The notes under the pieces are model-generated. The model saw only the letters and a list, made by a program, of their open reading frames with translations. It made no database searches and was not told where the DNA came from. A stretch of 64,000 nt of DNA. Source: Jiangella alkaliphila. Lineage in GTDB: Bacteria > Actinomycetota > Actinomycetes > Jiangellales > Jiangellaceae. The stretch is from the NCBI RefSeq assembly GCF_900105925.1, contig NZ_LT629791.1, forward strand, positions 3,321,278 to 3,385,277, given 5' to 3'. Shown piece after piece: positions 1 through 64,000 of this stretch (position 1 is its first letter; each line of letters begins with the position of its first letter). The position numbers and the translations under genes are program-made.

Positions 1-615
1 GCCAGCCGGGAGCTGTCGCTGTCGTTCCTGCACTGGATGCAGACCGAGGCGCCGCGCCCGGACGGCGGCACCGGCTACCCGGGGCTGCGGCTGCGCCCGG
101 ATGTCTCCGGCACCGCGGACGGCCTGGCGAAGTCGGCGTACATCCGCGAGTCGCGGCGCATCCGGGCCGAGTTCACCGTCCTCGAGCAGCACGTCGGCGT
201 CGACGCCCGCCCGGACGGCGCGGGCAGCGAGGTGTTCGCCGACAGCGTCGGACTCGGCCGCTACCGCATCGACCTGCACCCCAGCACGGCCGGGCGGACC
301 TACGTCGACATCGAGGCGTACCCGTTCCAGATCCCGCTCGGCGCGCTGATCCCGCAGCGGGTCGACAACCTGCTGCCGGCGAACAAGAACCTCGGGACCA
401 CGCACATCACCAACGGCTGCTACCGGCTGCACCCGGTCGAGTGGAGCATCGGCGCGGCGGCCGGCGCGCTGGCCGCGTTCTGCCTCAGCCACGGGCTGCC
501 GCCGCGCAAGGTGCGCTCCGACCAGACCCATCTGGCGGACTTCCAGCGGCTGCTGACCGGGGCGCTCGGCGTCACCCTCGCCTGGCCGGACGAGATCCGC
601 ACCCACCGCGACTGA
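1..615 (+). CDS. FAD-dependent oxidoreductase, C-terminal part (5' end outside window)
   Basis: The reading frame is open from base 1, so only the last 204 residues are visible and the start lies upstream. The visible part contains the C-terminal cofactor-closing segment of the FAD_oxidored family (PF12831 type): a stretch reading [20 protein letters not shown] followed by [22 protein letters not shown], where the family has its second FAD contact and the start of the last helix. No dinucleotide-binding motif is seen because that lies in the missing N-terminus. It stops 10 bases before the GH3 gene and shares its family with the oxidoreductase at 8173-10455, so the operon probably carries two related flavoenzymes. 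The substrate cannot be told; a sugar or aglycone oxidation is an inference from context. Confidence 0.8.
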
Positions 616-625
616 ACGGATCCGC

Positions 626-3016
626 ATGACTCTGATCGAGAAGCTGACGCTGGAGCAGAAGGTCCGGCTGCTGACCGGCGCCGACACCTGGGGGCTCTAC
701 GACGAGCCGGCGATCGGCCTGCGCCGCATGGTGCTCTCCGACGGGCCGTCCGGCATCCGCGGCGAGAGCTGGGACGACCGCGAGCGGGCACTCAACCTGC
801 CGTCGGCGACGGCGCTCGGCGCCACCTGGGACGTCGACCTGGCCGAGCGGTACGGCGCGGTGCTGGCGGCCGAGGCCCGCCGCCGCGGCGTCGACGTCGT
901 GCTCGGGCCGACCATCAACCTGCACCGCAGCCCGCTCGGCGGGCGGCACTTCGAGGCGTACTCGGAGGACCCGCTGCTGACGTCGCGACTGGCGGCGGCG
1001 TACGTGCGCGGCGTGCAGGACGGCGGCGTGGGCGCCTGCCCGAAGCACTACGTCGCCAACGACTTCGAGACCGAGCGGTTCACCGCCGACGTCGTGGTCT
1101 CGGACCGCGCACTGCGTGAGCTGTACCTGGCGGCGTTCGAGGACACCGTCGTCGACGAGCGGCCCTGGATGGTGATGGCCGCCTACAACTCGGTGAACGG
1201 CACGACGATGACCGAGAACGCGCTGCTGGGCTCGCCGCTGTGCGATGAGTGGGGCTTCGACGGCGTCGTCGTCTCCGACTGGTGGGCGGCGCGGACGACG
1301 GAACCGGCGGCCCGCGCCCGGCTGGACCTGGTGATGCCGGGGCCGGACGGACCCTGGGGCGACGCGCTGGTCAAGGCGGTGCGGGCGGGCGAGGTGCCGG
1401 AGGAGGCGGTCGACGAGAAGGTGCGGCGGCTGCTCCGGCTGGCCGAGCGGGTCGGCGCGCTGGACGGGTTCGCCGCGGCCGCCCCGCCGGTCGTCGGGGA
1501 CGGGGCCGGGTTCGCCCGCGAGGTCGCGGCGGCCGGGACGGTGCTCGTCCGCAACGAGAACGAGCTGCCGTGGGACGCGGCGGCCCTGCGGTCGGTCGCC
1601 GTCATCGGGCACAACGCGCTGGCCGCCCGCACCCAGGGCGGCGGCAGCGCGCACGTCGAGCCGGAGCGGGTGGTGTCGCCGCTGGACGGCCTGCGCGCGG
1701 CGCTGCCGGACGCGGACGTGCGCTGGATGCTGGGCGCGGTCGTCCAGCCGGGCATCGAGCCGCTGCCGCTGGGTGCGCTGACCGACCCGGTCTCCGGCGA
1801 GCCCGGCGTCCGGCTGGTGGCCCGGGCCGCCGACGGGTCGGTCGTGCTGGACGAGAACCGCCGCACCGCGAACCTGTCCCGGCTCGGGTCGGCGCGGCTG
1901 GGCGCTACCACGACGCTGGAGCTCACCACCCGGTACCTGCCCGCGGCCGGCGGCGCGACACGGCTGGGCGTCGCGGGCGCCGGGACGGTCGAGCTGAGCG
2001 TCGGCGGCGCCGTCGTACTGGCGACCACCCTGGTCCACGCCGGCGAGGAGTTCGGCGGCGGGCTGGTGGCGCCGCCGTCGGCGACCGCCGAGGTCGAGCT
2101 GACCGCGGGCACGCCGGTGGACCTGCGGGTCACCGTCGAGCTGCCGCCGCGCGAGAACGCCGACAGCGGCGTCACGCTCGTCCTCGGCGCGGACCTCGCC
2201 ACGGCCGACGCGGACACCGAGCTCGCGCGCGCCGCCGAGGCGGCGCGGGCCGCCGACGTCGCCGTCGTCGTGGTCGGCACCAGTGCGGAGGTCGAGCGCG
2301 AGGGCGCCGACCGCACGTCGCTGGCGCTGCCCGGCCGGCAGGACGACCTCGTCCGCGCGGTCGCCGCCGCGAACCCGCGCACCGTCGTCGTGGTCAACGC
2401 GGGCGCGCCGGTGCTGCTGCCATGGCGCGACGACGTCGCCGCGGTGCTGCTCACCTGGTTCGGCGGCCAGGAGTACGGACACGCGCTGGCCGACGTGCTG
2501 CTCGGGTTGGTCGAGCCGGGCGGCCGGCTGCCGACGACCTGGCCGGCCACCGAGGCGGGCGTGCCGGTCCTGGACACCACGCCGGTCGGCGGCGCCGTCC
2601 GCTACGACGAGGGCGTCCACGTCGGGCACCGCGCCTGGCTGCGGGCCGGCGCCGAGCCCGCGTACCCGTTCGGGCACGGCCTGGGCTACACGACCTGGTC
2701 GTTCGACGAGCTCGCGGCCGACGGCCGCGACGTCACCGTCAGCGTCCGCAACACCGGGACGCGGCCCGGCAAGCACGTCGTCCAGGTGTACCTGTCCCGC
2801 GCCGAGTCCGCCGTCGACCGGCCGGCCCGCTGGCTGGCCGGGTTCGCCGTCGTCGAGGCGGCGCCGGGGGAGGCGGTGACGGCGAGCGTGCGGCTCCGGC
2901 CGCGCGCGTTCGAGCACTGGGACGGCGGCTGGCGCACCGAGCCGGGCACGTTCACCGTGCGCGCCGGCTCGAGCGTCCTCGATCTCCCGCTCAGCACCGA
3001 GATCGTCGCGGGCTGA
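626..3016 (+). CDS. Glycoside hydrolase family 3 beta-glucosidase with inserted PA14-like domain
   Basis: This predicted retaining beta-glycosidase has 796 aa and the full three-part GH3 layout. The N-terminal (alpha/beta)8 domain has the KHYVANDFETER motif and the nucleophile motif VVVSDW (Asp218). The second alpha/beta domain has EREGADRTSLALPGRQ near residue 560. A fibronectin-III-like C-terminus contains GKHVVQVYLS. A beta-rich insert at about residues 390-515 sits where PA14 domains occur in GH3 enzymes of the BglX/DesR type; such inserts shape the aglycone site. There is no signal peptide, so it is probably cytoplasmic and acts on imported oligosaccharides or glycosides. The ATG has only a weak upstream purine run (GGAT) 10 bases after the preceding stop, so translation is probably coupled. 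Exact sugar specificity cannot be read from sequence. Confidence 0.9.
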   Translation: MTLIEKLTLEQKVRLLTGADTWGLYDEPAIGLRRMVLSDGPSGIRGESWDDRERALNLPSATALGATWDVDLAERYGAVLAAEARRRGVDVVLGPTINLHRSPLGGRHFEAYSEDPLLTSRLAAAYVRGVQDGGVGACPKHYVANDFETERFTADVVVSDRALRELYLAAFEDTVVDERPWMVMAAYNSVNGTTMTENALLGSPLCDEWGFDGVVVSDWWAARTTEPAARARLDLVMPGPDGPWGDALVKAVRAGEVPEEAVDEKVRRLLRLAERVGALDGFAAAAPPVVGDGAGFAREVAAAGTVLVRNENELPWDAAALRSVAVIGHNALAARTQGGGSAHVEPERVVSPLDGLRAALPDADVRWMLGAVVQPGIEPLPLGALTDPVSGEPGVRLVARAADGSVVLDENRRTANLSRLGSARLGATTTLELTTRYLPAAGGATRLGVAGAGTVELSVGGAVVLATTLVHAGEEFGGGLVAPPSATAEVELTAGTPVDLRVTVELPPRENADSGVTLVLGADLATADADTELARAAEAARAADVAVVVVGTSAEVEREGADRTSLALPGRQDDLVRAVAAANPRTVVVVNAGAPVLLPWRDDVAAVLLTWFGGQEYGHALADVLLGLVEPGGRLPTTWPATEAGVPVLDTTPVGGAVRYDEGVHVGHRAWLRAGAEPAYPFGHGLGYTTWSFDELAADGRDVTVSVRNTGTRPGKHVVQVYLSRAESAVDRPARWLAGFAVVEAAPGEAVTASVRLRPRAFEHWDGGWRTEPGTFTVRAGSSVLDLPLSTEIVAG

Positions 3017-3097
3017 GCGGACCTGGGGGCCGGGAAGGAGGTCGAGGAGCAGCAAGACGGGGGTCCTGGGGCCGAACGAGTTCCGAAGGAGAAACGC

Positions 3098-4576
3098 ATG
3101 TTCGGGAGATCACCGAGAACCGCCCTGCTCGCCACGGCGGCCGCGCTCGCGCTGGCGGGTGGGCTGCTCACCGGCGCCGCCGCAGCGCCGGCACCACAGG
3201 CGGACGGGGAGGCCGCGGCCGCACCTGCCGCCGCACTGCCGGCCCTGCACACGCAGGGCAATCGCATCGTCAACGCAGCCGGCACGCCGGTGACGCTGCG
3301 CGGCCTGTCCATCCTCGCGCCGGAGCAGAACGACGTCTGCACCGACTGCAACTCCAAGCCGATCAACGAGCTGATCGACATGACGATCAGCGACGGCTGG
3401 GAGTCCAAGGTGTTGCGGCTGCTGGTCACCGAGGTCCTGGGCAAGGACCTGGCGGCCTACGACGCCCAGTACATCCGGCCCTACGTCGACTACGCGGTGT
3501 CGAAGGGCCTGTACGTCATCATCGACCTGCACCTGGTGCGCAACTACGGCGACACCGCCGGCGCCGTGCCGCAGTCGCAGGTCAAGCAGTTCTGGGACTA
3601 CATCGCGCCGCGCTACGGCAACAACCCGAACGTCCTGTTCGAGGTGTTCAACGAGCCGATCAACCCCGACAGCTGGGCCACCTGGAAGACCTACATCCAG
3701 CCCGTGGTCGACTCGATCCGGACCGTGTCGGACAACGTCATCCTCATGGGCAGCCCGGCCTGGAGCACCCGGCTCAACGGCGCCCGCACCAACCCGATCA
3801 CCGGCGGGAACATCGCCTACGTCTACCACCTCTACCCGAACCAGGGCCCGGCGAGCGCGGCGAACCTCGACCCGAAGTTCGGCAACGCCGCCGCGGAGAT
3901 CCCGGTCGTGCTCACCGAGTTCGGCTGGGACCCGGTGCAGCCACCGCACCCGGTCACCGGCGGGACGACGTCGGGCTGGGGGCTGCCGCTGCGGCAGTAC
4001 CTCGACGCCCGTCCGCACATCGGCTGGACCGCCTGGATCTTCGACAACTTCTGGGCGCCGGTGATGTTCGACAAGAACTGGAACCTGCTCGGCGGCGAGC
4101 ACCAGGGCGCGTTCGTCCGCGACTGGCTGGCCGGTGCGCCGGCGACGTCGCCGTGCAACACCCACCTGGCGCGCGGGGCGACCGCGACCGCGTCGTCGAC
4201 GCTCAACGCGAACGCGGCGGCGGCGAGGGCCGTGGACGGGTCCTGCACCGACGACGGGCGCTGGATGTCCGCCGAGGGCGACGCCACCCCGACGCTGACG
4301 ATCAACCTGGGCCAGTACCGCAGCGTCGACCAGATCGACGTCTACAGCGGCTACCGCTGGCCGGCCACGGTGGCCGACACCATCCTCGTCGACTTCCGGG
4401 TCGAGGCGCACACCTCGGCCGGCTGGGTGACGGCGGCCACGATCGCGGACAACACCAAGGCGGTCGTCTCGGTGGCCGCGCCGGCCGCCTCGATCGACCA
4501 GGTCCGTCTCGTCATCACCGACCCGTCGAACAACGCCGTCGACATCGCCCGGGTCTATGAGGTGGCCTTGCACTAG
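3098..4576 (+). CDS. Secreted GH5 cellulase-like glycoside hydrolase with C-terminal discoidin/CBM32-like domain
   Basis: The protein has 492 aa. Residues 1-36 form a Sec signal peptide (Arg near the start, Leu/Ala-rich core, AAAAPAP cleavage region). The catalytic domain spans about 45-345, with the GH5 acid/base in VLFEVFNEPIN (Glu186) and the nucleophile in VVLTEFGWDP (Glu274). The last 135 residues, after a Cys-containing linker, look like an F5/8 type C (CBM32-like) beta-sandwich, starting near HLARGATATASST and including GRWMSAEGD and LTINLGQY. The ribosome-binding site GAAGGAG lies 7 bases before the ATG. It should be exported and attack an extracellular beta-glucan, mannan or similar polymer, feeding the intracellular GH3 and GH2 enzymes encoded beside it. 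Subfamily and substrate are not assignable by eye. Confidence 0.88.
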   Translation: MFGRSPRTALLATAAALALAGGLLTGAAAAPAPQADGEAAAAPAAALPALHTQGNRIVNAAGTPVTLRGLSILAPEQNDVCTDCNSKPINELIDMTISDGWESKVLRLLVTEVLGKDLAAYDAQYIRPYVDYAVSKGLYVIIDLHLVRNYGDTAGAVPQSQVKQFWDYIAPRYGNNPNVLFEVFNEPINPDSWATWKTYIQPVVDSIRTVSDNVILMGSPAWSTRLNGARTNPITGGNIAYVYHLYPNQGPASAANLDPKFGNAAAEIPVVLTEFGWDPVQPPHPVTGGTTSGWGLPLRQYLDARPHIGWTAWIFDNFWAPVMFDKNWNLLGGEHQGAFVRDWLAGAPATSPCNTHLARGATATASSTLNANAAAARAVDGSCTDDGRWMSAEGDATPTLTINLGQYRSVDQIDVYSGYRWPATVADTILVDFRVEAHTSAGWVTAATIADNTKAVVSVAAPAASIDQVRLVITDPSNNAVDIARVYEVALH

Positions 4577-4586
4577 CCCACTCCAT

Positions 4587-4617
4587 GGCGCGGGGCGGCG
4601 GGCACCCGCCCCGCGCC
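4587..4617 (+). terminator. Intercistronic GC hairpin between GH5 and DUF6351 genes
   Basis: A perfect 12-bp stem (GGCGCGGGGCGG and its complement) with a 7-base loop starts 10 bases after the GH5 stop. No T-tract follows and the next start codon is 24 bases downstream. It is therefore more likely an mRNA-stabilising or processing hairpin, or a partial terminator, than a full intrinsic terminator. Confidence 0.5.
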
Positions 4618-4640
4618 ACCGCCGTCGAGAGGAACGGAAT

Positions 4641-6779
4641 ATGCATCGCTTCAGTGTCGCCGCGATCGCCGCCTCGGTACTCGCCCTGGCGCTCGTCTCC
4701 GCCGCCGCCCCAGCAGCTCCGCGTGGGCTCGAGCTCAGCACGCTGTCCGGGCGGGCGGACACCGTCACCGGCGTCGACACGCTGCTGCGTGTCGACGTGC
4801 CCCGGGACGTCCCGCTGCACCGGGTGACCGTGCGCCTCAACGGCGACGACGTGACCGAGGCGTTCGTCGCCGACCCCGCCCGGCGGACCCTCACCGGACT
4901 GGTCGACGGCCTGCGGCTCGGGCCGAACACGCTGGTCGCGAGCGCTCCCGGGCGCTACGGCGACCGCCTCGACGTCGTCAACCATCCGCAGGAAGGGCCG
5001 GTGTTCTCCGGGCCGCACCAGCAGCCGTACGTCTGCGAGACCGCGCAGTTCACCGTGCCGGTGATCGGCGGGACGCTCGGCCCGCCGCTGGACGAGCACT
5101 GCACCGTCGCGCCTCGGGTCGACTACTTCTATCGCACGACGGCGGGCGCGTACGCGCCGTGGCCGGACGGCGCGACGTCGTACCCGGCCGACCTGGCGAG
5201 TACGACCACGTCGGCGGGCGTGACCGTCCCGTTCATCGTCCGGATGGAGACGGACAGTGCCAACCGGGCCGTCGTGCAGACCAGCCTGCTGCACGACCCG
5301 CTGGGCGAGCCCGAGCCGACGCCCACGCTGCGGGCCGGCGGCTGGAACGGCCGGGCCGTCTTCACCCTGGGCGGCGGCTGCTCCGGTGGCTGGTACCGCT
5401 CCGGCGCCGGGACGGGCGGGGTCACCGACGCGTTCCTGCTGGGTCAGGGCTACGCGCTGATGTCGTCCTCGCTCAACGTCTTCGGCAACAACTGCCACGA
5501 CCTCACCGCGGCCGAGTCGGCGATGATGACCAAGGAGCTGTTCGTCGAGCGCTACGGGCCGGTCGAGCACACCATCGGGTTCGGCTGCTCCGGCGGCTCG
5601 TACCAGGCGCACCAGATCACCGACAACTACCCCGGCATCTTCGACGGCATTGTCGTGGGCTGCTCCTTCCCCGAGGTCGGGTTCGGGACGGTCGACTTCA
5701 TCAGCGACGCCTGGCTGCTGCACGAGTACTTCACCAACGACGCCACCCTGACGTGGTCGCAGGAGCAGCAGCGTCAGGTGGCGGGCTTCGCCACCTACGC
5801 CACGTTGCCGGCTATGGCGGTCAGCGCCGGGCGCATCGACCCGCGCCGGTTCTGCGGCGTCCTGCCGGCCGAGCAGCGCTACGACCCCGTCACCAATCCC
5901 GGCGGCGCCCGCTGCGACGTCTACGACCACGCGATCAACGTCTACGGCGCCGACCCCGAGACCGGGTTCGCGCGGCGGCCGCTGGACAACGTCGGCATCC
6001 AGTACGGGCTTGCGACCCTGAACGACGGCACCATCAGCCCGGAGCAGTTCCTGGAGCTCAACGAGCGGATCGGCGGCTTCGACGCCGACGCGAACATCGT
6101 GGCCGAGCGGACCGTGGCTGACCTCGATGCCACCCGCATCGCGTACCGGACCGGCCGGTTGACCAACGGCGGCGGTGGCCTGGCGGACGTCCCGATCATC
6201 GACTACCGGGCCTACTTCGACGACCAGCCGGCCGGCGACATCCACGTCCGCTACCACACGAACTCGCTGCGGGAGCGGCTGGAGAACGCGAACGGCACGG
6301 CCGCCAACCACGTCAGCCTGCTGGAGGACGCCCGCTACGGGCTGTTCAGCACCGGGAGCCCGCTGCTCCAGCACGCGATCACCCAGATGGACGCGTGGCT
6401 GACGACGCTCGCGGCGGACGACTCCGGCGCCGACCGCATCGACCAGATCGTCGCGGCCCGCCCGGCCGAGCTGGTGGAGGGGTGCATGACGCGGGCGGCC
6501 GCGCCGGAGTTCGTCGCCGAGACGCTGGACCGCGACCCGGCGGGGGAGTGCGAGCGGCTGTACCCGTCGGCCTCGTTCCCCCGTGAGGTGGCCGGCGAGA
6601 GCGTGGCGGCCGACGTCGTCAAGTGCCGGCTGAAGGAGCCGGAGCGCGACGACTACGCCGTCGAGTGGACGTCCGCGCAATGGGAGCGGCTGGCGACGAT
6701 CTTCGCCGGCGGCGTGTGCGACTACACGGTCCCCGGCGCCGGGCAGCAGGGCCTCGCCGGCACCTGGCTGCGGTTCTGA
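4641..6779 (+). CDS. Secreted DUF6351 family protein, tannase/feruloyl-esterase-like
   Basis: The protein has 712 aa. I chose the ATG at 4641 rather than an in-frame upstream codon because it follows AGAGGAACGGA and opens a clear signal peptide (MHRFSVAAIAASVLALALVS...AAPAAP). The opening mature segment, ELSTLSGRADTVTGVDTL, with a beta-sandwich about 100 residues long, is typical of DUF6351. Two Gly-Cys-Ser-Gly-Gly elbows are visible: GGGCSGGWYRSG (Ser248) and GFGCSGGSYQAH (Ser317). The second is followed by NYPGIFDGIVVGCSFPEVGF, which resembles the nucleophile elbow and following helix of tannase/feruloyl esterase alpha/beta hydrolases (GCSTGG...YPxxFDGI). I infer an esterase that removes acyl decorations from plant polymers, in line with the adjacent glycosidases. 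The family has no established function that I know of. Confidence 0.8.
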   Translation: MHRFSVAAIAASVLALALVSAAAPAAPRGLELSTLSGRADTVTGVDTLLRVDVPRDVPLHRVTVRLNGDDVTEAFVADPARRTLTGLVDGLRLGPNTLVASAPGRYGDRLDVVNHPQEGPVFSGPHQQPYVCETAQFTVPVIGGTLGPPLDEHCTVAPRVDYFYRTTAGAYAPWPDGATSYPADLASTTTSAGVTVPFIVRMETDSANRAVVQTSLLHDPLGEPEPTPTLRAGGWNGRAVFTLGGGCSGGWYRSGAGTGGVTDAFLLGQGYALMSSSLNVFGNNCHDLTAAESAMMTKELFVERYGPVEHTIGFGCSGGSYQAHQITDNYPGIFDGIVVGCSFPEVGFGTVDFISDAWLLHEYFTNDATLTWSQEQQRQVAGFATYATLPAMAVSAGRIDPRRFCGVLPAEQRYDPVTNPGGARCDVYDHAINVYGADPETGFARRPLDNVGIQYGLATLNDGTISPEQFLELNERIGGFDADANIVAERTVADLDATRIAYRTGRLTNGGGGLADVPIIDYRAYFDDQPAGDIHVRYHTNSLRERLENANGTAANHVSLLEDARYGLFSTGSPLLQHAITQMDAWLTTLAADDSGADRIDQIVAARPAELVEGCMTRAAAPEFVAETLDRDPAGECERLYPSASFPREVAGESVAADVVKCRLKEPERDDYAVEWTSAQWERLATIFAGGVCDYTVPGAGQQGLAGTWLRF

Positions 6780-6790
6780 GAGGAGCACAC

Positions 6791-8164
6791 ATGCACATCT
6801 CCGGTGTCGCCCCCGGCCTCGCGCAGGTCGCCGACCTCGGCCCGCCGCGCAGCGAGATCGGCATCGGCGCGCTGATGCCGTGGGCCGGGAAGCTCTACGT
6901 GCAGAACTACCTGTCGCACAAGCGGACCAGCGGCAGCGGGACCAGCCTGCGCCGCATCGACGCCGACTTCACCATGGAGGTGGTCCCCGAGGCGTTGGGC
7001 GTCGACGGGACCTACACGAACCGGTTCGTGCATTTCCCGTCGAACCAGCTGGTCATCGGCCCGCACGTGATCGACTCGGAGCACAAGATCCGGACCGTGC
7101 CGGAGCTGGAGCCGCTGCGGGTCTGCGGCACGTCGCGGCACCTGACCGACTCCGACCGCCTGGTCTACGTGCTGTGCATGGAGGGCGAGCTGTTCGAGCT
7201 GGACGTGCGGACGCTCGCCTGCCGGCAGGTGGCCGACCTCAACGACGAGCTCGGCTCGGCCGGCGAGTTCCGCGTCCACTACAAGGACTGCTACACCGCC
7301 TACGGCCGGCTGGTGGTCTGCTCGAACGAGTACCACGAGCCGGACTGGCGGGGCGAGCAGGCCGAGGGCCGGCTGGCGGAGTTCGACGGCGAACAGTGGC
7401 GCGTCCTGGAGCGCGCGCCGTACACCGCGATCGGCGGCCGGCACGAGTTCGCCGGGACGATCTTCGCCACCGGCTGGGACCGCGCGTCGGCGCTGCTGTC
7501 CGTCTACACCGACGCCGACGGCCGGTGGACCCGCTACCGGCTGCCGAAGGCGTCGCACACCTTCGACCACAAGTGGCAGACCGAGTGGCCGCGCATCCGC
7601 GAGGTCGACCACGAGCGGTTCCTGCTCGACCACCACGGCATGTTCTACGAGCTGTCGCCGTGGGCGTACGGCGGGCGGGTCTGGGGCGTGCGGCCGGTGT
7701 CGACGCACCTGTGGGTGCTCGGGGACTTCTGCTCGTGGCGCGGCCTGCTGGTGGCCGGCATGGACAACGCGTCGCCGAGCCGTGGGATGAGCCCGACGAC
7801 GGCCGAGCCGCAGTCGGGGCTGTGGTTCGGCAAGACCGACGACCTGTGGGGGTTCGGCAAGCCGGCCGGCTGGGGCGGGCCGTGGTGGCTGGACGAGGTC
7901 CGCGCCGGCGAGCCGTCTGATCCGTACTTGATGACCGGGTTCGAGCACAAGTGCGTGCACCTCGAGAACGCCGGCGACGCCACCGCCCGGTTCACCGTCG
8001 AGATCGACGCCCACGGGCACGGCCGGTTCGCCGCGAGCCAGACGCTGGTCGTCGAGCCCGGCCAGACCGTCACGCACGTCTTCCCGACCGGGTTCAGCGC
8101 CCACTGGGTGCGCCTGGTCAGCGACACCGACACCGTTGCCAGCGCGCAGTTCTTCTACACCTGA
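6791..8164 (+). CDS. Unrecognised 457-aa protein, probably beta-rich
   Basis: I do not recognise a family. The start is the ATG at 6791, preceded by GAGAGGAGCACAC, 11 bases after the DUF6351 stop; the frame is open further upstream but that stretch is arginine-rich shadow sequence. There is no signal peptide or membrane segment. The first 380 residues contain repeated short Leu/Val-Tyr/Val strands separated by polar turns with aromatic residues (for example RLVYVLCMEGELFELDV and RLVVCSNEYHEPDW), suggestive of a beta-propeller. The last 80 residues (CVHLENAGDATARFTVEIDAH to the end) look like a separate beta-sandwich. Trp and His are frequent, as in carbohydrate-binding proteins. The position between an esterase-like gene and an oxidoreductase suggests a role in the same glycoside pathway. 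Confidence 0.7.
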   Translation: MHISGVAPGLAQVADLGPPRSEIGIGALMPWAGKLYVQNYLSHKRTSGSGTSLRRIDADFTMEVVPEALGVDGTYTNRFVHFPSNQLVIGPHVIDSEHKIRTVPELEPLRVCGTSRHLTDSDRLVYVLCMEGELFELDVRTLACRQVADLNDELGSAGEFRVHYKDCYTAYGRLVVCSNEYHEPDWRGEQAEGRLAEFDGEQWRVLERAPYTAIGGRHEFAGTIFATGWDRASALLSVYTDADGRWTRYRLPKASHTFDHKWQTEWPRIREVDHERFLLDHHGMFYELSPWAYGGRVWGVRPVSTHLWVLGDFCSWRGLLVAGMDNASPSRGMSPTTAEPQSGLWFGKTDDLWGFGKPAGWGGPWWLDEVRAGEPSDPYLMTGFEHKCVHLENAGDATARFTVEIDAHGHGRFAASQTLVVEPGQTVTHVFPTGFSAHWVRLVSDTDTVASAQFFYT

Positions 8165-8172
8165 GGATTCAC

Positions 8173-13875
<5,703 letters not shown>

Positions 13876-14584
13876 GAGCGTCGTTGTAGGCGCCGATGTT
13901 CGCCGGGGCGGCCTCCCAGGAGGCGACCCAGAGGTCCTGGGCCGCGGCCGCGGTCATCTCGCCGTCGGCGTGCGCGGCCATCGCGTTGAGGTGGTTGGCC
14001 CAGTCCTGCAGCCCGGCGGTCGAGGCGGCGACGGCGGTGGTCATCGCGGTCTCTCGCTCGAGGCAGGCGGCGGCCTGGTCGAGGACGTTGTCCGGCGCGT
14101 CCTCGAGCGTGGCGAGGTCGCCGCAGCCGGGCAGCGCCTCGTACGCCTCCAGGGCGGCGGTGGCCTGGGCGACGTCGTCCGGGCCGGAGAGGCGGGTGCG
14201 CTTCCAGATGGCCTTCATGTCCTCCTGCGCGATGGTGCCGTTCAGCATGTCGGTGCGGGCCTGGACGTGCTCGCCCCAGTGCCCGATGCCGACTCCAGCG
14301 CTCGCGACGTAGGCGTCGCCTGCGGCGAGGCGGTCGACGCAAGCGTTGACGGTGTCGCGGGCGGCCTGGGCGATCTCGAACGAGCCGGTCGCCTCGCCGC
14401 GTGACGCCTCGCCGGCGGCGTCGGTGCGGGAGTCGTCGTCGGCGGCCACTGAGTCATCGCCGGTGTCGTCGCGGGTCAGCGCATTCACGCCGGCCCAGCC
14501 GAGCAGCGGCAGACCGATGACGAGTACGGCCGCGATGATGAGCCCAGCCGAACCGCGTCGTTGGCGCTTTCGTTGCCGTGGCAA

Positions 14585-14882
14585 AGGTGCCCCCCTTCAA
14601 TCCCCGGGCATTTTTCCATATAAGCGTGATCAAATACATAGTCCGCCATATCAGCGGAGAATACGGACATATCGATCTTGTGAGCTGGGGATTCTCTGGT
14701 GTGGCGGGGTCGTCGCCAGAGGATTTCTTGATCATGATCGGGTGACGTTCCCGTTCGCGGTCCCTATTGCCGCAATCCGTGAATGCGGACTTGACGCATC
14801 GTGAAGATGGGGCGAAAGCGGACGCTGGAATTCACCGTCTGGACACGTCGGCGTCGCCTCGGCGCTGATCCGGGCGGACAGA
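14585..14882. promoter_or_regulatory. Divergent intergenic region with AT-rich core
   Basis: These 298 bases separate a minus-strand membrane-protein gene from the plus-strand glycosyltransferase. Bases 14605-14690 are markedly more AT-rich than the rest of the window (stretches such as TTTTTCCATATAAG and GATCAAATACATAG), consistent with promoters in both directions. CTCTGG/CCAGAG arms at about 14693-14720 could form a hairpin. I see no gene in it. Confidence 0.45.
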
Positions 14883-16040
14883 GTGACGGCCGTGCGCATC
14901 CTTCAGGCCGCCAATTTCGTCGCGCCGCACTCAGGTGGGATCCGGACGATGATGGGGCACCTCGCCGACGGCTACGCCGCTGCCGGGCACGAGGTCGTGG
15001 CCGTGGTGCCGGGGGAGCGCAACGCGACCCGGGCCACGTCGTACGGACGCATCATCGAGATCGCCGCGCCCACCATCCCGTCCACCGGCGGGTACCGGAT
15101 GATCACCAAGTGGCGCACCGTCGAGGACCTGCTCGCCATCATCGCGCCCGACCGCGTCGAGGTGTCCGACCGCCTGACGCTGGCCCGCATCGGGCAGTGG
15201 GCCGCACGCCGCAAGGTCCCGTCCGCCGTCTTCTCGCACGAGCGGCTCGACGCGCTGCTCCAGTTCCACCTCGGCCGGGCGCTGCCGACCAAGCAGATCG
15301 CCGACCGCTGGAACCGCAGGCTGGCCGAGTCGTTCGACACCGTCGTCTGCACCACGCAGTGGGCCGCCGAGGAGTTCGTCCGGCTCGGCGTCGACAACCT
15401 CGCGCACGTGCCGCTGGGCATCGACCTCGAGACCTTCCATCCGCGACGACGCGACCTGCGGCTGCGCGCGGAGCTGGCCCGCGGCGCCGACGTGCTGATC
15501 GTCACCGCCGTCCGGCTGTCGCCGGAGAAGCGCCCCGACCTGCTCGTTCCGATGGTCGACGAGCTGGTGAGGCGCGGCGCGAACGTGCGCATGGTCGTGT
15601 GCGGCGACGGCTCGGTCCGCGACATGGTCGCCGAGCAGGCCGAGGGCAAGCCCGTCACCATGGCCGGCTTCGTCAACGACCGCGCACACCTGGCCGCGGT
15701 GCTGGCCAGTGCCGATGTCGTCGTGGCGCCCGGCCCGTACGAGACGTTCGGGCTGGCCGCCCTGGAGGCGATGGCCAGCGGCACGCCGGTGGTCGCGAGC
15801 GCCCGCGGCGCGCTGCCCGAGCTGGTGATCGGCGGGTCCGGGCGGACCGCCCCGTCAGACCCCGTGGCGATGGCCGAGGCGCTGCTGGAGGTGGTCGCCG
15901 ACGGCCCCGCCGCGAGGGGCGCGGCCCGCCGTCGTGCCCAGGATTTCTCCTGGTCGGATACCGTTGAGGGGATGCTTGCGGTACACGGTCTGGAAACCCG
16001 TGCGCCGCGGAGACTGTCGCTGGAAGCTACCAGGTCGTAA
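14883..16040 (+). CDS. Glycosyltransferase family 4 (GT-B fold, probable mannosyltransferase)
   Basis: The protein has 385 aa. The GTG at 14883 is the first usable start; a second GTG at 14892 is possible. The N-terminal Rossmann half begins VRILQAANFVAPHSGGIRTMM, a classic GT4 acceptor-side opening. The donor half carries TAVRLSPEKRPDLLVPMVDEL and the retaining GT4 EX7E motif region in GPYETFGLAALEAMASGTPVV at about residues 282-302. No transmembrane helix is seen, so it probably works at the inner membrane face using a nucleotide sugar. Actinobacterial relatives include phosphatidylinositol and phenolic lipid mannosyltransferases; the exact acceptor cannot be told. It is followed 59 bases later by the acyl-CoA synthetase, so a glycolipid role is plausible. 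Confidence 0.85.
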   Translation: MTAVRILQAANFVAPHSGGIRTMMGHLADGYAAAGHEVVAVVPGERNATRATSYGRIIEIAAPTIPSTGGYRMITKWRTVEDLLAIIAPDRVEVSDRLTLARIGQWAARRKVPSAVFSHERLDALLQFHLGRALPTKQIADRWNRRLAESFDTVVCTTQWAAEEFVRLGVDNLAHVPLGIDLETFHPRRRDLRLRAELARGADVLIVTAVRLSPEKRPDLLVPMVDELVRRGANVRMVVCGDGSVRDMVAEQAEGKPVTMAGFVNDRAHLAAVLASADVVVAPGPYETFGLAALEAMASGTPVVASARGALPELVIGGSGRTAPSDPVAMAEALLEVVADGPAARGAARRRAQDFSWSDTVEGMLAVHGLETRAPRRLSLEATRS

Positions 16041-16099
16041 CCTTCCTCCACCTGGTCGGTTACCGGCCGGTCCCGTCAAGGGCGATTGGGAGGAAACGC

Positions 16100-17932
16100 A
16101 TGAGCCTCGGCACCACAGACAAGGCTGATCTCGTCGCGGTGCGACCGGTCTCGGTCGGCCGGATGTTCCTGGACCGAGTCGAGGCCACCCCGAGCCGGGA
16201 GGCCTACCGCTACCCGAGTGGCTCCGGCTGGTCGTCGCTCACCTGGGACGAGACCAAGGACCGCGTCTGGGTGTTCGCGGCGGGACTCCTCGACCTCGGC
16301 GTCGAGCACGAGCAGCGGGTGGCCATCGCGTCGTCGACCCGCATCGAGTGGATCCTGGCCGACCTCGCCATCAACGTCATCGGCGCGGCCACCACCACCG
16401 TCTACCCGACCACCACGCCCGAGGACGTCTCCTACATCCTCAGCGACTCCGACACCCGGGTCGTGTTCGCCGAGAACGCCGAGCAGGTGGCGAAGATCGT
16501 CGAGCACCGGGCCGAGCTGCCGCAGCTCACCCGCATCGTGGTCTTCGACGACGGCGGCGTCGACCGCCACGAGGGCCTCGTGATCAGCCTGGCCGAGCTC
16601 GACGAGCGCGGCCGCGCCCTGCTGGCCGAGCGCCCCGACGCCGTCGACGACGCGCTCGCCGCGGTCGGCCCCGAGACGCTGGCCACGCTCATCTACACCT
16701 CCGGCACCACGGGGCGGCCCAAGGGCGTCCGGCTGGTCAACGACAACTGGGTCTACGAGGGTGTCGCGGTCGACGCGTTCAAGATCCTCTCCGTCGACGA
16801 CGTCCAGTACCTCTGGCTGCCGCTGTCGCACTCGTTCGGCAAGGCACTCGAGGCCATCCAGCTGCGCATCGGCTTCGCGACCGCCGTCGACGGCAACCTC
16901 GACAACATCGTCGAGGGCCTCGGCGCAGTCCGGCCGACCTTCATGGCCGGTGCGCCGCGCATCTTCGAGAAGGTGCGCGCCCGGGTCATCACCGGCGTCG
17001 ACAACGAGGGCGGCCCGAAGGCCAAGATCTTCGCCTGGGCGTTCGGCGTCGGCGCCAAGGTGTCCAACCTGCGGCAGAAGGGCCAGGAGCCCACCGGGCT
17101 GCTGAAGTTCCAGTACGGCCTGGCCGACCGGCTGGTGTTCAGCAAGATCAAGGCCAGGCTCGGCGGCAACATCCGGTTCTTCGTCAGCGGCGCGGCGGCG
17201 CTGTCCCGCGACGTCGCCGAGTGGTTCCACGCCGCCGGCATGCTCATCCTCGAGGGCTACGGCCTCACCGAGACCAGCGCCGCGTCGTTCGTCAACATGC
17301 CGTTCGACTGCCGGTTCGGCACCGTCGGCCCGCCAGCGCCTGGCACCGAGGTGAAGATCGCCGACGACGGCGAGATCCTGCTGCGCGGCCCCGGCGTCAT
17401 GCGCGGGTACCACAAGCTGCCCGATGTCACCGCCGAGGTGCTCGACGCCGACGGCTGGTTCAGCACCGGCGACATCGGCGAGGTCGTCGACGGCTACCTG
17501 CGGGTCACCGACCGCAAGAAGGACCTCATCAAGACCTCCGGCGGCAAGTATGTGGCACCGCAGGAGATCGAGATCATCTTCAAGGCGGTCAGCCCGCACG
17601 CCAGCCAGATCGTCGTCCACGGCGACACCCGCAACTACTGCGTCGCGCTGATCACGCTCGACCCCGAGGCCATCGCCGACTGGGCCGAGCACCACGAGCT
17701 GCCCGGCCGCTCGTACGAGGAGTTGACCCGGGCGCCGGAGGTCAGGGCGCTGCTGCAGGGCCAGATCGATCAGCTCAACGCGCGGCTGGAGCGGTGGGAG
17801 ACGATCAAGAAGTTCGAGATCCTGCCGGCCGACCTCACCGTCGAGGGCGGCGACATCACGCCGAGCCTCAAGGTGAAGCGCAAGGCGGTCGAGAAGAAGT
17901 ACATGGACGTCCTCGACAGCATGTACACCTGA
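16100..17932 (+). CDS. Long-chain fatty-acid-CoA ligase (AMP-forming, FadD15-like)
   Basis: This is a 610-aa ANL-superfamily adenylating enzyme. The P-loop LIYTSGTTGRPKGV is at about residues 197-210, the A5-like motif is LEGYGLTETSA, and the hinge motif GYLRVTDRKKDLIKTSGGKYVAP precedes the small C-terminal domain, whose catalytic lysine region is ITPSLKVKRKAVEKKY. A ribosome-binding site AGGAAA lies just before the ATG at 16100. The length and the FFVSGAAALSRDVAEWFHAAG segment match the FadD15/long-chain subgroup. It activates free fatty acids to acyl-CoA for degradation, remodelling or lipid synthesis; it is probably peripheral to the membrane because no helix is seen. Confidence 0.92.
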   Translation: MSLGTTDKADLVAVRPVSVGRMFLDRVEATPSREAYRYPSGSGWSSLTWDETKDRVWVFAAGLLDLGVEHEQRVAIASSTRIEWILADLAINVIGAATTTVYPTTTPEDVSYILSDSDTRVVFAENAEQVAKIVEHRAELPQLTRIVVFDDGGVDRHEGLVISLAELDERGRALLAERPDAVDDALAAVGPETLATLIYTSGTTGRPKGVRLVNDNWVYEGVAVDAFKILSVDDVQYLWLPLSHSFGKALEAIQLRIGFATAVDGNLDNIVEGLGAVRPTFMAGAPRIFEKVRARVITGVDNEGGPKAKIFAWAFGVGAKVSNLRQKGQEPTGLLKFQYGLADRLVFSKIKARLGGNIRFFVSGAAALSRDVAEWFHAAGMLILEGYGLTETSAASFVNMPFDCRFGTVGPPAPGTEVKIADDGEILLRGPGVMRGYHKLPDVTAEVLDADGWFSTGDIGEVVDGYLRVTDRKKDLIKTSGGKYVAPQEIEIIFKAVSPHASQIVVHGDTRNYCVALITLDPEAIADWAEHHELPGRSYEELTRAPEVRALLQGQIDQLNARLERWETIKKFEILPADLTVEGGDITPSLKVKRKAVEKKYMDVLDSMYT

Positions 17933-17995
17933 CGGATTCGCAGGGCGTTTCGTTCGCGGTTTCGTTCCAGGGCCGCCGGGCGGGGACAATGGGAT

Positions 17996-19222
17996 GTGCC
18001 CTCCACCCTGCCCGACGGCTCGCCCGCGCCTGCTGACGGCGCGTTGCCGGCCGGCGCGCTCGACGGCGTCGGCGGCCGCCCGTTCGGCGTGTACCTGCAC
18101 GTGCCGTTCTGCACCACGCGGTGCGGCTACTGCGACTTCAACACCTACACCGCCGACGAGCTCGGCGCCGCGCCCGGCGCCTCCCGCGCGTCCTGGGCCG
18201 ACGGCGCCGTCGCCGAGCTGCGGCTGGCCCGCCGGGTCCTCGGCGACGCCGACGTTCCGGTGTCGACGGTGTTCGTCGGCGGCGGGACGCCCACGCTGCT
18301 GCCGCCGGCCGATCTCGGCAAGGTCCTGCGCTTCATCGACGACGAGTTCGGGCTGGTCCCCGGCGCCGAGGTGACCACCGAGGCCAACCCCGAGTCCGTC
18401 GACGCGCGGTCGCTGGCCGAGCTGCGGGCGGCCGGCTTCACCCGAGTGTCCGTCGGCATGCAGAGCGCCCGGCCGCACGTCCTCGCCGTCCTCGACCGCG
18501 TGCACACGCCGGGCCGGCCGGCTCAGGTCGTCGCCGAGGCGCGGGCGGCCGGCTTCGAACACGTCAGCGTCGACCTCATCTACGGCACGCCGGGCGAGAC
18601 GGCCGACGACTGGCGGGCCAGCGTCTCGGCCGCCGTCGAGGCCGGGCCCGACCACGTCAGCGCCTATGCGCTCATCGTCGAGCCGGGGACGCGGCTGGCC
18701 GCCCGCATGGCCCGCGGCGAGCTGCCGCTGCCCGACGACGACGACCAGGCCGACAAGTACGTGCTGGCCGACTCGCTGCTGTCGTCGGCCGGGTTCGAGT
18801 GGTACGAGCTGTCGAACTGGTCGCGGACGGCGGCCGGGCGGTGCCGGCACAACGAGCTGTACTGGACCGGCGCGGACTGGTGGGGCGCCGGCCCGGGCGC
18901 GCACAGCCACGTCGGCGGCACTCGCTGGTGGAACGTCAAGCACCCGGCGGCCTGGGCGGCCCGGCTGGCGGCGGAGGAGAGCCCGGCGCACGCGCGCGAG
19001 GTCCTCGACCCCGAGACCCGGCGGGTCGAACGGGTGCTGCTCGAGGTCCGGCTCGCCGCCGGCCTCGACCTCTCCGTTCTCGACGACGACGGCCGGCAGG
19101 CGGCGGCGAAGGTGGTGGCGGACGGCCTGGCCGAGCCCGGCGCGTTCGCCGACGGCCGGCTGGTCCTGACCCGCCGCGGCCGCCTCCTCGCCGACGCCGT
19201 CGTCCGCGACCTGCTGCCGTAG
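17996..19222 (+). CDS. hemW: HemW, radical SAM heme chaperone (HemN-like)
   Basis: The protein has 408 aa and starts at GTG 17996. The radical SAM cluster motif is CTTRCGYC (Cys39, Cys43, Cys46) preceded by GVYLHVPF. Further family marks are STVFVGGGTPTLL, EANPESV, VSVGMQSARPHVLAVLDRVHT and a C-terminal HemN_C domain. HemW lacks the fourth cysteine that true oxygen-independent coproporphyrinogen oxidase has directly after CxxxCxxC; here Asp-Phe follows, as in HemW. The family binds heme and delivers it to acceptor proteins. Its position just upstream of the tetR-MFS and hrcA-dnaJ block is the usual actinobacterial hemW neighbourhood. Confidence 0.93.
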   Translation: MPSTLPDGSPAPADGALPAGALDGVGGRPFGVYLHVPFCTTRCGYCDFNTYTADELGAAPGASRASWADGAVAELRLARRVLGDADVPVSTVFVGGGTPTLLPPADLGKVLRFIDDEFGLVPGAEVTTEANPESVDARSLAELRAAGFTRVSVGMQSARPHVLAVLDRVHTPGRPAQVVAEARAAGFEHVSVDLIYGTPGETADDWRASVSAAVEAGPDHVSAYALIVEPGTRLAARMARGELPLPDDDDQADKYVLADSLLSSAGFEWYELSNWSRTAAGRCRHNELYWTGADWWGAGPGAHSHVGGTRWWNVKHPAAWAARLAAEESPAHAREVLDPETRRVERVLLEVRLAAGLDLSVLDDDGRQAAAKVVADGLAEPGAFADGRLVLTRRGRLLADAVVRDLLP

Positions 19223-19236
19223 CCGGCCAGCTCCGG

Positions 19237-20076
19237 TCAGGCCGAGCCGGGCTCCGTCACGAAGTCGATCAGCTCCTCGACCCGGCCCAGCAGAGCCGGC
19301 TCGAGGTCGGTGTAGGTCGAGACCTTGCCCAGGATGCGCTGCCAGGCCTCCCACGACTCCAGCCGCCAGCCGAGCCGGGCGATGACGCCCTCCTTCCAGG
19401 GCTCGCCCTTGGGGACGTCCGGCCACGCTTTCAGACCGAGCACCGCCGGGCGGACCGCCTGCCAGACGTCGATGTACGGGTGCCCGACGATGAGGACGTT
19501 GGCGGCGTGCGGGCCGCCGCGGACCGCGTCGGCCAGCCGGGTCTCCTTGCTGCCGGCGACCAGGTGGTCGAGCATGACGCCGAGGCGCCGGCCGGGGCCG
19601 GGCTCGAACTCGGCGACAACGGCGGCGAGGTCGTCGGCGCCGCCCAGCTCCTCGACGACGACGCCCTCGACCCGCAGGTCGTGGCCCCACACCTTCTCGA
19701 CCAGCTCGGCGTCGTGCTTGCCTTCGACGTAGATGCGGCTGGCCCGCGCGGTGCGGGCTCTGTGGTCCAGCACGGCGACGGAGCCGGAGGCGGACACCAT
19801 GCGGCCGGTGGCCGCGGGCGCCGTCGGGCGGACCAGCTCGACCGGCTTGCCGTCGATCCAGAAGCCGGGTCCGAGCGGGAACGCGCGCCGCTTGCCGTGC
19901 CGGTCCTCCAGGATCACGCCGTGCTTGTCGACCTCGACGACGGCGCCGACGTACCCCGTCTGCACGTCCTCGACGACGAGTCCGGGCACGGCCGGCTCCG
20001 GCGTGCTGACCGGGCGCTTCGGGTGCGGCGAGTTCGTGAGGACGTCGCGGCCGTAGCGGTCGTTGAAGGGGCTCAC
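19237..20076 (-). CDS. DUF3097 family protein
   Basis: This 279-aa cytoplasmic protein starts at GTG 20076. It has a beta-rich N-terminal barrel (GLVVEDVQTGYVGAVVEVDKHGVILEDRHGKRRAFPL) and a Toprim-like central part with RIYVEGKHDAELVEKVWG, EELGGADDL, GVMLDHLVAGSKE and VLIVGHPYIDVWQAV. The acidic residues in EGKHD, LD and GHPYID are where Toprim folds bind metal, suggesting a nucleic-acid-acting or phosphotransfer enzyme. DUF3097 is conserved in actinobacteria next to hemW, as here, convergent with a 14-base gap. No biochemical role is known to me. Confidence 0.88.
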   Translation of the reverse strand: MSPFNDRYGRDVLTNSPHPKRPVSTPEPAVPGLVVEDVQTGYVGAVVEVDKHGVILEDRHGKRRAFPLGPGFWIDGKPVELVRPTAPAATGRMVSASGSVAVLDHRARTARASRIYVEGKHDAELVEKVWGHDLRVEGVVVEELGGADDLAAVVAEFEPGPGRRLGVMLDHLVAGSKETRLADAVRGGPHAANVLIVGHPYIDVWQAVRPAVLGLKAWPDVPKGEPWKEGVIARLGWRLESWEAWQRILGKVSTYTDLEPALLGRVEELIDFVTEPGSA

Positions 20077-20160
20077 GGGTCGTGACGCTAGCCGCTCGCC
20101 GGCCGCGGGGCGGGGAACGACACGTATCGGACATGGCAGGGAACCGCGCCAGGAATGGCA

Positions 20161-20189
20161 GGGGCCCCGCCGGTATCCGGCGGGGCCCC
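20161..20189 (-). terminator. Perfect 13-bp inverted repeat downstream of MFS gene
   Basis: GGGGCCCCGCCGG is followed by TAT and then its exact complement. It lies 27 bases beyond the stop of the minus-strand MFS gene, upstream of the DUF3097 start. A T-tract is lacking, as is common for actinobacterial terminators. It probably ends the tetR-MFS transcript and insulates DUF3097. Confidence 0.6.
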
Positions 20190-20216
20190 AGTCTTGGGTC
20201 GGCGTGGGTGTGCCGG

Positions 20217-21716
20217 TCAGTGGATCATGGCCGGCGCGGCCTCACCCTCGCCGTCGAGCTCGTCGAACGCCGCCTGCTCGCTGTCAGGGCTGGCGTTGAC
20301 CGCGGCGAACGCGATGGCCGCGGCCGCCACGAGGATGCCCACGGCCCACCAGATGGCGGTCGTGTAGCCGTCGACCATGCCCTCGAGCTGCACCAGCTCC
20401 GGCGACGTCGCGCCGCCGATGTTCGCACTGATGTAGGCCGTGGTGGCGCTGGCCGCGATGGTGTTCAGCAGCGCCGTGCCGATGGCGCCGCCGACCTGCT
20501 GCGACGTGTTGATCATCGCCGAGGCGATGCCCGCGTCGCGCGGCTCGACGCCATAGGTCGACAGGCTCATGGCCGGCATGAACGTGGTGCCGAGGCCGAT
20601 ACCCAGCAGGATCTGCGCCGGCAACAGCAGCGCGACGTACGAGCTGTCGACCTCCATCTGGGTCAGCATCAGCATACCGACGGCGGCGAGCAGCAGGCCG
20701 GGCGTCATGAGGTAGCGCGCCGGCACGCGGGTCATCAGCCGGGTGCCGATCTGGGTGGAGCCGATGATCATGCCGGCGACCATCGGCAGGAACGCGACGC
20801 CACTGCGGATCGGGCTGTACCCCTTGACGGCCTGCATGTAGAACGTGAGGAACAGGAACAGGCCGAACATCGCGATGATGGCCAGACCGAGGGAGAGGTA
20901 GACACCGCCGCGGTTGCGCTCGAGGACGACCCGCAGTGGCAGCAGCGGCGCCTTCACCTTCCGCTCCACCAGGACGAACGCGACCAGCAGCACGGCGGTC
21001 AGGACGAACATCGCGACGGTCCCGGACTCGGTCCAGCTCTCGGACTCGGCGCGGGTGAAGCCGTAGACCAGCGCGACCAGGCCCAGCGTCCCCAGCAGCG
21101 TGCCGGGGATGTCGAGCGGCGAACGGTTCCGGGTGCCCTCGGGCTCCTGCACCTGAGCGAGAGTGCCGATGTAGGCGACCGCCGCGATGGGCAGGTTGAC
21201 GAAGAACACCCAGCGCCAGTCGAGGTACTCGGTGAGCGCGCCACCGAGGATGAGGCCGAGGGCCGCACCACCACCGGCGATGGCACCGAAGATGCCGAAC
21301 GCCTTGGCGCGTTCCTTGCCGTCGGTGAACATGACGGCCAGCAGTGAGAGCGCCGCGGGCGCCATCAGCGCGCCGAAGGCACCCTGCAGGGCGCGCGACG
21401 CGTACAGCAGGAGCTCGTTGACCGCCGCGCCGCCGAGAGCCGAGGCGCCGGCGAAGCCGATGAGGCCGACCAGGAACGTGTTCTTACGCCCCCACATGTC
21501 GGCGATGCGACCGCCGAGCAGCAACAGCCCGCCGAAGGCCAGGGCGTACGCCGTGATGGCCCACTGCCGGTTGGCGTCGGAGATGCCGAGGTCGGACTGG
21601 ATGGACGGGAGCGCGATGTTCACGATCGTGCCGTCCACCACGATCATCAGCTGCGCGATGGAGATGAACGCGAGCGCTTTCCACCGCCTGGGATCAGGCA
21701 GATGTGTTTCAGGCAT
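20217..21716 (-). CDS. DHA2-type MFS drug efflux transporter (14 TM)
   Basis: The protein has 499 aa from the ATG at 21716; a TTG 12 bases upstream is open but less likely. Fourteen hydrophobic helices are visible. The conserved DHA2/EmrB segments are MIVVDGTIVNIALPSIQSDLG in helix 1, GGRIADMWGRKNTFLVGL (motif A) between helices 2 and 3, and the LGLILGGALTEYLDWRWVFFVNLPIA motif C region. The family exports hydrophobic drugs, dyes or natural products by proton antiport. A TetR-family gene lies 71 bases upstream on the same strand and presumably represses it. The C-terminal tail is acidic and cytoplasmic. Confidence 0.9.
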   Translation of the reverse strand: MPETHLPDPRRWKALAFISIAQLMIVVDGTIVNIALPSIQSDLGISDANRQWAITAYALAFGGLLLLGGRIADMWGRKNTFLVGLIGFAGASALGGAAVNELLLYASRALQGAFGALMAPAALSLLAVMFTDGKERAKAFGIFGAIAGGGAALGLILGGALTEYLDWRWVFFVNLPIAAVAYIGTLAQVQEPEGTRNRSPLDIPGTLLGTLGLVALVYGFTRAESESWTESGTVAMFVLTAVLLVAFVLVERKVKAPLLPLRVVLERNRGGVYLSLGLAIIAMFGLFLFLTFYMQAVKGYSPIRSGVAFLPMVAGMIIGSTQIGTRLMTRVPARYLMTPGLLLAAVGMLMLTQMEVDSSYVALLLPAQILLGIGLGTTFMPAMSLSTYGVEPRDAGIASAMINTSQQVGGAIGTALLNTIAASATTAYISANIGGATSPELVQLEGMVDGYTTAIWWAVGILVAAAAIAFAAVNASPDSEQAAFDELDGEGEAAPAMIH

Positions 21717-21787
21717 GACGAAGTCCAATCAAGGTGTGCGAGAAGTTGCTGATCGAGGGTCGGGACCGTCGTCGGCCCGGCTGCGAG

Positions 21788-22432
21788 CTATCGGGTTTCG
21801 AGCTCCTCGAACGTGACTGCGGTGCCGCTCAGCTCCGAGCGGGCAGGTGCACGCAGGCCGTCGAGGAAGATCTGGAGATGCCGGTGCATGAAGCGTTCGA
21901 CGTGAACGCATGCGGTGCCGGCGACGGGACGGGTCAGCTGGGTGATCGCGACCATGAGATCACCGATGCCGACGTCGGGACGGAGCTGAGCGGACTCGCG
22001 CGCGTTGTCCATCAGCTCGGTGACCACCGCCTCCATGCGGAGCCGGGCCGCCACCACGTGCGGGTCGTTCTTGTCGAAGCCTTCGTACAGCAGCGAACAC
22101 AGCGCCCCGACCCGCTCGTCGGCGGCGCGGTGCACGAAGCGCCGCAGCGCCTCGAACGCGTCGGTCTCTTCGGCCAGCGCCGATTCGGCCTGCTCGGTGA
22201 TGCGCGCCAGCGAGTACGACGCGACGACATGGATGAGCTCGTGCCGGTCGGCGAAGTGCCGGTACAGCGTGGCGTTGCCCACGCCCGCCCGGTGTGCGAT
22301 GGCGTCCAGCGGCACGGTGGGGCCTTGCTCGACGAACGCCTCACGGGCCGCGGCGATGATGCGCTCACGGTTGCGGGTGGCGTCGACGCGTGCCGGCTGT
22401 CCCCTGCGCTCGGCTGTCGCCATGCCGCCCAT
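21788..22432 (-). CDS. TetR family repressor of adjacent MFS pump
   Basis: The protein has 214 aa. The first ATG (22432) has an AAGGGGA ribosome-binding site 3 bases upstream, better placed than for the ATG three codons later. The N-terminal helix-turn-helix domain (about residues 20-66) reads RERIIAAAREAFVEQGPTVPLDAIAHRAGVGNATLYRHFADRHEL, which is typical TetR. The C-terminal ligand domain is helical. It is the first gene of a two-gene unit with the MFS pump, and two matching GGGGA-N5-TCCCC palindromes lie 56-112 bases upstream of its start, so autoregulation and induction by a pump substrate are likely. Confidence 0.9.
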   Translation of the reverse strand: MGGMATAERRGQPARVDATRNRERIIAAAREAFVEQGPTVPLDAIAHRAGVGNATLYRHFADRHELIHVVASYSLARITEQAESALAEETDAFEALRRFVHRAADERVGALCSLLYEGFDKNDPHVVAARLRMEAVVTELMDNARESAQLRPDVGIGDLMVAITQLTRPVAGTACVHVERFMHRHLQIFLDGLRAPARSELSGTAVTFEELETR

Positions 22433-22487
22433 GATTCCCCTTTCGAGTCGTACCGACGAAACGGAGATCTTCTCCCCGTTTCCCGAA

Positions 22488-22506
22488 CCGGGGACTGCAT
22501 CCCCGG
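22488..22506. promoter_or_regulatory. Palindromic operator candidate 1 for TetR-MFS unit
   Basis: CCGGGGA-CTGCA-TCCCCGG is a perfect 7-bp dyad with a 5-base centre, located 56 bases upstream of the tetR start. The same GGGGA-N5-TCCCC core recurs at 22530-22544, about four helical turns away. Confidence 0.55.
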
Positions 22507-22529
22507 ATCAGCCTGACGTAATCTCAAAC

Positions 22530-22544
22530 GGGGAAGGCATCCCC
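22530..22544. promoter_or_regulatory. Palindromic operator candidate 2 for TetR-MFS unit
   Basis: GGGGA-AGGCA-TCCCC repeats the core of the 22488-22506 palindrome in a relatively AT-rich stretch (ACATATTT follows). Two copies centred 40 bases apart fit cooperative TetR binding; which promoter they cover is not certain. Confidence 0.5.
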
Positions 22545-22734
22545 ACATATTTCCCGCGCCAGATGTGACCTGCATCACATCTGCCGATAGTGGCCCGCCG
22601 CGGTGGGCCGCAACCCGGATGTCCAGCACCTTCAACCTACGCGCCGCCACTGACAAAGTCGGCGCCCGCACGCGACGGTGCGACCCGCCCTGTCCCGTGA
22701 CCTGCGAGGAAAGACGGAAGGGGCCGCAACCACG

Positions 22735-22766
22735 TAGAATTGGCACTTGCCAGGGTCGAGTGCCAA
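22735..22766 (+). promoter_or_regulatory. CIRCE-like HrcA operator with overlapping -10
   Basis: TTGGCACTT-N9-GAGTGCCAA at 22740-22766 matches the CIRCE heat-shock operator (TTAGCACTC-N9-GAGTGCTAA), with compensating A-to-G and T-to-C changes in the two arms and one arm mismatch. A TAGAAT -10-like hexamer (22735-22740) abuts it, so bound HrcA would block transcription of hrcA-dnaJ. It lies 24 bases before the hrcA start. Confidence 0.85.
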
Positions 22767-22789
22767 AGCGCGGCGGGAGGTGTGCTCGG

Positions 22790-23812
22790 TTGTCCGTCGA
22801 TGATCGCAAGCTCGACGTCCTCAGGGCGATCGTCGAGGACTACGTCGCCACCCAGGAGCCGGTCGGGTCGAAGGCGCTGGTCGACCGGCACCACCTCGGT
22901 GTGTCGCCGGCCACCATCCGCAACGACATGGCCGCGCTCGAGGACGAGGGCTACATCGCCCAGCCGCACACCAGCGCCGGCCGGGTGCCCACCGACAAGG
23001 GCTACCGGCTGTTCGTCGACCGGTTGTCGACGGTGAAGCCGCTGTCCTCGCCGGAGCGGCGGGCCATCCAGACCTTCCTCGACGGCGCGGTCGACCTCGA
23101 CGACGTCGTGTCGCGGACGGTGCGGCTGCTCGCGCAGCTGACCCGCCAGGCCGCCGTCGTGCAGTACCCGTCGCTGAGCCGGTCCACCGTGCGCCACGTC
23201 GAGCTGGTCATGCTGGCGCCGGCGCGGGTGCTGGTGGTGCTCATCACCGACACCGGCCGGGTCGAGCAGCGCGTCGTCGACCTCCCGTCCGACGCCGACG
23301 ACGCCCTGGTGGGCGAGTTGCGGGCGCGTATCAACGCGCTCGTCGTCGGCCAGGACTTCGCCGCCGTCGAGGCTCAGGTCACCGAGCTCACCGAGCGGTT
23401 CGGCCCCGAGGACCGCGCCACCGTCGCCGCGGTCACGGCCACGCTGCTCAGCACGCTCATCGAGCGGCACGAAGAGCGGGTCGCCGTCGCCGGCACGGGC
23501 AACCTCGCGCGCTACGGCCAGGAGTTCGACCACGAGCTCGAGCCGCTGCTGTCGGCGCTCGAGGAGCACGTCGTGCTGCTCAGGCTGCTCGGCGAGGCCA
23601 CCAGCCCCACCCCGGTCCGGGTCCGCATCGGCGCCGAGAACGCGCAGACCGGACTCTCGGCCACGTCCGTCGTCACCTCGGGCTACGGGCCGGGCGAACT
23701 CGCCCTGGCTAGCATGGGTGTGGTCGGGCCGACCCGCATGGACTACCCCGGCACCATCGCGGCGGTCGGCGCCGTTGCTCGATACGTCAGCAAGATTCTC
23801 GCGGCTCACTAG
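22790..23812 (+). CDS. hrcA: HrcA, heat-inducible transcription repressor
   Basis: The protein has 340 aa. The TTG at 22790 is chosen because GGGAGG sits 9 bases upstream and the protein then opens [30 protein letters not shown], the canonical HrcA start; upstream in-frame sequence crosses the CIRCE element. It has a winged-helix N-terminal domain ([30 protein letters not shown]) and the HrcA dimerisation/GAF-like domain ending [34 protein letters not shown]. It represses heat-shock genes by binding CIRCE, with GroE as corepressor in known systems. Here the site lies directly upstream, so hrcA and dnaJ are autoregulated together. Confidence 0.95.
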
Positions 23813-23824
23813 GGAAGACACAGG

Positions 23825-24964
23825 GTGCCCACCACCGACTACTACGAAGTCCTCGGCGTGCAGAAGAACGCTTCCAGCGAGGAGATCAAGAAGGCGTACC
23901 GCCGCCTCGCCCGCCAGCTGCACCCGGACGTCAACCCCGACCCGGCGACGCAGGAGCGGTTCAAGGAGGTCGTCACGGCCTACGAGGTCCTCAACGACCC
24001 CCGCAAGCGCGAGATGTACGACCTCGGCGCCGACCCGCTGGCCAGCGGCGGCGGCGCGGGCGGCAACTTCGGCGGCGCGTTCTCGTTCACCGACATCATG
24101 GACGCCTTCTTCGGCGGGACCAACGCGCGCGGCCCCCGCAGCCGGGTCCGCCGCGGCCAGGACGCCCTGGTGCAGCTGAAGGTCGAGCTGGCCGACGCCG
24201 TGTTCGGCGCCACCAAGGAGCTGCAGGTCGACACCGCCGTCGTGTGCGAGGTCTGCCACGGCGAGGGCACCGCGAAGGGCGCCACCCGGGTCACCTGCCC
24301 GACGTGTCAGGGGCAGGGCGAGGTCAGCCAGGTGCAGCGCTCGTTCCTCGGCCAGGTCATGACCACCCGCCCGTGCCCGGCCTGCCAGGGCTTCGGCACC
24401 GTGAACCCGAACCCGTGCGTCGAGTGCTCCGGCGACGGCCGGGTCCGCACCCGCCGCACGCTCACCATCAAGATCCCGGCGGGCGTCGACAACGGCACCC
24501 GCATCCAGCTGACCGGCCAGGGCGAGGTCGGCCCCGGCGGCGGCCCGGCCGGCGACCTCTACGTCGAGCTGGCCGTCACACCGCACCCGGTGTTCACCCG
24601 CAACGGCGACAACCTGCACTGCACGCTGCAGCTGCCGATGACCGCCGCCGCGCTCGGCACCAGCGTCGACCTCGAGACGTTCGACGGCCTGACGACGGTC
24701 GAGGTGCGGCCCGGCGCCCAGCACGGCGAGATCATCAAGCTCGGCGCCCGCGGCGTCCCCAAGCTGCGCGGCACCGGCCGCGGCGACCTGCTGATCCACG
24801 TCGAAGTGCAAACGCCGACGAAGATCGACGCCCGGCAGGAGGAGCTGCTGCGCGAGCTGGCCGGGCTGCGCGGCGAGGAACGGGTCGAGGGGCCGGGCGC
24901 CGCCGGCGGCCACGGCAACTTCTTCACCCGCATCCGCGACGCCTTCAAGGACGGGCTCAACTGA
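23825..24964 (+). CDS. dnaJ: Chaperone DnaJ (DnaJ2 type)
   Basis: This 379-aa protein begins at GTG 23825, 12 bases after hrcA, with GGGAAG upstream. The J domain (residues 1-68) contains the Hsp70-stimulating HPD in QLHPDVNPD, followed by a Gly-rich linker. Four zinc-binding repeats follow: [24 protein letters not shown] and CVECSGDG (about residues 140-210). The C-terminal substrate domains and dimerisation tail are complete. It is the Hsp40 co-chaperone coregulated with HrcA; actinobacteria usually keep another dnaJ in the dnaK operon, and this is the hrcA-linked copy. Confidence 0.96.
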
Positions 24965-24972
24965 CCGCTCCG

Positions 24973-25698
24973 GTGTTCCTCGCCGACGCCGCGGCGCTGC
25001 GCGCGTCGGACGTCGTGGTCCTCGACGGCGACGAGGGCCGGCACGCCGCGGTGGTGCGTCGCATCGCGCCCGGCGAGGCGGTCGAGCTCACCGACGGCGC
25101 CGGGCAGCTGGCCCGCTGCGTCGTCGTCGCCGCGTCGAAACAGGGCCTCACCTGCGAGGTCACCGAACGGGTCGACGTGCCCGAGCCGCGGCCGCGGGTG
25201 GTCGTCGCCCAGGCGATCCCCAAGGGCGACCGCGGCGAGACCGCCGTCGAGACGATGACCGAGGTCGGCGTCGACGAGATCCTCCCGTGGGCCGCGCAGC
25301 GGTGCGTGGTCCGGTGGACGGGGGAGCGCGGCGACAAGGCGCTGCGCCGCTGGCGGTCGACGGCGCGCGAGGCCGGCAAGCAGTCGCGGCGCGCCTGGCT
25401 GCCGGCCGTGGGCGACGCGATGCCGACGACGGCGCTCGCGGGCCGCGTGGAGGCCGCCGCGCTCGCCGTCGTGCTGCACGAGGAGGCCACCACGCCGCTC
25501 GGCGCCCTCGACCTCCCCGCCGACGGCGACATCCTGCTGATCGTCGGCCCCGAGGGCGGGGTGGCGCCGGACGAGCTGGACCGGCTGGCCGCCGCTGGCG
25601 CCGTCGTCGCCCGGCTCGGCCCGACCGTGCTGCGGACCTCGACCGCCGGCACCGTCGCCGCCGGCGTCGTGCTCGCGCGCACGCCGCGCTGGGCCTAG
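24973..25698 (+). CDS. rsmE: RsmE, 16S rRNA (uracil-1498-N3)-methyltransferase
   Basis: This 241-aa SPOUT-class methyltransferase has a PUA-like N-terminal domain (GDEGRHAAVVRRIAPGEAVELTDGAG) and the knotted SAM site LLIVGPEGGVAPDELDRL with RLGPTVLRTSTAGTVAA near the C-terminus, both diagnostic of RsmE. It methylates U1498 in the decoding site of 16S rRNA. The start is uncertain: no ATG is in frame, GTG 24973 begins exactly at the conserved PVFL segment, and a CTG at 24961 overlapping the dnaJ stop would add TAP before it. Coupling to dnaJ translation is likely in either case. Confidence 0.92.
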   Translation: MFLADAAALRASDVVVLDGDEGRHAAVVRRIAPGEAVELTDGAGQLARCVVVAASKQGLTCEVTERVDVPEPRPRVVVAQAIPKGDRGETAVETMTEVGVDEILPWAAQRCVVRWTGERGDKALRRWRSTAREAGKQSRRAWLPAVGDAMPTTALAGRVEAAALAVVLHEEATTPLGALDLPADGDILLIVGPEGGVAPDELDRLAAAGAVVARLGPTVLRTSTAGTVAAGVVLARTPRWA

Positions 25699-25702
25699 GC
25701 GG

Positions 25703-26728
25703 CTACTCGACGGTGAACGTGCGGCTGTCGCTCATCGGCGGGCGGCCCTCGCCGCCGGACACGTCCTCCTCGCTCATGACGATCTCGTAGCTGCCCGGTT
25801 CGAGGTCCAGCGCCATCGAGAACTCCGCGAACGTGCAGCACTCCGTCGTCGACGTGAACCCGCTGTCGACGACCTCGCCGTCGCGGCGCAGCTCCCACAG
25901 CACGTTGGCCTCGTTCACGGCGGCCTCGCCGTCGACGGTCACCGGGCTGCTCACGACCGCACCCTCGGCCGGGTTGTTGAGCTGCACCAGCTGCCGCACC
26001 TCGAGCTGGTCGGCCCGCGCCAAGGGTTCACTGGGGTCCTGGCCGCCGACCGTGATGCGGACCGGCAACGAGCCGTCCAGCTGAGCGGCCGCGGCCGCGG
26101 CCGTCGCCGTGTAGACCAGCTGCTGGGCGGCGAGATCGGCATCCTCGCCGACCGTCGGCGGTGCACTCAGGTCGACGTCGATGGCGCCGTCGCCGATCTC
26201 GGCCGTCGTCACCTCGACGCCAGGCTCCCACAGCGACGTGTAGTCGGGGTCGGCCGGCGGCGCCGTCAGCATCTCGTTCACGGCGGCGGCGATCGGCGAC
26301 AGCGACGTCTCGACGGTGTGGAACTCGCGGACCAGCCGCAGGCCGTCGCCGGAGTCGGCCACGTAGTACACCGGCACCGACAATGACTGCGTCGCCGGCG
26401 GGGTGGTCTCGGTCGCCGACGTCGGCGGCGGGGCCGTCTCGGTCGGCGTCTCGCTCGGCGAAGGCGCCGGCGAGGTGGACGTCTGCGAGGCGACGGGAGC
26501 GTCGTCGTCGTTGTTCAGGGCGATCGCGCCGCCCACGATCACCGCGGCCGCCAGGGCCGTCGCCCCCGCGAGCCCGAGTACCACCGGTCGTCGCCACATC
26601 GGAACCACCGCCGTCCTCCTCCTGATCCGGGCCAGGCCGTCAGGGCCCGGCTGCGACCGCTCAGCGGCGCGGTGGAGTGCGTCGTGGAGCCGCTGCTCCT
26701 CGGGTGTCCAGTTCTCTGGCGTGCTCAC
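25703..26728 (-). CDS. GerMN-domain membrane protein with Gmad2 Ig-like domain, paired with sigma factor
   Basis: The protein has 341 aa. A cytosolic N-terminus of about 40 residues (TPENWTPEEQRLHDALHRAAERS) precedes one transmembrane helix (about 48-70) and a Pro/Ser/Thr-rich spacer. A GerMN domain follows at about 120-235 (VPVYYVADSGDGLRLVREFH), then a Gmad2-type Ig-like domain (NPAEGAVVSSPVTVDGEAAV... ECCTFAEFSMAL). Both domains were first described in spore-germination and lipoprotein contexts, but occur in non-sporing actinobacteria as cell-envelope proteins. The gene starts 10 bases after the ECF sigma gene, so the short cytosolic segment could act like an anti-sigma domain; this is an inference, since no zinc anti-sigma motif is present. 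Confidence 0.85.
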   Translation of the reverse strand: MSTPENWTPEEQRLHDALHRAAERSQPGPDGLARIRRRTAVVPMWRRPVVLGLAGATALAAAVIVGGAIALNNDDDAPVASQTSTSPAPSPSETPTETAPPPTSATETTPPATQSLSVPVYYVADSGDGLRLVREFHTVETSLSPIAAAVNEMLTAPPADPDYTSLWEPGVEVTTAEIGDGAIDVDLSAPPTVGEDADLAAQQLVYTATAAAAAAQLDGSLPVRITVGGQDPSEPLARADQLEVRQLVQLNNPAEGAVVSSPVTVDGEAAVNEANVLWELRRDGEVVDSGFTSTTECCTFAEFSMALDLEPGSYEIVMSEEDVSGGEGRPPMSDSRTFTVE

Positions 26729-26738
26729 CGCTGCCTCC

Positions 26739-27251
26739 TCACGACCAGTCCGTCATCGCCGCGCGCAGCCCGGCCAGCCCACGTGAGGCATGGCTCTTGA
26801 CCGCGCCGTTGCTGATCTTCATCGCGCCGGCGATCTCCGACTCGGAGTACCCGCCGTAGTAGCGCAGGACGAGCGCCTCGCGCTGGCGCTCGGGCAGCCC
26901 GCGCAGCGCGTCGACGACGGCGTCAGCGGCGGCGCCGCCGACGGCGACCTGCTCGGCGCTGGGCGCGTGGCCGGGCGGCTCCTCCGGATGACGGGCCACC
27001 ACCCCGCGGCGGCGCTGGACCGAGCGGCAGCCGTGCACGACGGACGTGCGCAGGTACCCGACCGCGGCGGCCGGTTCGCGCAGCCGTCGCCACCTGCGGT
27101 GCAGGGCCACGAACGCGTCCTGGACGACCTCCTCGGCGACGGCCTCGTCGCCCTGGAGCAACGTGGCCAGCCGGACGAGGCGGACATAGTGCGCCGCGTA
27201 GAGGTCCGTGATCGCTTCGTCGGCCTCGGACCCGGTCCTGTCTTGCACCAC
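26739..27251 (-). CDS. SigE-family ECF RNA polymerase sigma factor
   Basis: The protein has 170 aa and starts at the first of two tandem GTG codons (27251), with AGGGGT upstream. Region 2 (LYAAHYVRLVRLATLLQGDEAVAEEVVQDAFVALHRRW) and region 4 (ALRGLPERQREALVLRYYGGYSESEIAGAMKISNGAVKSHASRGLAGL) are intact, with the short linker of the actinobacterial SigE family. It directs RNA polymerase to stress or envelope promoters and probably to its own. It is cotranscribed with the GerMN membrane protein 10 bases downstream, a likely sensor or regulator partner. Confidence 0.93.
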   Translation of the reverse strand: MVQDRTGSEADEAITDLYAAHYVRLVRLATLLQGDEAVAEEVVQDAFVALHRRWRRLREPAAAVGYLRTSVVHGCRSVQRRRGVVARHPEEPPGHAPSAEQVAVGGAAADAVVDALRGLPERQREALVLRYYGGYSESEIAGAMKISNGAVKSHASRGLAGLRAAMTDWS

Positions 27252-27342
27252 ATACCCCTACTGACGCGTTGCCGGCGGTGCCGGTTTACCGATGCGCGCC
27301 CAACCGTAGGGGATCGGCTCGGTGATCTTCAGCCGAACATGG

Positions 27343-28404
27343 TCACTCGAGGTCGGTGCCGGTGACCAGGTCGGGGTTGGCGGCGAGGAACGCGTCCATG
27401 TCGTCCTCAGCGAGCGCGGTCCACAGCTGACCTGCGCGTTCCTCGTCGTAGACGACGATGCTCTGTGCCCCTTCCATGCCGGTGCCGTTGGTGGGCACCG
27501 TCAGGAAGGTCATGTCGTCGGCGCGCAGGTCGCGCATGGACAGCGCGAGGTCGACCATGCCGAACGCGCTGAGCTCCTCGTCGACGCGAGCGGCCTGGCC
27601 GATGGCGCCGGCGATGCCGTTGATCTTGCCGGGATCGGTCAGCGTTCCGGACGAGATCAGCTCGTTCATCAGCGCACGGAGGAAGTTCTGCTGCCGTTTG
27701 ACGCGGTCGAAGTCGCCGCCGGGCAGGTCCTTGCGGTCGCGGACGTACTGCAGCGCCTGCTCGCCGGTGAGCGTGTGGGTGCCGGGCGGGAGCGGGTCCT
27801 CGTCGTCGGCGAGGGGGGTCTCCTGGTCGAACGTCAGGGTGACGCCGCCCAACTCGTCGGTGAGCGCCTCGAACCCGTTCCAGTCGATCAGCGCCAGGTG
27901 GTCGACCCGGATGCCGGTGAGCTCCTCGAGGGTCTGCACGAACAGCGCCGGCCCGCCGAAGGAGTACGCCGCGTTGATCTTGTTGCGGCCGTGGCCGGGG
28001 ATGTCGATCCAGGTGTCGCGAGGTATCGAGATCAGGTAGCCGCGGTCGCGGCCCTCCGGGAAGTGCGCCAGCATGATGGTGTCGGTGCGCGCCGCGCCCG
28101 GCTCGTACACGTCGACCTTGTCGGCACCGTCCAACCCGCCCAGCAGGAACGTGATGCTGTCGCCGGGCAGCTCGGCCGGGCGCGCGGTCTCGGGGATGTC
28201 GAACGCGTCGGGGATCCGCTCGATGTTCGACGACAGCCGGTTCACGAAGTAGAACGCACCGCCGGCCACCGCGAGCAGCAACGCCACCAGCGTCACCAGC
28301 ACGATCACGAGGATCCGGCGGTTGCGCCGGCGCTTGCGCGGCGGCTCGGCCGGCGTGGCGTCGGTGGACGAGTCGGGCTGCGGGTCCTCGGGCGGGTTCG
28401 ACAT
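27343..28404 (-). CDS. LytR-CpsA-Psr (LCP) family cell-wall ligase
   Basis: The protein has 353 aa from the ATG at 28404; the open frame upstream is arginine/proline shadow. A basic cytosolic stretch (PPRKRRRNRR) is followed by one membrane helix (about 32-54) and the extracytoplasmic LCP domain. The domain carries FLLGGLDG, ARTDTIMLAHF, YLISIPRDTWIDIPGHGRNKINAAYSFGG and LTGEQALQYVRDRKDLPGGDFDRVKRQQ, which supply the Arg and Asp residues that bind the polyprenyl-diphosphate head group. LCP enzymes transfer glycopolymers such as teichoic acids or arabinogalactan to peptidoglycan. The gene lies upstream of the sigma factor on the same strand, with 91 bases between. Confidence 0.92.
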   Translation of the reverse strand: MSNPPEDPQPDSSTDATPAEPPRKRRRNRRILVIVLVTLVALLLAVAGGAFYFVNRLSSNIERIPDAFDIPETARPAELPGDSITFLLGGLDGADKVDVYEPGAARTDTIMLAHFPEGRDRGYLISIPRDTWIDIPGHGRNKINAAYSFGGPALFVQTLEELTGIRVDHLALIDWNGFEALTDELGGVTLTFDQETPLADDEDPLPPGTHTLTGEQALQYVRDRKDLPGGDFDRVKRQQNFLRALMNELISSGTLTDPGKINGIAGAIGQAARVDEELSAFGMVDLALSMRDLRADDMTFLTVPTNGTGMEGAQSIVVYDEERAGQLWTALAEDDMDAFLAANPDLVTGTDLE

Positions 28405-28569
28405 GGCTCCAGAGAGTACGGTCGGGCGGCGACGACGCGGCGAGGACACCCCGCCCGGCGGTGGCCCCTCAGTGAGATGACGCCCGGCACGGCAGGCCGG
28501 TTGCACGGGTCCACGACCGCGTCACCTCAGTGCCCTACCATCCAGCTACCCGAACCACCGGAGGCACGA

Positions 28570-28917
28570 GTGACCCGAGACGCGGACTGCCTGTTCTGCA
28601 AGATCGCCGGCGGGCAGATCCCGGCCGACGTCGTGCGCGAGACCGAGCACACGCTCGCGTTCCGCGACATCTCGCCGCAGGCGCCCACCCACGTGCTGGT
28701 GGTGCCGCGCGAGCACCACCGCGACGTCGCGTCGCTCGCGGCCGCCGCGCCGGACACGCTGGCCGAACTGGTCCGGACGGCCGCCGCCGTCGCGGCCGGC
28801 GAGGGAATCGAGGCGTACCGGCTGGTGTTCAACACGGGGGAGCAGGCCGGTCAGTCGGTGTTCCACGTGCACGCACACGTGCTCGGCGGACGCGCGATGA
28901 CCTGGCCGCCCGGCTGA
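28570..28917 (+). CDS. HIT family nucleotide hydrolase (HinT-like)
   Basis: This 115-aa protein starts at GTG 28570, five bases after GGAGG. It opens DADCLFCKIAGGQIPADVV, with two Cys of the usual zinc-type N-terminus. The catalytic histidine triad is VFHVHAHVLGG near residues 97-105, and NTGEQAGQSVFH is the family signature. HinT enzymes hydrolyse adenosine phosphoramidates and aminoacyl-AMP. In actinobacteria this gene often precedes phoH-ybeY, as it does here (90-base gap to phoH). Confidence 0.93.
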   Translation: MTRDADCLFCKIAGGQIPADVVRETEHTLAFRDISPQAPTHVLVVPREHHRDVASLAAAAPDTLAELVRTAAAVAAGEGIEAYRLVFNTGEQAGQSVFHVHAHVLGGRAMTWPPG

Positions 28918-29006
28918 GCACAGGGACAAATCCGCATGACTTGTCAGCGCTCACGGGTAGCATTCAACCCATCCACTGAACAGCGCGATCGAGACGGGAA
29001 GCAGGC

Positions 29007-30065
29007 GTGACAGGCCCAGCGAGGCCGCCCATGACGAAGACAGAACAGGCCGAACAGCAGGCCGCCCAGCACACCATCGTCGTACCCACGAGCATCTCCA
29101 TGGTGAGTCTGCTCGGCTCGGCCGACGAGCTCATCAAGGTCGTCGAGTCGTCGTTCCCCGACGTCGACATCCACGTGCGCGGCAACCAGATCACGATGAC
29201 CGGCCGGCCGGGCGACATCGCCGAGGCCGAGAGCGTCATCGACGAGATGGTGGCCGTGCTGCGCACCGGGCAGGGCATGACGCCCGAGGCCGTCGAGCGG
29301 ACGGTGTCCATGCTGCGCGCCCGCACTGGCGAGCGGCCGGCCGAGGTGCTGACCGCCAACATCCTGTCGAGTCGTGGGCGCACCATCCGGCCCAAGACGC
29401 TGAACCAGAAGCGCTACGTCGACGCCATCGACCACCACACCGTCATCTTCGGCATCGGCCCGGCCGGCACCGGCAAGACGTACCTCGCGGTCGCCAAGGC
29501 CGTGCAGGCGCTGCAGGCCAAGCAGGTCAGCCGCATCCTGCTCACCCGGCCGGCCATCGAGGCGGGCGAGCGGCTGGGCTTCCTGCCCGGCACGCTGTCG
29601 GAGAAGATCGACCCGTATCTCCGGCCGCTGTACGACGCGCTGCACGACATGATGGACCCCGCCTCGATCCCGCGGCTGATGACCGAGGGCACCATCGAGG
29701 TGGCGCCGCTGGCGTACATGCGCGGGCGCACGCTCAACGACGCGTTCGTCATCCTCGACGAGGCGCAGAACACCTCCGCCGAGCAGATGAAGATGTTCCT
29801 CACCCGGCTCGGCTTCGGGTCGAAGATGGTCGTCACCGGCGACGTCACCCAGGTCGACCTGCCGGCCGGCACCACCAGCGGCCTGCGGGTGGTCGAGGGC
29901 ATCCTCGACGGCATCCAGGACGTCCACTTCTGCCGGTTGAACAGCCGCGACGTCGTCCGGCACCGGCTGGTGGGCGAGATCGTCGAGGCGTACACCCGCT
30001 ACGACGCCGTGCAGGAGGCGGCGCAGGGCAACGGGCGGTCGCGCGTTCCCGGCCGGCGCCCGTGA
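29007..30065 (+). CDS. phoH: PhoH family protein
   Basis: The protein has 352 aa from GTG 29007, preceded by GGGAAG; an ATG eight codons later is an alternative. An N-terminal KH-like region ([34 protein letters not shown]) is followed by the PhoH ATPase domain. Walker A is [13 protein letters not shown] (about residues 150-160), Walker B is [12 protein letters not shown], and further marks are [18 protein letters not shown] and [13 protein letters not shown]. It is a cytoplasmic predicted ATPase/helicase-like enzyme tied to RNA metabolism and ribosome quality. The downstream ybeY overlaps by 4 bases, the universal phoH-ybeY pair. Confidence 0.95.
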
Positions 30066-30526
30066 CCATCGAGGTCAACAACGAGTCCGGCGCCGAGGTC
30101 GACGAGAAGACGCTGTCCGACCTCGCCCGGTTCGTCCTCGACCACCAGCGCATCCACCCGCTCGCCGAGCTGGCCGTCCTGCTGGTCGACACCGACACGA
30201 TGGAACAGCTGCACGTGCAGTGGATGGACGAGCCCGGCCCCACCGACGTGCTGTCGTTCCCGATGGACGAGCTGCGGCCCACGCCCGACGACGCCGAGCC
30301 CGAGCCCGGCCTGCTCGGCGACGTCGTGCTCTGCCCCGACGTCGCCGCCACGCAGGCCAAGGCCGCCGGTCACAGCACCGAGGACGAGTTGCAACTGCTG
30401 ACCGCCCACGGCATCCTCCACCTCCTCGGCTATGACCACGCCGAGCCTGAGGAGGAGAAGGAGATGTTCGGGCTGCAGAAACAGCTGCTGACCGACTGGC
30501 GGAACGCCCGAGGAGGCGGCCGCTGA
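30062..30526 (+). CDS. ybeY: YbeY, rRNA maturation endoribonuclease
   Basis: This 154-aa protein starts at a GTG that overlaps the phoH stop (GTGA). The zinc motif [16 protein letters not shown], the HxxxHxxxxxH of YbeY, lies at about residues 116-131, and the substrate-channel motif [12 protein letters not shown] is present. YbeY processes the 3' end of 16S rRNA and takes part in 70S ribosome quality control. It is followed by a CNNM gene with a one-base TGATG overlap, so phoH-ybeY-CNNM-cdd-like forms a tightly coupled operon. Confidence 0.96.
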
Positions 30527-31893
30527 TGTTCGCCTCACCGCTGCCCGCCGCCACGCTGGCCGCCGCCGCGGACTCGTCCACCACCGCGGGTGGCGCGTCC
30601 ACCGTCTGGCTGCTGGTCTCGGCGGCGGTGCTGGTGGTCGTCGCGATGCTGTTCGCGATGTCCGAGGCGGCGCTGACCACCATCTCGCGCAGCCGCGCCG
30701 AGGAGTTGCACCGCGCCGGCCGCCGCGGGTCCGACGCCCTGGTGCGGGTCGCCTCCGACCCCGTCCCGGCGCTGAACACCGCGCTGCTGCTGCGCATGGC
30801 CTGCGAGGTCGCCGCGGTCGTCATGGTCGCGGTGGTGTGCGAAGAGTACTTCGACCCGTGGTGGCAGACGCTGCTGGTCGCCGCCGGCAGCATGGTCGTC
30901 GTGTCGTTCGTCGTCATCGGCGTCGCGCCGCGCACGCTGGGCCGCCAGCACGCCGAGGGCGTCGCGCTGGCCTTCGCCGGCCTGCTGCTCAGCGTCACGC
31001 GCGTGCTCGGCCCGATCCCGAAGCTGCTCATCATGCTCGGCAACGCGCTCACCCCGGGCAAGGGCTTCCGCGAAGGGCCGTTCGCGACGGAGGCCGAGCT
31101 GCGCGAGCTGGTCGACCTCGCCGAGGCCGGCCGCATCATCGAGTCCGGCGAGCGGCAGATGATCCACTCGGTCTTCGAGCTGGGCGACACCGTGGTCCGC
31201 GAGGTCATGGTGCCGCGCACCGACGTCGTGTTCATCGAGGCGAACAAGACGCTGCGGCAGTTCCAGTCGCTGGCGCTGCGCAGCGGGTTCAGCCGCATCC
31301 CCGCGGTCGGGCCGGGCGGGCTCGACGACATCGTCGGCATCACCTACCTCAAGGACGTCGCGCGCCGGCTCTACGACAACCGCGACGCCGAGTCCGTCGA
31401 GCGGGTCGGGTCCGTGCTCCGGCCGGCGTTCTTCGTACCGGACTCCAAGCCGGCCGACGACCTGCTGCGCGAGATGCAGGCGCAGCGCATCCACGTCGCC
31501 GTCGTCGTCGACGAGTACGGCGGCACCGCCGGCCTGGTCACCATCGAGGACATCCTCGAGGAGATCGTCGGCGAGATCACCGACGAGTACGACTCCGACG
31601 AGGACGGCATCGAGACCCTCGACGACGGCGTGGTCCGGGTGAGCTCCCGGCTGCACATCGACGACCTCGGCGAGCTGTTCGGCCTGGAGCTGTCCGACGA
31701 CGACGTCGACACCGTCGGCGGCCTCATGGCCAAGCAACTGGGCCGGGTGCCCATCGCCGGAGCCGAGGCCGACGTCGCCGGGCTGCACCTCGTCGCGGAG
31801 GGTCCGTCCGGCCGCCGCAACCGCATCGGAACCGTCAGGGTGAGCCGGCTCGTTCAGGTCACCGACAGCGAGCCGCACGAGGAGCATGCGTGA
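30526..31893 (+). CDS. CNNM/hemolysin C family membrane protein (CorC/HlyC type)
   Basis: The protein has 455 aa. An N-terminal DUF21/CNNM domain with about four hydrophobic segments (VWLLVSAAVLVVVAMLFAMSEAALTTISRSRA; VAAVVMVAVVC; LLVAAGSMVVVSFVVIG) is followed by a helix and a CBS pair: REVMVPRTDVVFIEANKTL... GITYLKDV and IHVAVVVDEYGGTAGLVTIEDILEEIVGEITDEYD. A CorC_HlyC transporter-associated domain ends the protein. Relatives export or regulate Mg2+/Co2+, with CBS domains sensing Mg-ATP. Start codon and ybeY stop share one base. This family next to ybeY is the standard arrangement from actinobacteria to proteobacteria. Confidence 0.93.
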   Translation: MFASPLPAATLAAAADSSTTAGGASTVWLLVSAAVLVVVAMLFAMSEAALTTISRSRAEELHRAGRRGSDALVRVASDPVPALNTALLLRMACEVAAVVMVAVVCEEYFDPWWQTLLVAAGSMVVVSFVVIGVAPRTLGRQHAEGVALAFAGLLLSVTRVLGPIPKLLIMLGNALTPGKGFREGPFATEAELRELVDLAEAGRIIESGERQMIHSVFELGDTVVREVMVPRTDVVFIEANKTLRQFQSLALRSGFSRIPAVGPGGLDDIVGITYLKDVARRLYDNRDAESVERVGSVLRPAFFVPDSKPADDLLREMQAQRIHVAVVVDEYGGTAGLVTIEDILEEIVGEITDEYDSDEDGIETLDDGVVRVSSRLHIDDLGELFGLELSDDDVDTVGGLMAKQLGRVPIAGAEADVAGLHLVAEGPSGRRNRIGTVRVSRLVQVTDSEPHEEHA

Positions 31894-32231
31894 GCGACGC
31901 ACTCGACCCCGAGGACGCCAAGATCCTCACCCTGGCCCGGTCCGCCCGGGCACGCACCGGCGCACCCGCCGGCGCGGCGGTCCGCGACGCCGACGGCCGC
32001 ACATACGCCGCCGCCGACGTCGCGCTGCCGTCGCTACGCCTCACCGCGCTGCAGCTGGCCGTCGCTTCGGCGGTGTCCAGCGGGGCCACCGGACTCGAGG
32101 CGGCGGCGGTCGTCACCACCGGTGATGCCGCCGGTGTGGACACCGCGGTGGTGTCGGATCTCGGCGGACCGGGTATACCGGTCTACGTCGCTGGTCCCGA
32201 CGGCACGCCGCTTACGGCGCTGCGTTCGTAG
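31890..32231 (+). CDS. Cytidine-deaminase-like protein lacking zinc ligands
   Basis: This 113-aa protein starts at a GTG overlapping the CNNM stop. The spacing and hydrophobic pattern (AAVRDADGRTYAAADVALPSL... ALQLAVASAVSSGATGLEAAAVVTT) follow the cytidine deaminase fold, and actinobacteria carry a cdd-like gene between CNNM and era. However, the protein has no histidine and no cysteine at all, so the (H/C)AE and PCxxC zinc ligands are absent and deaminase catalysis is not expected. It may be a structural or RNA-binding relic kept for its position in the operon. Confidence 0.75.
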   Translation: MSDALDPEDAKILTLARSARARTGAPAGAAVRDADGRTYAAADVALPSLRLTALQLAVASAVSSGATGLEAAAVVTTGDAAGVDTAVVSDLGGPGIPVYVAGPDGTPLTALRS

Positions 32232-32303
32232 CCATCCTCATCCGAGTGCGCTAACGTGCGGCCGTTCGACCTCCGAGGCGACCGACCGAAGACGGAGATA
32301 CGA

Positions 32304-34514
32304 ATGAACTTCTGCAGCAACTGCGGGGCGCCGGCGACGGGCTCGGCGTACTGCGGCAACTGCGGTGCGCCGATGCCGGCGTCCGCGGCGGCCCAGACGC
32401 CTGCTCAGGCGCCGGCCGGGCCGGGCGGTTCGTCCACGCCCGGTGGCCCGTCCGCACCCGGCACGACGCCGGGCGGAGCGGCGTCCGCGCCTGGTGGGGT
32501 GGGTCTACCCGGTGGGGCGGCCGCGCCAGGCGGCGCGGCGCGCAACCCGTTCGCCGACATCCCGGTGCTGGACTACGCCCGCGACATCGTCGCGCTGGTG
32601 CTCCTGCTCGTCTCGTTCGGCATGCCGTGGGACCTCGAGGACTCGGCCACCGGCAAGGTCTACGTCGTCCTGGTGACGCTGCTGTCCGTCATCTCGCTGG
32701 CGCTGCCCTACCTGAAGCGCGGCGGCGTGCTGCCGCCGTCGTGGGGCACCGCGGAGTTGCGGCTGGCCCGCCTCGCCGCCAACGCGCCGTACGTCGTGGT
32801 CGTGCTGATCACGCTGGTGCTCGGCTACGTCGGCGAGAACGGCGGCGACGGCGTGGGCGTCGGCATCGCCTTCGGCCTGGCCGGCGCGCTGCTCGCGGCG
32901 CAGGGCCGCGAGGCCGAGCAGACCCCGACCGGCGACGGACCGCTCTGGCGGTGGGTCGCACTGGGCATCGGCGGGCTGTTCGCGCTGCTGACGGTGGTCA
33001 GCCTCATCACGTTCCTCACCGACTCCGCCGAGGGCCTCGAGTGGGAAGTCGTCACCTACCTCATCGTCGCGATGCTGCTGTCGCTCGCGCTGGTCGCGCT
33101 CCCGCTGCTGGGCGTGCTGCGCGGCGACGCCGCCTGGCGCGACGTGCTGCTGCTGCTCGGCGTCGTGGCGCTGTTCGTCGGCGTGTGGCAGATGGGCGCC
33201 GACGCCACCATGTCCGACGCGTGGAGCCTCAGCACGTTCGGGCCGCGGCTGATCCTCGTCCCGGCGCTCGCCGTCGCGGCGGCCGCGCCCGGCCTGCGGT
33301 CGCAGTACCAGCAGACGCCCGGCGCGGCGTACTGGTCCGCCGTCGGCGCGCGGATGCTCGAGTTGTCCATGCTCGTGGCCGCCGCCGGTGTCGTCCTGTA
33401 CGTCCTGCAGATCATCGCGGTCGAGGACGGCCGCGGCATCGGCATCGTCGTGCTCGTGCTCATGCTGATCCTGGCGCTGGCGGCCCTGGTCGGCCGCAAC
33501 GCTCTGGTCCGCGACGCCAACGCGGGCCGGGCCATCGCGGTCGTGGTCGGCGGCGTGTTCATCCTGCTCGGCATCGTGATCGCGGCCATCCTCGGCGCCT
33601 CCGACGAGACGATCGTGTCCGAGGCCGACGCGACGATCATCAGCGTGCTGTGGTGGTTCGGGGTGGCGCTGTTCGTGGTGCTGACGGCGCCGCCGTCGGT
33701 CCGCGCCGAGTACGGCCCGATCGGCGCCAGCCAGCTCAGCTTCAGCAGCGTGCTGCCGGGCAACGGCGGCGGCAGCGGTTCGGCCACGACGACGGCGGCG
33801 GCGCCCGCCGGCAGCGGGGTCGCGACCGGAGCCGCCGCGGCGGCCGCCGGAGCCGCGGCGGCCCGCCCGGCCGAGGCGAAGGCCGCGGCCGCGGAACGCG
33901 ACGCCGAGGCGAAGACCCAGGCCGCCGAGCTCAAGGCGGACGCCAAGACGCAGGCCGCCGAGGCCAAGGCCGAGGCTGCCACGCAGGCCGCGAACGCGAA
34001 GACCGACGCCGCCGAGACGAAGGCGGCGGCCGAGGCCAAGGCCGCCGACGCCAAGGCGGACGCGGCGGCCAGGACGGACGGCGCGGCCAAGGGTGGCGAG
34101 GTGCCGGCCAGCCCGGCCGTGCCCGCCGGCGAGGCCAAGACCGTCACCGGTGCCCCCGGCGGCGGCGAGGGCCTGCTCGGCGAGGCGAAGCCCGGCCCGA
34201 TCAGCGTCCTCGCCGTCGGCCAGTCCAGCGCCGACGACACCGCCACCCGCATCGACCAGCCTCGGGTCGAGCCGGCCACCCGGGTCGACCAGCCGGCCGT
34301 CTCCGACGCCGGCCTGCCGGGGTCCGGGTTCGACGCCCGCACGGCGCTCGACCCGAACACCCCGCTGCAGACGCTGGCCGACATCGCTGCCCAGGAGCCG
34401 GGGCTGCGCAAGTACGTCGCCGCCAACCCGTCGACCTACCCGGAGCTGCTGACCTGGCTGAGCCAGCTCGGCGACCCCGAGATCGACGAAGCGCTGCGCC
34501 GTCGCGGCCGCTGA
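32304..34514 (+). CDS. Zinc-ribbon multi-pass membrane protein with Ala-rich coiled coil and LRV domain
   Basis: The protein has 736 aa from ATG 32304. Residues 1-22 form a zinc ribbon (Cys4, Cys7, Cys17, Cys20 in FCSNCG...YCGNCG). A Gly/Pro/Ala linker leads to about ten transmembrane helices (about residues 85-475). Next comes a long Ala/Lys/Glu-rich segment (about 510-610) with repeated AEAKxxAAExKAxA units that should form a coiled coil or extended helix. The last 60 residues (DPNTPLQTLADIAAQEPGLR... NPSTYPELLTWLSQLGD) match the leucine-rich-repeat-variant (LRV) module found at the end of many actinobacterial proteins. Function unknown; a membrane scaffold is possible. A strong terminator follows. 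Confidence 0.8.
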   Translation: MNFCSNCGAPATGSAYCGNCGAPMPASAAAQTPAQAPAGPGGSSTPGGPSAPGTTPGGAASAPGGVGLPGGAAAPGGAARNPFADIPVLDYARDIVALVLLLVSFGMPWDLEDSATGKVYVVLVTLLSVISLALPYLKRGGVLPPSWGTAELRLARLAANAPYVVVVLITLVLGYVGENGGDGVGVGIAFGLAGALLAAQGREAEQTPTGDGPLWRWVALGIGGLFALLTVVSLITFLTDSAEGLEWEVVTYLIVAMLLSLALVALPLLGVLRGDAAWRDVLLLLGVVALFVGVWQMGADATMSDAWSLSTFGPRLILVPALAVAAAAPGLRSQYQQTPGAAYWSAVGARMLELSMLVAAAGVVLYVLQIIAVEDGRGIGIVVLVLMLILALAALVGRNALVRDANAGRAIAVVVGGVFILLGIVIAAILGASDETIVSEADATIISVLWWFGVALFVVLTAPPSVRAEYGPIGASQLSFSSVLPGNGGGSGSATTTAAAPAGSGVATGAAAAAAGAAAARPAEAKAAAAERDAEAKTQAAELKADAKTQAAEAKAEAATQAANAKTDAAETKAAAEAKAADAKADAAARTDGAAKGGEVPASPAVPAGEAKTVTGAPGGGEGLLGEAKPGPISVLAVGQSSADDTATRIDQPRVEPATRVDQPAVSDAGLPGSGFDARTALDPNTPLQTLADIAAQEPGLRKYVAANPSTYPELLTWLSQLGDPEIDEALRRRGR

Positions 34515-34526
34515 GCTGACACACAC

Positions 34527-34568
34527 CGACGCCGGCCGGGGTTCACGCCCAGGCCGGCGTCGTTTGTT
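34527..34568 (+). terminator. Intrinsic terminator after the zinc-ribbon/LRV gene
   Basis: A perfect 11-bp stem CGACGCCGGCC / GGCCGGCGTCG (34527-34537 and 34552-34562) with a 14-base loop is followed by TTTGTTTG. It lies 13 bases after the stop codon. This is a clear rho-independent terminator and marks the left border of the non-coding repeat region. Confidence 0.85.
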
Positions 34569-34786
34569 TGTCAGTGCGCCGGGGTGTTGCCGAGTTGGCC
34601 GTCCCCCTGCTGCCCATGGTCTTAGCCGGGGACGCGCGCCTCAAGTCCGACGCCTCTGCTGGTTGCGGTGGTCTGTGGTTGGGGGCTCTGGACTTGACCC
34701 GCGCGTCCCCGGTCTAAAGAACGGGCAGCTATCAGGGGGACGGGGGGGTGTGGCGACGGGCGGGTCCTGGTCTGGTGTGACGTCGT

Positions 34787-34858
34787 GGTCTGCCGTTACG
34801 CGAAAGGGCGGGTTCGGGGCTGGTGGCGTGACTTGGGGCCAGGACGTAACGGCAGACC
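34787..34858. repeat. Internal 14-bp perfect dyad with alternative pairing
   Basis: GGTCTGCCGTTACG at 34787-34800 is complementary to 34845-34858. The right arm's CAGACCAGGACCC (34853-34865) can instead pair perfectly with GGGTCCTGGTCTG at 34762-34774, so two mutually exclusive folds are possible. Confidence 0.65.
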
Positions 34859-34889
34859 AGGACCCCGGCCTTACCAACGTGGGTGTGGA

Positions 34890-34961
34890 GCGCGTCCTGG
34901 GTGTGAGTCGCGTTTTCGGGCCTGTTTCGCCGGTTCGGCGCGCCTCACACCCAGGACGCGC
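34890..34961. repeat. Internal 17-bp perfect dyad plus direct copy
   Basis: GCGCGTCCTGGGTGTGA (34890-34906) pairs exactly with 34945-34961 around a 38-base loop that itself holds CGCCG-GTT-CGGCG (34928-34940). A further near copy of the right arm follows at once at 34963-34978. Confidence 0.65.
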
Positions 34962-35202
34962 CTCAGACCCAGGACGCCAACGCCGCAAATCGGGCGAACG
35001 GCGCGAACGGTCGGGCTGTGCCCGGTTCTTCCCCGTCCCCCTGATAGCTGCCCGTTCTTAGGCCGCGTGCGCGCGGGTCAAGCGGTCATCGCCGCGCGAA
35101 GCGCTCCAAATTGTCCGCTTGAGGCGCGGGTGCGCGGCTAAGAAAATGGGCAGCAGGGGGGACGCCCAACTCGGCAAACCCCCGCCGAACCGTGGCACCT
35201 GG

Positions 35203-35772
35203 TCAGCTGCGGTCCAACACCACGGTGAGGGCATCGGCCGCAGCGTCGCGCACGCCGGTCAGGCCGGCGCCGTCGGCGAGGGCGCCGAGGACCGCGCCGT
35301 CGACCACGGCCAGGACCACGTGCGGCGGTATGTCGGCGGCGAGGCCGGAGTGGTCCAGCACGGCCGCCACGCTCTCGCGCGCCGCCGCGTTGGTGCGCTT
35401 GGCGGCCGCCGCGAACAGCGGCTCGCGGGCGGCCAGCACGTAGCGTTCGTACCACGCGACCAGCGCGCCGTACTCGTCCGGCGTCAGGAGGGCGGCGATC
35501 ATCCGGGCCACCGCAGCTGCGCCCCGCCGCCGGGCCGGCAGTGCCTCGACGGCGGCGGACATGCGGGCGACGTCGGCGTCGGCGAGGGCTTCGACGGCGG
35601 CGCGGCGCAGCTCGGTCAAGTCGGCGAAGTAGTAGGTCGTCGCGCCCAGGGGCACGCCCGCCTTGCCCGCCACCGCACGGTGGCTCACGGCCTCCAGCCC
35701 GCCGTCCAGCAGCAGGTCGGCCGCCGCCCGGACCAGGGCGGCGCGCCGCTGCTCGCCCTTGGCGGTCGCCAT
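35203..35772 (-). CDS. TetR family repressor of SMR exporter
   Basis: The protein has 189 aa from the ATG at 35772, which shares one base with the stop of the upstream SMR gene (TGATG). The helix-turn-helix domain reads EQRRAALVRAAADLLLDGGLEAVSHRAVAGKAGVPLGATTYYFADLTELRRAAV (about residues 7-60), and the C-terminal ligand domain is helical. Being encoded second in the operon with the exporter, it probably represses the shared promoter through the dyad at 36124-36159. The inducer would be a substrate of the SMR pump. Confidence 0.88.
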   Translation of the reverse strand: MATAKGEQRRAALVRAAADLLLDGGLEAVSHRAVAGKAGVPLGATTYYFADLTELRRAAVEALADADVARMSAAVEALPARRRGAAAVARMIAALLTPDEYGALVAWYERYVLAAREPLFAAAAKRTNAAARESVAAVLDHSGLAADIPPHVVLAVVDGAVLGALADGAGLTGVRDAAADALTVVLDRS

Positions 35773-36098
35773 CAGTGTGCCCCGCCGCCGGCGAGGTTCA
35801 GCAGGATCACGCCGGACACGATGAGCCCGATCGCCGCGATGCGCAGGAACGTCGCCGGGTCGTCGAAGAACAGCATGCCGACGATGGCCGTGCCGGCCGC
35901 GCCGATGCCGGTCCAGACCGCGTACGCGGTACCGACCGGCAGCTCGCGCAGGCCCAGGCCCAGCAGCAGCATGCTGATGACGACCGTGACGCCGAAGGTC
36001 AGCGACGGCCAGAGTCGGGTGAAGCCGTTGGACTCCTTGAGCGAGACCGCGAAGGCCGTTTCGAACAGCCCGCCGACGATCACGTAGAGCCACGCCAT
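35772..36098 (-). CDS. SMR family exporter, SugE/Gdx type
   Basis: This 108-aa protein is preceded by a strong GAGGAGGA ribosome-binding site. Four transmembrane helices fill it. The essential membrane glutamate is Glu13 in GGLFETAFAVSLKESNGFT, and the SugE signature GTAYAVWTGIGAAGTAIVGML is present. SugE-type (Gdx) members export guanidinium ions, whereas Qac-type members export quaternary cations; the KESNGFTRLWPS segment favours the former. Guanidinium exporters often sit behind a guanidine riboswitch, but here a TetR gene and a dyad operator appear to do the job. It is divergent from era. Confidence 0.9.
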   Translation of the reverse strand: MAWLYVIVGGLFETAFAVSLKESNGFTRLWPSLTFGVTVVISMLLLGLGLRELPVGTAYAVWTGIGAAGTAIVGMLFFDDPATFLRIAAIGLIVSGVILLNLAGGGAH

Positions 36099-36123
36099 GA
36101 TGTCCTCCTCATACTTCAATTCC

Positions 36124-36159
36124 TGTACGACTGTACCATAAAACTGGTACGAGTGTACA
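36124..36159 (-). promoter_or_regulatory. Dyad operator candidate upstream of SMR-TetR operon
   Basis: TGTACGACTGTACC (36124-36137) and GGTACGAGTGTACA (36146-36159) are near reverse complements. Each contains GTAC-N4-GTAC, separated by an AT-rich ATAAAACT. The block lies 25 bases before the SMR start in the otherwise unused era intergenic space and fits a TetR operator overlapping the promoter. Confidence 0.65.
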
Positions 36160-36201
36160 ACTCGGCTCCGCGACGGGACCGGAGGTGGGAGACTCGACAC
36201 C

Positions 36202-37131
36202 GTGATCGGTGACTACGAGGGCTTCCGCTCCGGCTTCGCCTGCTTCGTCGGGCGGCCCAACGCGGGCAAGTCGACCCTGACCAACGCGGTAGTCGGCGAG
36301 AAGATCGCGATCACCTCGAACCGGCCGCAGACCACCAGGCACGCCATCCGCGGCATCGTGCACCGGCCCGATGGCCAGCTGGTCATCGTCGACACCCCCG
36401 GGCTGCACCGGCCGCGCACGCTGCTGGGCCAGCGGCTCAACGACGTCGTCCGCACCACGTGGGCGGAGGTCGACGTCATCGGGCTGTGCGTCCCGGCCGA
36501 CGAGGCCGTCGGCCCGGGCGACCGGTTCATCGCCGGCGAGCTGGCCGCGCTCCGGCGGACGCCGAAGCTGGCCGTCGTCACGAAGACCGACCGCGTGAGC
36601 GCAAGCCGGCTGGCCGAGCAGCTCACCGCCGTCGCGGCGCTCGGCACCGAGGCCGGCATCGAGTGGGCCGACGTCGTCCCCGTCTCCGCAACGAAGGGCG
36701 ACCGGGTGGAGCTGCTCACCGAGCTGCTGCTCGCCCAGCTGCCGGAAGGGCCGCCGCTGTACCCCGACGGCGAGCTCACCGACGAGCCGGAGGAGACGCT
36801 GATCGCCGAGCTGGTCCGCGAGGCCGCGCTCGAGGGCGTCCGCGACGAGCTGCCGCACTCCATCGCCGTCGTCGTCGAGGAGATGATCCAGCGCGAGGAC
36901 CGCCCGGCCGACCGGCCGCTGCTGGACATCCATGCCAGCCTCTACGTCGAGCGCGACAGCCAGAAGGCGATCGTCATCGGCCGCAAGGGCACCCGGCTGC
37001 GCGACGTCGGCACCCAGGCGCGGACGCAGATCGAGCGGCTGCTCGGCACCCCGGTCTTCCTCGACCTGCACGTCAAGGTCGCCAAGGACTGGCAGCGCGA
37101 CCCCAAGCAGCTGGGCCGCCTGGGTTTCTGA
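36202..37131 (+). CDS. era: Era, ribosome-assembly GTPase
   Basis: This 309-aa protein starts at GTG 36202. The GTPase motifs are G1 GRPNAGKST (residues 17-25), G2 region NRPQTTRHAIRGI, G3 VDTPG and G4 TKTD (in VVTKTDRVS). The C-terminal KH domain is intact (YVERDSQKAIVIGRKGTRLRDVGTQARTQIERL). Era binds the 3' end of 16S rRNA and helps 30S maturation, matching the ybeY gene in the same neighbourhood. In many actinobacteria era follows the cdd-like gene directly; here a zinc-ribbon/LRV gene, the repeat element and an SMR-TetR pair have come between them. Confidence 0.96.
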   Translation: MIGDYEGFRSGFACFVGRPNAGKSTLTNAVVGEKIAITSNRPQTTRHAIRGIVHRPDGQLVIVDTPGLHRPRTLLGQRLNDVVRTTWAEVDVIGLCVPADEAVGPGDRFIAGELAALRRTPKLAVVTKTDRVSASRLAEQLTAVAALGTEAGIEWADVVPVSATKGDRVELLTELLLAQLPEGPPLYPDGELTDEPEETLIAELVREAALEGVRDELPHSIAVVVEEMIQREDRPADRPLLDIHASLYVERDSQKAIVIGRKGTRLRDVGTQARTQIERLLGTPVFLDLHVKVAKDWQRDPKQLGRLGF

Positions 37132-37153
37132 GGCAGTGCTAGAGTCTCTCTTC

Positions 37154-39021
<1,868 letters not shown>

Positions 39022-39090
39022 CAGCACCAGAGGTATAGACCATCGTCAACGCTCGCCGGATCGATCACCCCCGATGCCGAGGAGCACCCG

Positions 39091-40656
39091 ATGGCCAGCT
39101 GGACCCGCACTCTGGCCGTCACCGCCGGCGCCACCGCGCTGGTCGTGACGGGGAACGTCGCCTCACACCTGCTGGCGGCGGAGCCCGATGCGGCTCCGGC
39201 CGACGACGCCCTGACTGCCGACCTCGACGCGATCCTCGCCGATCCGCGGCTGGACGGCGGTCAGGCGTCCGTCGTCGTGCGCGACGCCGCGACCGGTGAG
39301 ACGCTCTACGAGCACGACGGCGCCCAGCGGCTGATGCCGGCGTCGAACGAGAAGCTGCTGACGTCGGCGGTCGCATTGGACGTGCTCGGCGCCGACCACA
39401 CCTTCGCGACGATCGTCGCGACGACGGGGCAGCGGACCGGGCCGATCCTGCGCGGCGACGTGTACCTGCGCGGCACCGGCGACCCGACGCTGCTGGCGTC
39501 GGACTACGCGGAGCTGGCCGCCCAGCTGGCCGACGACGGGGTCCGCGTGGTCTCCGGTCGGGTGCTGGCCGACGACACCTGGTTCGACGACGTCCGGCTC
39601 GGCAACGACTGGGCCTGGGACGACGAGCCGTACTACTACGCGGCGCCGGTCTCCGCGCTGACCGTCGCGCCGGACACCGACTACGACGCCGGCACCGTCA
39701 TCGTCAACGTGGATCCTGGCGCGGCCGCCGGCGACCCGGCGCTCGTCACGCTCACCCCTGACACCGACGCCGTCACCATCGTCAACGGGGCCACCACCGG
39801 CGCCAGCAACGCCGTCTCCGTCGAGCGCGAGCACGGAAGCGACCGCATCGTCGTCTCCGGCACCGTCGCGGCCGGCGGCAACGGCGCCAGCGAGTGGGCC
39901 AGCGTCGAGGAGCCCACCGACTACGCCGCCGACGTGTTCGTCAAGGCGCTGGCCGCCGAGGGCGTCCGGGTCACCGGCGGGATCGGCCGCGGCACCACCC
40001 CGTCCGGCGCGACCGTGCTGGCCGAGCACGAGTCGATGCCGCTGAGCGAGCTGCTGGTGCCGTTCCTCAAGCTCAGCAACAACGGCCACGCCGAGGTGCT
40101 GATCAAGGCGATGGGCCGCGAGGTCTCCGGCGCCGGCACGTGGGCCGCCGGGCTGGCCGTGCTGCGCGCGGAGCTGCCCGAGTACGGCGTCGACACCGCC
40201 ACCATCGCGAACCGCGACGGCTCCGGGCTGTCGCGGCGCAACCTCATCCCGGCCGCCGAGCTGGCCGACCTGCTGGTCGCCGCGCAGGACCGGCCCTGGT
40301 TCGACGTCTGGTACGAGGCGCTGCCCATCGCCGGCGTCTCCGACCGGTTCGTCGGCGGCACGCTGCGCTCGCGGATGGCGGGCACGCCGGCCGCCGGCAA
40401 CGTCCACGCCAAGACCGGCTCGCTGACCGGCGCGTCGTCGCTGTCGGGCTACGTCGACGACGCCGACGGCCGGCGGCTGGTCTTCTCGATCGTGTTCAAC
40501 GACTACCTCAGCGGCAAGCCGAGCGACCTCGAGGACCGCATCGCCGTCCGGCTGGCCACCCACACCGAGGACGGGGCCGCCCGCGTCACCAGCGTGGACG
40601 TCCCGTCCGTCGACCTGCCCGACGACGTCGAGTGCTCGTGGGTCAAGGCCTGCTGA
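39091..40656 (+). CDS. dacB: D-alanyl-D-alanine carboxypeptidase/endopeptidase (PBP4, peptidase S13)
   Basis: This 521-aa protein has an N-terminal signal/anchor helix (LAVTAGATALVVTGNVASHLL). The three penicillin-binding motifs are SxxK in MPASNEKL (Ser85, Lys88), SxN in KLSNNGHAE (Ser329) and KTG in HAKTGSLTG (Lys441). The large inserted domain between the first two motifs is typical of class C PBPs (S13). It acts outside the membrane, trimming the terminal D-Ala or cutting cross-links in peptidoglycan. It starts 69 bases after leuA, on the same strand but probably as its own unit. Confidence 0.93.
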   Translation: MASWTRTLAVTAGATALVVTGNVASHLLAAEPDAAPADDALTADLDAILADPRLDGGQASVVVRDAATGETLYEHDGAQRLMPASNEKLLTSAVALDVLGADHTFATIVATTGQRTGPILRGDVYLRGTGDPTLLASDYAELAAQLADDGVRVVSGRVLADDTWFDDVRLGNDWAWDDEPYYYAAPVSALTVAPDTDYDAGTVIVNVDPGAAAGDPALVTLTPDTDAVTIVNGATTGASNAVSVEREHGSDRIVVSGTVAAGGNGASEWASVEEPTDYAADVFVKALAAEGVRVTGGIGRGTTPSGATVLAEHESMPLSELLVPFLKLSNNGHAEVLIKAMGREVSGAGTWAAGLAVLRAELPEYGVDTATIANRDGSGLSRRNLIPAAELADLLVAAQDRPWFDVWYEALPIAGVSDRFVGGTLRSRMAGTPAAGNVHAKTGSLTGASSLSGYVDDADGRRLVFSIVFNDYLSGKPSDLEDRIAVRLATHTEDGAARVTSVDVPSVDLPDDVECSWVKAC

Positions 40657-40685
40657 TCGCCGGCTGCGCGAATGCGTTTGACGTC

Positions 40686-40728
40686 GTGACCATGAGCTGT
40701 GACCATGAACGCATGACGATGACCATGG
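40686..40728 (+). promoter_or_regulatory. Direct repeats over the toxin-antitoxin promoter/start
   Basis: GTGACCATGA occurs at 40686-40695 and 40699-40708, with a third, ATGACCATGG, at 40719-40728. A TTTGAC -35-like element lies at 40677-40682. The repeats span the expected -10 and the first antitoxin codons, the usual place for autorepression by an antitoxin or toxin-antitoxin complex. Confidence 0.5.
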
Positions 40729-40961
40729 AACCTTCGGGCGACGAGATCGCCGCCGGCCGGTTCAAGGCCGTGTGCCTGCAGCTGCTCGACGAGGTCGCAC
40801 AGACCCGGCGGCCTGTCACGGTCACGAAGCGGGGCCGGCCGGTGGCCCGACTGGTCCCGGTCGCTCCGCCGACGCCGTTGTTCGGCGCGCTGGCCGGGTC
40901 GATCGGCCGGTACGACGACCTCATCGCGCCCATCGACGAGGAGTGGGACGCGGGACGGTGA
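40713..40961 (+). CDS. Phd/YefM-type antitoxin
   Basis: The protein has 82 aa from ATG 40713; in-frame ATGs at 40692, 40719 and 40725 are alternatives, and no clear ribosome-binding site precedes any of them, so a leaderless transcript is possible. The N-terminal DNA-binding fold is recognised by AAGRFKAVCLQLLDEVAQTRRPVTVTKRGRPVARLVPV, the classic Phd/YefM pattern. The C-terminal tail (LAGSIGRYDDLIAPIDEEW) is the type that wraps a PIN toxin. It overlaps the toxin gene by 4 bases, giving the antitoxin-first order of type II modules. Confidence 0.9.
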   Translation: MTMTMEPSGDEIAAGRFKAVCLQLLDEVAQTRRPVTVTKRGRPVARLVPVAPPTPLFGALAGSIGRYDDLIAPIDEEWDAGR

Positions 40962-41389
40962 TCGAGGAGGGCAAGACCCACGTCGTGCTCGACACCCACG
41001 TGCTGGTGTGGATGCTGGCCGGTGACGAGCGGCTGTCCCGCGAGGTCCGGCAGGTCATCACCAACGCGTCGTACGAGTACGGCGCCGAGCTGTCGGCGAT
41101 CAGCCTCTGGGAGGTGTCCATGCTCGCGGCAAAGGGACGGCTTCAGCTCTACCGCGACATCGGCACCTGGGTCGAGCTCGTCGCCACGCACCCGGCGCTG
41201 CACATCGTGCCGATGGCGCCGGAGATCTCCGTCGCCAGCACCCGGCTGCCCGGCGAGCTCCCGCGCGATCCCGCCGACCGGATGATCGTCGCGACCGCGC
41301 GCATCCTGAACGCCACCCTCGTCACCGCCGACCGTGCGCTGCTCGACTACGGCGCCCAGGGTCACGTCCGGGTGCTGGCCGCCGCCTGA
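40958..41389 (+). CDS. PIN-domain toxin (VapC-like ribonuclease)
   Basis: This 143-aa protein starts at a GTG overlapping the antitoxin stop (GTGA). PIN-domain acidic residues are seen in HVVLDTHVLVWMLAGD (Asp12), SAISLWEVSMLAAKGR (Glu) and RDPADRMIVATARIL (Asp), followed by ATLVTADRALLDY. This matches the PIN subgroup that pairs with Phd/YefM antitoxins. VapC-type toxins cleave tRNA or rRNA when released from the antitoxin. The module is complete and looks functional. Confidence 0.9.
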   Translation: MIEEGKTHVVLDTHVLVWMLAGDERLSREVRQVITNASYEYGAELSAISLWEVSMLAAKGRLQLYRDIGTWVELVATHPALHIVPMAPEISVASTRLPGELPRDPADRMIVATARILNATLVTADRALLDYGAQGHVRVLAAA

Positions 41390-41396
41390 CCTGACA

Positions 41397-41642
41397 GTGC
41401 TCGCACCGGCGTTCGTGTCACTGGTCGTGGTGGACCGCGCCGCTCGCGGCCGCGGCCACGGCGCCCGGGCGGTGCGCGCGTTCGCGGTCCGGGCCCGGGC
41501 GGCCACCGGGGCCGGGTGGCTGGGGCTCCGGCTCGATCCGGCCGGCGACGTCGCGGGCCGGCGGGCCGTTTTCGAGCGGATGGGCTTCCGGTTCGACGCG
41601 GCGGACGGTGCGGCCCGCATCGCCGAACTCACCGGCGGCTGA
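41397..41642 (+). CDS. Truncated GNAT-like acetyltransferase
   Basis: The frame is 81 codons, possible GTG start at 41397, 7 bases after the toxin gene. It contains GNAT motif A and B features: VVDRAARGRGHGARAVRAFAVRARAATGAGWLGLRLDP (acetyl-CoA pyrophosphate loop RGRGHG) and RRAVFERMGFRFD. The N-terminal half of a normal GNAT (about 70-80 residues) is missing, so it is probably a decayed fragment. It lies almost entirely antisense to the C-terminal extension of the flavin reductase at 41418-42128, so one of the two frames must be non-functional in that stretch. Confidence 0.45.
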   Translation: MLAPAFVSLVVVDRAARGRGHGARAVRAFAVRARAATGAGWLGLRLDPAGDVAGRRAVFERMGFRFDAADGAARIAELTGG

Positions 41643-42128
41643 GGCCGGCGCGACGGTGCTGTAGGCGCCCGCGTGGTAGACCAGCGGCGCGGTGGCCGGG
41701 GCCGCCGTCACCGCCGCGTCGATCACCCGCGCGACGACGATGACGTGGTCGCCGACCGGCAGGCGGTGCGTCACCTGCGCCCGCAGGTGCGACGGCGCGT
41801 CGTCGAGCACGGGCTCGCCGGAGGCCAGCCGCGACCACGCCGTCGGGGCGGCGAACCGGTCGATCCCGCTGGTGGCGAACCGGGTCGCGATGTGGTGCTG
41901 GTCGGCGTCGAGGAAGTTGACGACGACCGACCCCGCGGCGGCGAACGCGGGCCAGGCCGACGCCGACTCCGACACCGCGAACGACAGCAGCGGCGGGTCG
42001 AGCGACACCGACGCCAGCGACGTCGCGGTCAGGCCGGCGGGCCGGCCGGCGGCCGAGGCCGTGATGACCACGACCCCGGTCGCGTACCGGCGGAAGACGC
42101 TGCGGAAGGTGTCGGCGGTGACGGACAT
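41418..42128 (-). CDS. Flavin reductase (FMN-binding split-barrel family)
   Basis: The frame encodes 236 aa from the ATG at 42128. Residues 1-160 form a complete flavin reductase domain: TFRSVFRRYATGVVVITASAAGRPAGLTATSLASVSLDPPLLSFAV, then VNFLDADQHHIATRFA and HRLPVGDHVIVVARVIDA. The natural end of the fold is near PLVYHAGAYSTVAP; the following 75 residues are Pro/Arg-rich and antisense to a GNAT-like frame, so they are likely read-through. It would supply reduced flavin to the SsuD-like monooxygenase encoded three genes upstream. It lies 14 bases after the alpha/beta hydrolase gene and is probably the last gene of the sulfur operon. Confidence 0.85.
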   Translation of the reverse strand: MSVTADTFRSVFRRYATGVVVITASAAGRPAGLTATSLASVSLDPPLLSFAVSESASAWPAFAAAGSVVVNFLDADQHHIATRFATSGIDRFAAPTAWSRLASGEPVLDDAPSHLRAQVTHRLPVGDHVIVVARVIDAAVTAAPATAPLVYHAGAYSTVAPASAAGEFGDAGRTVRRVEPEAHPLENGPPARDVAGRIEPEPQPPGPGGRPGPDRERAHRPGAVAAAASGAVHHDQ

Positions 42129-42142
42129 GGGTCCTCCTCGGA

Positions 42143-42862
42143 TCAGTCCAGAACCTCGGACGCTGCGACGGCGGCACCGGCGCGCAGGTCCTCGAGGAAC
42201 AGCACGACGTGGGCGGCGGCGGTGCGATGGGACCGGTCGTTGAACGCGTCGTGCCGGCCGCCGGCCAGGGTCACCAGCACGACGTCGGGGGCGGCGGACA
42301 GCGCGGCCCGGGCGGCGGCATACGGGCTGACGGCGTCGGCGTCGCCGTGCACCGCCAGCACCGGGACCGCGACGGAGTCCAGCGGCACGCCGGACGGCAC
42401 CGGTCCGTCCAGCGCGGCGGCGGCGAACCGCGGGTCGTCGCGGAGCCGGCCGGCATGCACCGGGCAGGACGTCCGCGCCTCGATCTCGGCGTCGACGGAG
42501 CCGGCGTCGTACCCCGCGGCGGCCGGGTACCCGGCGACGACGACGGCGTCCACACCGAGCGGCCCCGCCACGGCCAGCGCCAGCACCGCGCCGGTGTCGG
42601 ACCCGGCCAGCACGTACGGCCGGGGGAGATCCGGTGTGGTCAGCACCGCCGCCACGGCGGCGCCCGCAGCGTCCGCCGTCGCCGCCGCTTCCTCCAGCGC
42701 CCGCACCCGGTACCCGTCGGCGGCCAGCCGGCGGCCGAACCGCTCGTACACCCCGCCGTGCTCGCCCCGGCCTGGCAGCACGACGACGGTGCCGCGCGCC
42801 GTCACCCCGGCCGGCGGGTCGAAGGCCAGCGCGGCTCCGAGGGCCGCCTCGACGACGCTCAC
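42143..42862 (-). CDS. Alpha/beta hydrolase with Asp at the nucleophile elbow
   Basis: This 239-aa cytoplasmic protein overlaps the cupin gene by 4 bases (ATGA). The fold is clear: GTVVVLPGRGEHGGVYERFGRRLAADGYRV (oxyanion strand and HG-like loop), elbow VLAGSDTGAVLALAV, acid turn VPVLAVHGDADAVSP and catalytic His in LAGGRHDAFND. The elbow is G-S-D-T-G, so an Asp sits at the usual Ser nucleophile position, as in haloalkane dehalogenases and epoxide hydrolases; alternatively the preceding Ser could serve. In this operon it may cleave an ester, thioester or carbon-sulfur product, which is an inference. Confidence 0.8.
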   Translation of the reverse strand: MSVVEAALGAALAFDPPAGVTARGTVVVLPGRGEHGGVYERFGRRLAADGYRVRALEEAAATADAAGAAVAAVLTTPDLPRPYVLAGSDTGAVLALAVAGPLGVDAVVVAGYPAAAGYDAGSVDAEIEARTSCPVHAGRLRDDPRFAAAALDGPVPSGVPLDSVAVPVLAVHGDADAVSPYAAARAALSAAPDVVLVTLAGGRHDAFNDRSHRTAAAHVVLFLEDLRAGAAVAASEVLD

Positions 42863-43305
42863 GAGCCGGCCTCCTCGGGGCCGGCCCAGAGGCTGGGCAG
42901 GTTGACCACGATCCCCTCCTGGGTGCTGCGGGCGATCACGACGACCGCCTCCTCGTCCGGCGACGGGTTCTCCTCGCGGTGCGGCACGTACGGCGGCACG
43001 AACACGAAGTCGCCCGGCTCTGTCTCGATCCGGATCTCCTGGTCGCCGTCGGCGAAGACGAACACCGGGTGCCCGGACTTCACGTAGATGGCGGTCTCGG
43101 CCTCGCCGTGGTGGTGGTCGCCGGAGTTCGTGGCGGGCGCGACGTCGGTGCGGCCCATCCAGAGCTTCGACGAGCCCACCGTCGTGCCGGAGATCGCCTC
43201 GAACCGCCGCATGCCGGAGGTCTGGGCGGTGTCGGACGACAGCCCGGCGCCGCGCACGTGCTCCAGCCGGCCGTGCCAGACCCGGTTGCCCTCGTCGACG
43301 CTCAT
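42859..43305 (-). CDS. Cupin domain protein
   Basis: The protein has 148 aa from the ATG at 43305, overlapping the monooxygenase stop by 4 bases. The two cupin motifs are visible: motif 1 in SGDHHHGEAETAIYVKSG (His and Glu metal ligands) and motif 2 in PGDFVFVPPYVPHREEN (His ligand). It begins with RVWHGRLEHVRGAGLSSDTAQTSGMRR, a mixed N-terminal arm. Small cupins of this type bind Fe, Mn or Zn and serve as dioxygenases, isomerases or binding proteins. It is translationally coupled to both neighbours, so it belongs to the same pathway. The reaction cannot be assigned. Confidence 0.85.
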   Translation of the reverse strand: MSVDEGNRVWHGRLEHVRGAGLSSDTAQTSGMRRFEAISGTTVGSSKLWMGRTDVAPATNSGDHHHGEAETAIYVKSGHPVFVFADGDQEIRIETEPGDFVFVPPYVPHREENPSPDEEAVVVIARSTQEGIVVNLPSLWAGPEEAGS

Positions 43306-44414
43306 GCCGCCGCCGTCTCCGCCCGCGACGCCGCGCCCGAGCGCAGCAGCGGCAGCAGGTCCTCGCCCCAGCGCAGCACGTCGGTGACCGGGTCGAAGCC
43401 GCGGATGAGGAACTTCGTGACCCCGAGGTCGTAGTACTTCAGCAGCGCCTGGGCCACCTGCTCCGGCGTGCCGACCGGCGCGGTCGAGTTGCCGGCCGGG
43501 CCGAACAGCTTGGTGATGCCGAACCAGAGCCGCTCGTCGTGCACGTCGCTGATCTCGGCGTGCTGCTGCAGCCGGTTCGACGAGACGGCGTTGCGCTCGG
43601 TGCCGCGGCGGCGCGGCCCCCACCAGCCGTCGTCGGTGCCGGCCTTCTCCTTGACCTCGACGGCGTCGGCGTAGATCTGCCGCGCCTTGGCCCAGGCCGA
43701 CTCCTCGGTGTCGGCGACGATCGGCCGGGTCGACAGGCTGAACTCCACCGTCCGGCCCAGCTCGGCGGCGCGCGCCCGGATCAGCGCGATCCGTTCCGCC
43801 GTCGCCGCCAGCGGCTCGCCGAACAGCATGTAGACGTCGGTGTGCCGGGCGCCGGTCTCGACGGCGGCGTCGGACTGGCCGCCGAAGAAGACCGGGATGC
43901 CGGCCGGCGTCGCGGGCTTCACCGTGCTGAACGCGCCGGTGTACCGGTAGAACTCGCCCTCGTGGTCGAACGGCTCGGCCGACGTCAGCGTGCGGCGCAG
44001 CACCTCGATGAACTCGCCGGTGCGCCGGTACCGCGCGTCCTTCTCGACGAAGTCGCCGTCGCGCTGCTGGTCCTGCTCGCTGCCGCCGGTGATGTGGTGG
44101 ATCGCGACGCGCCCGCCCCCGGTCAGGTGGTCCAGCGTGGCCAGCTTGCGGGCCACCAGCGTCGGCTGGACGAAGCCCGGCCGGTGCGCGATCAGGACCT
44201 TCAGCCGCTCGGTCTGGTGCAGCACGCTCGCGGCGATCGCGAACCCGTCCGGCGAGGACGCGCTGTAGCCGATCAGCACCCGGTCGAAGCCGGCCAGCTC
44301 GTGTGCCTGCGCGAACCGGCGCAGGTAGACGGGGTCGACGACCGGGCCGGGGCGCCAGCCGAGGCTCTCCGAGCCCTCCTTGGTGCCGACCATGCCGAGA
44401 ACTTCCAGTGTCAT
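43302..44414 (-). CDS. LLM-class FMNH2-dependent monooxygenase, SsuD-like
   Basis: This 370-aa enzyme has the bacterial-luciferase TIM barrel. Segments typical of alkanesulfonate monooxygenase SsuD are AHRPGFVQPTLVARKLATLDHLTGGGRVAIHHITGG, RYRRTGEFIEVLRRTLTSAEPFDHEGEFYRY and GIPVFFGGQSDAAVETGARHTDVYMLFGEP. The family uses reduced flavin and oxygen to split C-S bonds of sulfonates, sulfones or related compounds, releasing sulfite. A flavin reductase gene is nearby, completing the two-component system. The gene overlaps the ATPase stop by 4 bases and the cupin start by 4 bases. The exact substrate is open. Confidence 0.9.
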   Translation of the reverse strand: MTLEVLGMVGTKEGSESLGWRPGPVVDPVYLRRFAQAHELAGFDRVLIGYSASSPDGFAIAASVLHQTERLKVLIAHRPGFVQPTLVARKLATLDHLTGGGRVAIHHITGGSEQDQQRDGDFVEKDARYRRTGEFIEVLRRTLTSAEPFDHEGEFYRYTGAFSTVKPATPAGIPVFFGGQSDAAVETGARHTDVYMLFGEPLAATAERIALIRARAAELGRTVEFSLSTRPIVADTEESAWAKARQIYADAVEVKEKAGTDDGWWGPRRRGTERNAVSSNRLQQHAEISDVHDERLWFGITKLFGPAGNSTAPVGTPEQVAQALLKYYDLGVTKFLIRGFDPVTDVLRWGEDLLPLLRSGAASRAETAAA

Positions 44415-45214
44415 CTCGTGCTCCTTGCGTAGGCGGGACGGGATCCGTCGATGCTGGGGACGGAGGCGATGAGCCGCTGTGTGTAGGGGTCTTCGGGTTC
44501 CAGCAGGACGCGCGCGGCCGGGCCCTCCTCGACGACCCGGCCCTGGTAGAGGACGACGATGCGGTCGGCGATGCCGGCCAGCGAGCCGAGGTCGTGCGAG
44601 ATCATCACGATTGCCACCTCGCGCTCGCGCCGCAGCCGGTCCAGCACCCGCAGCACGTGGTTGCGATTGGCCGCGTCCAGCGCGCTGACCGGCTCGTCCA
44701 GCAGCAGCACGGCGGGGTCGACGGCGAGCGCGCGGGCGATCGCGACCCGCTGCCGCTGGCCGCCGGAGAGCCGTCCGGGCAGCCGGTCGCCCAGCGCCGG
44801 GTCCAGCCCGACCTGCTCCAAGGCGGCGACGGCGCGCGCCCGCCGGTCCGCGGGCCGGCCGTCGCCACGGATCGCCAGCCCCTCGGCGACGGAGTCGAGC
44901 ACCGTCACGTCGGGGTCGAGCGAGCGGAGCGGGTCCTGGAACACGTACTGCACGCGGCCGGTGCGCCGGAACCGCCGCAGCTCGGCGCCACGCAGCCCGG
45001 ACACCGGCTCGCCGCCGACACGCACGGTGCCGGCGTGCAGCGGCGCCAGCCCGACGATCGTGCGGGCCAAGGTGGTCTTGCCGGACCCGGTCTCGCCGAT
45101 CAGCCCGACGATCTCGCCGGACCGCGCGGTCAGGTCCACGCCGTGCAGGATCCGCGACTTCGCCCGCCGGCCGAGCCAGACCTCGATGCCGTCGGCCTCC
45201 AGTGCCGCGGTCAT
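44411..45214 (-). CDS. ABC transporter ATP-binding protein (Opp/Dpp type, second ATPase)
   Basis: The protein has 267 aa from ATG 45214, overlapping the first ATPase by 4 bases. Walker A is GLIGETGSGKTTLA, the Q-loop lies in VQYVFQDPLRSLDP, the signature is RLSGGQRQRVAIARALA, Walker B is AVLLLDEPVSALDA and the H-loop is VIMISHDLGSLAG. The C-terminal oligopeptide extension (GPAARVLLEPEDPYTQRLIASVP) is the OppF/DppF mark. It powers the importer encoded by the two permease genes upstream and is coupled to the monooxygenase gene. Confidence 0.93.
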   Translation of the reverse strand: MTAALEADGIEVWLGRRAKSRILHGVDLTARSGEIVGLIGETGSGKTTLARTIVGLAPLHAGTVRVGGEPVSGLRGAELRRFRRTGRVQYVFQDPLRSLDPDVTVLDSVAEGLAIRGDGRPADRRARAVAALEQVGLDPALGDRLPGRLSGGQRQRVAIARALAVDPAVLLLDEPVSALDAANRNHVLRVLDRLRREREVAIVMISHDLGSLAGIADRIVVLYQGRVVEEGPAARVLLEPEDPYTQRLIASVPSIDGSRPAYARSTR

Positions 45215-46059
45215 CTGGCCACCAGCCGGTCCAGGCCGTACTCGCGGTGGTCGGCGACCAGCGCGCGGGTGTACGGGTCGGCGGGCTCGTCCAGCACCTG
45301 CCGGGTCGGCCCGGACTCGACCACCCGCCCGTCCCGCAGCACGACGACGCGGTCGCACAACTGCGCCACCACGGCGAGGTCGTGCGACACCAGCAGCAGC
45401 GACAGCCGCCGCTCCGCCCGCAGCGCCGCGATCAGGTCCAGCACCTCGGCCTGGACGGTGACGTCGAGCGCCGTCGTCGCCTCGTCGGCGACCAGCAGGT
45501 CCGGGTCGCCGGAGACCGCGATGGCGATGAGGACGCGCTGCAACATGCCGCCGGACAGCTCGTACGGGTACTGGTCGTGGACGTGCTCGGGCCGGTGCAG
45601 CCCCATCGAGGCGAGCAGTTCGACGGCGCGCGCCCTGGCCACCCGGCGGTGCAGGCCGTTCTTCACCCGCAGCACCTCGGTGAGCTGCCGGCCCACCGTC
45701 AGCGACGGGTTCAGGTACGACGCCGGGTCCTGGAACACCGCGGCGATCCGCGGCCCGCGAACCCGGTCCCACTGCCGCCGCGTGTAGTGCGCCACGTCGT
45801 CGCCGGCCAGCCGGACGGTGCCGCCGCTGACGGCGACGCCCGGTGGCGGGACGCCCAGGATGGCTCGGCAGGTCAGCGTCTTGCCGCTGCCGGACTCGCC
45901 GACCAGGCCGATCGCCTCGCCGGGCGCGAGGTCGAAGCTCACGCCGTGCACCAGCTCGCGGGCGCCCGCGCTCAGGTGCAGGTCGTCGACGGAGAGCAGG
46001 GGAGCGGCGGCGGGCGCTGCCGCCGTCGCCGGGTCAGATTCGAGCAGCGGGGACGTCAT
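45211..46059 (-). CDS. ABC transporter ATP-binding protein (Opp/Dpp type, first ATPase)
   Basis: The protein has 282 aa from ATG 46059. Walker A is GLVGESGSGKTLTCRAILG, the Q-loop is IAAVFQDPASYLNPSLTVG, the signature is YELSGGMLQRVLIAIAV, Walker B is DLLVADEATTALDV and the switch is LLVSHDLAVVAQ. The GGMLQR variant of the signature and the DPYTRALV tail are those of OppD/NikD-type subunits. Its start lies inside the 3' end of the second permease gene (26-base overlap), so expression is tightly coupled. Confidence 0.93.
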   Translation of the reverse strand: MTSPLLESDPATAAAPAAAPLLSVDDLHLSAGARELVHGVSFDLAPGEAIGLVGESGSGKTLTCRAILGVPPPGVAVSGGTVRLAGDDVAHYTRRQWDRVRGPRIAAVFQDPASYLNPSLTVGRQLTEVLRVKNGLHRRVARARAVELLASMGLHRPEHVHDQYPYELSGGMLQRVLIAIAVSGDPDLLVADEATTALDVTVQAEVLDLIAALRAERRLSLLLVSHDLAVVAQLCDRVVVLRDGRVVESGPTRQVLDEPADPYTRALVADHREYGLDRLVAR

Positions 46060-46915
46060 CGAGGACCTCCTGCGGGACCGGGACGGAGGACGCCGGGGCA
46101 CCGTCGCCGGTGGCGTCGCGGATGGCGTCGGCCAGCGCGTTCAGCGCGGCGACGGTGACGATGATCAGCAGCGCCGGCGCGACCGGGCCGAACGGGCGCT
46201 GGCTGAGGTAGCCGAGGTCGCTGGCCAGCATGCCGCCCCACGTCGGCGCCGGCGGCTGGACGCCGATGCCGAGGAACGTCAGCGACGACACCACCAGCAG
46301 CGCGCCGGCCATCGCCGTCGCCGTCGTCACGACGACCGTCGGCAGCACCTTCTGCCAGACGTGCGTGCGGACGACCCGCCAGCGGGTGGCGCCGAACAAC
46401 GTCGCCGCCTCGACGTACTGCGCCTGCCGCAGCCCGATCGCCGCCGCCCGGGTGACCCGGTAGAACGACGGCGCCATGAGCACGCCGACGGCGAACATGG
46501 CCTGGTGCAGCCCGTTGCCCAGCAGCGCGGCCACGGCGATCGCGAAGATGATGAACGGCAGCGCCATCAGCCCGTCCATCACCCGCAGCGACAGCCACTC
46601 GAAGACCCGGCCGAAGTACACCGACGCCAGCCCGGGCAGCACGCCGAGCAGCAGGCCCAGCCCGACCGCCTCGGCCGCCGCGATCACCGACAGCCGCGAC
46701 CCGGCCAGCAGCCGGCTGAGCACGTCGCGGCCCACATAGTCGGTGCCGAGCCAGTGCTCCGCGCTCGGGCCGGCCAGGACCGCCGCCGTGTCCTGGTGCA
46801 GCGGGTCGTACGGCGCCAGCCACGCGCCGGCGACGATCAGCACGACGACCACGCCGAGCACGGCCAGCGCGACCCGAGCGGAGCGCAGCCGGACGGTGAG
46901 CCGCAGCGCCCTCAT
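46034..46915 (-). CDS. ABC transporter permease (DppC/OppC type)
   Basis: The protein has 293 aa from ATG 46915, overlapping the first permease stop by 4 bases. It has an N-terminal OppC_N helix (VALAVLGVVVVLIVAGAWLAPYDPLHQD), then HWLGTDYVGRDVLSRLLAGSRLS, the hallmark of DppC-type subunits. The EAA loop is RQAQYVEAATLFGATRWRVVRTHVWQKVLP. About six transmembrane helices are seen. It forms the heterodimeric channel with the upstream permease. Confidence 0.93.
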   Translation of the reverse strand: MRALRLTVRLRSARVALAVLGVVVVLIVAGAWLAPYDPLHQDTAAVLAGPSAEHWLGTDYVGRDVLSRLLAGSRLSVIAAAEAVGLGLLLGVLPGLASVYFGRVFEWLSLRVMDGLMALPFIIFAIAVAALLGNGLHQAMFAVGVLMAPSFYRVTRAAAIGLRQAQYVEAATLFGATRWRVVRTHVWQKVLPTVVVTTATAMAGALLVVSSLTFLGIGVQPPAPTWGGMLASDLGYLSQRPFGPVAPALLIIVTVAALNALADAIRDATGDGAPASSVPVPQEVLDDVPAARI

Positions 46916-47865
46916 ACCGTCCGCCCCGATCCCGGCCGCAGCCGCGCCAGGGCCACGTTGACGACCAGGCTGGAGACCAGCACCAGCGCGATCGCCACCA
47001 GCAGCGTCCCCTGCACGACCGGCACGTCGCCCTGCAGCGCGCCGGTCGTGGCCAGCTGCCCGAGGCCGGGCATCGCGAACACCGTCTCGGTGATGACGGC
47101 GCCGCCGATCAGCCGCGGCACGTGCAGCCCGAGCACCGCGAGCGCCGGCCCCGCGCCGTTGCGCAGCGCGTGCCCGAACACCACCCGGCGCGGGCCGAGG
47201 CCGCGGACGACGGCGCCGGTCACGTAGTTCTCCCGCAGCGTCCCGACCAGGCCGGTGCGCAGCTGGCGGGCGAGGTCGGCGGCGCTGTCCAGGCTGAGCG
47301 CGACCGCGGGCAGGATCAGGTACGTCAGCCACGGCCCGACGCCCTGCGACGGCGGCACGTACCCGCCGGCCGGGAAGACCGGCACCAGCACCGAGAACAC
47401 CACGATCAGCGCGATGCCGGCCACGAACGCCGGGATCGTCGACAGCGCCGCGCACACCGCCGTCACCGCCCGGTCGAACCAGCTGCCGGCGGTGAGCGCC
47501 GCTCCGATGCCGGCCGCCGCGCCCAGCACGACTGCCAGCAGCAGCGCCAGCGCCGCGATCGACAGGCTGACCGGCAGCCGCTGCGCGATGCTCTCGGCGA
47601 CCGGGATGTGGGTGAACCAGGACCGGCCGAGGTCGCCGGTGACCGCGTCGGCGATCCAGGTGACGTACCGCTCCAGGAACGGCCGGTCCAGCCCGAACTC
47701 GTGGTTGAGCCGGTCGATGTCGGCCTGCGTCGCCGTCTCGCCCATCGCCGCGGCGGCCGGGTTCTGGTCGCTCAGCGCGCCGAGCCCGAACGTGATGAAC
47801 GTCGCGATCAGCAGCACCGGAACGGCGATCAGTGCGGCCCGGCCGACCGCGTGGAGTGCCCGCAC
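46912..47865 (-). CDS. ABC transporter permease (DppB/OppB type)
   Basis: This 317-aa protein starts at GTG 47865, 4 bases after the binding-protein gene. The N-terminal helix and the family segment FGLDRPFLERYVTWIADAVTGDLGRSWFTHIPVAESIAQRLPVSL are those of OppB/DppB subunits. The EAA loop is LRENYVTGAVVRGLGPRRVVFGHALRNGAGP, and FAMPGLGQLATTGALQGDVPVVQGTLL follows. Six helices are predicted. It pairs with the OppC-type permease. Confidence 0.93.
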   Translation of the reverse strand: MRALHAVGRAALIAVPVLLIATFITFGLGALSDQNPAAAAMGETATQADIDRLNHEFGLDRPFLERYVTWIADAVTGDLGRSWFTHIPVAESIAQRLPVSLSIAALALLLAVVLGAAAGIGAALTAGSWFDRAVTAVCAALSTIPAFVAGIALIVVFSVLVPVFPAGGYVPPSQGVGPWLTYLILPAVALSLDSAADLARQLRTGLVGTLRENYVTGAVVRGLGPRRVVFGHALRNGAGPALAVLGLHVPRLIGGAVITETVFAMPGLGQLATTGALQGDVPVVQGTLLVAIALVLVSSLVVNVALARLRPGSGRTV

Positions 47866-47869
47866 GCCG

Positions 47870-49387
47870 TCACCGCCCCACCGTGACGCCCTCGAACCGC
47901 TGGGTGCCGATGTAGTGCTCGAAGCCCTGCACGGACGGGTCGCGGGCGAAGATCCGCGGCCAGGTGAACAGGAACGTGTTCGGCATCGTGGTGACGGCGG
48001 CGGCGACGGCGTCCTGGACGGCCTGCTCGTAGCCGGGGTCCTCCAGCGGGGTGGCGCGGGCGACGTCGATGGCCTGCTGGATCTCCGGCGGCGCGTTGCG
48101 GCCGAGGTTCATCAGACCCTCCGGCCCGAACAGCACCTCCAGCGCCTGCAGTGGCGACTCGCGGCCGGAGAAGCTGTCGACGACGAACGGGTACTGGCGG
48201 GTCACGTAGTTGTTCGCGCCGGGCGTCGCGACCTCCAGCGTCACGTCGATGCCGACCTCCTGGAGCTGCTGCTGGAGCAGCTCGGCCAGCGGGTCATTGT
48301 CCGCTTGGGTCGTCAGCGTGACGGCGACGCCGTCGGGGTAGCCGGCCTCGGCCAGCAGCTGGCGGGCGCGGTCCTGGTCGAACGTGTACAGCTCGTCCAG
48401 CTGCTCGTTCCAGGCGAGGTAGTCGCTCGGGAACGGCTGCCAGTTCGGGTCGCCCTCGCCGAAGAACGCGACGTCGACCAGTTCCTGCCGGTTGATCGCG
48501 TGGCTGATCGCCTGCGTGACGCGCGGGTCGTCGAACGGCTCGACGGTGTTGTCGACGTCCAGCACCCGCACGGTGAACACGTCGATGACGTCCACCTCGA
48601 GGCCGGCCGCGCGGGCCGCCTCGATCTGTGCCGGCGGGATGACGGCGACGTCGAACTGGCCGGACTGGACGCCGGCGACGGCGACGGTCGGGTCCGGCGG
48701 CACCCGCAGCTCGAAGTCGTCGACCAGGATGCTCTCGGCGTCCCAGTAGTCCTCGTTCTTGTGCAGTGTGGCGTGCGATGCGGGCACGTACTCGTCCAGC
48801 GCGAACGGCCCGGCGCCGACCGGTGCGGTCGCGAGCCCTTCGACGTCGTTCTCGACCGCCGACGGGCTGACGATCATGCCGGTCTTGCCCGACAGCAGCA
48901 GCGGGATCTGGTAGTCGGGCTGGTTGAGCAGCAGCGTCACCTCGGTCGGGCTGTCCACCCGGACGTCGGTGACGACCCCGAGCTGCGCGCCGATCGTCGA
49001 GTCCGGCGCGTCGCGGCCGCGCAGCAGGCTGTGCCGCACCGCCTCGGCGTCCAGCGGCGTGCCGTCGGTGAACGTCAGCCCCTCGCGCAGGGTGAAGGTG
49101 ACCTCGTCGCCGGTGGCGTTGTACTCCCACGACTCCGCCAGGGCCGGCGCAGCGTTGCCGTCGACGTCCTGCTTGGTCAGGGCCGCGTAGGCGAGGGACA
49201 GCACGTGCACGTCCTGGCCGACGGTGGACGTCACCGGGTCCCAGGTCGACGGCAGGTGCCAGCCCCAGCTGAGGCTGCCGCCGCTGGTCTCGCCGCCGCT
49301 CTGGCTCGTGGGGGTGCTGTCGCCCGCGCAGCCGGCCAGCACGAGTAGGGCGGCGGTGAGGACGGACAGGATGCGGGTGCTCTTCAT
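47870..49387 (-). CDS. ABC transporter substrate-binding lipoprotein (SBP_bac_5)
   Basis: The protein has 505 aa. A lipoprotein signal peptide ends in LVLAGC (Cys20). The mature domain follows the SBP_bac_5 pattern (DVHVLSLAYAALTKQD, PALAESWEYNATGDEVTFTLREGLTFTDGTPLDAEAVRHSL, VTQAISHAINRQELVDVAFFGEG). This class captures peptides, opines, nickel chelates and other mid-sized ligands, not the usual sulfonates of SsuA/TauA proteins. It is the first large gene of the operon, 111 bases after the Cys-type leader peptide, with a GGAG site before the ATG. A ligand larger than taurine-type sulfonates is therefore likely. Confidence 0.92.
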   Translation of the reverse strand: MKSTRILSVLTAALLVLAGCAGDSTPTSQSGGETSGGSLSWGWHLPSTWDPVTSTVGQDVHVLSLAYAALTKQDVDGNAAPALAESWEYNATGDEVTFTLREGLTFTDGTPLDAEAVRHSLLRGRDAPDSTIGAQLGVVTDVRVDSPTEVTLLLNQPDYQIPLLLSGKTGMIVSPSAVENDVEGLATAPVGAGPFALDEYVPASHATLHKNEDYWDAESILVDDFELRVPPDPTVAVAGVQSGQFDVAVIPPAQIEAARAAGLEVDVIDVFTVRVLDVDNTVEPFDDPRVTQAISHAINRQELVDVAFFGEGDPNWQPFPSDYLAWNEQLDELYTFDQDRARQLLAEAGYPDGVAVTLTTQADNDPLAELLQQQLQEVGIDVTLEVATPGANNYVTRQYPFVVDSFSGRESPLQALEVLFGPEGLMNLGRNAPPEIQQAIDVARATPLEDPGYEQAVQDAVAAAVTTMPNTFLFTWPRIFARDPSVQGFEHYIGTQRFEGVTVGR

Positions 49388-49444
49388 GGGCGCTCCGTCG
49401 GTTGAAGAACTCTAAGCCGATCGATTTAGTAGGCTTTAGGTCAT

Positions 49445-49461
49445 GGCGGCAGGAGGCCGCC
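49445..49461 (-). promoter_or_regulatory. Hairpin in the leader between Cys-type leader peptide and SBP gene
   Basis: A perfect 6-bp stem GGCGGC / GCCGCC with a 5-base loop lies 37 bases after the leader stop codon and 57 bases before the SBP start. It has no T-tract. It could be the alternative structure through which stalling on the leader peptide acts. Confidence 0.4.
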
Positions 49462-49498
49462 CGCCGTCAGGCGAGCGAGGTGGTGCCGGAGTGAGAGC

Positions 49499-49636
49499 TC
49501 AGCGACAGAGCGCGCTGGCCGTGCGCAGCAGGTCGACGCTGCGCCGGACCGTCAGGATGCGGGCCGGCTCCAGGACGTGCCGCAGCGCCGTGCGAGCGAG
49601 CCGCTCGCCGGTGGCGGTGTCCTGGAGTGGGGTCAT
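49499..49636 (-). CDS. Cys-type leader peptide of sulfur operon
   Basis: This is a 45-codon frame with ATG at 49636 and TGA at 49499. Its C-terminus, VRRSVDLLRTASALCR, matches the recurring pattern of actinobacterial putative leader peptides found upstream of sulfur-assimilation and sulfur-transport genes (RRxxDLLRxxSALCR before the stop), where a Cys codon sits just before the end. No ribosome-binding site is visible, and a TTGGAC/CAGAAT promoter-like pair ends about 7 bases before the ATG, suggesting a leaderless mRNA. It precedes the ABC transporter-monooxygenase operon by 111 bases. Ribosome slowing at the Cys codon when cysteine is scarce would then raise operon expression; this mechanism is inferred. 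Confidence 0.75.
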   Translation of the reverse strand: MTPLQDTATGERLARTALRHVLEPARILTVRRSVDLLRTASALCR

Positions 49637-49653
49637 GCGAACGATTCTGGGGG

Positions 49654-49667
49654 GATCGGCCCCGATC
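49654..49667. promoter_or_regulatory. GATCGG-CC-CCGATC dyad in the leader-peptide promoter
   Basis: A perfect 6-bp dyad lies 17 bases upstream of the leader ATG, between the presumed -35 (TTGGAC) and -10 (CAGAAT). A GATC-rich block with five GATC sites follows at 49686-49712. Both lie between the operon and the divergent LysR gene and are candidate LysR sites. Confidence 0.5.
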
Positions 49668-49852
49668 TGTCCAACACCGAATACTGATCGTGATCGATCG
49701 CGATCGCTGATCGGTCCGGGGGTCGCGGCCCAGGGAGGCTCATGCGGCACCGACGGCGACGCGGGGCCGGAGGTCCCGCCGAGTCGTCGGTCGAGACCGT
49801 TCGCCGGATGGAGCGATGGAGTCGTCGCCGCGTGTGCCGACCGACTGATGTC

Positions 49853-50698
49853 ATGAGCGCGGTCCTCGACATCGTGCCGCTGCGCAGCCTCGTCGCCGTC
49901 GCCGAGTGCGGCGGCTTCCACCGCGCCGCGGCCGCCCTGCACATCACCCAGTCCGCGGTCAGCCAGCACGTTCGCAAGCTGGAGAAGGTGCTCGACCGGC
50001 CGCTCGTGGTCCGCGACGGGCGGCGCGGCCGCTTCACCCCCGAGGGCGAGGCGCTGCTGGCCGAGGCCCGGCGCATCCTCTTCGCGCACGACGAGGCGCT
50101 GCGCCGGCTCGGCGTCGAGTCGTCCGACGGCGTCATCGTGGTCGGCTCCTCCGAGCACGCGGCCGACCAGCTGCTGCCGGAGATCGCGACGGCGCTGCGG
50201 AACGTGTTCCCGCGGCGGCAGGTCCGGTTCCGGCTGGACCGTAGCGGCCGGCTCGCCCAGGCCGTCGACAACGGCAGCGTCGACGTCGCGGTCGTGCTCA
50301 GCGCCGACCGCGGGGAGTTCGCCGGCATGCTGCCGCTGCGTTGGTACGCCGCGCCGTCGTTCCGGCTGCCGCCACCCGGCGAGCCGCTGCCGCTGGTGGT
50401 GTTCGACGAGCCGTGCGCCCTGCGGCGCCGGGCGGTCGAGGCGCTCAGCGCGGCCGGGCGGGAGCCGGCCATCGCCTGTGAGGCGGCGTACCTCGCGGGC
50501 ATCCTGGCGGCGGCCCGGGCCGGTCTCGGGGTCGCGGTGCTGGCGGGCGTGGGCGGGCGGCCCGAGGGGCTGGTGCCGCTGGCCGGCCTGCCGCCGATCG
50601 AGCCGACGGCGCTGCGCATCCGGGTCCGCGCCGGTGCGCCGTCGTCGCTGGCCTCCGTCGCTGCGTCGGCCGTGGCGCAGGTGGTCGCGGGTCCCTGA
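49853..50698 (+). CDS. LysR family transcriptional regulator
   Basis: The protein has 281 aa from ATG 49853; upstream in-frame sequence is Arg-rich and unlikely. The winged helix is VPLRSLVAVAECGGFHRAAAALHITQSAVSQHVRKLEKVLDRPLVVRD (about residues 8-56), and the effector domain begins GVIVVGSSEHAADQLLPEIATAL. It is divergent from the sulfur operon with a 216-base gap to the leader peptide and so most likely controls it, by analogy with CysB/Cbl-type LysR regulators of sulfur genes. The effector is unknown. Confidence 0.9.
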   Translation: MSAVLDIVPLRSLVAVAECGGFHRAAAALHITQSAVSQHVRKLEKVLDRPLVVRDGRRGRFTPEGEALLAEARRILFAHDEALRRLGVESSDGVIVVGSSEHAADQLLPEIATALRNVFPRRQVRFRLDRSGRLAQAVDNGSVDVAVVLSADRGEFAGMLPLRWYAAPSFRLPPPGEPLPLVVFDEPCALRRRAVEALSAAGREPAIACEAAYLAGILAAARAGLGVAVLAGVGGRPEGLVPLAGLPPIEPTALRIRVRAGAPSSLASVAASAVAQVVAGP

Positions 50699-50714
50699 CG
50701 CCGGCCGAGCACGT

Positions 50715-51209
50715 TCACGTACGGGCGGCCGTCGCCGGGGTCCAGATGCGCGACGGCCGCCCGGCGGCGAGGTCGCGGCCGAGCAGCACCTGGACCCGGT
50801 ACGGCTCCAGTCGCAGCACGCCGAACGAGTCGTGCTCCGGCGCCGGCCAGAACCGGCCCGGCGGGTAGCCGACGCCGCGCGGACTGCCCTGCTCGTACAG
50901 CTTCCACACCCGCCGCTTCACCGCGGGGTCGTCCACCCAGGTGGCCACCGTGTCGACGGCGACGGTGTTCTGTGCGGCGCTCCAGTACGAGAACGTCGTG
51001 TGCGGGTTCGCGGCGAGGTGCGCGACCTTCACCGGCGTCGGGTACGTGGCCAGCCAGCCCAGCGGCGCGCCGTCGACCACCTCCCAGACGGGGATCAGGA
51101 CGCGGGTGCGCGGCCGGTGCTGCCCGTCGACGGTGGTCATGGTGGGGTAGACGATGCTGCGGAGGATGTCGTCGAAGTCGGGCCTGAGGGCGGCGAACGC
51201 GGTGCTCAC
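50715..51209 (-). CDS. Pyridoxamine 5'-phosphate oxidase-like flavoprotein
   Basis: The protein has 164 aa from GTG 51209; an ATG 48 bases upstream (51257) is possible but adds a Pro/Arg-rich stretch. The split beta-barrel is visible in ALRPDFDDILRSIVYPTMTTVDGQHRPRTRVLIPVWEVVDG, KVAHLAANPHTTFSYWSAAQNTVAVDT and SFGVLRLEPYRVQVLL. Such proteins bind FMN, F420 or heme and act as small oxidoreductases or stress proteins. The gene is convergent with the LysR gene. No pathway assignment is possible. Confidence 0.8.
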   Translation of the reverse strand: MSTAFAALRPDFDDILRSIVYPTMTTVDGQHRPRTRVLIPVWEVVDGAPLGWLATYPTPVKVAHLAANPHTTFSYWSAAQNTVAVDTVATWVDDPAVKRRVWKLYEQGSPRGVGYPPGRFWPAPEHDSFGVLRLEPYRVQVLLGRDLAAGRPSRIWTPATAART

Positions 51210-51317
51210 ACCGTCATCGTCGAACGCCGCAGGCCGGAGCGGAAGACGGCACTTCACAGTGCCTGGGGCACCGCGCGGTAACCGTGCCCCGGCCTGCGGT
51301 TCGACGACGTCCGGGCG

Positions 51318-52052
51318 TCAGCTGCCGATGGCCGGCGCCTGGCCGCCCTTCAGCTCGGCCAGCCGGGCCTCGATCTCCACCGACGCCGCGGTGTCCTCGA
51401 GCTCCTCGAACTGCATGTCGATGGACGACGCCGCGACCTCGGCGGCGCCGGCGACCTGCGCCTCCTCGCGTCGCACCTTCTCCTCGAACCGGGAGACCTC
51501 GCTGGTCGGGTCGAAGATGTCGATGGACTTGACGGCGTCCTGCACCTGGGCCTGCGCCTGGGCGCTCTTGGCCCGCGCGACCAGCTCGTCGCGCTTGTTC
51601 CTGAGGTCGGAGAGCTTGTCCTTCATGCTGATCAGCCCGGCCTTGAGCTTCTCGGCCACCTCGCGCTGCGAGGCGATCATCGGCTCGGCGGTCCTGGCCT
51701 CGCTCTCGGCGGCCATCTGCTTGCCGATGGCCACCTTGGCGAGGTTGTCGAACTTGTCGGCGTCCGCGGTGTTGCCGCTCGCCCGCAGCTGGTCGGCGCG
51801 CTGCGAGGCGGCGAGCGCCTTGCTGCCCCACTCGCCGGCGGCCCGGACGTCCTCGGCGTGGTCCTGCTCGGCCAGCCGGAGGTTGCCGATGGTCTGCGCG
51901 ACGGCCTGCTCGGCCTCGGCGATGTTGCTGGTGTAGTCGCGCACCATCTGGTCGAGCATCAGCTCAGGATCCTCGGCGCGGTCGAGCAGCGAGTTGATGT
52001 TGGCTTTGGCCAGTTGGGAGATGCGTCCGAGGATCGATTGCTTCTCAGCCAT
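51318..52052 (-). CDS. PspA/IM30 family membrane-stress protein
   Basis: The protein has 244 aa from ATG 52052, preceded by GAAGGA. The sequence is almost wholly helical coiled coil: ILGRISQLAKANINSLLDRAEDPELMLDQMVRDYTSNIAEAEQAVAQTIGNLRLAEQ, then MKDKLSDLRNKRDELVARAKSAQAQAQVQDAVKSIDIFDPTSEVSRFEEKVRREEAQ, as in PspA. PspA polymerises on the inner face of the membrane and protects it under envelope stress. It lies 61 bases downstream of the TPM-domain gene on the same strand; this pair recurs in actinobacteria. Confidence 0.93.
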   Translation of the reverse strand: MAEKQSILGRISQLAKANINSLLDRAEDPELMLDQMVRDYTSNIAEAEQAVAQTIGNLRLAEQDHAEDVRAAGEWGSKALAASQRADQLRASGNTADADKFDNLAKVAIGKQMAAESEARTAEPMIASQREVAEKLKAGLISMKDKLSDLRNKRDELVARAKSAQAQAQVQDAVKSIDIFDPTSEVSRFEEKVRREEAQVAGAAEVAASSIDMQFEELEDTAASVEIEARLAELKGGQAPAIGS

Positions 52053-52113
52053 GGTGTGTCCTTCGTTCCTGGCCCCCCGCGGAGCCGCGAATCGGATGTG
52101 TCGAACCGCAGAG

Positions 52114-54159
52114 TCAGAAGCGCCCACCGCCTCCCCGGCGACCCCGGGTGCCGCCCCCTCCGAAACTGCCCGGCGAGCGGCGGCCCGCGGAACCGCCGCC
52201 GGAGCTCCGGCCGAAGCCGCCGCCGGAGCCGCCGCCGGAGCCGCCGCCGGAGCCGCCGCCGAACCCACCGCCGGAGCCGCCGCCGAAGATCCCGCCGCCA
52301 CGGCCCATCGAGTTGATGAGGATGCCGCCGAGGATCAGCGAGCCGAGGTCGGTCCCGCCGCCCTGCGCACCGCGCTGCTGCCGCTCCCACTGCTGGACGT
52401 CCTGCTCGGCCAGCTGCTGCGCCTGCCGCGACAGCTCGTCCGCGCGCGTGACGGCGTCGAGGGCGGCCGCGGGGTCCGACGACGCGAGCGACTGGCCCTG
52501 CGAGAGGTGCCGTGCCGCCTCCGACAGCCGGGTCCGGGCCTCGGTGCCGACCGCGCCGCGCCGCGTCTCGATGAAGTCGTTGACGGCCTTGACCTGCGAC
52601 GTCACCCGGCCCAGCGTCTCGTTCAGGGCGGTACGGGCGCGCTCGGCCTCCTCGGCGGCGGCCCGCACCGGGGCGAGCAGGTCGTCCAGTTTCGTCTCGG
52701 CGTCGGCGAGTTGCCGGAGGGCGGCCAGCGGGTCGCCCTGCGCGGCGTCGCGACCGGCGGCGACGGCCTGCTGGGCGGCCGCACTGGCGGCGGTGACGGC
52801 CGGGTCGGACGGCGCCAGCCGGGCGGCGTCGGCGATGTCCTGCGACACCGACTCGATGGCAGTGCCGATGCGCTGGGCGGCGGTCTCCAGTTCGTCCTTG
52901 GCGCCGGCGACGGAGTCGAGCAGCTTGGCCGCCTGCCCGACGGCGTCCTCGGCGGCGCGCGCCTGGGCGACGGCGGCCGCGCGGTCGTCGGACTCCAGCG
53001 ACCGCTTGCCGGCGGCGACGGCTTCCTGGGCCGCGGTCAGGAGGCGGCCGGCCTGGTCCGGGTTCGCGCTCACCGAGGCCAGCGCGGTCGGGGGATAGCC
53101 GAGCGCGAGCTGCTCGAGCTGGGCCCGGGCGGCGGGCAGCCGCTGCTCGACCTCGGTCGCGCGCTGGGCGGTCTCGTCCAGCACCTGGGGGACGCGGGCG
53201 TGCAGGTCGCGCAGCTGGTCGAACGCGTCCGCCTGGGCGTCCAGCGCGTCGCTGACGTCGCGGCAGGTCACGATGATCTGGGTGGTCATCGCCCGGGCCT
53301 GCTGCTCGGTCTCGGGCTCGGCGTCGTCGAGCCGCTGGCGTAGCGTGAACGCTCCGGCGACGTCGGTCTTCGCCTGCTCCAGCACCGCGCCGAACTCGGT
53401 GGTCGCCTCGATGCCGAACTGCGCCTGGGCGAACCCCAGCTCCTGCTCGGACGTCTTCAACGCGTCGTCGATGTCGACCAGTGCCCCGCTGGCGCGCTTG
53501 TCGAGCTCGTCCAGCGACAGCCCAGCCAGCTCGTCCAGCGGCTGGCCGTCCGGCCCCGTCGCGACGCCGTTCTGAGCGCGCCTGCGCCGGCGCAGGACCC
53601 ACCAGCCGGCCGCGCCCACGCCGACCACCGCCACGCCGCCGACCACCCAGGGCGTGGCCGAGCCGCCGCCCGAGCCGGTGGCCGCCTCGCGGTACCCGTC
53701 GGCTCCGGCGATGGCGGCGCCGGCCCAGTCCTCGTCGCTCAGCGCCGGGCGGATGTCGTTCTGCCGGACGTCGTCCAGTTGCTCGTCGGTGAGGTCCAGC
53801 TCGTCGGTGACCGAGATCCCGAACGACCGGTCCTCGACGGCGACCGCGAGCAGGATGTCGTCGGTGCCGAGGCCGGAGGCGGTGGCGGTCTCGTTGGCCC
53901 AGGTCTGGCCGTCCAGGCCGTCGAAGGAGTCGACATAGACCACGAACAGCTGCAGCCCCGACTCGTCGGTCAGCCGGTCGAACGAGTCCTGGATGCGCTC
54001 GTCGTCGTCGCCGGAGAGCGCACCGGCGCGGTCCGTGATCATTCCCGGCACGTTGAACGGCGGCTCGGCCGATGCCGGTCCGGCGGCGAGGAGTGAGACG
54101 AACGCGACGACGCCGAGCGTTACCCACCCCCGCCAACGCGTGGCAGTCACGAGGGCCAT
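52114..54159 (-). CDS. TPM-domain secreted/membrane protein with coiled coil and Gly-rich tail
   Basis: The protein has 681 aa from ATG 54159 (an earlier start at 54186 is possible). It has a signal peptide (WVTLGVVAFVSLLAAGPASAEP), then a TPM domain (about residues 40-155: ITDRAGALSGDDDERIQDSFDRLTDESGLQLFVVYVDSF). One transmembrane helix follows near residue 175 (WVVGGVAVVGVGAAGWWVLRRRRRA), then a 400-residue Ala/Gln/Glu-rich helical region, and a Gly/Ser/Phe-rich tail whose DNA (52190-52300) is a tandem run of GGAGCCGCC-type repeats. TPM proteins of the YgcG type are envelope-associated. Coupling to pspA suggests a membrane-stress role. Confidence 0.88.
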   Translation of the reverse strand: MALVTATRWRGWVTLGVVAFVSLLAAGPASAEPPFNVPGMITDRAGALSGDDDERIQDSFDRLTDESGLQLFVVYVDSFDGLDGQTWANETATASGLGTDDILLAVAVEDRSFGISVTDELDLTDEQLDDVRQNDIRPALSDEDWAGAAIAGADGYREAATGSGGGSATPWVVGGVAVVGVGAAGWWVLRRRRRAQNGVATGPDGQPLDELAGLSLDELDKRASGALVDIDDALKTSEQELGFAQAQFGIEATTEFGAVLEQAKTDVAGAFTLRQRLDDAEPETEQQARAMTTQIIVTCRDVSDALDAQADAFDQLRDLHARVPQVLDETAQRATEVEQRLPAARAQLEQLALGYPPTALASVSANPDQAGRLLTAAQEAVAAGKRSLESDDRAAAVAQARAAEDAVGQAAKLLDSVAGAKDELETAAQRIGTAIESVSQDIADAARLAPSDPAVTAASAAAQQAVAAGRDAAQGDPLAALRQLADAETKLDDLLAPVRAAAEEAERARTALNETLGRVTSQVKAVNDFIETRRGAVGTEARTRLSEAARHLSQGQSLASSDPAAALDAVTRADELSRQAQQLAEQDVQQWERQQRGAQGGGTDLGSLILGGILINSMGRGGGIFGGGSGGGFGGGSGGGSGGGSGGGFGRSSGGGSAGRRSPGSFGGGGTRGRRGGGGRF

Positions 54160-54259
54160 CTTGCCTGGTGAGACGCGGTCGCACAATCAGTTCGGGCGGA
54201 TTCACCGGCGGCGCGCCACGCCGCCGGGTCCGTACGGCACGAGTTGCGACGCGCTCTCT

Positions 54260-54279
54260 CCATACTGTATGCAGTATGG
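54260..54279. promoter_or_regulatory. Palindromic operator abutting the PTS start codon (GntR candidate)
   Basis: CCATACTGTATGCAGTATGG is a perfect 8-bp dyad around TATG and ends one base before the ATG at 54280. TTGCGA (54244-54249) with TATGCA (54268-54273) would place transcription start at the ATG, so the operator would overlap the -10 of a leaderless transcript. The shape fits FadR/FCD-type GntR sites; a GntR gene closes the operon. Confidence 0.65.
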
Positions 54280-54702
54280 ATGACAACTATCGTCGTGACG
54301 GGCCACGGCTCGTTCGCTACGTCGTTGGTCGAGACGGCGCGGATGATCGTCGGCTCGACCGAGAACGTGCAGGCCATCGACTTCCCGGTGGGGTCCGGCG
54401 TCGAGGAGCTGACCGAGCGGGTCGGCGCCGCGATCGACCGGGCGAACCCCGCGGGTGAGCCGGGCCGGGTGCTGATCCTGGCCGACGTCCTCGGCGGATC
54501 GCCCGCGCGCGTGGCGCTGACCGAGGCGGCGGCGGGCCGGGCGGACGTCGTCACCGGCGCCAACCTGCCCATGCTGATCGACCTCGCGCTGAGCGCGGGC
54601 GCCGCGACCGCGCCGGAGCTGGCCGCCCGCGCCGTCACGGCGGGACAGGACGGAATCCGCGACGCCGGCACCCTCGTCCGGCCGGAAGGAGGCGTCTCAT
54701 GA
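54280..54702 (+). CDS. PTS system mannose-family EIIA component
   Basis: The protein has 140 aa from ATG 54280. The phospho-accepting histidine is His9 in TIVVTGHGSFATSLVETA, and the family segment VLILADVLGGSPARVAL is present. It takes phosphate from HPr and passes it to EIIB. The gene opens the operon directly behind a palindromic operator and overlaps EIIC by 4 bases. With EIIC, EIID and EIIB it makes a complete mannose-family permease, probably for an N-acetylated amino sugar given the nagA gene. Confidence 0.92.
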   Translation: MTTIVVTGHGSFATSLVETARMIVGSTENVQAIDFPVGSGVEELTERVGAAIDRANPAGEPGRVLILADVLGGSPARVALTEAAAGRADVVTGANLPMLIDLALSAGAATAPELAARAVTAGQDGIRDAGTLVRPEGGVS

Positions 54703-55463
54703 CGCTGTGGCAGGCGTTCCTCATCGCGCTGGTGGTGGCTCTGGCCTACCTGGCGCGCCGCATCCTCGGCGACCCGCAGCTGGAACGGCCGATCATCCTC
54801 GGTCCCGCCGTCGGCTTGATCGCCGGCGACCTGGAGACCGGGCTGATCGTCGGCGGCACCCTGGAGCTGATCTTCATCGGCGCCGCGACCTTCGGCGGCA
54901 CCGCGCCGCCGAACGTGGCCATCGGCGCGGCCGTCGGCACGGCGCTGGCCATCTCCGCCGGCCAGGGTGCCGAGACGGCGCTGGTGGCGGCGGTCCCCGC
55001 GGCGGTGCTCGGCACCTTCTGCGAGCTGTTCGCGAAGACCGTCTGCTCGTTCCTGGTGCACCGCGCCGACGCGGCCGCCGCACAAGCACGAGGACGGACG
55101 ATCGTGGGGATCATCTGGATCGGCAATGCGATCCACTTCCTCGCGTACTTCGTGCCGACCTTCCTGGTGCTCCAGTTCGGCGCCAACGCGCTGGAGGGCG
55201 TGCTCTCCGCGCTGAGCGACGACGTCCAGAACGCGCTGAACACGTCCGCGGCGATGCTGCCCGCGGTCGGCTTCGGGATCCTGCTGTCGGTGCTCTACAA
55301 CAAGGCGCTGTTCCCGATCTTCTTCGCCGGGTTCGCCCTCGCGGCGTTCACCGACTTCACGGTGATCGGCGTCGCCATCATCGCGACCGCGCTGGTCGTC
55401 ACCATCCTGCGCAACCGCACGCCGCAGACGCCGTCGAGCCCGCAGTCGTCGGCGCTGATCTGA
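54699..55463 (+). CDS. PTS system mannose-family EIIC component
   Basis: This 254-aa integral protein overlaps EIIA by ATGA. Family marks are RRILGDPQLERPIILGPAVGLIAGDLETGLIVGGTLELIFIGAATFGGTAPPNVAIGAAVGTALAI; about seven hydrophobic segments are seen. It forms the membrane channel together with EIID. Relatives include ManY, AgaC and SorC. Substrate specificity is not readable by eye. Confidence 0.92.
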   Translation: MTLWQAFLIALVVALAYLARRILGDPQLERPIILGPAVGLIAGDLETGLIVGGTLELIFIGAATFGGTAPPNVAIGAAVGTALAISAGQGAETALVAAVPAAVLGTFCELFAKTVCSFLVHRADAAAAQARGRTIVGIIWIGNAIHFLAYFVPTFLVLQFGANALEGVLSALSDDVQNALNTSAAMLPAVGFGILLSVLYNKALFPIFFAGFALAAFTDFTVIGVAIIATALVVTILRNRTPQTPSSPQSSALI

Positions 55464-55476
55464 GCGGAGGACAGAC

Positions 55477-56328
55477 ATGACCGAGAACACCACGACCACC
55501 ACCACAGCCCCCGAGGTGCAGGACGGGCCGGACGAGCAGCGCCGCGAGATCCGGCGGCTGACCTGGCGCGGCCTGCTGCTGCAGGGCGGGTTCAACTACG
55601 AACGGTTCCAGAACCTCGGGTTCTGGTGGATGATGCGCCCGACGCTGGACCGGCTGTACCCCGACCCGGTCGACCGCGCCGCCGCCTACCAGCGGCACCT
55701 GGTGTACTTCAACACCAACGCGTGGGTGGTCGGCCCGATCGCCGGCGTCACCGCGTCGATGGAGCAGCAGCGCGCCAGGGGCGCTACCGAGCTGAACGAC
55801 GAGGCCATCAACTCCGTCAAGGTCGGGCTGATGGCGCCGCTGGCCGGCATCGGCGACTCGCTGATCTTCGGCACCATCCGGCCCATCCTGGCGGCGGTCT
55901 GCGCCGGGCTGGCCATCGACGGCAACATCGCCGGGCCGATCATCTTCTTCCTGGCGCTGCTGGCCATCCAGGTGCTCATGCGGGTCGGCGGCACGGCGAC
56001 CGGCTACCGCACCGGCATGCAGTTCTTCGAGAAGCTCTCGCCCGCGCAGGTCGACCAGATCAAGCAGGGCGCGACAATCGTGGGGCTCGCGGTCACCGGC
56101 GCGCTGGTGGCGACGCTGCTGAACGTCACCACGCCGTGGTCCTACACCAGCGGCGAGCAGACCATCGCGCTGCAGGACCAGCTCGACCTGGTGCTGCCGG
56201 CGCTGCTGCCGCTGACCGCGACGCTGATCGTCTACGCGCTGATCCGCCGCCGGGTCTCGCCGATCTGGGTGCTGCTGGGCACGCTGGTGGTCGGCCTGGT
56301 GCTGGGCTACTTCGGCATCCTGGGCTGA
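55477..56328 (+). CDS. PTS system mannose-family EIID component
   Basis: This 283-aa protein starts 13 bases after EIIC, with GGAGGA upstream. It opens with a polar arm, then LTWRGLLLQGGFNYERFQNLGFWWMMRPTLDRLY, typical of EIID, followed by NTNAWVVGPIAGVTASMEQQRARG and VKVGLMAPLAGIGDSLIFGTIRPILA. The C-terminal half holds several membrane segments. It is an obligatory partner of EIIC in mannose-family systems. Confidence 0.92.
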   Translation: MTENTTTTTTAPEVQDGPDEQRREIRRLTWRGLLLQGGFNYERFQNLGFWWMMRPTLDRLYPDPVDRAAAYQRHLVYFNTNAWVVGPIAGVTASMEQQRARGATELNDEAINSVKVGLMAPLAGIGDSLIFGTIRPILAAVCAGLAIDGNIAGPIIFFLALLAIQVLMRVGGTATGYRTGMQFFEKLSPAQVDQIKQGATIVGLAVTGALVATLLNVTTPWSYTSGEQTIALQDQLDLVLPALLPLTATLIVYALIRRRVSPIWVLLGTLVVGLVLGYFGILG

Positions 56329-56336
56329 GCCGCGCC

Positions 56337-57518
56337 ATGACGGGGACCGACGAGTACGTGCTGACCGGCGCGCGGGTGCTGCTGCCCGACGGCCGGCTGG
56401 AGCCGGGCGCCGTCCACGTCCGGGCCGGCCTGATCGCGGGCGTGGGCCCGGCCGACGGCAGCGGGCTTGCGCCCGGCGTGCGGCGGGTCGGCCTGGACGG
56501 GCGCATCGTCGCGCCGGGCTTCGTCGACACGCACGTGCACGGCGGTCTCGGGTTCAACGTCATGAGCGCCGACGTGGAGTCGGTGCGGGCGATCGGGCGC
56601 CGGCTGCGCGCGGCCGGCGTCACGTCGTTCGTCGCGACCACCGCGTCGGTGCCGTTCGACCGGATCCTGCGGTCGGTGCGCGGGCTGGCCGCGCTGACCG
56701 GGCCGACCGGCGCGGACGGCGCGGACGGCGCCGACCTGCTCGGCATCCACCTGGAGGGGCCGTTCCTGAGCCCCGACTTCCGCGGCGTCCACCAGCAGGA
56801 GAACCTGGTCGAGCCGGCGCCGGCGCGGGTCGCCGCGCTGCTCGACGCCGCGGGCCCGGCCCTGCGGATCTGCACGATCGCGCCGGAGCTCCCGCACGCC
56901 GAGTCCGCCGTGCGGCGGCTGACCGCGGCCGGCGTGCGGGTGTCCGTCGGACACACCGCCGCGACGTTCGAGCAGGCCGCCGCCGCGATCGGCTGGGGCG
57001 CCCGGCGGGCCACGCACCTGTTCAACGCGATGCCGCCGATCCATCACCGCAACCCCGGACCGGTGCCGGCGCTGCTCGCCGACCCGTCGGTGTACCTCGA
57101 GATCGTCGCCGACGGCCTGCACGTCGCGCCCGAGCTGATCGGCGCGCTCGCGGCGCTGCCCGGCGTGCGGGAGCGCCTGATGCTCGTCAGCGACGGCACC
57201 GACGTCTCCGGCCTGCCCGACGGCGACCACCACCGCTGGGACGGCACGGCGGTGCGGGTCACCGGCGGCCGCGCCTTCACCCCGTCCGGCGGCATCGCCG
57301 GCAGCACGTCCACGCTGATCGACGGCGTCCGCGTGCTGCTCGCGGCCGGTGTGCCGCTGCCGGTGGTGCTGAACGCGGCCGCGCGCAACCCGGCCCGCTC
57401 CCTGGGGCTCACCGACCGGGGCGTCGTCGCCGCCGGGCGGCGGGCCGACCTGATCGTCCTCGACGAGGAGGCGACGATCACCCACACGATCGTGCATGGA
57501 CAATGGGAAAGGCCCTAG
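56337..57518 (+). CDS. nagA: N-acetylglucosamine-6-phosphate deacetylase (NagA/AgaA type)
   Basis: The protein has 393 aa from ATG 56337. This amidohydrolase barrel carries DTHVHGG (His66, His68), HLEGPFLSPDFRGVH with metal ligand Glu140, VGHTAA (His206), THLFNAMPP (His227) and catalytic Asp286 in VSDGTDVSG. It removes acetate from GlcNAc-6-P or GalNAc-6-P delivered by the PTS. It sits unusually between the EIID and EIIB genes. No glucosamine-6-phosphate deaminase (nagB) is found in the window, so the next step must be encoded elsewhere. Confidence 0.93.
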   Translation: MTGTDEYVLTGARVLLPDGRLEPGAVHVRAGLIAGVGPADGSGLAPGVRRVGLDGRIVAPGFVDTHVHGGLGFNVMSADVESVRAIGRRLRAAGVTSFVATTASVPFDRILRSVRGLAALTGPTGADGADGADLLGIHLEGPFLSPDFRGVHQQENLVEPAPARVAALLDAAGPALRICTIAPELPHAESAVRRLTAAGVRVSVGHTAATFEQAAAAIGWGARRATHLFNAMPPIHHRNPGPVPALLADPSVYLEIVADGLHVAPELIGALAALPGVRERLMLVSDGTDVSGLPDGDHHRWDGTAVRVTGGRAFTPSGGIAGSTSTLIDGVRVLLAAGVPLPVVLNAAARNPARSLGLTDRGVVAAGRRADLIVLDEEATITHTIVHGQWERP

Positions 57519-57529
57519 AGAGGAACGAG

Positions 57530-58015
57530 ATGGACATCGCTCTGATCCGCGTCGACGACCGGCTGATCCACGGCCAGGTCGTCATGGGATGGACCCAGGC
57601 GCTGGGGATCCAGCAGATCCTGGTGGCCGACGACCCCACGGCGGCGAACCCGACGCAGAAGAACCTGATGCTGCTCGCGGTGCCGGCCGGCGTTCGAGCC
57701 GACATCCTGACCATCGCCGACTCCGCCCGCATCGTCGAGCAGTCCACCTCCGACGTCAAGACGATCGTCGTGGTCAAGGGCCCGGCCGAGCTGAAGGCGC
57801 TCTACGACGCCGGCCTGAAGATGACCGAGGTGAACGTCGGCAACGTGCACACCGGCCCGGGCCGCCGGCGGCTGACCAAAGAGGTGCACGCCACCGACGA
57901 CGAGATCGCCATCTGGCGCGAGCTGTCGGCGAAGGGCGTCCACCTCGAGGCCCAGTGGCTGCCCGGCGCCGCCCGCACCGACCTCGGCAAGCTCGTCGCC
58001 GACCTGCCACTCTGA
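57530..58015 (+). CDS. PTS system mannose-family EIIB component
   Basis: The protein has 161 aa from ATG 57530, preceded by AGAGGAACG. The active histidine is His14 in IRVDDRLIHGQVVMGW, the family hallmark, followed by QQILVADDPTAANPTQKNLMLLA and TDLGKLVADLPL at the end. It accepts phosphate from EIIA and phosphorylates the incoming sugar. It completes the PTS set although separated from the other components by nagA, and stops 3 bases before the GntR gene. Confidence 0.93.
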   Translation: MDIALIRVDDRLIHGQVVMGWTQALGIQQILVADDPTAANPTQKNLMLLAVPAGVRADILTIADSARIVEQSTSDVKTIVVVKGPAELKALYDAGLKMTEVNVGNVHTGPGRRRLTKEVHATDDEIAIWRELSAKGVHLEAQWLPGAARTDLGKLVADLPL

Positions 58016-58018
58016 GCC

Positions 58019-58735
58019 ATGGCCGCCTCCGACTCCCTCGACACCCGGGCCGGCACGGTCGGCACGGCCGGGCCGCTGTCCCCGGGCGACGTCCCCGTCA
58101 TGCGCCGGGCCAGCCTGCGCGAGCAGGTCCGCCAGGCCGTGGAGGAGCTGATCGTCTTCGGCCGGCTGGCACCGGGCGAGCACCTGGCCGAGGAGTCGCT
58201 GGCCGAGCTGCTCGGCGTGAGCCGCCAGCCGGTGCGCGAGGCGCTCCAGTCGCTGTCCGTCGCCGGGTTCGTCGACCTGCGGGCCGGACGCGGGGCGTTC
58301 GTCCACGAGCCGACCGCCCGCGAGGCGCGCGAGGTCTTCCACGTCCGCGCGCTGCTCGAGTCCGACAGCTGCCGCCTGGCCGCCCAGCACGTCGACGACG
58401 ACGGTGTTCGGCGGCTGGAAGCCATCTACGCCGAGGGGCACGCGGCGTCGCAGCGCAAGGAGGACCCGCGGCGGCTGATCGAGCTGAACCGCGCCTTCCA
58501 CCGGACCATCACCGAGATCGGCGGCAACCGCGTCTCGCTGGCGCTGCTGGCCGACCTCGAGCGCCGGGCCGGCTGGTACCTGGCCACCATCATCAGCAAC
58601 CGGGCGCCGTCCTCGTGGGCCGAGCACCGGGCCATCCTCGACGCCGTCGCGGCGCGCGACCCCGGCCTCGCCCACGACCTCATGCTGACCCACATCGACC
58701 ACTCCAGGGACCTGCTGGAGTTCACCGGTCACTAG
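58019..58735 (+). CDS. GntR family regulator, FCD (FadR) subfamily
   Basis: The protein has 238 aa. Winged-helix domain: LREQVRQAVEELIVFGRLAPGEHLAEESLAELLGVSRQPVREALQSLSVAGFVDLRAGRGAFV (about residues 32-98). The helical FCD effector domain follows with metal-binding residues in ELNRAFHRTITEIGGN and LMLTHIDHSRDLLEF. It lies 3 bases behind EIIB, so it is part of the PTS operon and probably autoregulates through the palindrome at 54260-54279. The effector may be a sugar phosphate. Confidence 0.9.
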   Translation: MAASDSLDTRAGTVGTAGPLSPGDVPVMRRASLREQVRQAVEELIVFGRLAPGEHLAEESLAELLGVSRQPVREALQSLSVAGFVDLRAGRGAFVHEPTAREAREVFHVRALLESDSCRLAAQHVDDDGVRRLEAIYAEGHAASQRKEDPRRLIELNRAFHRTITEIGGNRVSLALLADLERRAGWYLATIISNRAPSSWAEHRAILDAVAARDPGLAHDLMLTHIDHSRDLLEFTGH

Positions 58736-58757
58736 CTGCACCGGCTGAAAGAGAGTC

Positions 58758-59537
58758 ATGTCCGCAATCGAGCTCTGCCTGCTGCTGCTCGCCGCCCTGG
58801 CGGCCGGATCGATCAATGGGGCCGTCGGCTCCGGTTCCCTCGTCACCCTGCCGGTCCTGCTGGCCCTCGGACTGGACCCCGCCGCCGCCGTCACCACCAA
58901 CACCATCGCCATGGTCACCTCGGCCCTCGGCGGCACCCTCGCCTACCGCAAGGAGCTGCGCGAGGACCGCATGCACATCCGCAGCCTGCGCTACATCTCC
59001 GTCGGAGGCGCCGTCGTCGGCTCCGTCCTCCTCCTCACCACCAGCTCAGACGCCCTCGACGTCATCGTGCCGATCCTCATCGGGTTCGCGCTCGTCCTGG
59101 TCATCGTCCAGCCCTGGCTGGCCGCCATGGCCCGCGCTCGGGCGGCGTCGCGGTCGGACGACAACCCGTTCGGCAGCCTCGGCCTGCGCGTCTCGATCCT
59201 CGGCTGCTCCATCTACGGCGGCTACTTCGCCGCCGCCCAGGGCATCCTGCTGCTCGGCGCGCTGAGCGCGTTCAGCGGCCGGCCGCTGAACGCGACCAAC
59301 GGCATCAAGAACCTGCTGACGCTGACGGTCAACGTCACCGCCGCGACCGGCTTCACCATCGCCTACTTCCTCGGCCACGCCGACGTCGAGTGGCTCGCCG
59401 TCGCCGTCATGGCGGTCGGCGCCACCATCGGCGGCTACACCGGCGGCCGGCTCGCCAAGGCGCTGCCCAACTGGGTGCTGCGCGGCCTCATCATCGTGGT
59501 CGCCGTCGTGTCGCTGGGCCACGAGCTGCTGGACTGA
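58758..59537 (+). CDS. TauE/SafE family sulfite/organic-acid exporter
   Basis: This 259-aa protein is preceded by GAAAGAGAG. About eight transmembrane helices make two homologous halves: AALAAGSINGAVGSGSLVTLPVLLALGLDPAAAVTTNTIAMVTSALGGTLAYRKEL and IYGGYFAAAQGILLLGALSAFSGRPLNATNGIKNLLTLTVNVTAA. Family members export sulfite, sulfoacetate or other anions. It follows the GntR gene by 22 bases and so may export a by-product of the sugar pathway such as acetate, though sulfite from the sulfur operon further upstream is also conceivable. Confidence 0.9.
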   Translation: MSAIELCLLLLAALAAGSINGAVGSGSLVTLPVLLALGLDPAAAVTTNTIAMVTSALGGTLAYRKELREDRMHIRSLRYISVGGAVVGSVLLLTTSSDALDVIVPILIGFALVLVIVQPWLAAMARARAASRSDDNPFGSLGLRVSILGCSIYGGYFAAAQGILLLGALSAFSGRPLNATNGIKNLLTLTVNVTAATGFTIAYFLGHADVEWLAVAVMAVGATIGGYTGGRLAKALPNWVLRGLIIVVAVVSLGHELLD

Positions 59538-59588
59538 CGGTGGCACGGACTAAGGTGGAGGCGACGTGAGCGCAGGTCAGGAGGTCGC

Positions 59589-60317
59589 GTGCCGCTCTAC
59601 CGTGATGAAGGCGTCGTCCTGCGCACCCAGAAGCTGGGCGAGGCCGACCGCATCGTCACGCTACTCACCAGGAACAACGGCCGCATCCGGGCCGTCGGCA
59701 AGGGCGTGCGGCGCACCACCAGCAGGTTCGGCGCGCGGCTCGAGCCGTTCATGCACGTCGACTGCCAGTTCGCCACCGGGCGCACGCTCGACATCGTTAC
59801 GCAGGCCGAGACCATCGCGCCGTACGGCATGAGCATCACCGACGACTACGGCCGCTACACCGCGGGCACCGCCATGCTCGAGACCGCCGAGCGGCTGTCC
59901 GCCGAGGAGCGCGAGCCGGCCGTCCAGCAGTACCTGCTGCTGGTGGGTGCGCTGCGGACGCTGGCCGGCGCCACGCACGATCCCGGGCTGGTGCTCGACG
60001 CGTTCCTGCTTCGCGGGCTGTCCGTCGCCGGGTTCGCGCCCAGCTTCGAGGACTGCGCGCGTTGCGACGCCCACGGGCCGCACCGGCTGTTCTCAGTACA
60101 AGCCGGCGGCATGGTGTGCGGGTCGTGCCGCCCGTCCGGCACGGTCGCGCCGTCCGGCGACACCGTCGCGCTGCTCGCGGCGCTGCTCAGCGGCGACTGG
60201 CCGGTCGCCGACGCCAGCGCGCCGCGGGCTCGGCGCGAGGCCAGCGGCATCACCGCCGCTTTCCTGCAGTGGCACCTGGAACGCGGGCTGCGCTCGCTCG
60301 GCCTGGTGGAACGGTGA
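59589..60317 (+). CDS. recO: RecO, DNA repair protein
   Basis: This 242-aa protein starts at GTG 59589. The N-terminal OB fold is [54 protein letters not shown]-terminal zinc ribbon reads [25 protein letters not shown]. RecO loads RecA onto SSB-coated DNA with RecR. It overlaps uppS by 4 bases (GTGA), the conserved recO-uppS pair of actinobacteria. Confidence 0.95.
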
Positions 60318-61099
60318 AGCGCACCTACACCCCGCCCACCCCGCACCCGTCCGGAGCCGTCCCGCCGCCCATCCCGGCCGAGTTGGTGCCCGCGCACGTC
60401 GCGCTCGTCATGGACGGCAACGGCCGCTGGGCCAACGCGCGCGGGCTGCCCCGCACCAAGGGCCACGAGGCCGGCGAGGCGGTCCTGCTCGACGTCATCC
60501 ACGGCGCCATCGAGATCGGCGTGCGGCACCTGTCCGTGTACGCGTTCTCGACGGAGAACTGGCGCCGCTCGCCTGAGGAGGTGCGGTTCCTCATGGGCTT
60601 CAACCGCACCGTCATCAGGCGCCGCCGCGACGAGCTCGACGCGCTCGGCGTGCGCATCCGGTGGGCCGGGCGCCGGCCGCGGCTGTGGAAGAGCGTCATC
60701 GACGAGCTGCAGGACGCCGAGCAGCGTACCCGCGGCAACGACGTCATCACGCTGCAGTTCTGCGTCAACTACGGCGGCCGGGCCGAGCTCGGCGACGCAG
60801 CCGCCGCGCTGGCCGCCGACGTCGCCGCCGGCCGGCTGCGGCCGGCCAAGGTGAACGAGCGGACCCTCGCCCGCTACCTCTACAACCCCGACCTCCCCGA
60901 CGTCGACCTGTTCGTCCGGCCGTCGGGAGAGCAGCGCACGTCGAACTTCATGCTGTGGCAGTCGGCGTACGCGGAGATGGTGTTCCTCGACACGCTGTGG
61001 CCCGACTTCGACCGGCGCAAGCTGTGGGCGGCGATCGAGACGTACGCCCGGCGCGACCGCCGCTACGGGGGAGCCGACCCGGCCGCGCCCGCGGTGTGA
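60314..61099 (+). CDS. uppS: Isoprenyl transferase (undecaprenyl/decaprenyl diphosphate synthase)
   Basis: The protein has 261 aa from GTG 60314 overlapping recO. The diphosphate-binding catalytic Asp34 lies in [18 protein letters not shown]; further marks are [50 protein letters not shown] and [30 protein letters not shown]. It is a cis-prenyltransferase that makes the lipid carrier for peptidoglycan and cell-wall polymers, such as those handled by the LCP protein in this window. Confidence 0.95.
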
Positions 61100-61109
61100 C
61101 CGGCCGCCG

Positions 61110-61568
61110 TCAGACCGGGCCCATGTCGCGCTCTTCGCGCCAGCCCAGGTTGGTGGCCATGCGCGCCAGCACCTCGACGGCGGCGCGGTACTCGTCGTCG
61201 GTGATGCCCTCGGTGATCCGCTGCCGGTCGGCGCCGACGCGCGACTGGATGTCGGTGAGCGCCTTCACGCCGGTCTCGGTCAGCGTGACGCGGTCGGGGG
61301 TGACGGGCGTGGCCCAGCCGCGGTTGCAGAGGTCGTCGACCACGGGGCGGACGGTGGGCATGTGCGGCGCGAGGTACAGCGCTGCCTCGTCGTCGATCTC
61401 GGCGTAGGTGGCCGGGCCGGTCTCGAGCAGGTTGAGGATCTGCCAGTGCCGCGGCGTGACGGCGGCGCTGCCGAGGACGGCGTCGAACCCCTGGTCGATC
61501 AGCCGATCGACCAGTTTGAGCCAGTACCCGATGGGGTGCCGCTCCGCGGGCCCCTCCGACGCGTTCAT
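61110..61568 (-). CDS. MarR-like winged-helix regulator
   Basis: The protein has 152 aa from ATG 61568 with AGAGGAG before it. It shows the MarR pattern: WLKLVDRLIDQGFDAVLGSAAVTPRHWQILNLLETGPATYAEIDDEAALYLAPHMPTVRPVVDDLCNRGWATPVTPDRVTLTETGVKALTDIQSRV, with recognition helix and wing included. It is convergent with uppS (10-base gap). Its target is not evident; the upstream GTTGTC/GACAAC dyad at 61740-61765 is a weak candidate. Confidence 0.8.
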   Translation of the reverse strand: MNASEGPAERHPIGYWLKLVDRLIDQGFDAVLGSAAVTPRHWQILNLLETGPATYAEIDDEAALYLAPHMPTVRPVVDDLCNRGWATPVTPDRVTLTETGVKALTDIQSRVGADRQRITEGITDDEYRAAVEVLARMATNLGWREERDMGPV

Positions 61569-62028
61569 GACAGCTCCTCTGAAGCACCGACGACTTATCC
61601 GTACATGTCCGGCACACCGGAGAATGGTCCACTCGCCACGATCGAAAGCGTCATGATAGCGCTTCAGCGGGCGCATTCTCGCCGGCAACCGCGGCATTCC
61701 CCTGACCACATTATGAAGGCACGGGCCGCCTTGTATCAGGTTGTCGACGTGCTTGACGGGACAACGGTCGACGCCGGCCACCCGTCGTCGGCGGATTGTC
61801 CGGCGCCGTGACCGCCGGATTGGCCTGCCGCGAGGGCGACGCCGCTGATGGCAGGCGTGGCGTGCTGGGTGCTGACCGACGACGGAGGGCGGCTGCGGAT
61901 CGGCGCGACGCAACGCCGGCGGGCCGGGCCGGGCGGACGATCGTAGGGCTGCTCCGGGCATTCGTGGCGCGCCGGCGGGAAACCACGGCCGGTAATCGGC
62001 AACCTCATTTCTGGGTTAGCTGATCTGA
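61569..62028. other. 460-base intergenic region without a recognisable gene
   Basis: The part next to the MarR-like start (61590-61760) is more AT-rich and probably holds its promoter. A GTTGTC/GACAAC dyad lies at 61740-61765. The remaining GC-rich part has only short frames with Arg-rich translations that I judge non-coding. Confidence 0.5.
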
Positions 62029-63273
62029 TCATTCCGGCGCCGTGAGACGGGCGGCCTTGTCTTCCAGGTAGCGCTGTTCGGGCAGGCTCGTGGTGCGCTG
62101 TGCGGCCAGCCGGTACGCGGCCCGCGCGGCGTCGTCGTCGCCGGCCATCTCGAGCAGGTGCGCGCGCACCGCCTCGAGCCGGTGGTGCTCGGCCAGCCGG
62201 CTGTCGCCGGACAGCGTCTCGAGCAGCGCCAGCCCGGCCTGCGGCCCGTCGGCCATGGCGACGGCGACGGCGTGGTTGAGCGTGACCATCGGGTTGGGGG
62301 AGAGCCGCTCCAGCACCTCGTACAGCGCCACGATCTGCGGCCAGTCGGTGTCGTCGGCGGCCGGCGCCTCGTCGTGCACCGCCGCGATGGCCGCCTGCAC
62401 CTGGTACGGGCCCAGCTCGGCACGCTCGAGTGCACCGGTGACAAGCGCGACGCCCTCGTCGATGGCCGCCTTGTCCCAGCGGCTGCGGTCCTGCTCGGCC
62501 AGCGGCACCAGGCTGCCGTCGTCGCCGGTGCGGGCCGGTCGCCGCGCGTCGGTGAGCAGCATCAGCGCCAGCAACCCGGTGATTTCGCCGTCGCCGGGCA
62601 GCAGTCGGTGCACCTGGCGGGTCAGCCGGATCGCCTCGGCGGCCAGCTCGACCCGCTGCAGGTCGGCGCCGGACGTGGCCGTGTAGCCCTCGTTGAAGAT
62701 CAGGTAGAGCACGTGCAGGACGGCGCGCTGGCGGTCGGCGCGGTCCTCCTCGGGCGGCAGGTCGAACCGGGCGCCGGCGGTCTTGATGCTCTGCTTCGCC
62801 CGGCTGATCCGCTGCCCCATGGTCGACTCGGGCACCATGAACGCCCGCGCGATCTGCGTGGTCGTGAGACCGCCGACGGCGCGCAGCGTCAGCGCCACCT
62901 GCGACGGCGCCGACAGCGCCGGGTGGCAGCACATGAACAGCAGCGTCAGCGTGTCGTCGGTGTCGGGCGGCTGCTCGTCGGCGGGCGGGGCGGCGAACTG
63001 GCCGTCGGACGGGGTCAGCGCGGCCGCCGTCTCCTCCCGCCGGCGCCGGGCCGACTCGCTGCGCAGCTGGTCGGTGAGCCGCCGCGACGCGACGGTGATG
63101 AGCCACGCCCGCGGGTTGTCGGGCACGCCGTCGTCGGGCCACTGCACGGCGGCCGCCAGCAGCGCGTCCTGGACGGCGTCCTCGGCCGCGTCGAAGTGGC
63201 CGTAGCGGCGCACCAGCGCACCCAGCACCTGCGGCGCCTGCTCGCGCAGCAGGTCCTCGATTCCCCCGTCCAT
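62029..63273 (-). CDS. ECF42-type RNA polymerase sigma factor with C-terminal DUF6596/TPR-like extension
   Basis: The protein has 414 aa from ATG 63273; ATG 63282 and GTG 63297 are alternatives. Region 2 is VLGALVRRYGHFDAAEDAVQDALLAAAVQWPDDGVPDNPRAWLITVASRRLTDQLRSESARRRREE; region 4 is ALTLRAVGGLTTTQIARAFMVPESTMGQRISRAKQSIK. The C-terminal 230 residues (VLYLIFNEGYTATSG... PQIVALYEVLERLSPNPMVTLNHAVAVAMADGPQAGLALLETL) form the helical extension diagnostic of ECF42, which replaces an anti-sigma factor. Members usually neighbour a DGPF/YCII-domain gene; none is seen here. Role unknown. Confidence 0.92.
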   Translation of the reverse strand: MDGGIEDLLREQAPQVLGALVRRYGHFDAAEDAVQDALLAAAVQWPDDGVPDNPRAWLITVASRRLTDQLRSESARRRREETAAALTPSDGQFAAPPADEQPPDTDDTLTLLFMCCHPALSAPSQVALTLRAVGGLTTTQIARAFMVPESTMGQRISRAKQSIKTAGARFDLPPEEDRADRQRAVLHVLYLIFNEGYTATSGADLQRVELAAEAIRLTRQVHRLLPGDGEITGLLALMLLTDARRPARTGDDGSLVPLAEQDRSRWDKAAIDEGVALVTGALERAELGPYQVQAAIAAVHDEAPAADDTDWPQIVALYEVLERLSPNPMVTLNHAVAVAMADGPQAGLALLETLSGDSRLAEHHRLEAVRAHLLEMAGDDDAARAAYRLAAQRTTSLPEQRYLEDKAARLTAPE

Positions 63274-63309
63274 TCGCCCCATTGTGAGGCATGGCACCGA
63301 CAGCGTCGG

Positions 63310-64000
63310 TCAGTGTTCGTCGTAGTGGCGGCCGTGCGCGGCGTGCAGGTGGCCGTCGTGCAGGTAGTCGGTGTGGTCGCCGTGCTCGACGGTGGGATGT
63401 CCGCACTCGGGTTCGTGCTGGTGCGGATGCTGTTCGGTGGTGACGTGCGCGCCGGTGACCCGCGGATCCTCGCCGTTGACGGCGGCCGCGGCGCGCCGGC
63501 GGCGCAGCAGCGAACCGGCCGGCCAGGCCAGCACGAACCCGGCCAGCGACGCGACGACGATGCTGGCGCCCGGCGCGACGTCGACGTAGTACGAGAACAC
63601 CACGCCGCCCAGCGACGGCACCACGCCGAGCACCATCGCCAGCGCGAACGTCGTCCGGAAGCTACGCGTCAGCTGCTGCGACGTCGCCACCGGCACGACC
63701 ATCAGCGCGCTGACCAGCAGCAGCCCCACCGTCCGCATGGCGACGGTCACGGTGACCGCGGCCATGACGGCGATCAGCATGCTGTACAGCCGCACCGGCA
63801 GGCCGCTGGCGCGGGCGAACTCCTCGTCCTGGCAGACGGCGAACAGCTGCGGCGCCAGCCCCACGGCCAGCACGATGACCACGACCGCCAGGACGGCGAC
63901 CACCCACAGGTCGTCGGCCGACACCGTCGTGATCGAGCCGAACAGGTACGTGTTCAGGGTCGCCGCGGTGCTGCCGGCCAGCCCGGTGATCAGCACGCCG
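63310..64000 (-). CDS. Zinc/manganese ABC transporter permease (ZnuB/MntB family), 5' end outside window
   Basis: The frame stays open to the window edge, so the N-terminus is missing; 229 residues are visible. The ABC-3 family pattern is clear: LAGSTAATLNTYLFGSITTVSADDLWVVAVLAVVVIV, QDEEFARASGLPVRLYSMLIAVMAAVTVTVAMRTVGLLLVSALMVVPVATSQQLTRSFRTT and GVVFSYYVDVAPGASIVVASLAGFVLAW. The C-terminal 50 residues are cytosolic and very His-rich (HQHEPECGHPTVEHGDHTDYLHDGHLHAAHGRHYDEH region), probably a Zn-binding tail. It imports Zn2+ or Mn2+; partner genes lie beyond the window. Confidence 0.9.
   Translation of the reverse strand, partial: GVLITGLAGSTAATLNTYLFGSITTVSADDLWVVAVLAVVVIVLAVGLAPQLFAVCQDEEFARASGLPVRLYSMLIAVMAAVTVTVAMRTVGLLLVSALMVVPVATSQQLTRSFRTTFALAMVLGVVPSLGGVVFSYYVDVAPGASIVVASLAGFVLAWPAGSLLRRRRAAAAVNGEDPRVTGAHVTTEQHPHQHEPECGHPTVEHGDHTDYLHDGHLHAAHGRHYDEH

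Follow-up and report, generated by a model that had tools for sequence, protein, structure and literature searches.

Background

Imperfect palindromes that are used as folded single strands, with a choice between the two strands, are known from the attC sites of integrons. The hairpins described here from the genus Jiangella differ from these in that, with few if any exceptions, two of them flank a non-coding core in inverted orientation. REP-type palindromes, repeats of 20–40 bp, are common across bacteria; those of the GTAG group are associated with RAYT transposases, and no mover is known for the CGTC group (PMC3733652). Also described there are TIRtrons (TIRYT), which form dispersed families, have long inverted repeats with partial self-complementarity and are associated with Y1-type tyrosine transposases. 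Of the two strands of a REP, TnpAREP acts on the REP strand only, and its E. coli version requires the bulge in the stem (PMC8266576). The insertion of insertion sequences (IS) into REP palindromes is also already known (PMC1525189).

The locus studied here lies in a 64-kb window (the whole stretch of DNA analysed) of the Jiangella alkaliphila genome, a single contig of 7.72 Mb referred to below as the home genome. It resembles REPs, BIMEs and REPINs in forming an inverted doublet of imperfect palindromes with an irregular stem and conserved unpaired bases, in having a strand-specific signature, in its position behind genes and as a target of IS elements (these systems as described in PMC3733652, PMC1525189, PMC8266576 and PMC3116915). 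The Jiangella hairpins are larger, with 120–145 nt compared with 20–40 bp for REPs (PMC3733652), and their partners are separated by a core of 200–430 nt, which distinguishes them from REPINs. REPs have an unpaired GTAG or CGTC at the foot; here the outer-arm CGTC pairs within the stem, and by eye the foot carries no GTAG. The long, partly self-complementary inverted repeats and the dispersed families are shared with TIRtrons, whereas the Y1-type transposases to which those are tied (PMC3733652) are absent in Jiangella. A sequence-only reading of the window had named no described family that looks like the element, and we found no matching one either; among the papers listed by searches of open-licence PubMed Central, none was recognised as a description of such repeats in Jiangella.

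Anatomy of the window copy

Positions 34574–35190 are one copy of a dispersed non-coding Jiangella element with two imperfect hairpins in inverted orientation around a palindromic core. Its parts and the neighbouring hairpin are as follows:

34574–35190, no strand assigned: whole element, spanning the outer inverted repeat from end to end
34574–34599, plus strand: left outer end motif, inverted repeats
34600–34625, plus strand: left outer arm, CGTCCCCCTGCTGCCCATGGTCTTAG, ending in TTAG
34626–34713, plus strand: left inner stem-loop of type B, stem 34626–34648 with 34690–34713, loop 34649–34689
34714–34743, minus strand: left inner arm, with the CTAT bulge at 34729–34732
34744–35032, no strand assigned: core, of the MID1+MID2 class in the window copy
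34762–34865, no strand assigned: core palindrome MID1, inverted repeat, 28 copies aligned
34866–34985, no strand assigned: core palindrome MID2, inverted repeat, 27 copies aligned
35033–35061, plus strand: right inner arm, ending in TTAG
35062–35137, minus strand: right inner stem-loop of type A, with a 29-base loop at 35086–35114
35138–35164, minus strand: right outer arm
35165–35190, minus strand: right outer end motif, inverted repeats
34527–34562, plus strand: terminator-like hairpin of the upstream gene, outside the element and kept in most relatives without the element

The end motif GTTSGCSGGGG is present at many copies of the element, and the TTAG that closes the outer arm is the insertion point of IS elements in other copies. 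The sequence-only reading had proposed four units of about 50 bases in alternating orientation, and units, arms and tips were all recovered at their positions. The left hairpin has the expected 41-base loop between arms 34609–34648 and 34690–34729 (tips TCAAGTCC/GGACTTGA), and the right hairpin the expected 29-base loop between tips 35078–35085 and 35115–35122. Several lengths had been underestimated: the inner arms (34717–34745 with 35031–35059) are 100% complementary as claimed, over 29 bases rather than 27; the two central dyads exist, with 15 and 18 bp instead of 14 and 17; and the outer inverted repeat extends slightly beyond the proposed ends at 34587 and 35177, to 34574 and 35190. A chance origin, judged unlikely in that reading, is excluded by folding z-scores of −19.2 (DNA) and −18.7 (RNA), values that none of 100 dinucleotide shuffles reached for DNA or for RNA, and by the many matches in the home genome (below). 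A comparison of 34000–36000 with 4227 Rfam families gave six weak matches, none at the gathering score. Decayed coding sequence was ruled out as an origin by the palindromic alignment of copies with compensatory changes, together with the empty site in relatives.

The element occupies most of the gap between the flanking genes (34515–35202). The upstream gene (32256–34514) encodes the domains DUF7937 and LRV_2, and a TetR-type gene (35203–35772) is convergent to it across the element. The TetR-type gene is adjoined by a small multidrug-resistance-type gene (35772–36200), and the gene at 36202–37131 is presumably era.

Copies and distribution

The element is multi-copy: a BLAST check returned 166 matches to the stretch in the home genome, where copies are spread along the 7.72-Mb chromosome from 19 kb to 7.27 Mb. 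The outer-arm pattern occurred at 80 sites in the home genome (control, 1) and the inner-arm pattern at 61 (control, 0); arm and bulge counts come from searches with these motifs in the pattern and thus lean towards conservation. As in the inverted doublets of REPINs, 60 of the 80 outer-arm sites formed 30 inward-facing neighbour pairs less than 6 kb apart, while the remaining neighbour pairs comprised one same-strand and zero outward-facing pairs.

A hairpin covariance model, applied at E up to 1e-4 and with 150 candidates scored per genome, gave at least 116 matches in the home genome and at least 53–150 hairpins in each of nine other Jiangella genomes. The hairpin is thereby present in 10 of 12 Jiangella genomes, with zero hairpins at this threshold in J. 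gansuensis (G003) and in G006. Among ten other genomes of the family, the model gave one weak match each in G017 and G020. Searching at the plain DNA level yielded short, weak matches in G003, G006, G018 and G019, which by eye are mostly core-type palindromes or single arms. An exact 21-base piece of the inner arm was found in 85 stretches of a species-genome collection, all from Jiangella (J. ureilytica, J. rhizosphaerae, J. aurantiaca, J. anatolica, J. muralis and J. endophytica), and zero matches to the element were found in the plasmids, phages and viral contigs searched. In another genus of the family, a possible distant relative of the hairpin was seen (L069:1508–1640; CTCATAGCTGCCCGTTCGTAG ... 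GGGTCAACGG ... CCGTTGA), below the covariance-model threshold of 1e-4.

Architecture, loop types and cores

In 60 undisrupted copies without large inserts (14 from the home genome and 46 from loci of named species), the core was flanked on both sides by an inner and then an outer arm, and 454–708 bp separated the outer arms. All of 191 hairpins measured 120–145 nt; their loops were of type A in 119, type B in 69 and neither in 3. A 2x2 CC/CC internal loop, absent from the search pattern, was present in 171 of the 191, and the CTAT bulge, which the search pattern included, in 174. Some J. rhizosphaerae elements have further copies of their outermost 20 bp (like GTTGGCCGTCCCCCTGCTGC) directly outside them (L101, L156, L160, L168).

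The cores fell into classes. The largest comprised 46 elements from several species, one home-genome copy among them, with a mean identity of 83%; the MID1+MID2 class comprised 10 home-genome copies, the window copy among them; the others were one class of 3 elements and one singleton. Core lengths were 254–259 in 22 of 26 J. rhizosphaerae copies and 233–247 in 12 of 16 J. ureilytica copies. Core-type palindromes were also observed without outer hairpins nearby (L236:2544–2614, L248:1361–1441, L222:2795–2899), and weak core-like palindromes occurred in J. gansuensis and another genus (L068, L066, L079), some core matches without a nearby inner arm being IS-disrupted home-genome copies rather than solo palindromes. 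The elements may thus be built of independent palindromes nested within one another.

Site-specific excision of the hairpin head was considered and rejected: among eight headless or trimmed copies, closure at CTTAAG was seen only in L027 and L210. Since the other copies were trimmed in differing ways, deletion within the palindrome is the better fit.

Two local hairpins are maintained

The sequence-only reading had the region fold either as one long nested stem or as two separate hairpins; that these are equal options was not supported. In 159 hairpins with readable fixed flanks (32 of 191 were dropped because these flanks were unreadable), the two sides of the 11-base variable stem matched locally at 9.23 positions, compared with a permuted mean of 7.47, and none of 2000 permutations was as high. 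Between the left and right hairpins of the 44 elements in which both were readable, the match was 7.48 versus 7.81 when permuted. Because the local match exceeds the permuted value and the left-right match does not, the pairing that is maintained is that of two local hairpins and not that of the long nested stem.

The expected covariation was strong in these local hairpins. Alignments were made of 50 of the 119 type-A hairpins and of 50 of 72 in a second alignment, with hairpins chosen for diversity. The type-A hairpin had 73 double-change cells, compared with 29.5 ± 4.0 in shuffles, and the type-B hairpin 100, compared with 33.7 ± 4.4; when the partners were slid, the count was at most 30 (type A) and 27 (type B). 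Two measures were weaker for type A: the number of pairs with a double change was reached by 45 of 500 shuffles, and the number of pair types by 144 of 500.

Strand-biased mismatches

Read in the outer-to-inner sense, the variable stems of 97 distinct hairpin stems contained 107 A.C, 11 G.T and 79 other mismatches, with identical stems collapsed and no further correction for shared ancestry. The A.C:G.T ratio was uneven in every group: 24:4 in the home genome, 33:1 in J. rhizosphaerae, 12:3 in J. ureilytica, 9:1 in J. aurantiaca and 36:2 in the others. The bias was limited to the inner stem (70:2 and 34:6); beside TCTTAG the ratio was even (24:19 and 20:20), and in the arms the bias was weak or absent. 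Since each A.C appears as G.T on the opposite strand, it is the strand running outward from the core that tolerates wobble pairs, and the bias points to this outward-reading strand as the probable functional single strand. A mutational strand bias was rejected as the source of the A.C excess, because substitutions in the loops (C>T 27/682, G>A 33/1116) were too even for 107:11. The type-A loops were uneven in another respect (A>G 17/148 versus T>C 1/100), which leaves room for some strand asymmetry of substitution.

Site occupancy and mobility

The right flank of the window site was present in all 12 Jiangella genomes. As the sequence-only reading had anticipated for a mobile element, an empty orthologous site was found: the element was absent in all nine relatives readable on both sides, the contigs of the other two of the 11 ending there, and in four relatives without the element the gap was only 16–57 nt. 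Occupancy also varied at other sites among 11 relatives. Element sequence was present in three, absent in seven and unreadable in one at L021; present in four (one degenerate), absent in two and unreadable in five at L045; and present in three and absent in eight at L024. This between-species comparison suggests that the element has moved. At the window site, other, unrelated-looking palindromes occupied the convergent gap in G009, G010, G001 and G003 (L171, L175, L177, L179), and it seems that more than one family of intergenic palindromes makes use of shared spots in Jiangella. At L024, tandem direct repeats of about 190 bp were seen by eye in the intergenic gap of G010 and G009 (L249, L253), those of L253 taking in the end of the neighbouring gene.

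Inspection of 19 home-genome copies revealed no consistent target duplication (7-bp chance matches occurred in two, at differing offsets), and no autonomous partner with the same ends was seen among the home-genome places inspected; as the copies have diverged, an old target duplication could have been lost. Of the three guesses in the sequence-only reading, the MITE-like mobile element comes nearest: the many copies and the empty site in relatives agree with it, and the missing target duplication does not. Short length, lack of coding capacity, multiple copies, inverted ends and a patchy distribution would likewise be expected of an ordinary MITE that arose by deletion from a DDE insertion sequence and is mobilised by this IS via its terminal inverted repeats. 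We consider this origin quite improbable, as target duplication was not seen, no parental IS was found, the ends of the IS5- and IS1380-type elements inside copies are by eye unlike those of the element, and a transposase acting on double-stranded DNA needs no covariation of hairpins of the kind kept here by compensatory change. RAYT mobilisation was ruled out: Y1_Tnp (PF01797) was found in 0 of 12 Jiangella genomes, the home genome included, with the control positive in 5 of 14 known genomes.

Insertion sequences within copies

Some copies are 0.9–4.7 kb long, and a gene cassette between the hairpins was considered and rejected, since the extra open reading frames at the inspected places were transposases of IS5-, IS1380-, IS3- and IS256-type elements. 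The assignment to these families is our own; the domains themselves came from a domain search. The insertions at TTAG points of home-genome copies were of IS5-type (TAA duplication at L026 and L038, CTTAG at L048) and IS1380-type elements (CTTAG); IS3- and IS256-type elements lay elsewhere in copies. An IS5-type insert (L026:2760–3684, L202:1742–2323) had two overlapping open reading frames (194 and 225 aa) that frameshifting may join. All 22 full-length IS1380-type copies lay in CTTAG/CTAAG, 13 of them within element hairpins. CTTAG/CTAAG occurred six times in the 64-kb window, three of these inside the element, and the rarity of CTTAG may by itself explain the enrichment of IS1380-type elements in the hairpins.

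Placement behind genes

Based on a gene call from codon usage, 70 of 80 elements could be classified, and 37 lay in convergent, 31 in tandem and 2 in divergent gaps, a behind-gene placement like that of REPINs. Element-free gaps at the same loci were convergent in 84, tandem in 416 and divergent in 133 cases (38, 112 and 97 for gaps of at least 100 bp). The median distance from the outer arm to the 3' end of the gene was 34 bp in the home genome and 40 bp at the loci of named species.

This placement would also suit a structured RNA or a bidirectional 3'-end element, kept as useful, whose hairpins end transcription or protect mRNA ends in transcripts of the flanking genes or transcripts started in the core. 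The copies behind stop codons, 37 of 70 convergent and at a median of 34–40 bp from the gene end, favour it, and covariation and wobble tolerance suit RNA as well as single-stranded DNA. A transcript from a flanking gene would, however, meet its first hairpin in the outer-to-inner sense, which tolerates A.C and not G.T. The upstream gene at the window site comes with a terminator-like hairpin that relatives lacking the element have retained, and the element hairpins are missing in 2 of 12 genomes. An RNA role appears unlikely. Copies spread over 19 kb to 7.27 Mb and often between convergent genes, where supercoils build up, could in principle be chromosome-structuring sites, for example for gyrase or a nucleoid protein. 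Site occupancy varies by species, however, two of the 12 genomes have no hairpins, IS elements often interrupt copies and nothing was found in support of protein binding, and such a function is highly improbable.

Implications

The element is probably a non-autonomous mobile element, REPIN-like in its working, that is recognised via a single-stranded hairpin and has spread within Jiangella. Given its REPIN-like features on the one hand, and the absence of PF01797, the several times longer hairpins and the lack of an unpaired tag on the other, it would work like a REPIN without being one. A trans-acting enzyme or a replication-linked step would recognise the terminal hairpin as a folded single strand. 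If the recognised strand is the one reading outward from the core, the 3' end of each element strand would bear one hairpin in the correct orientation. The conserved bulge and the 2x2 internal loop may serve as recognition features, as irregular stems do in REPs, and the mover would be an unrecognised enzyme other than a Y1 (RAYT) transposase. The position behind stop codons could stem from selection against insertions elsewhere or from a target preference. A more specific version is advanced tentatively: the element would be transposable and recognised, strand-specifically, through a folded hairpin of about 130 nt. With no Y1 detectable in the genus, its movement would depend on an unrecognised enzyme or on a route involving replication or RNA, and the hairpin pair would form an interchangeable frame for palindromic cores that are also found alone, with palindromes nested at the centres of dyads.

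Understood as a probable hairpin-recognised mobile element, the repeats would represent a much larger, two-hairpin version of a REP in a genus without a detectable Y1 transposase, and thus a clean system in which to seek the missing mover, for which the mismatch bias predicts the recognised strand. By offering rare CTTAG targets, the copies may also shape where insertion sequences land harmlessly in Jiangella, presumably genome-wide.
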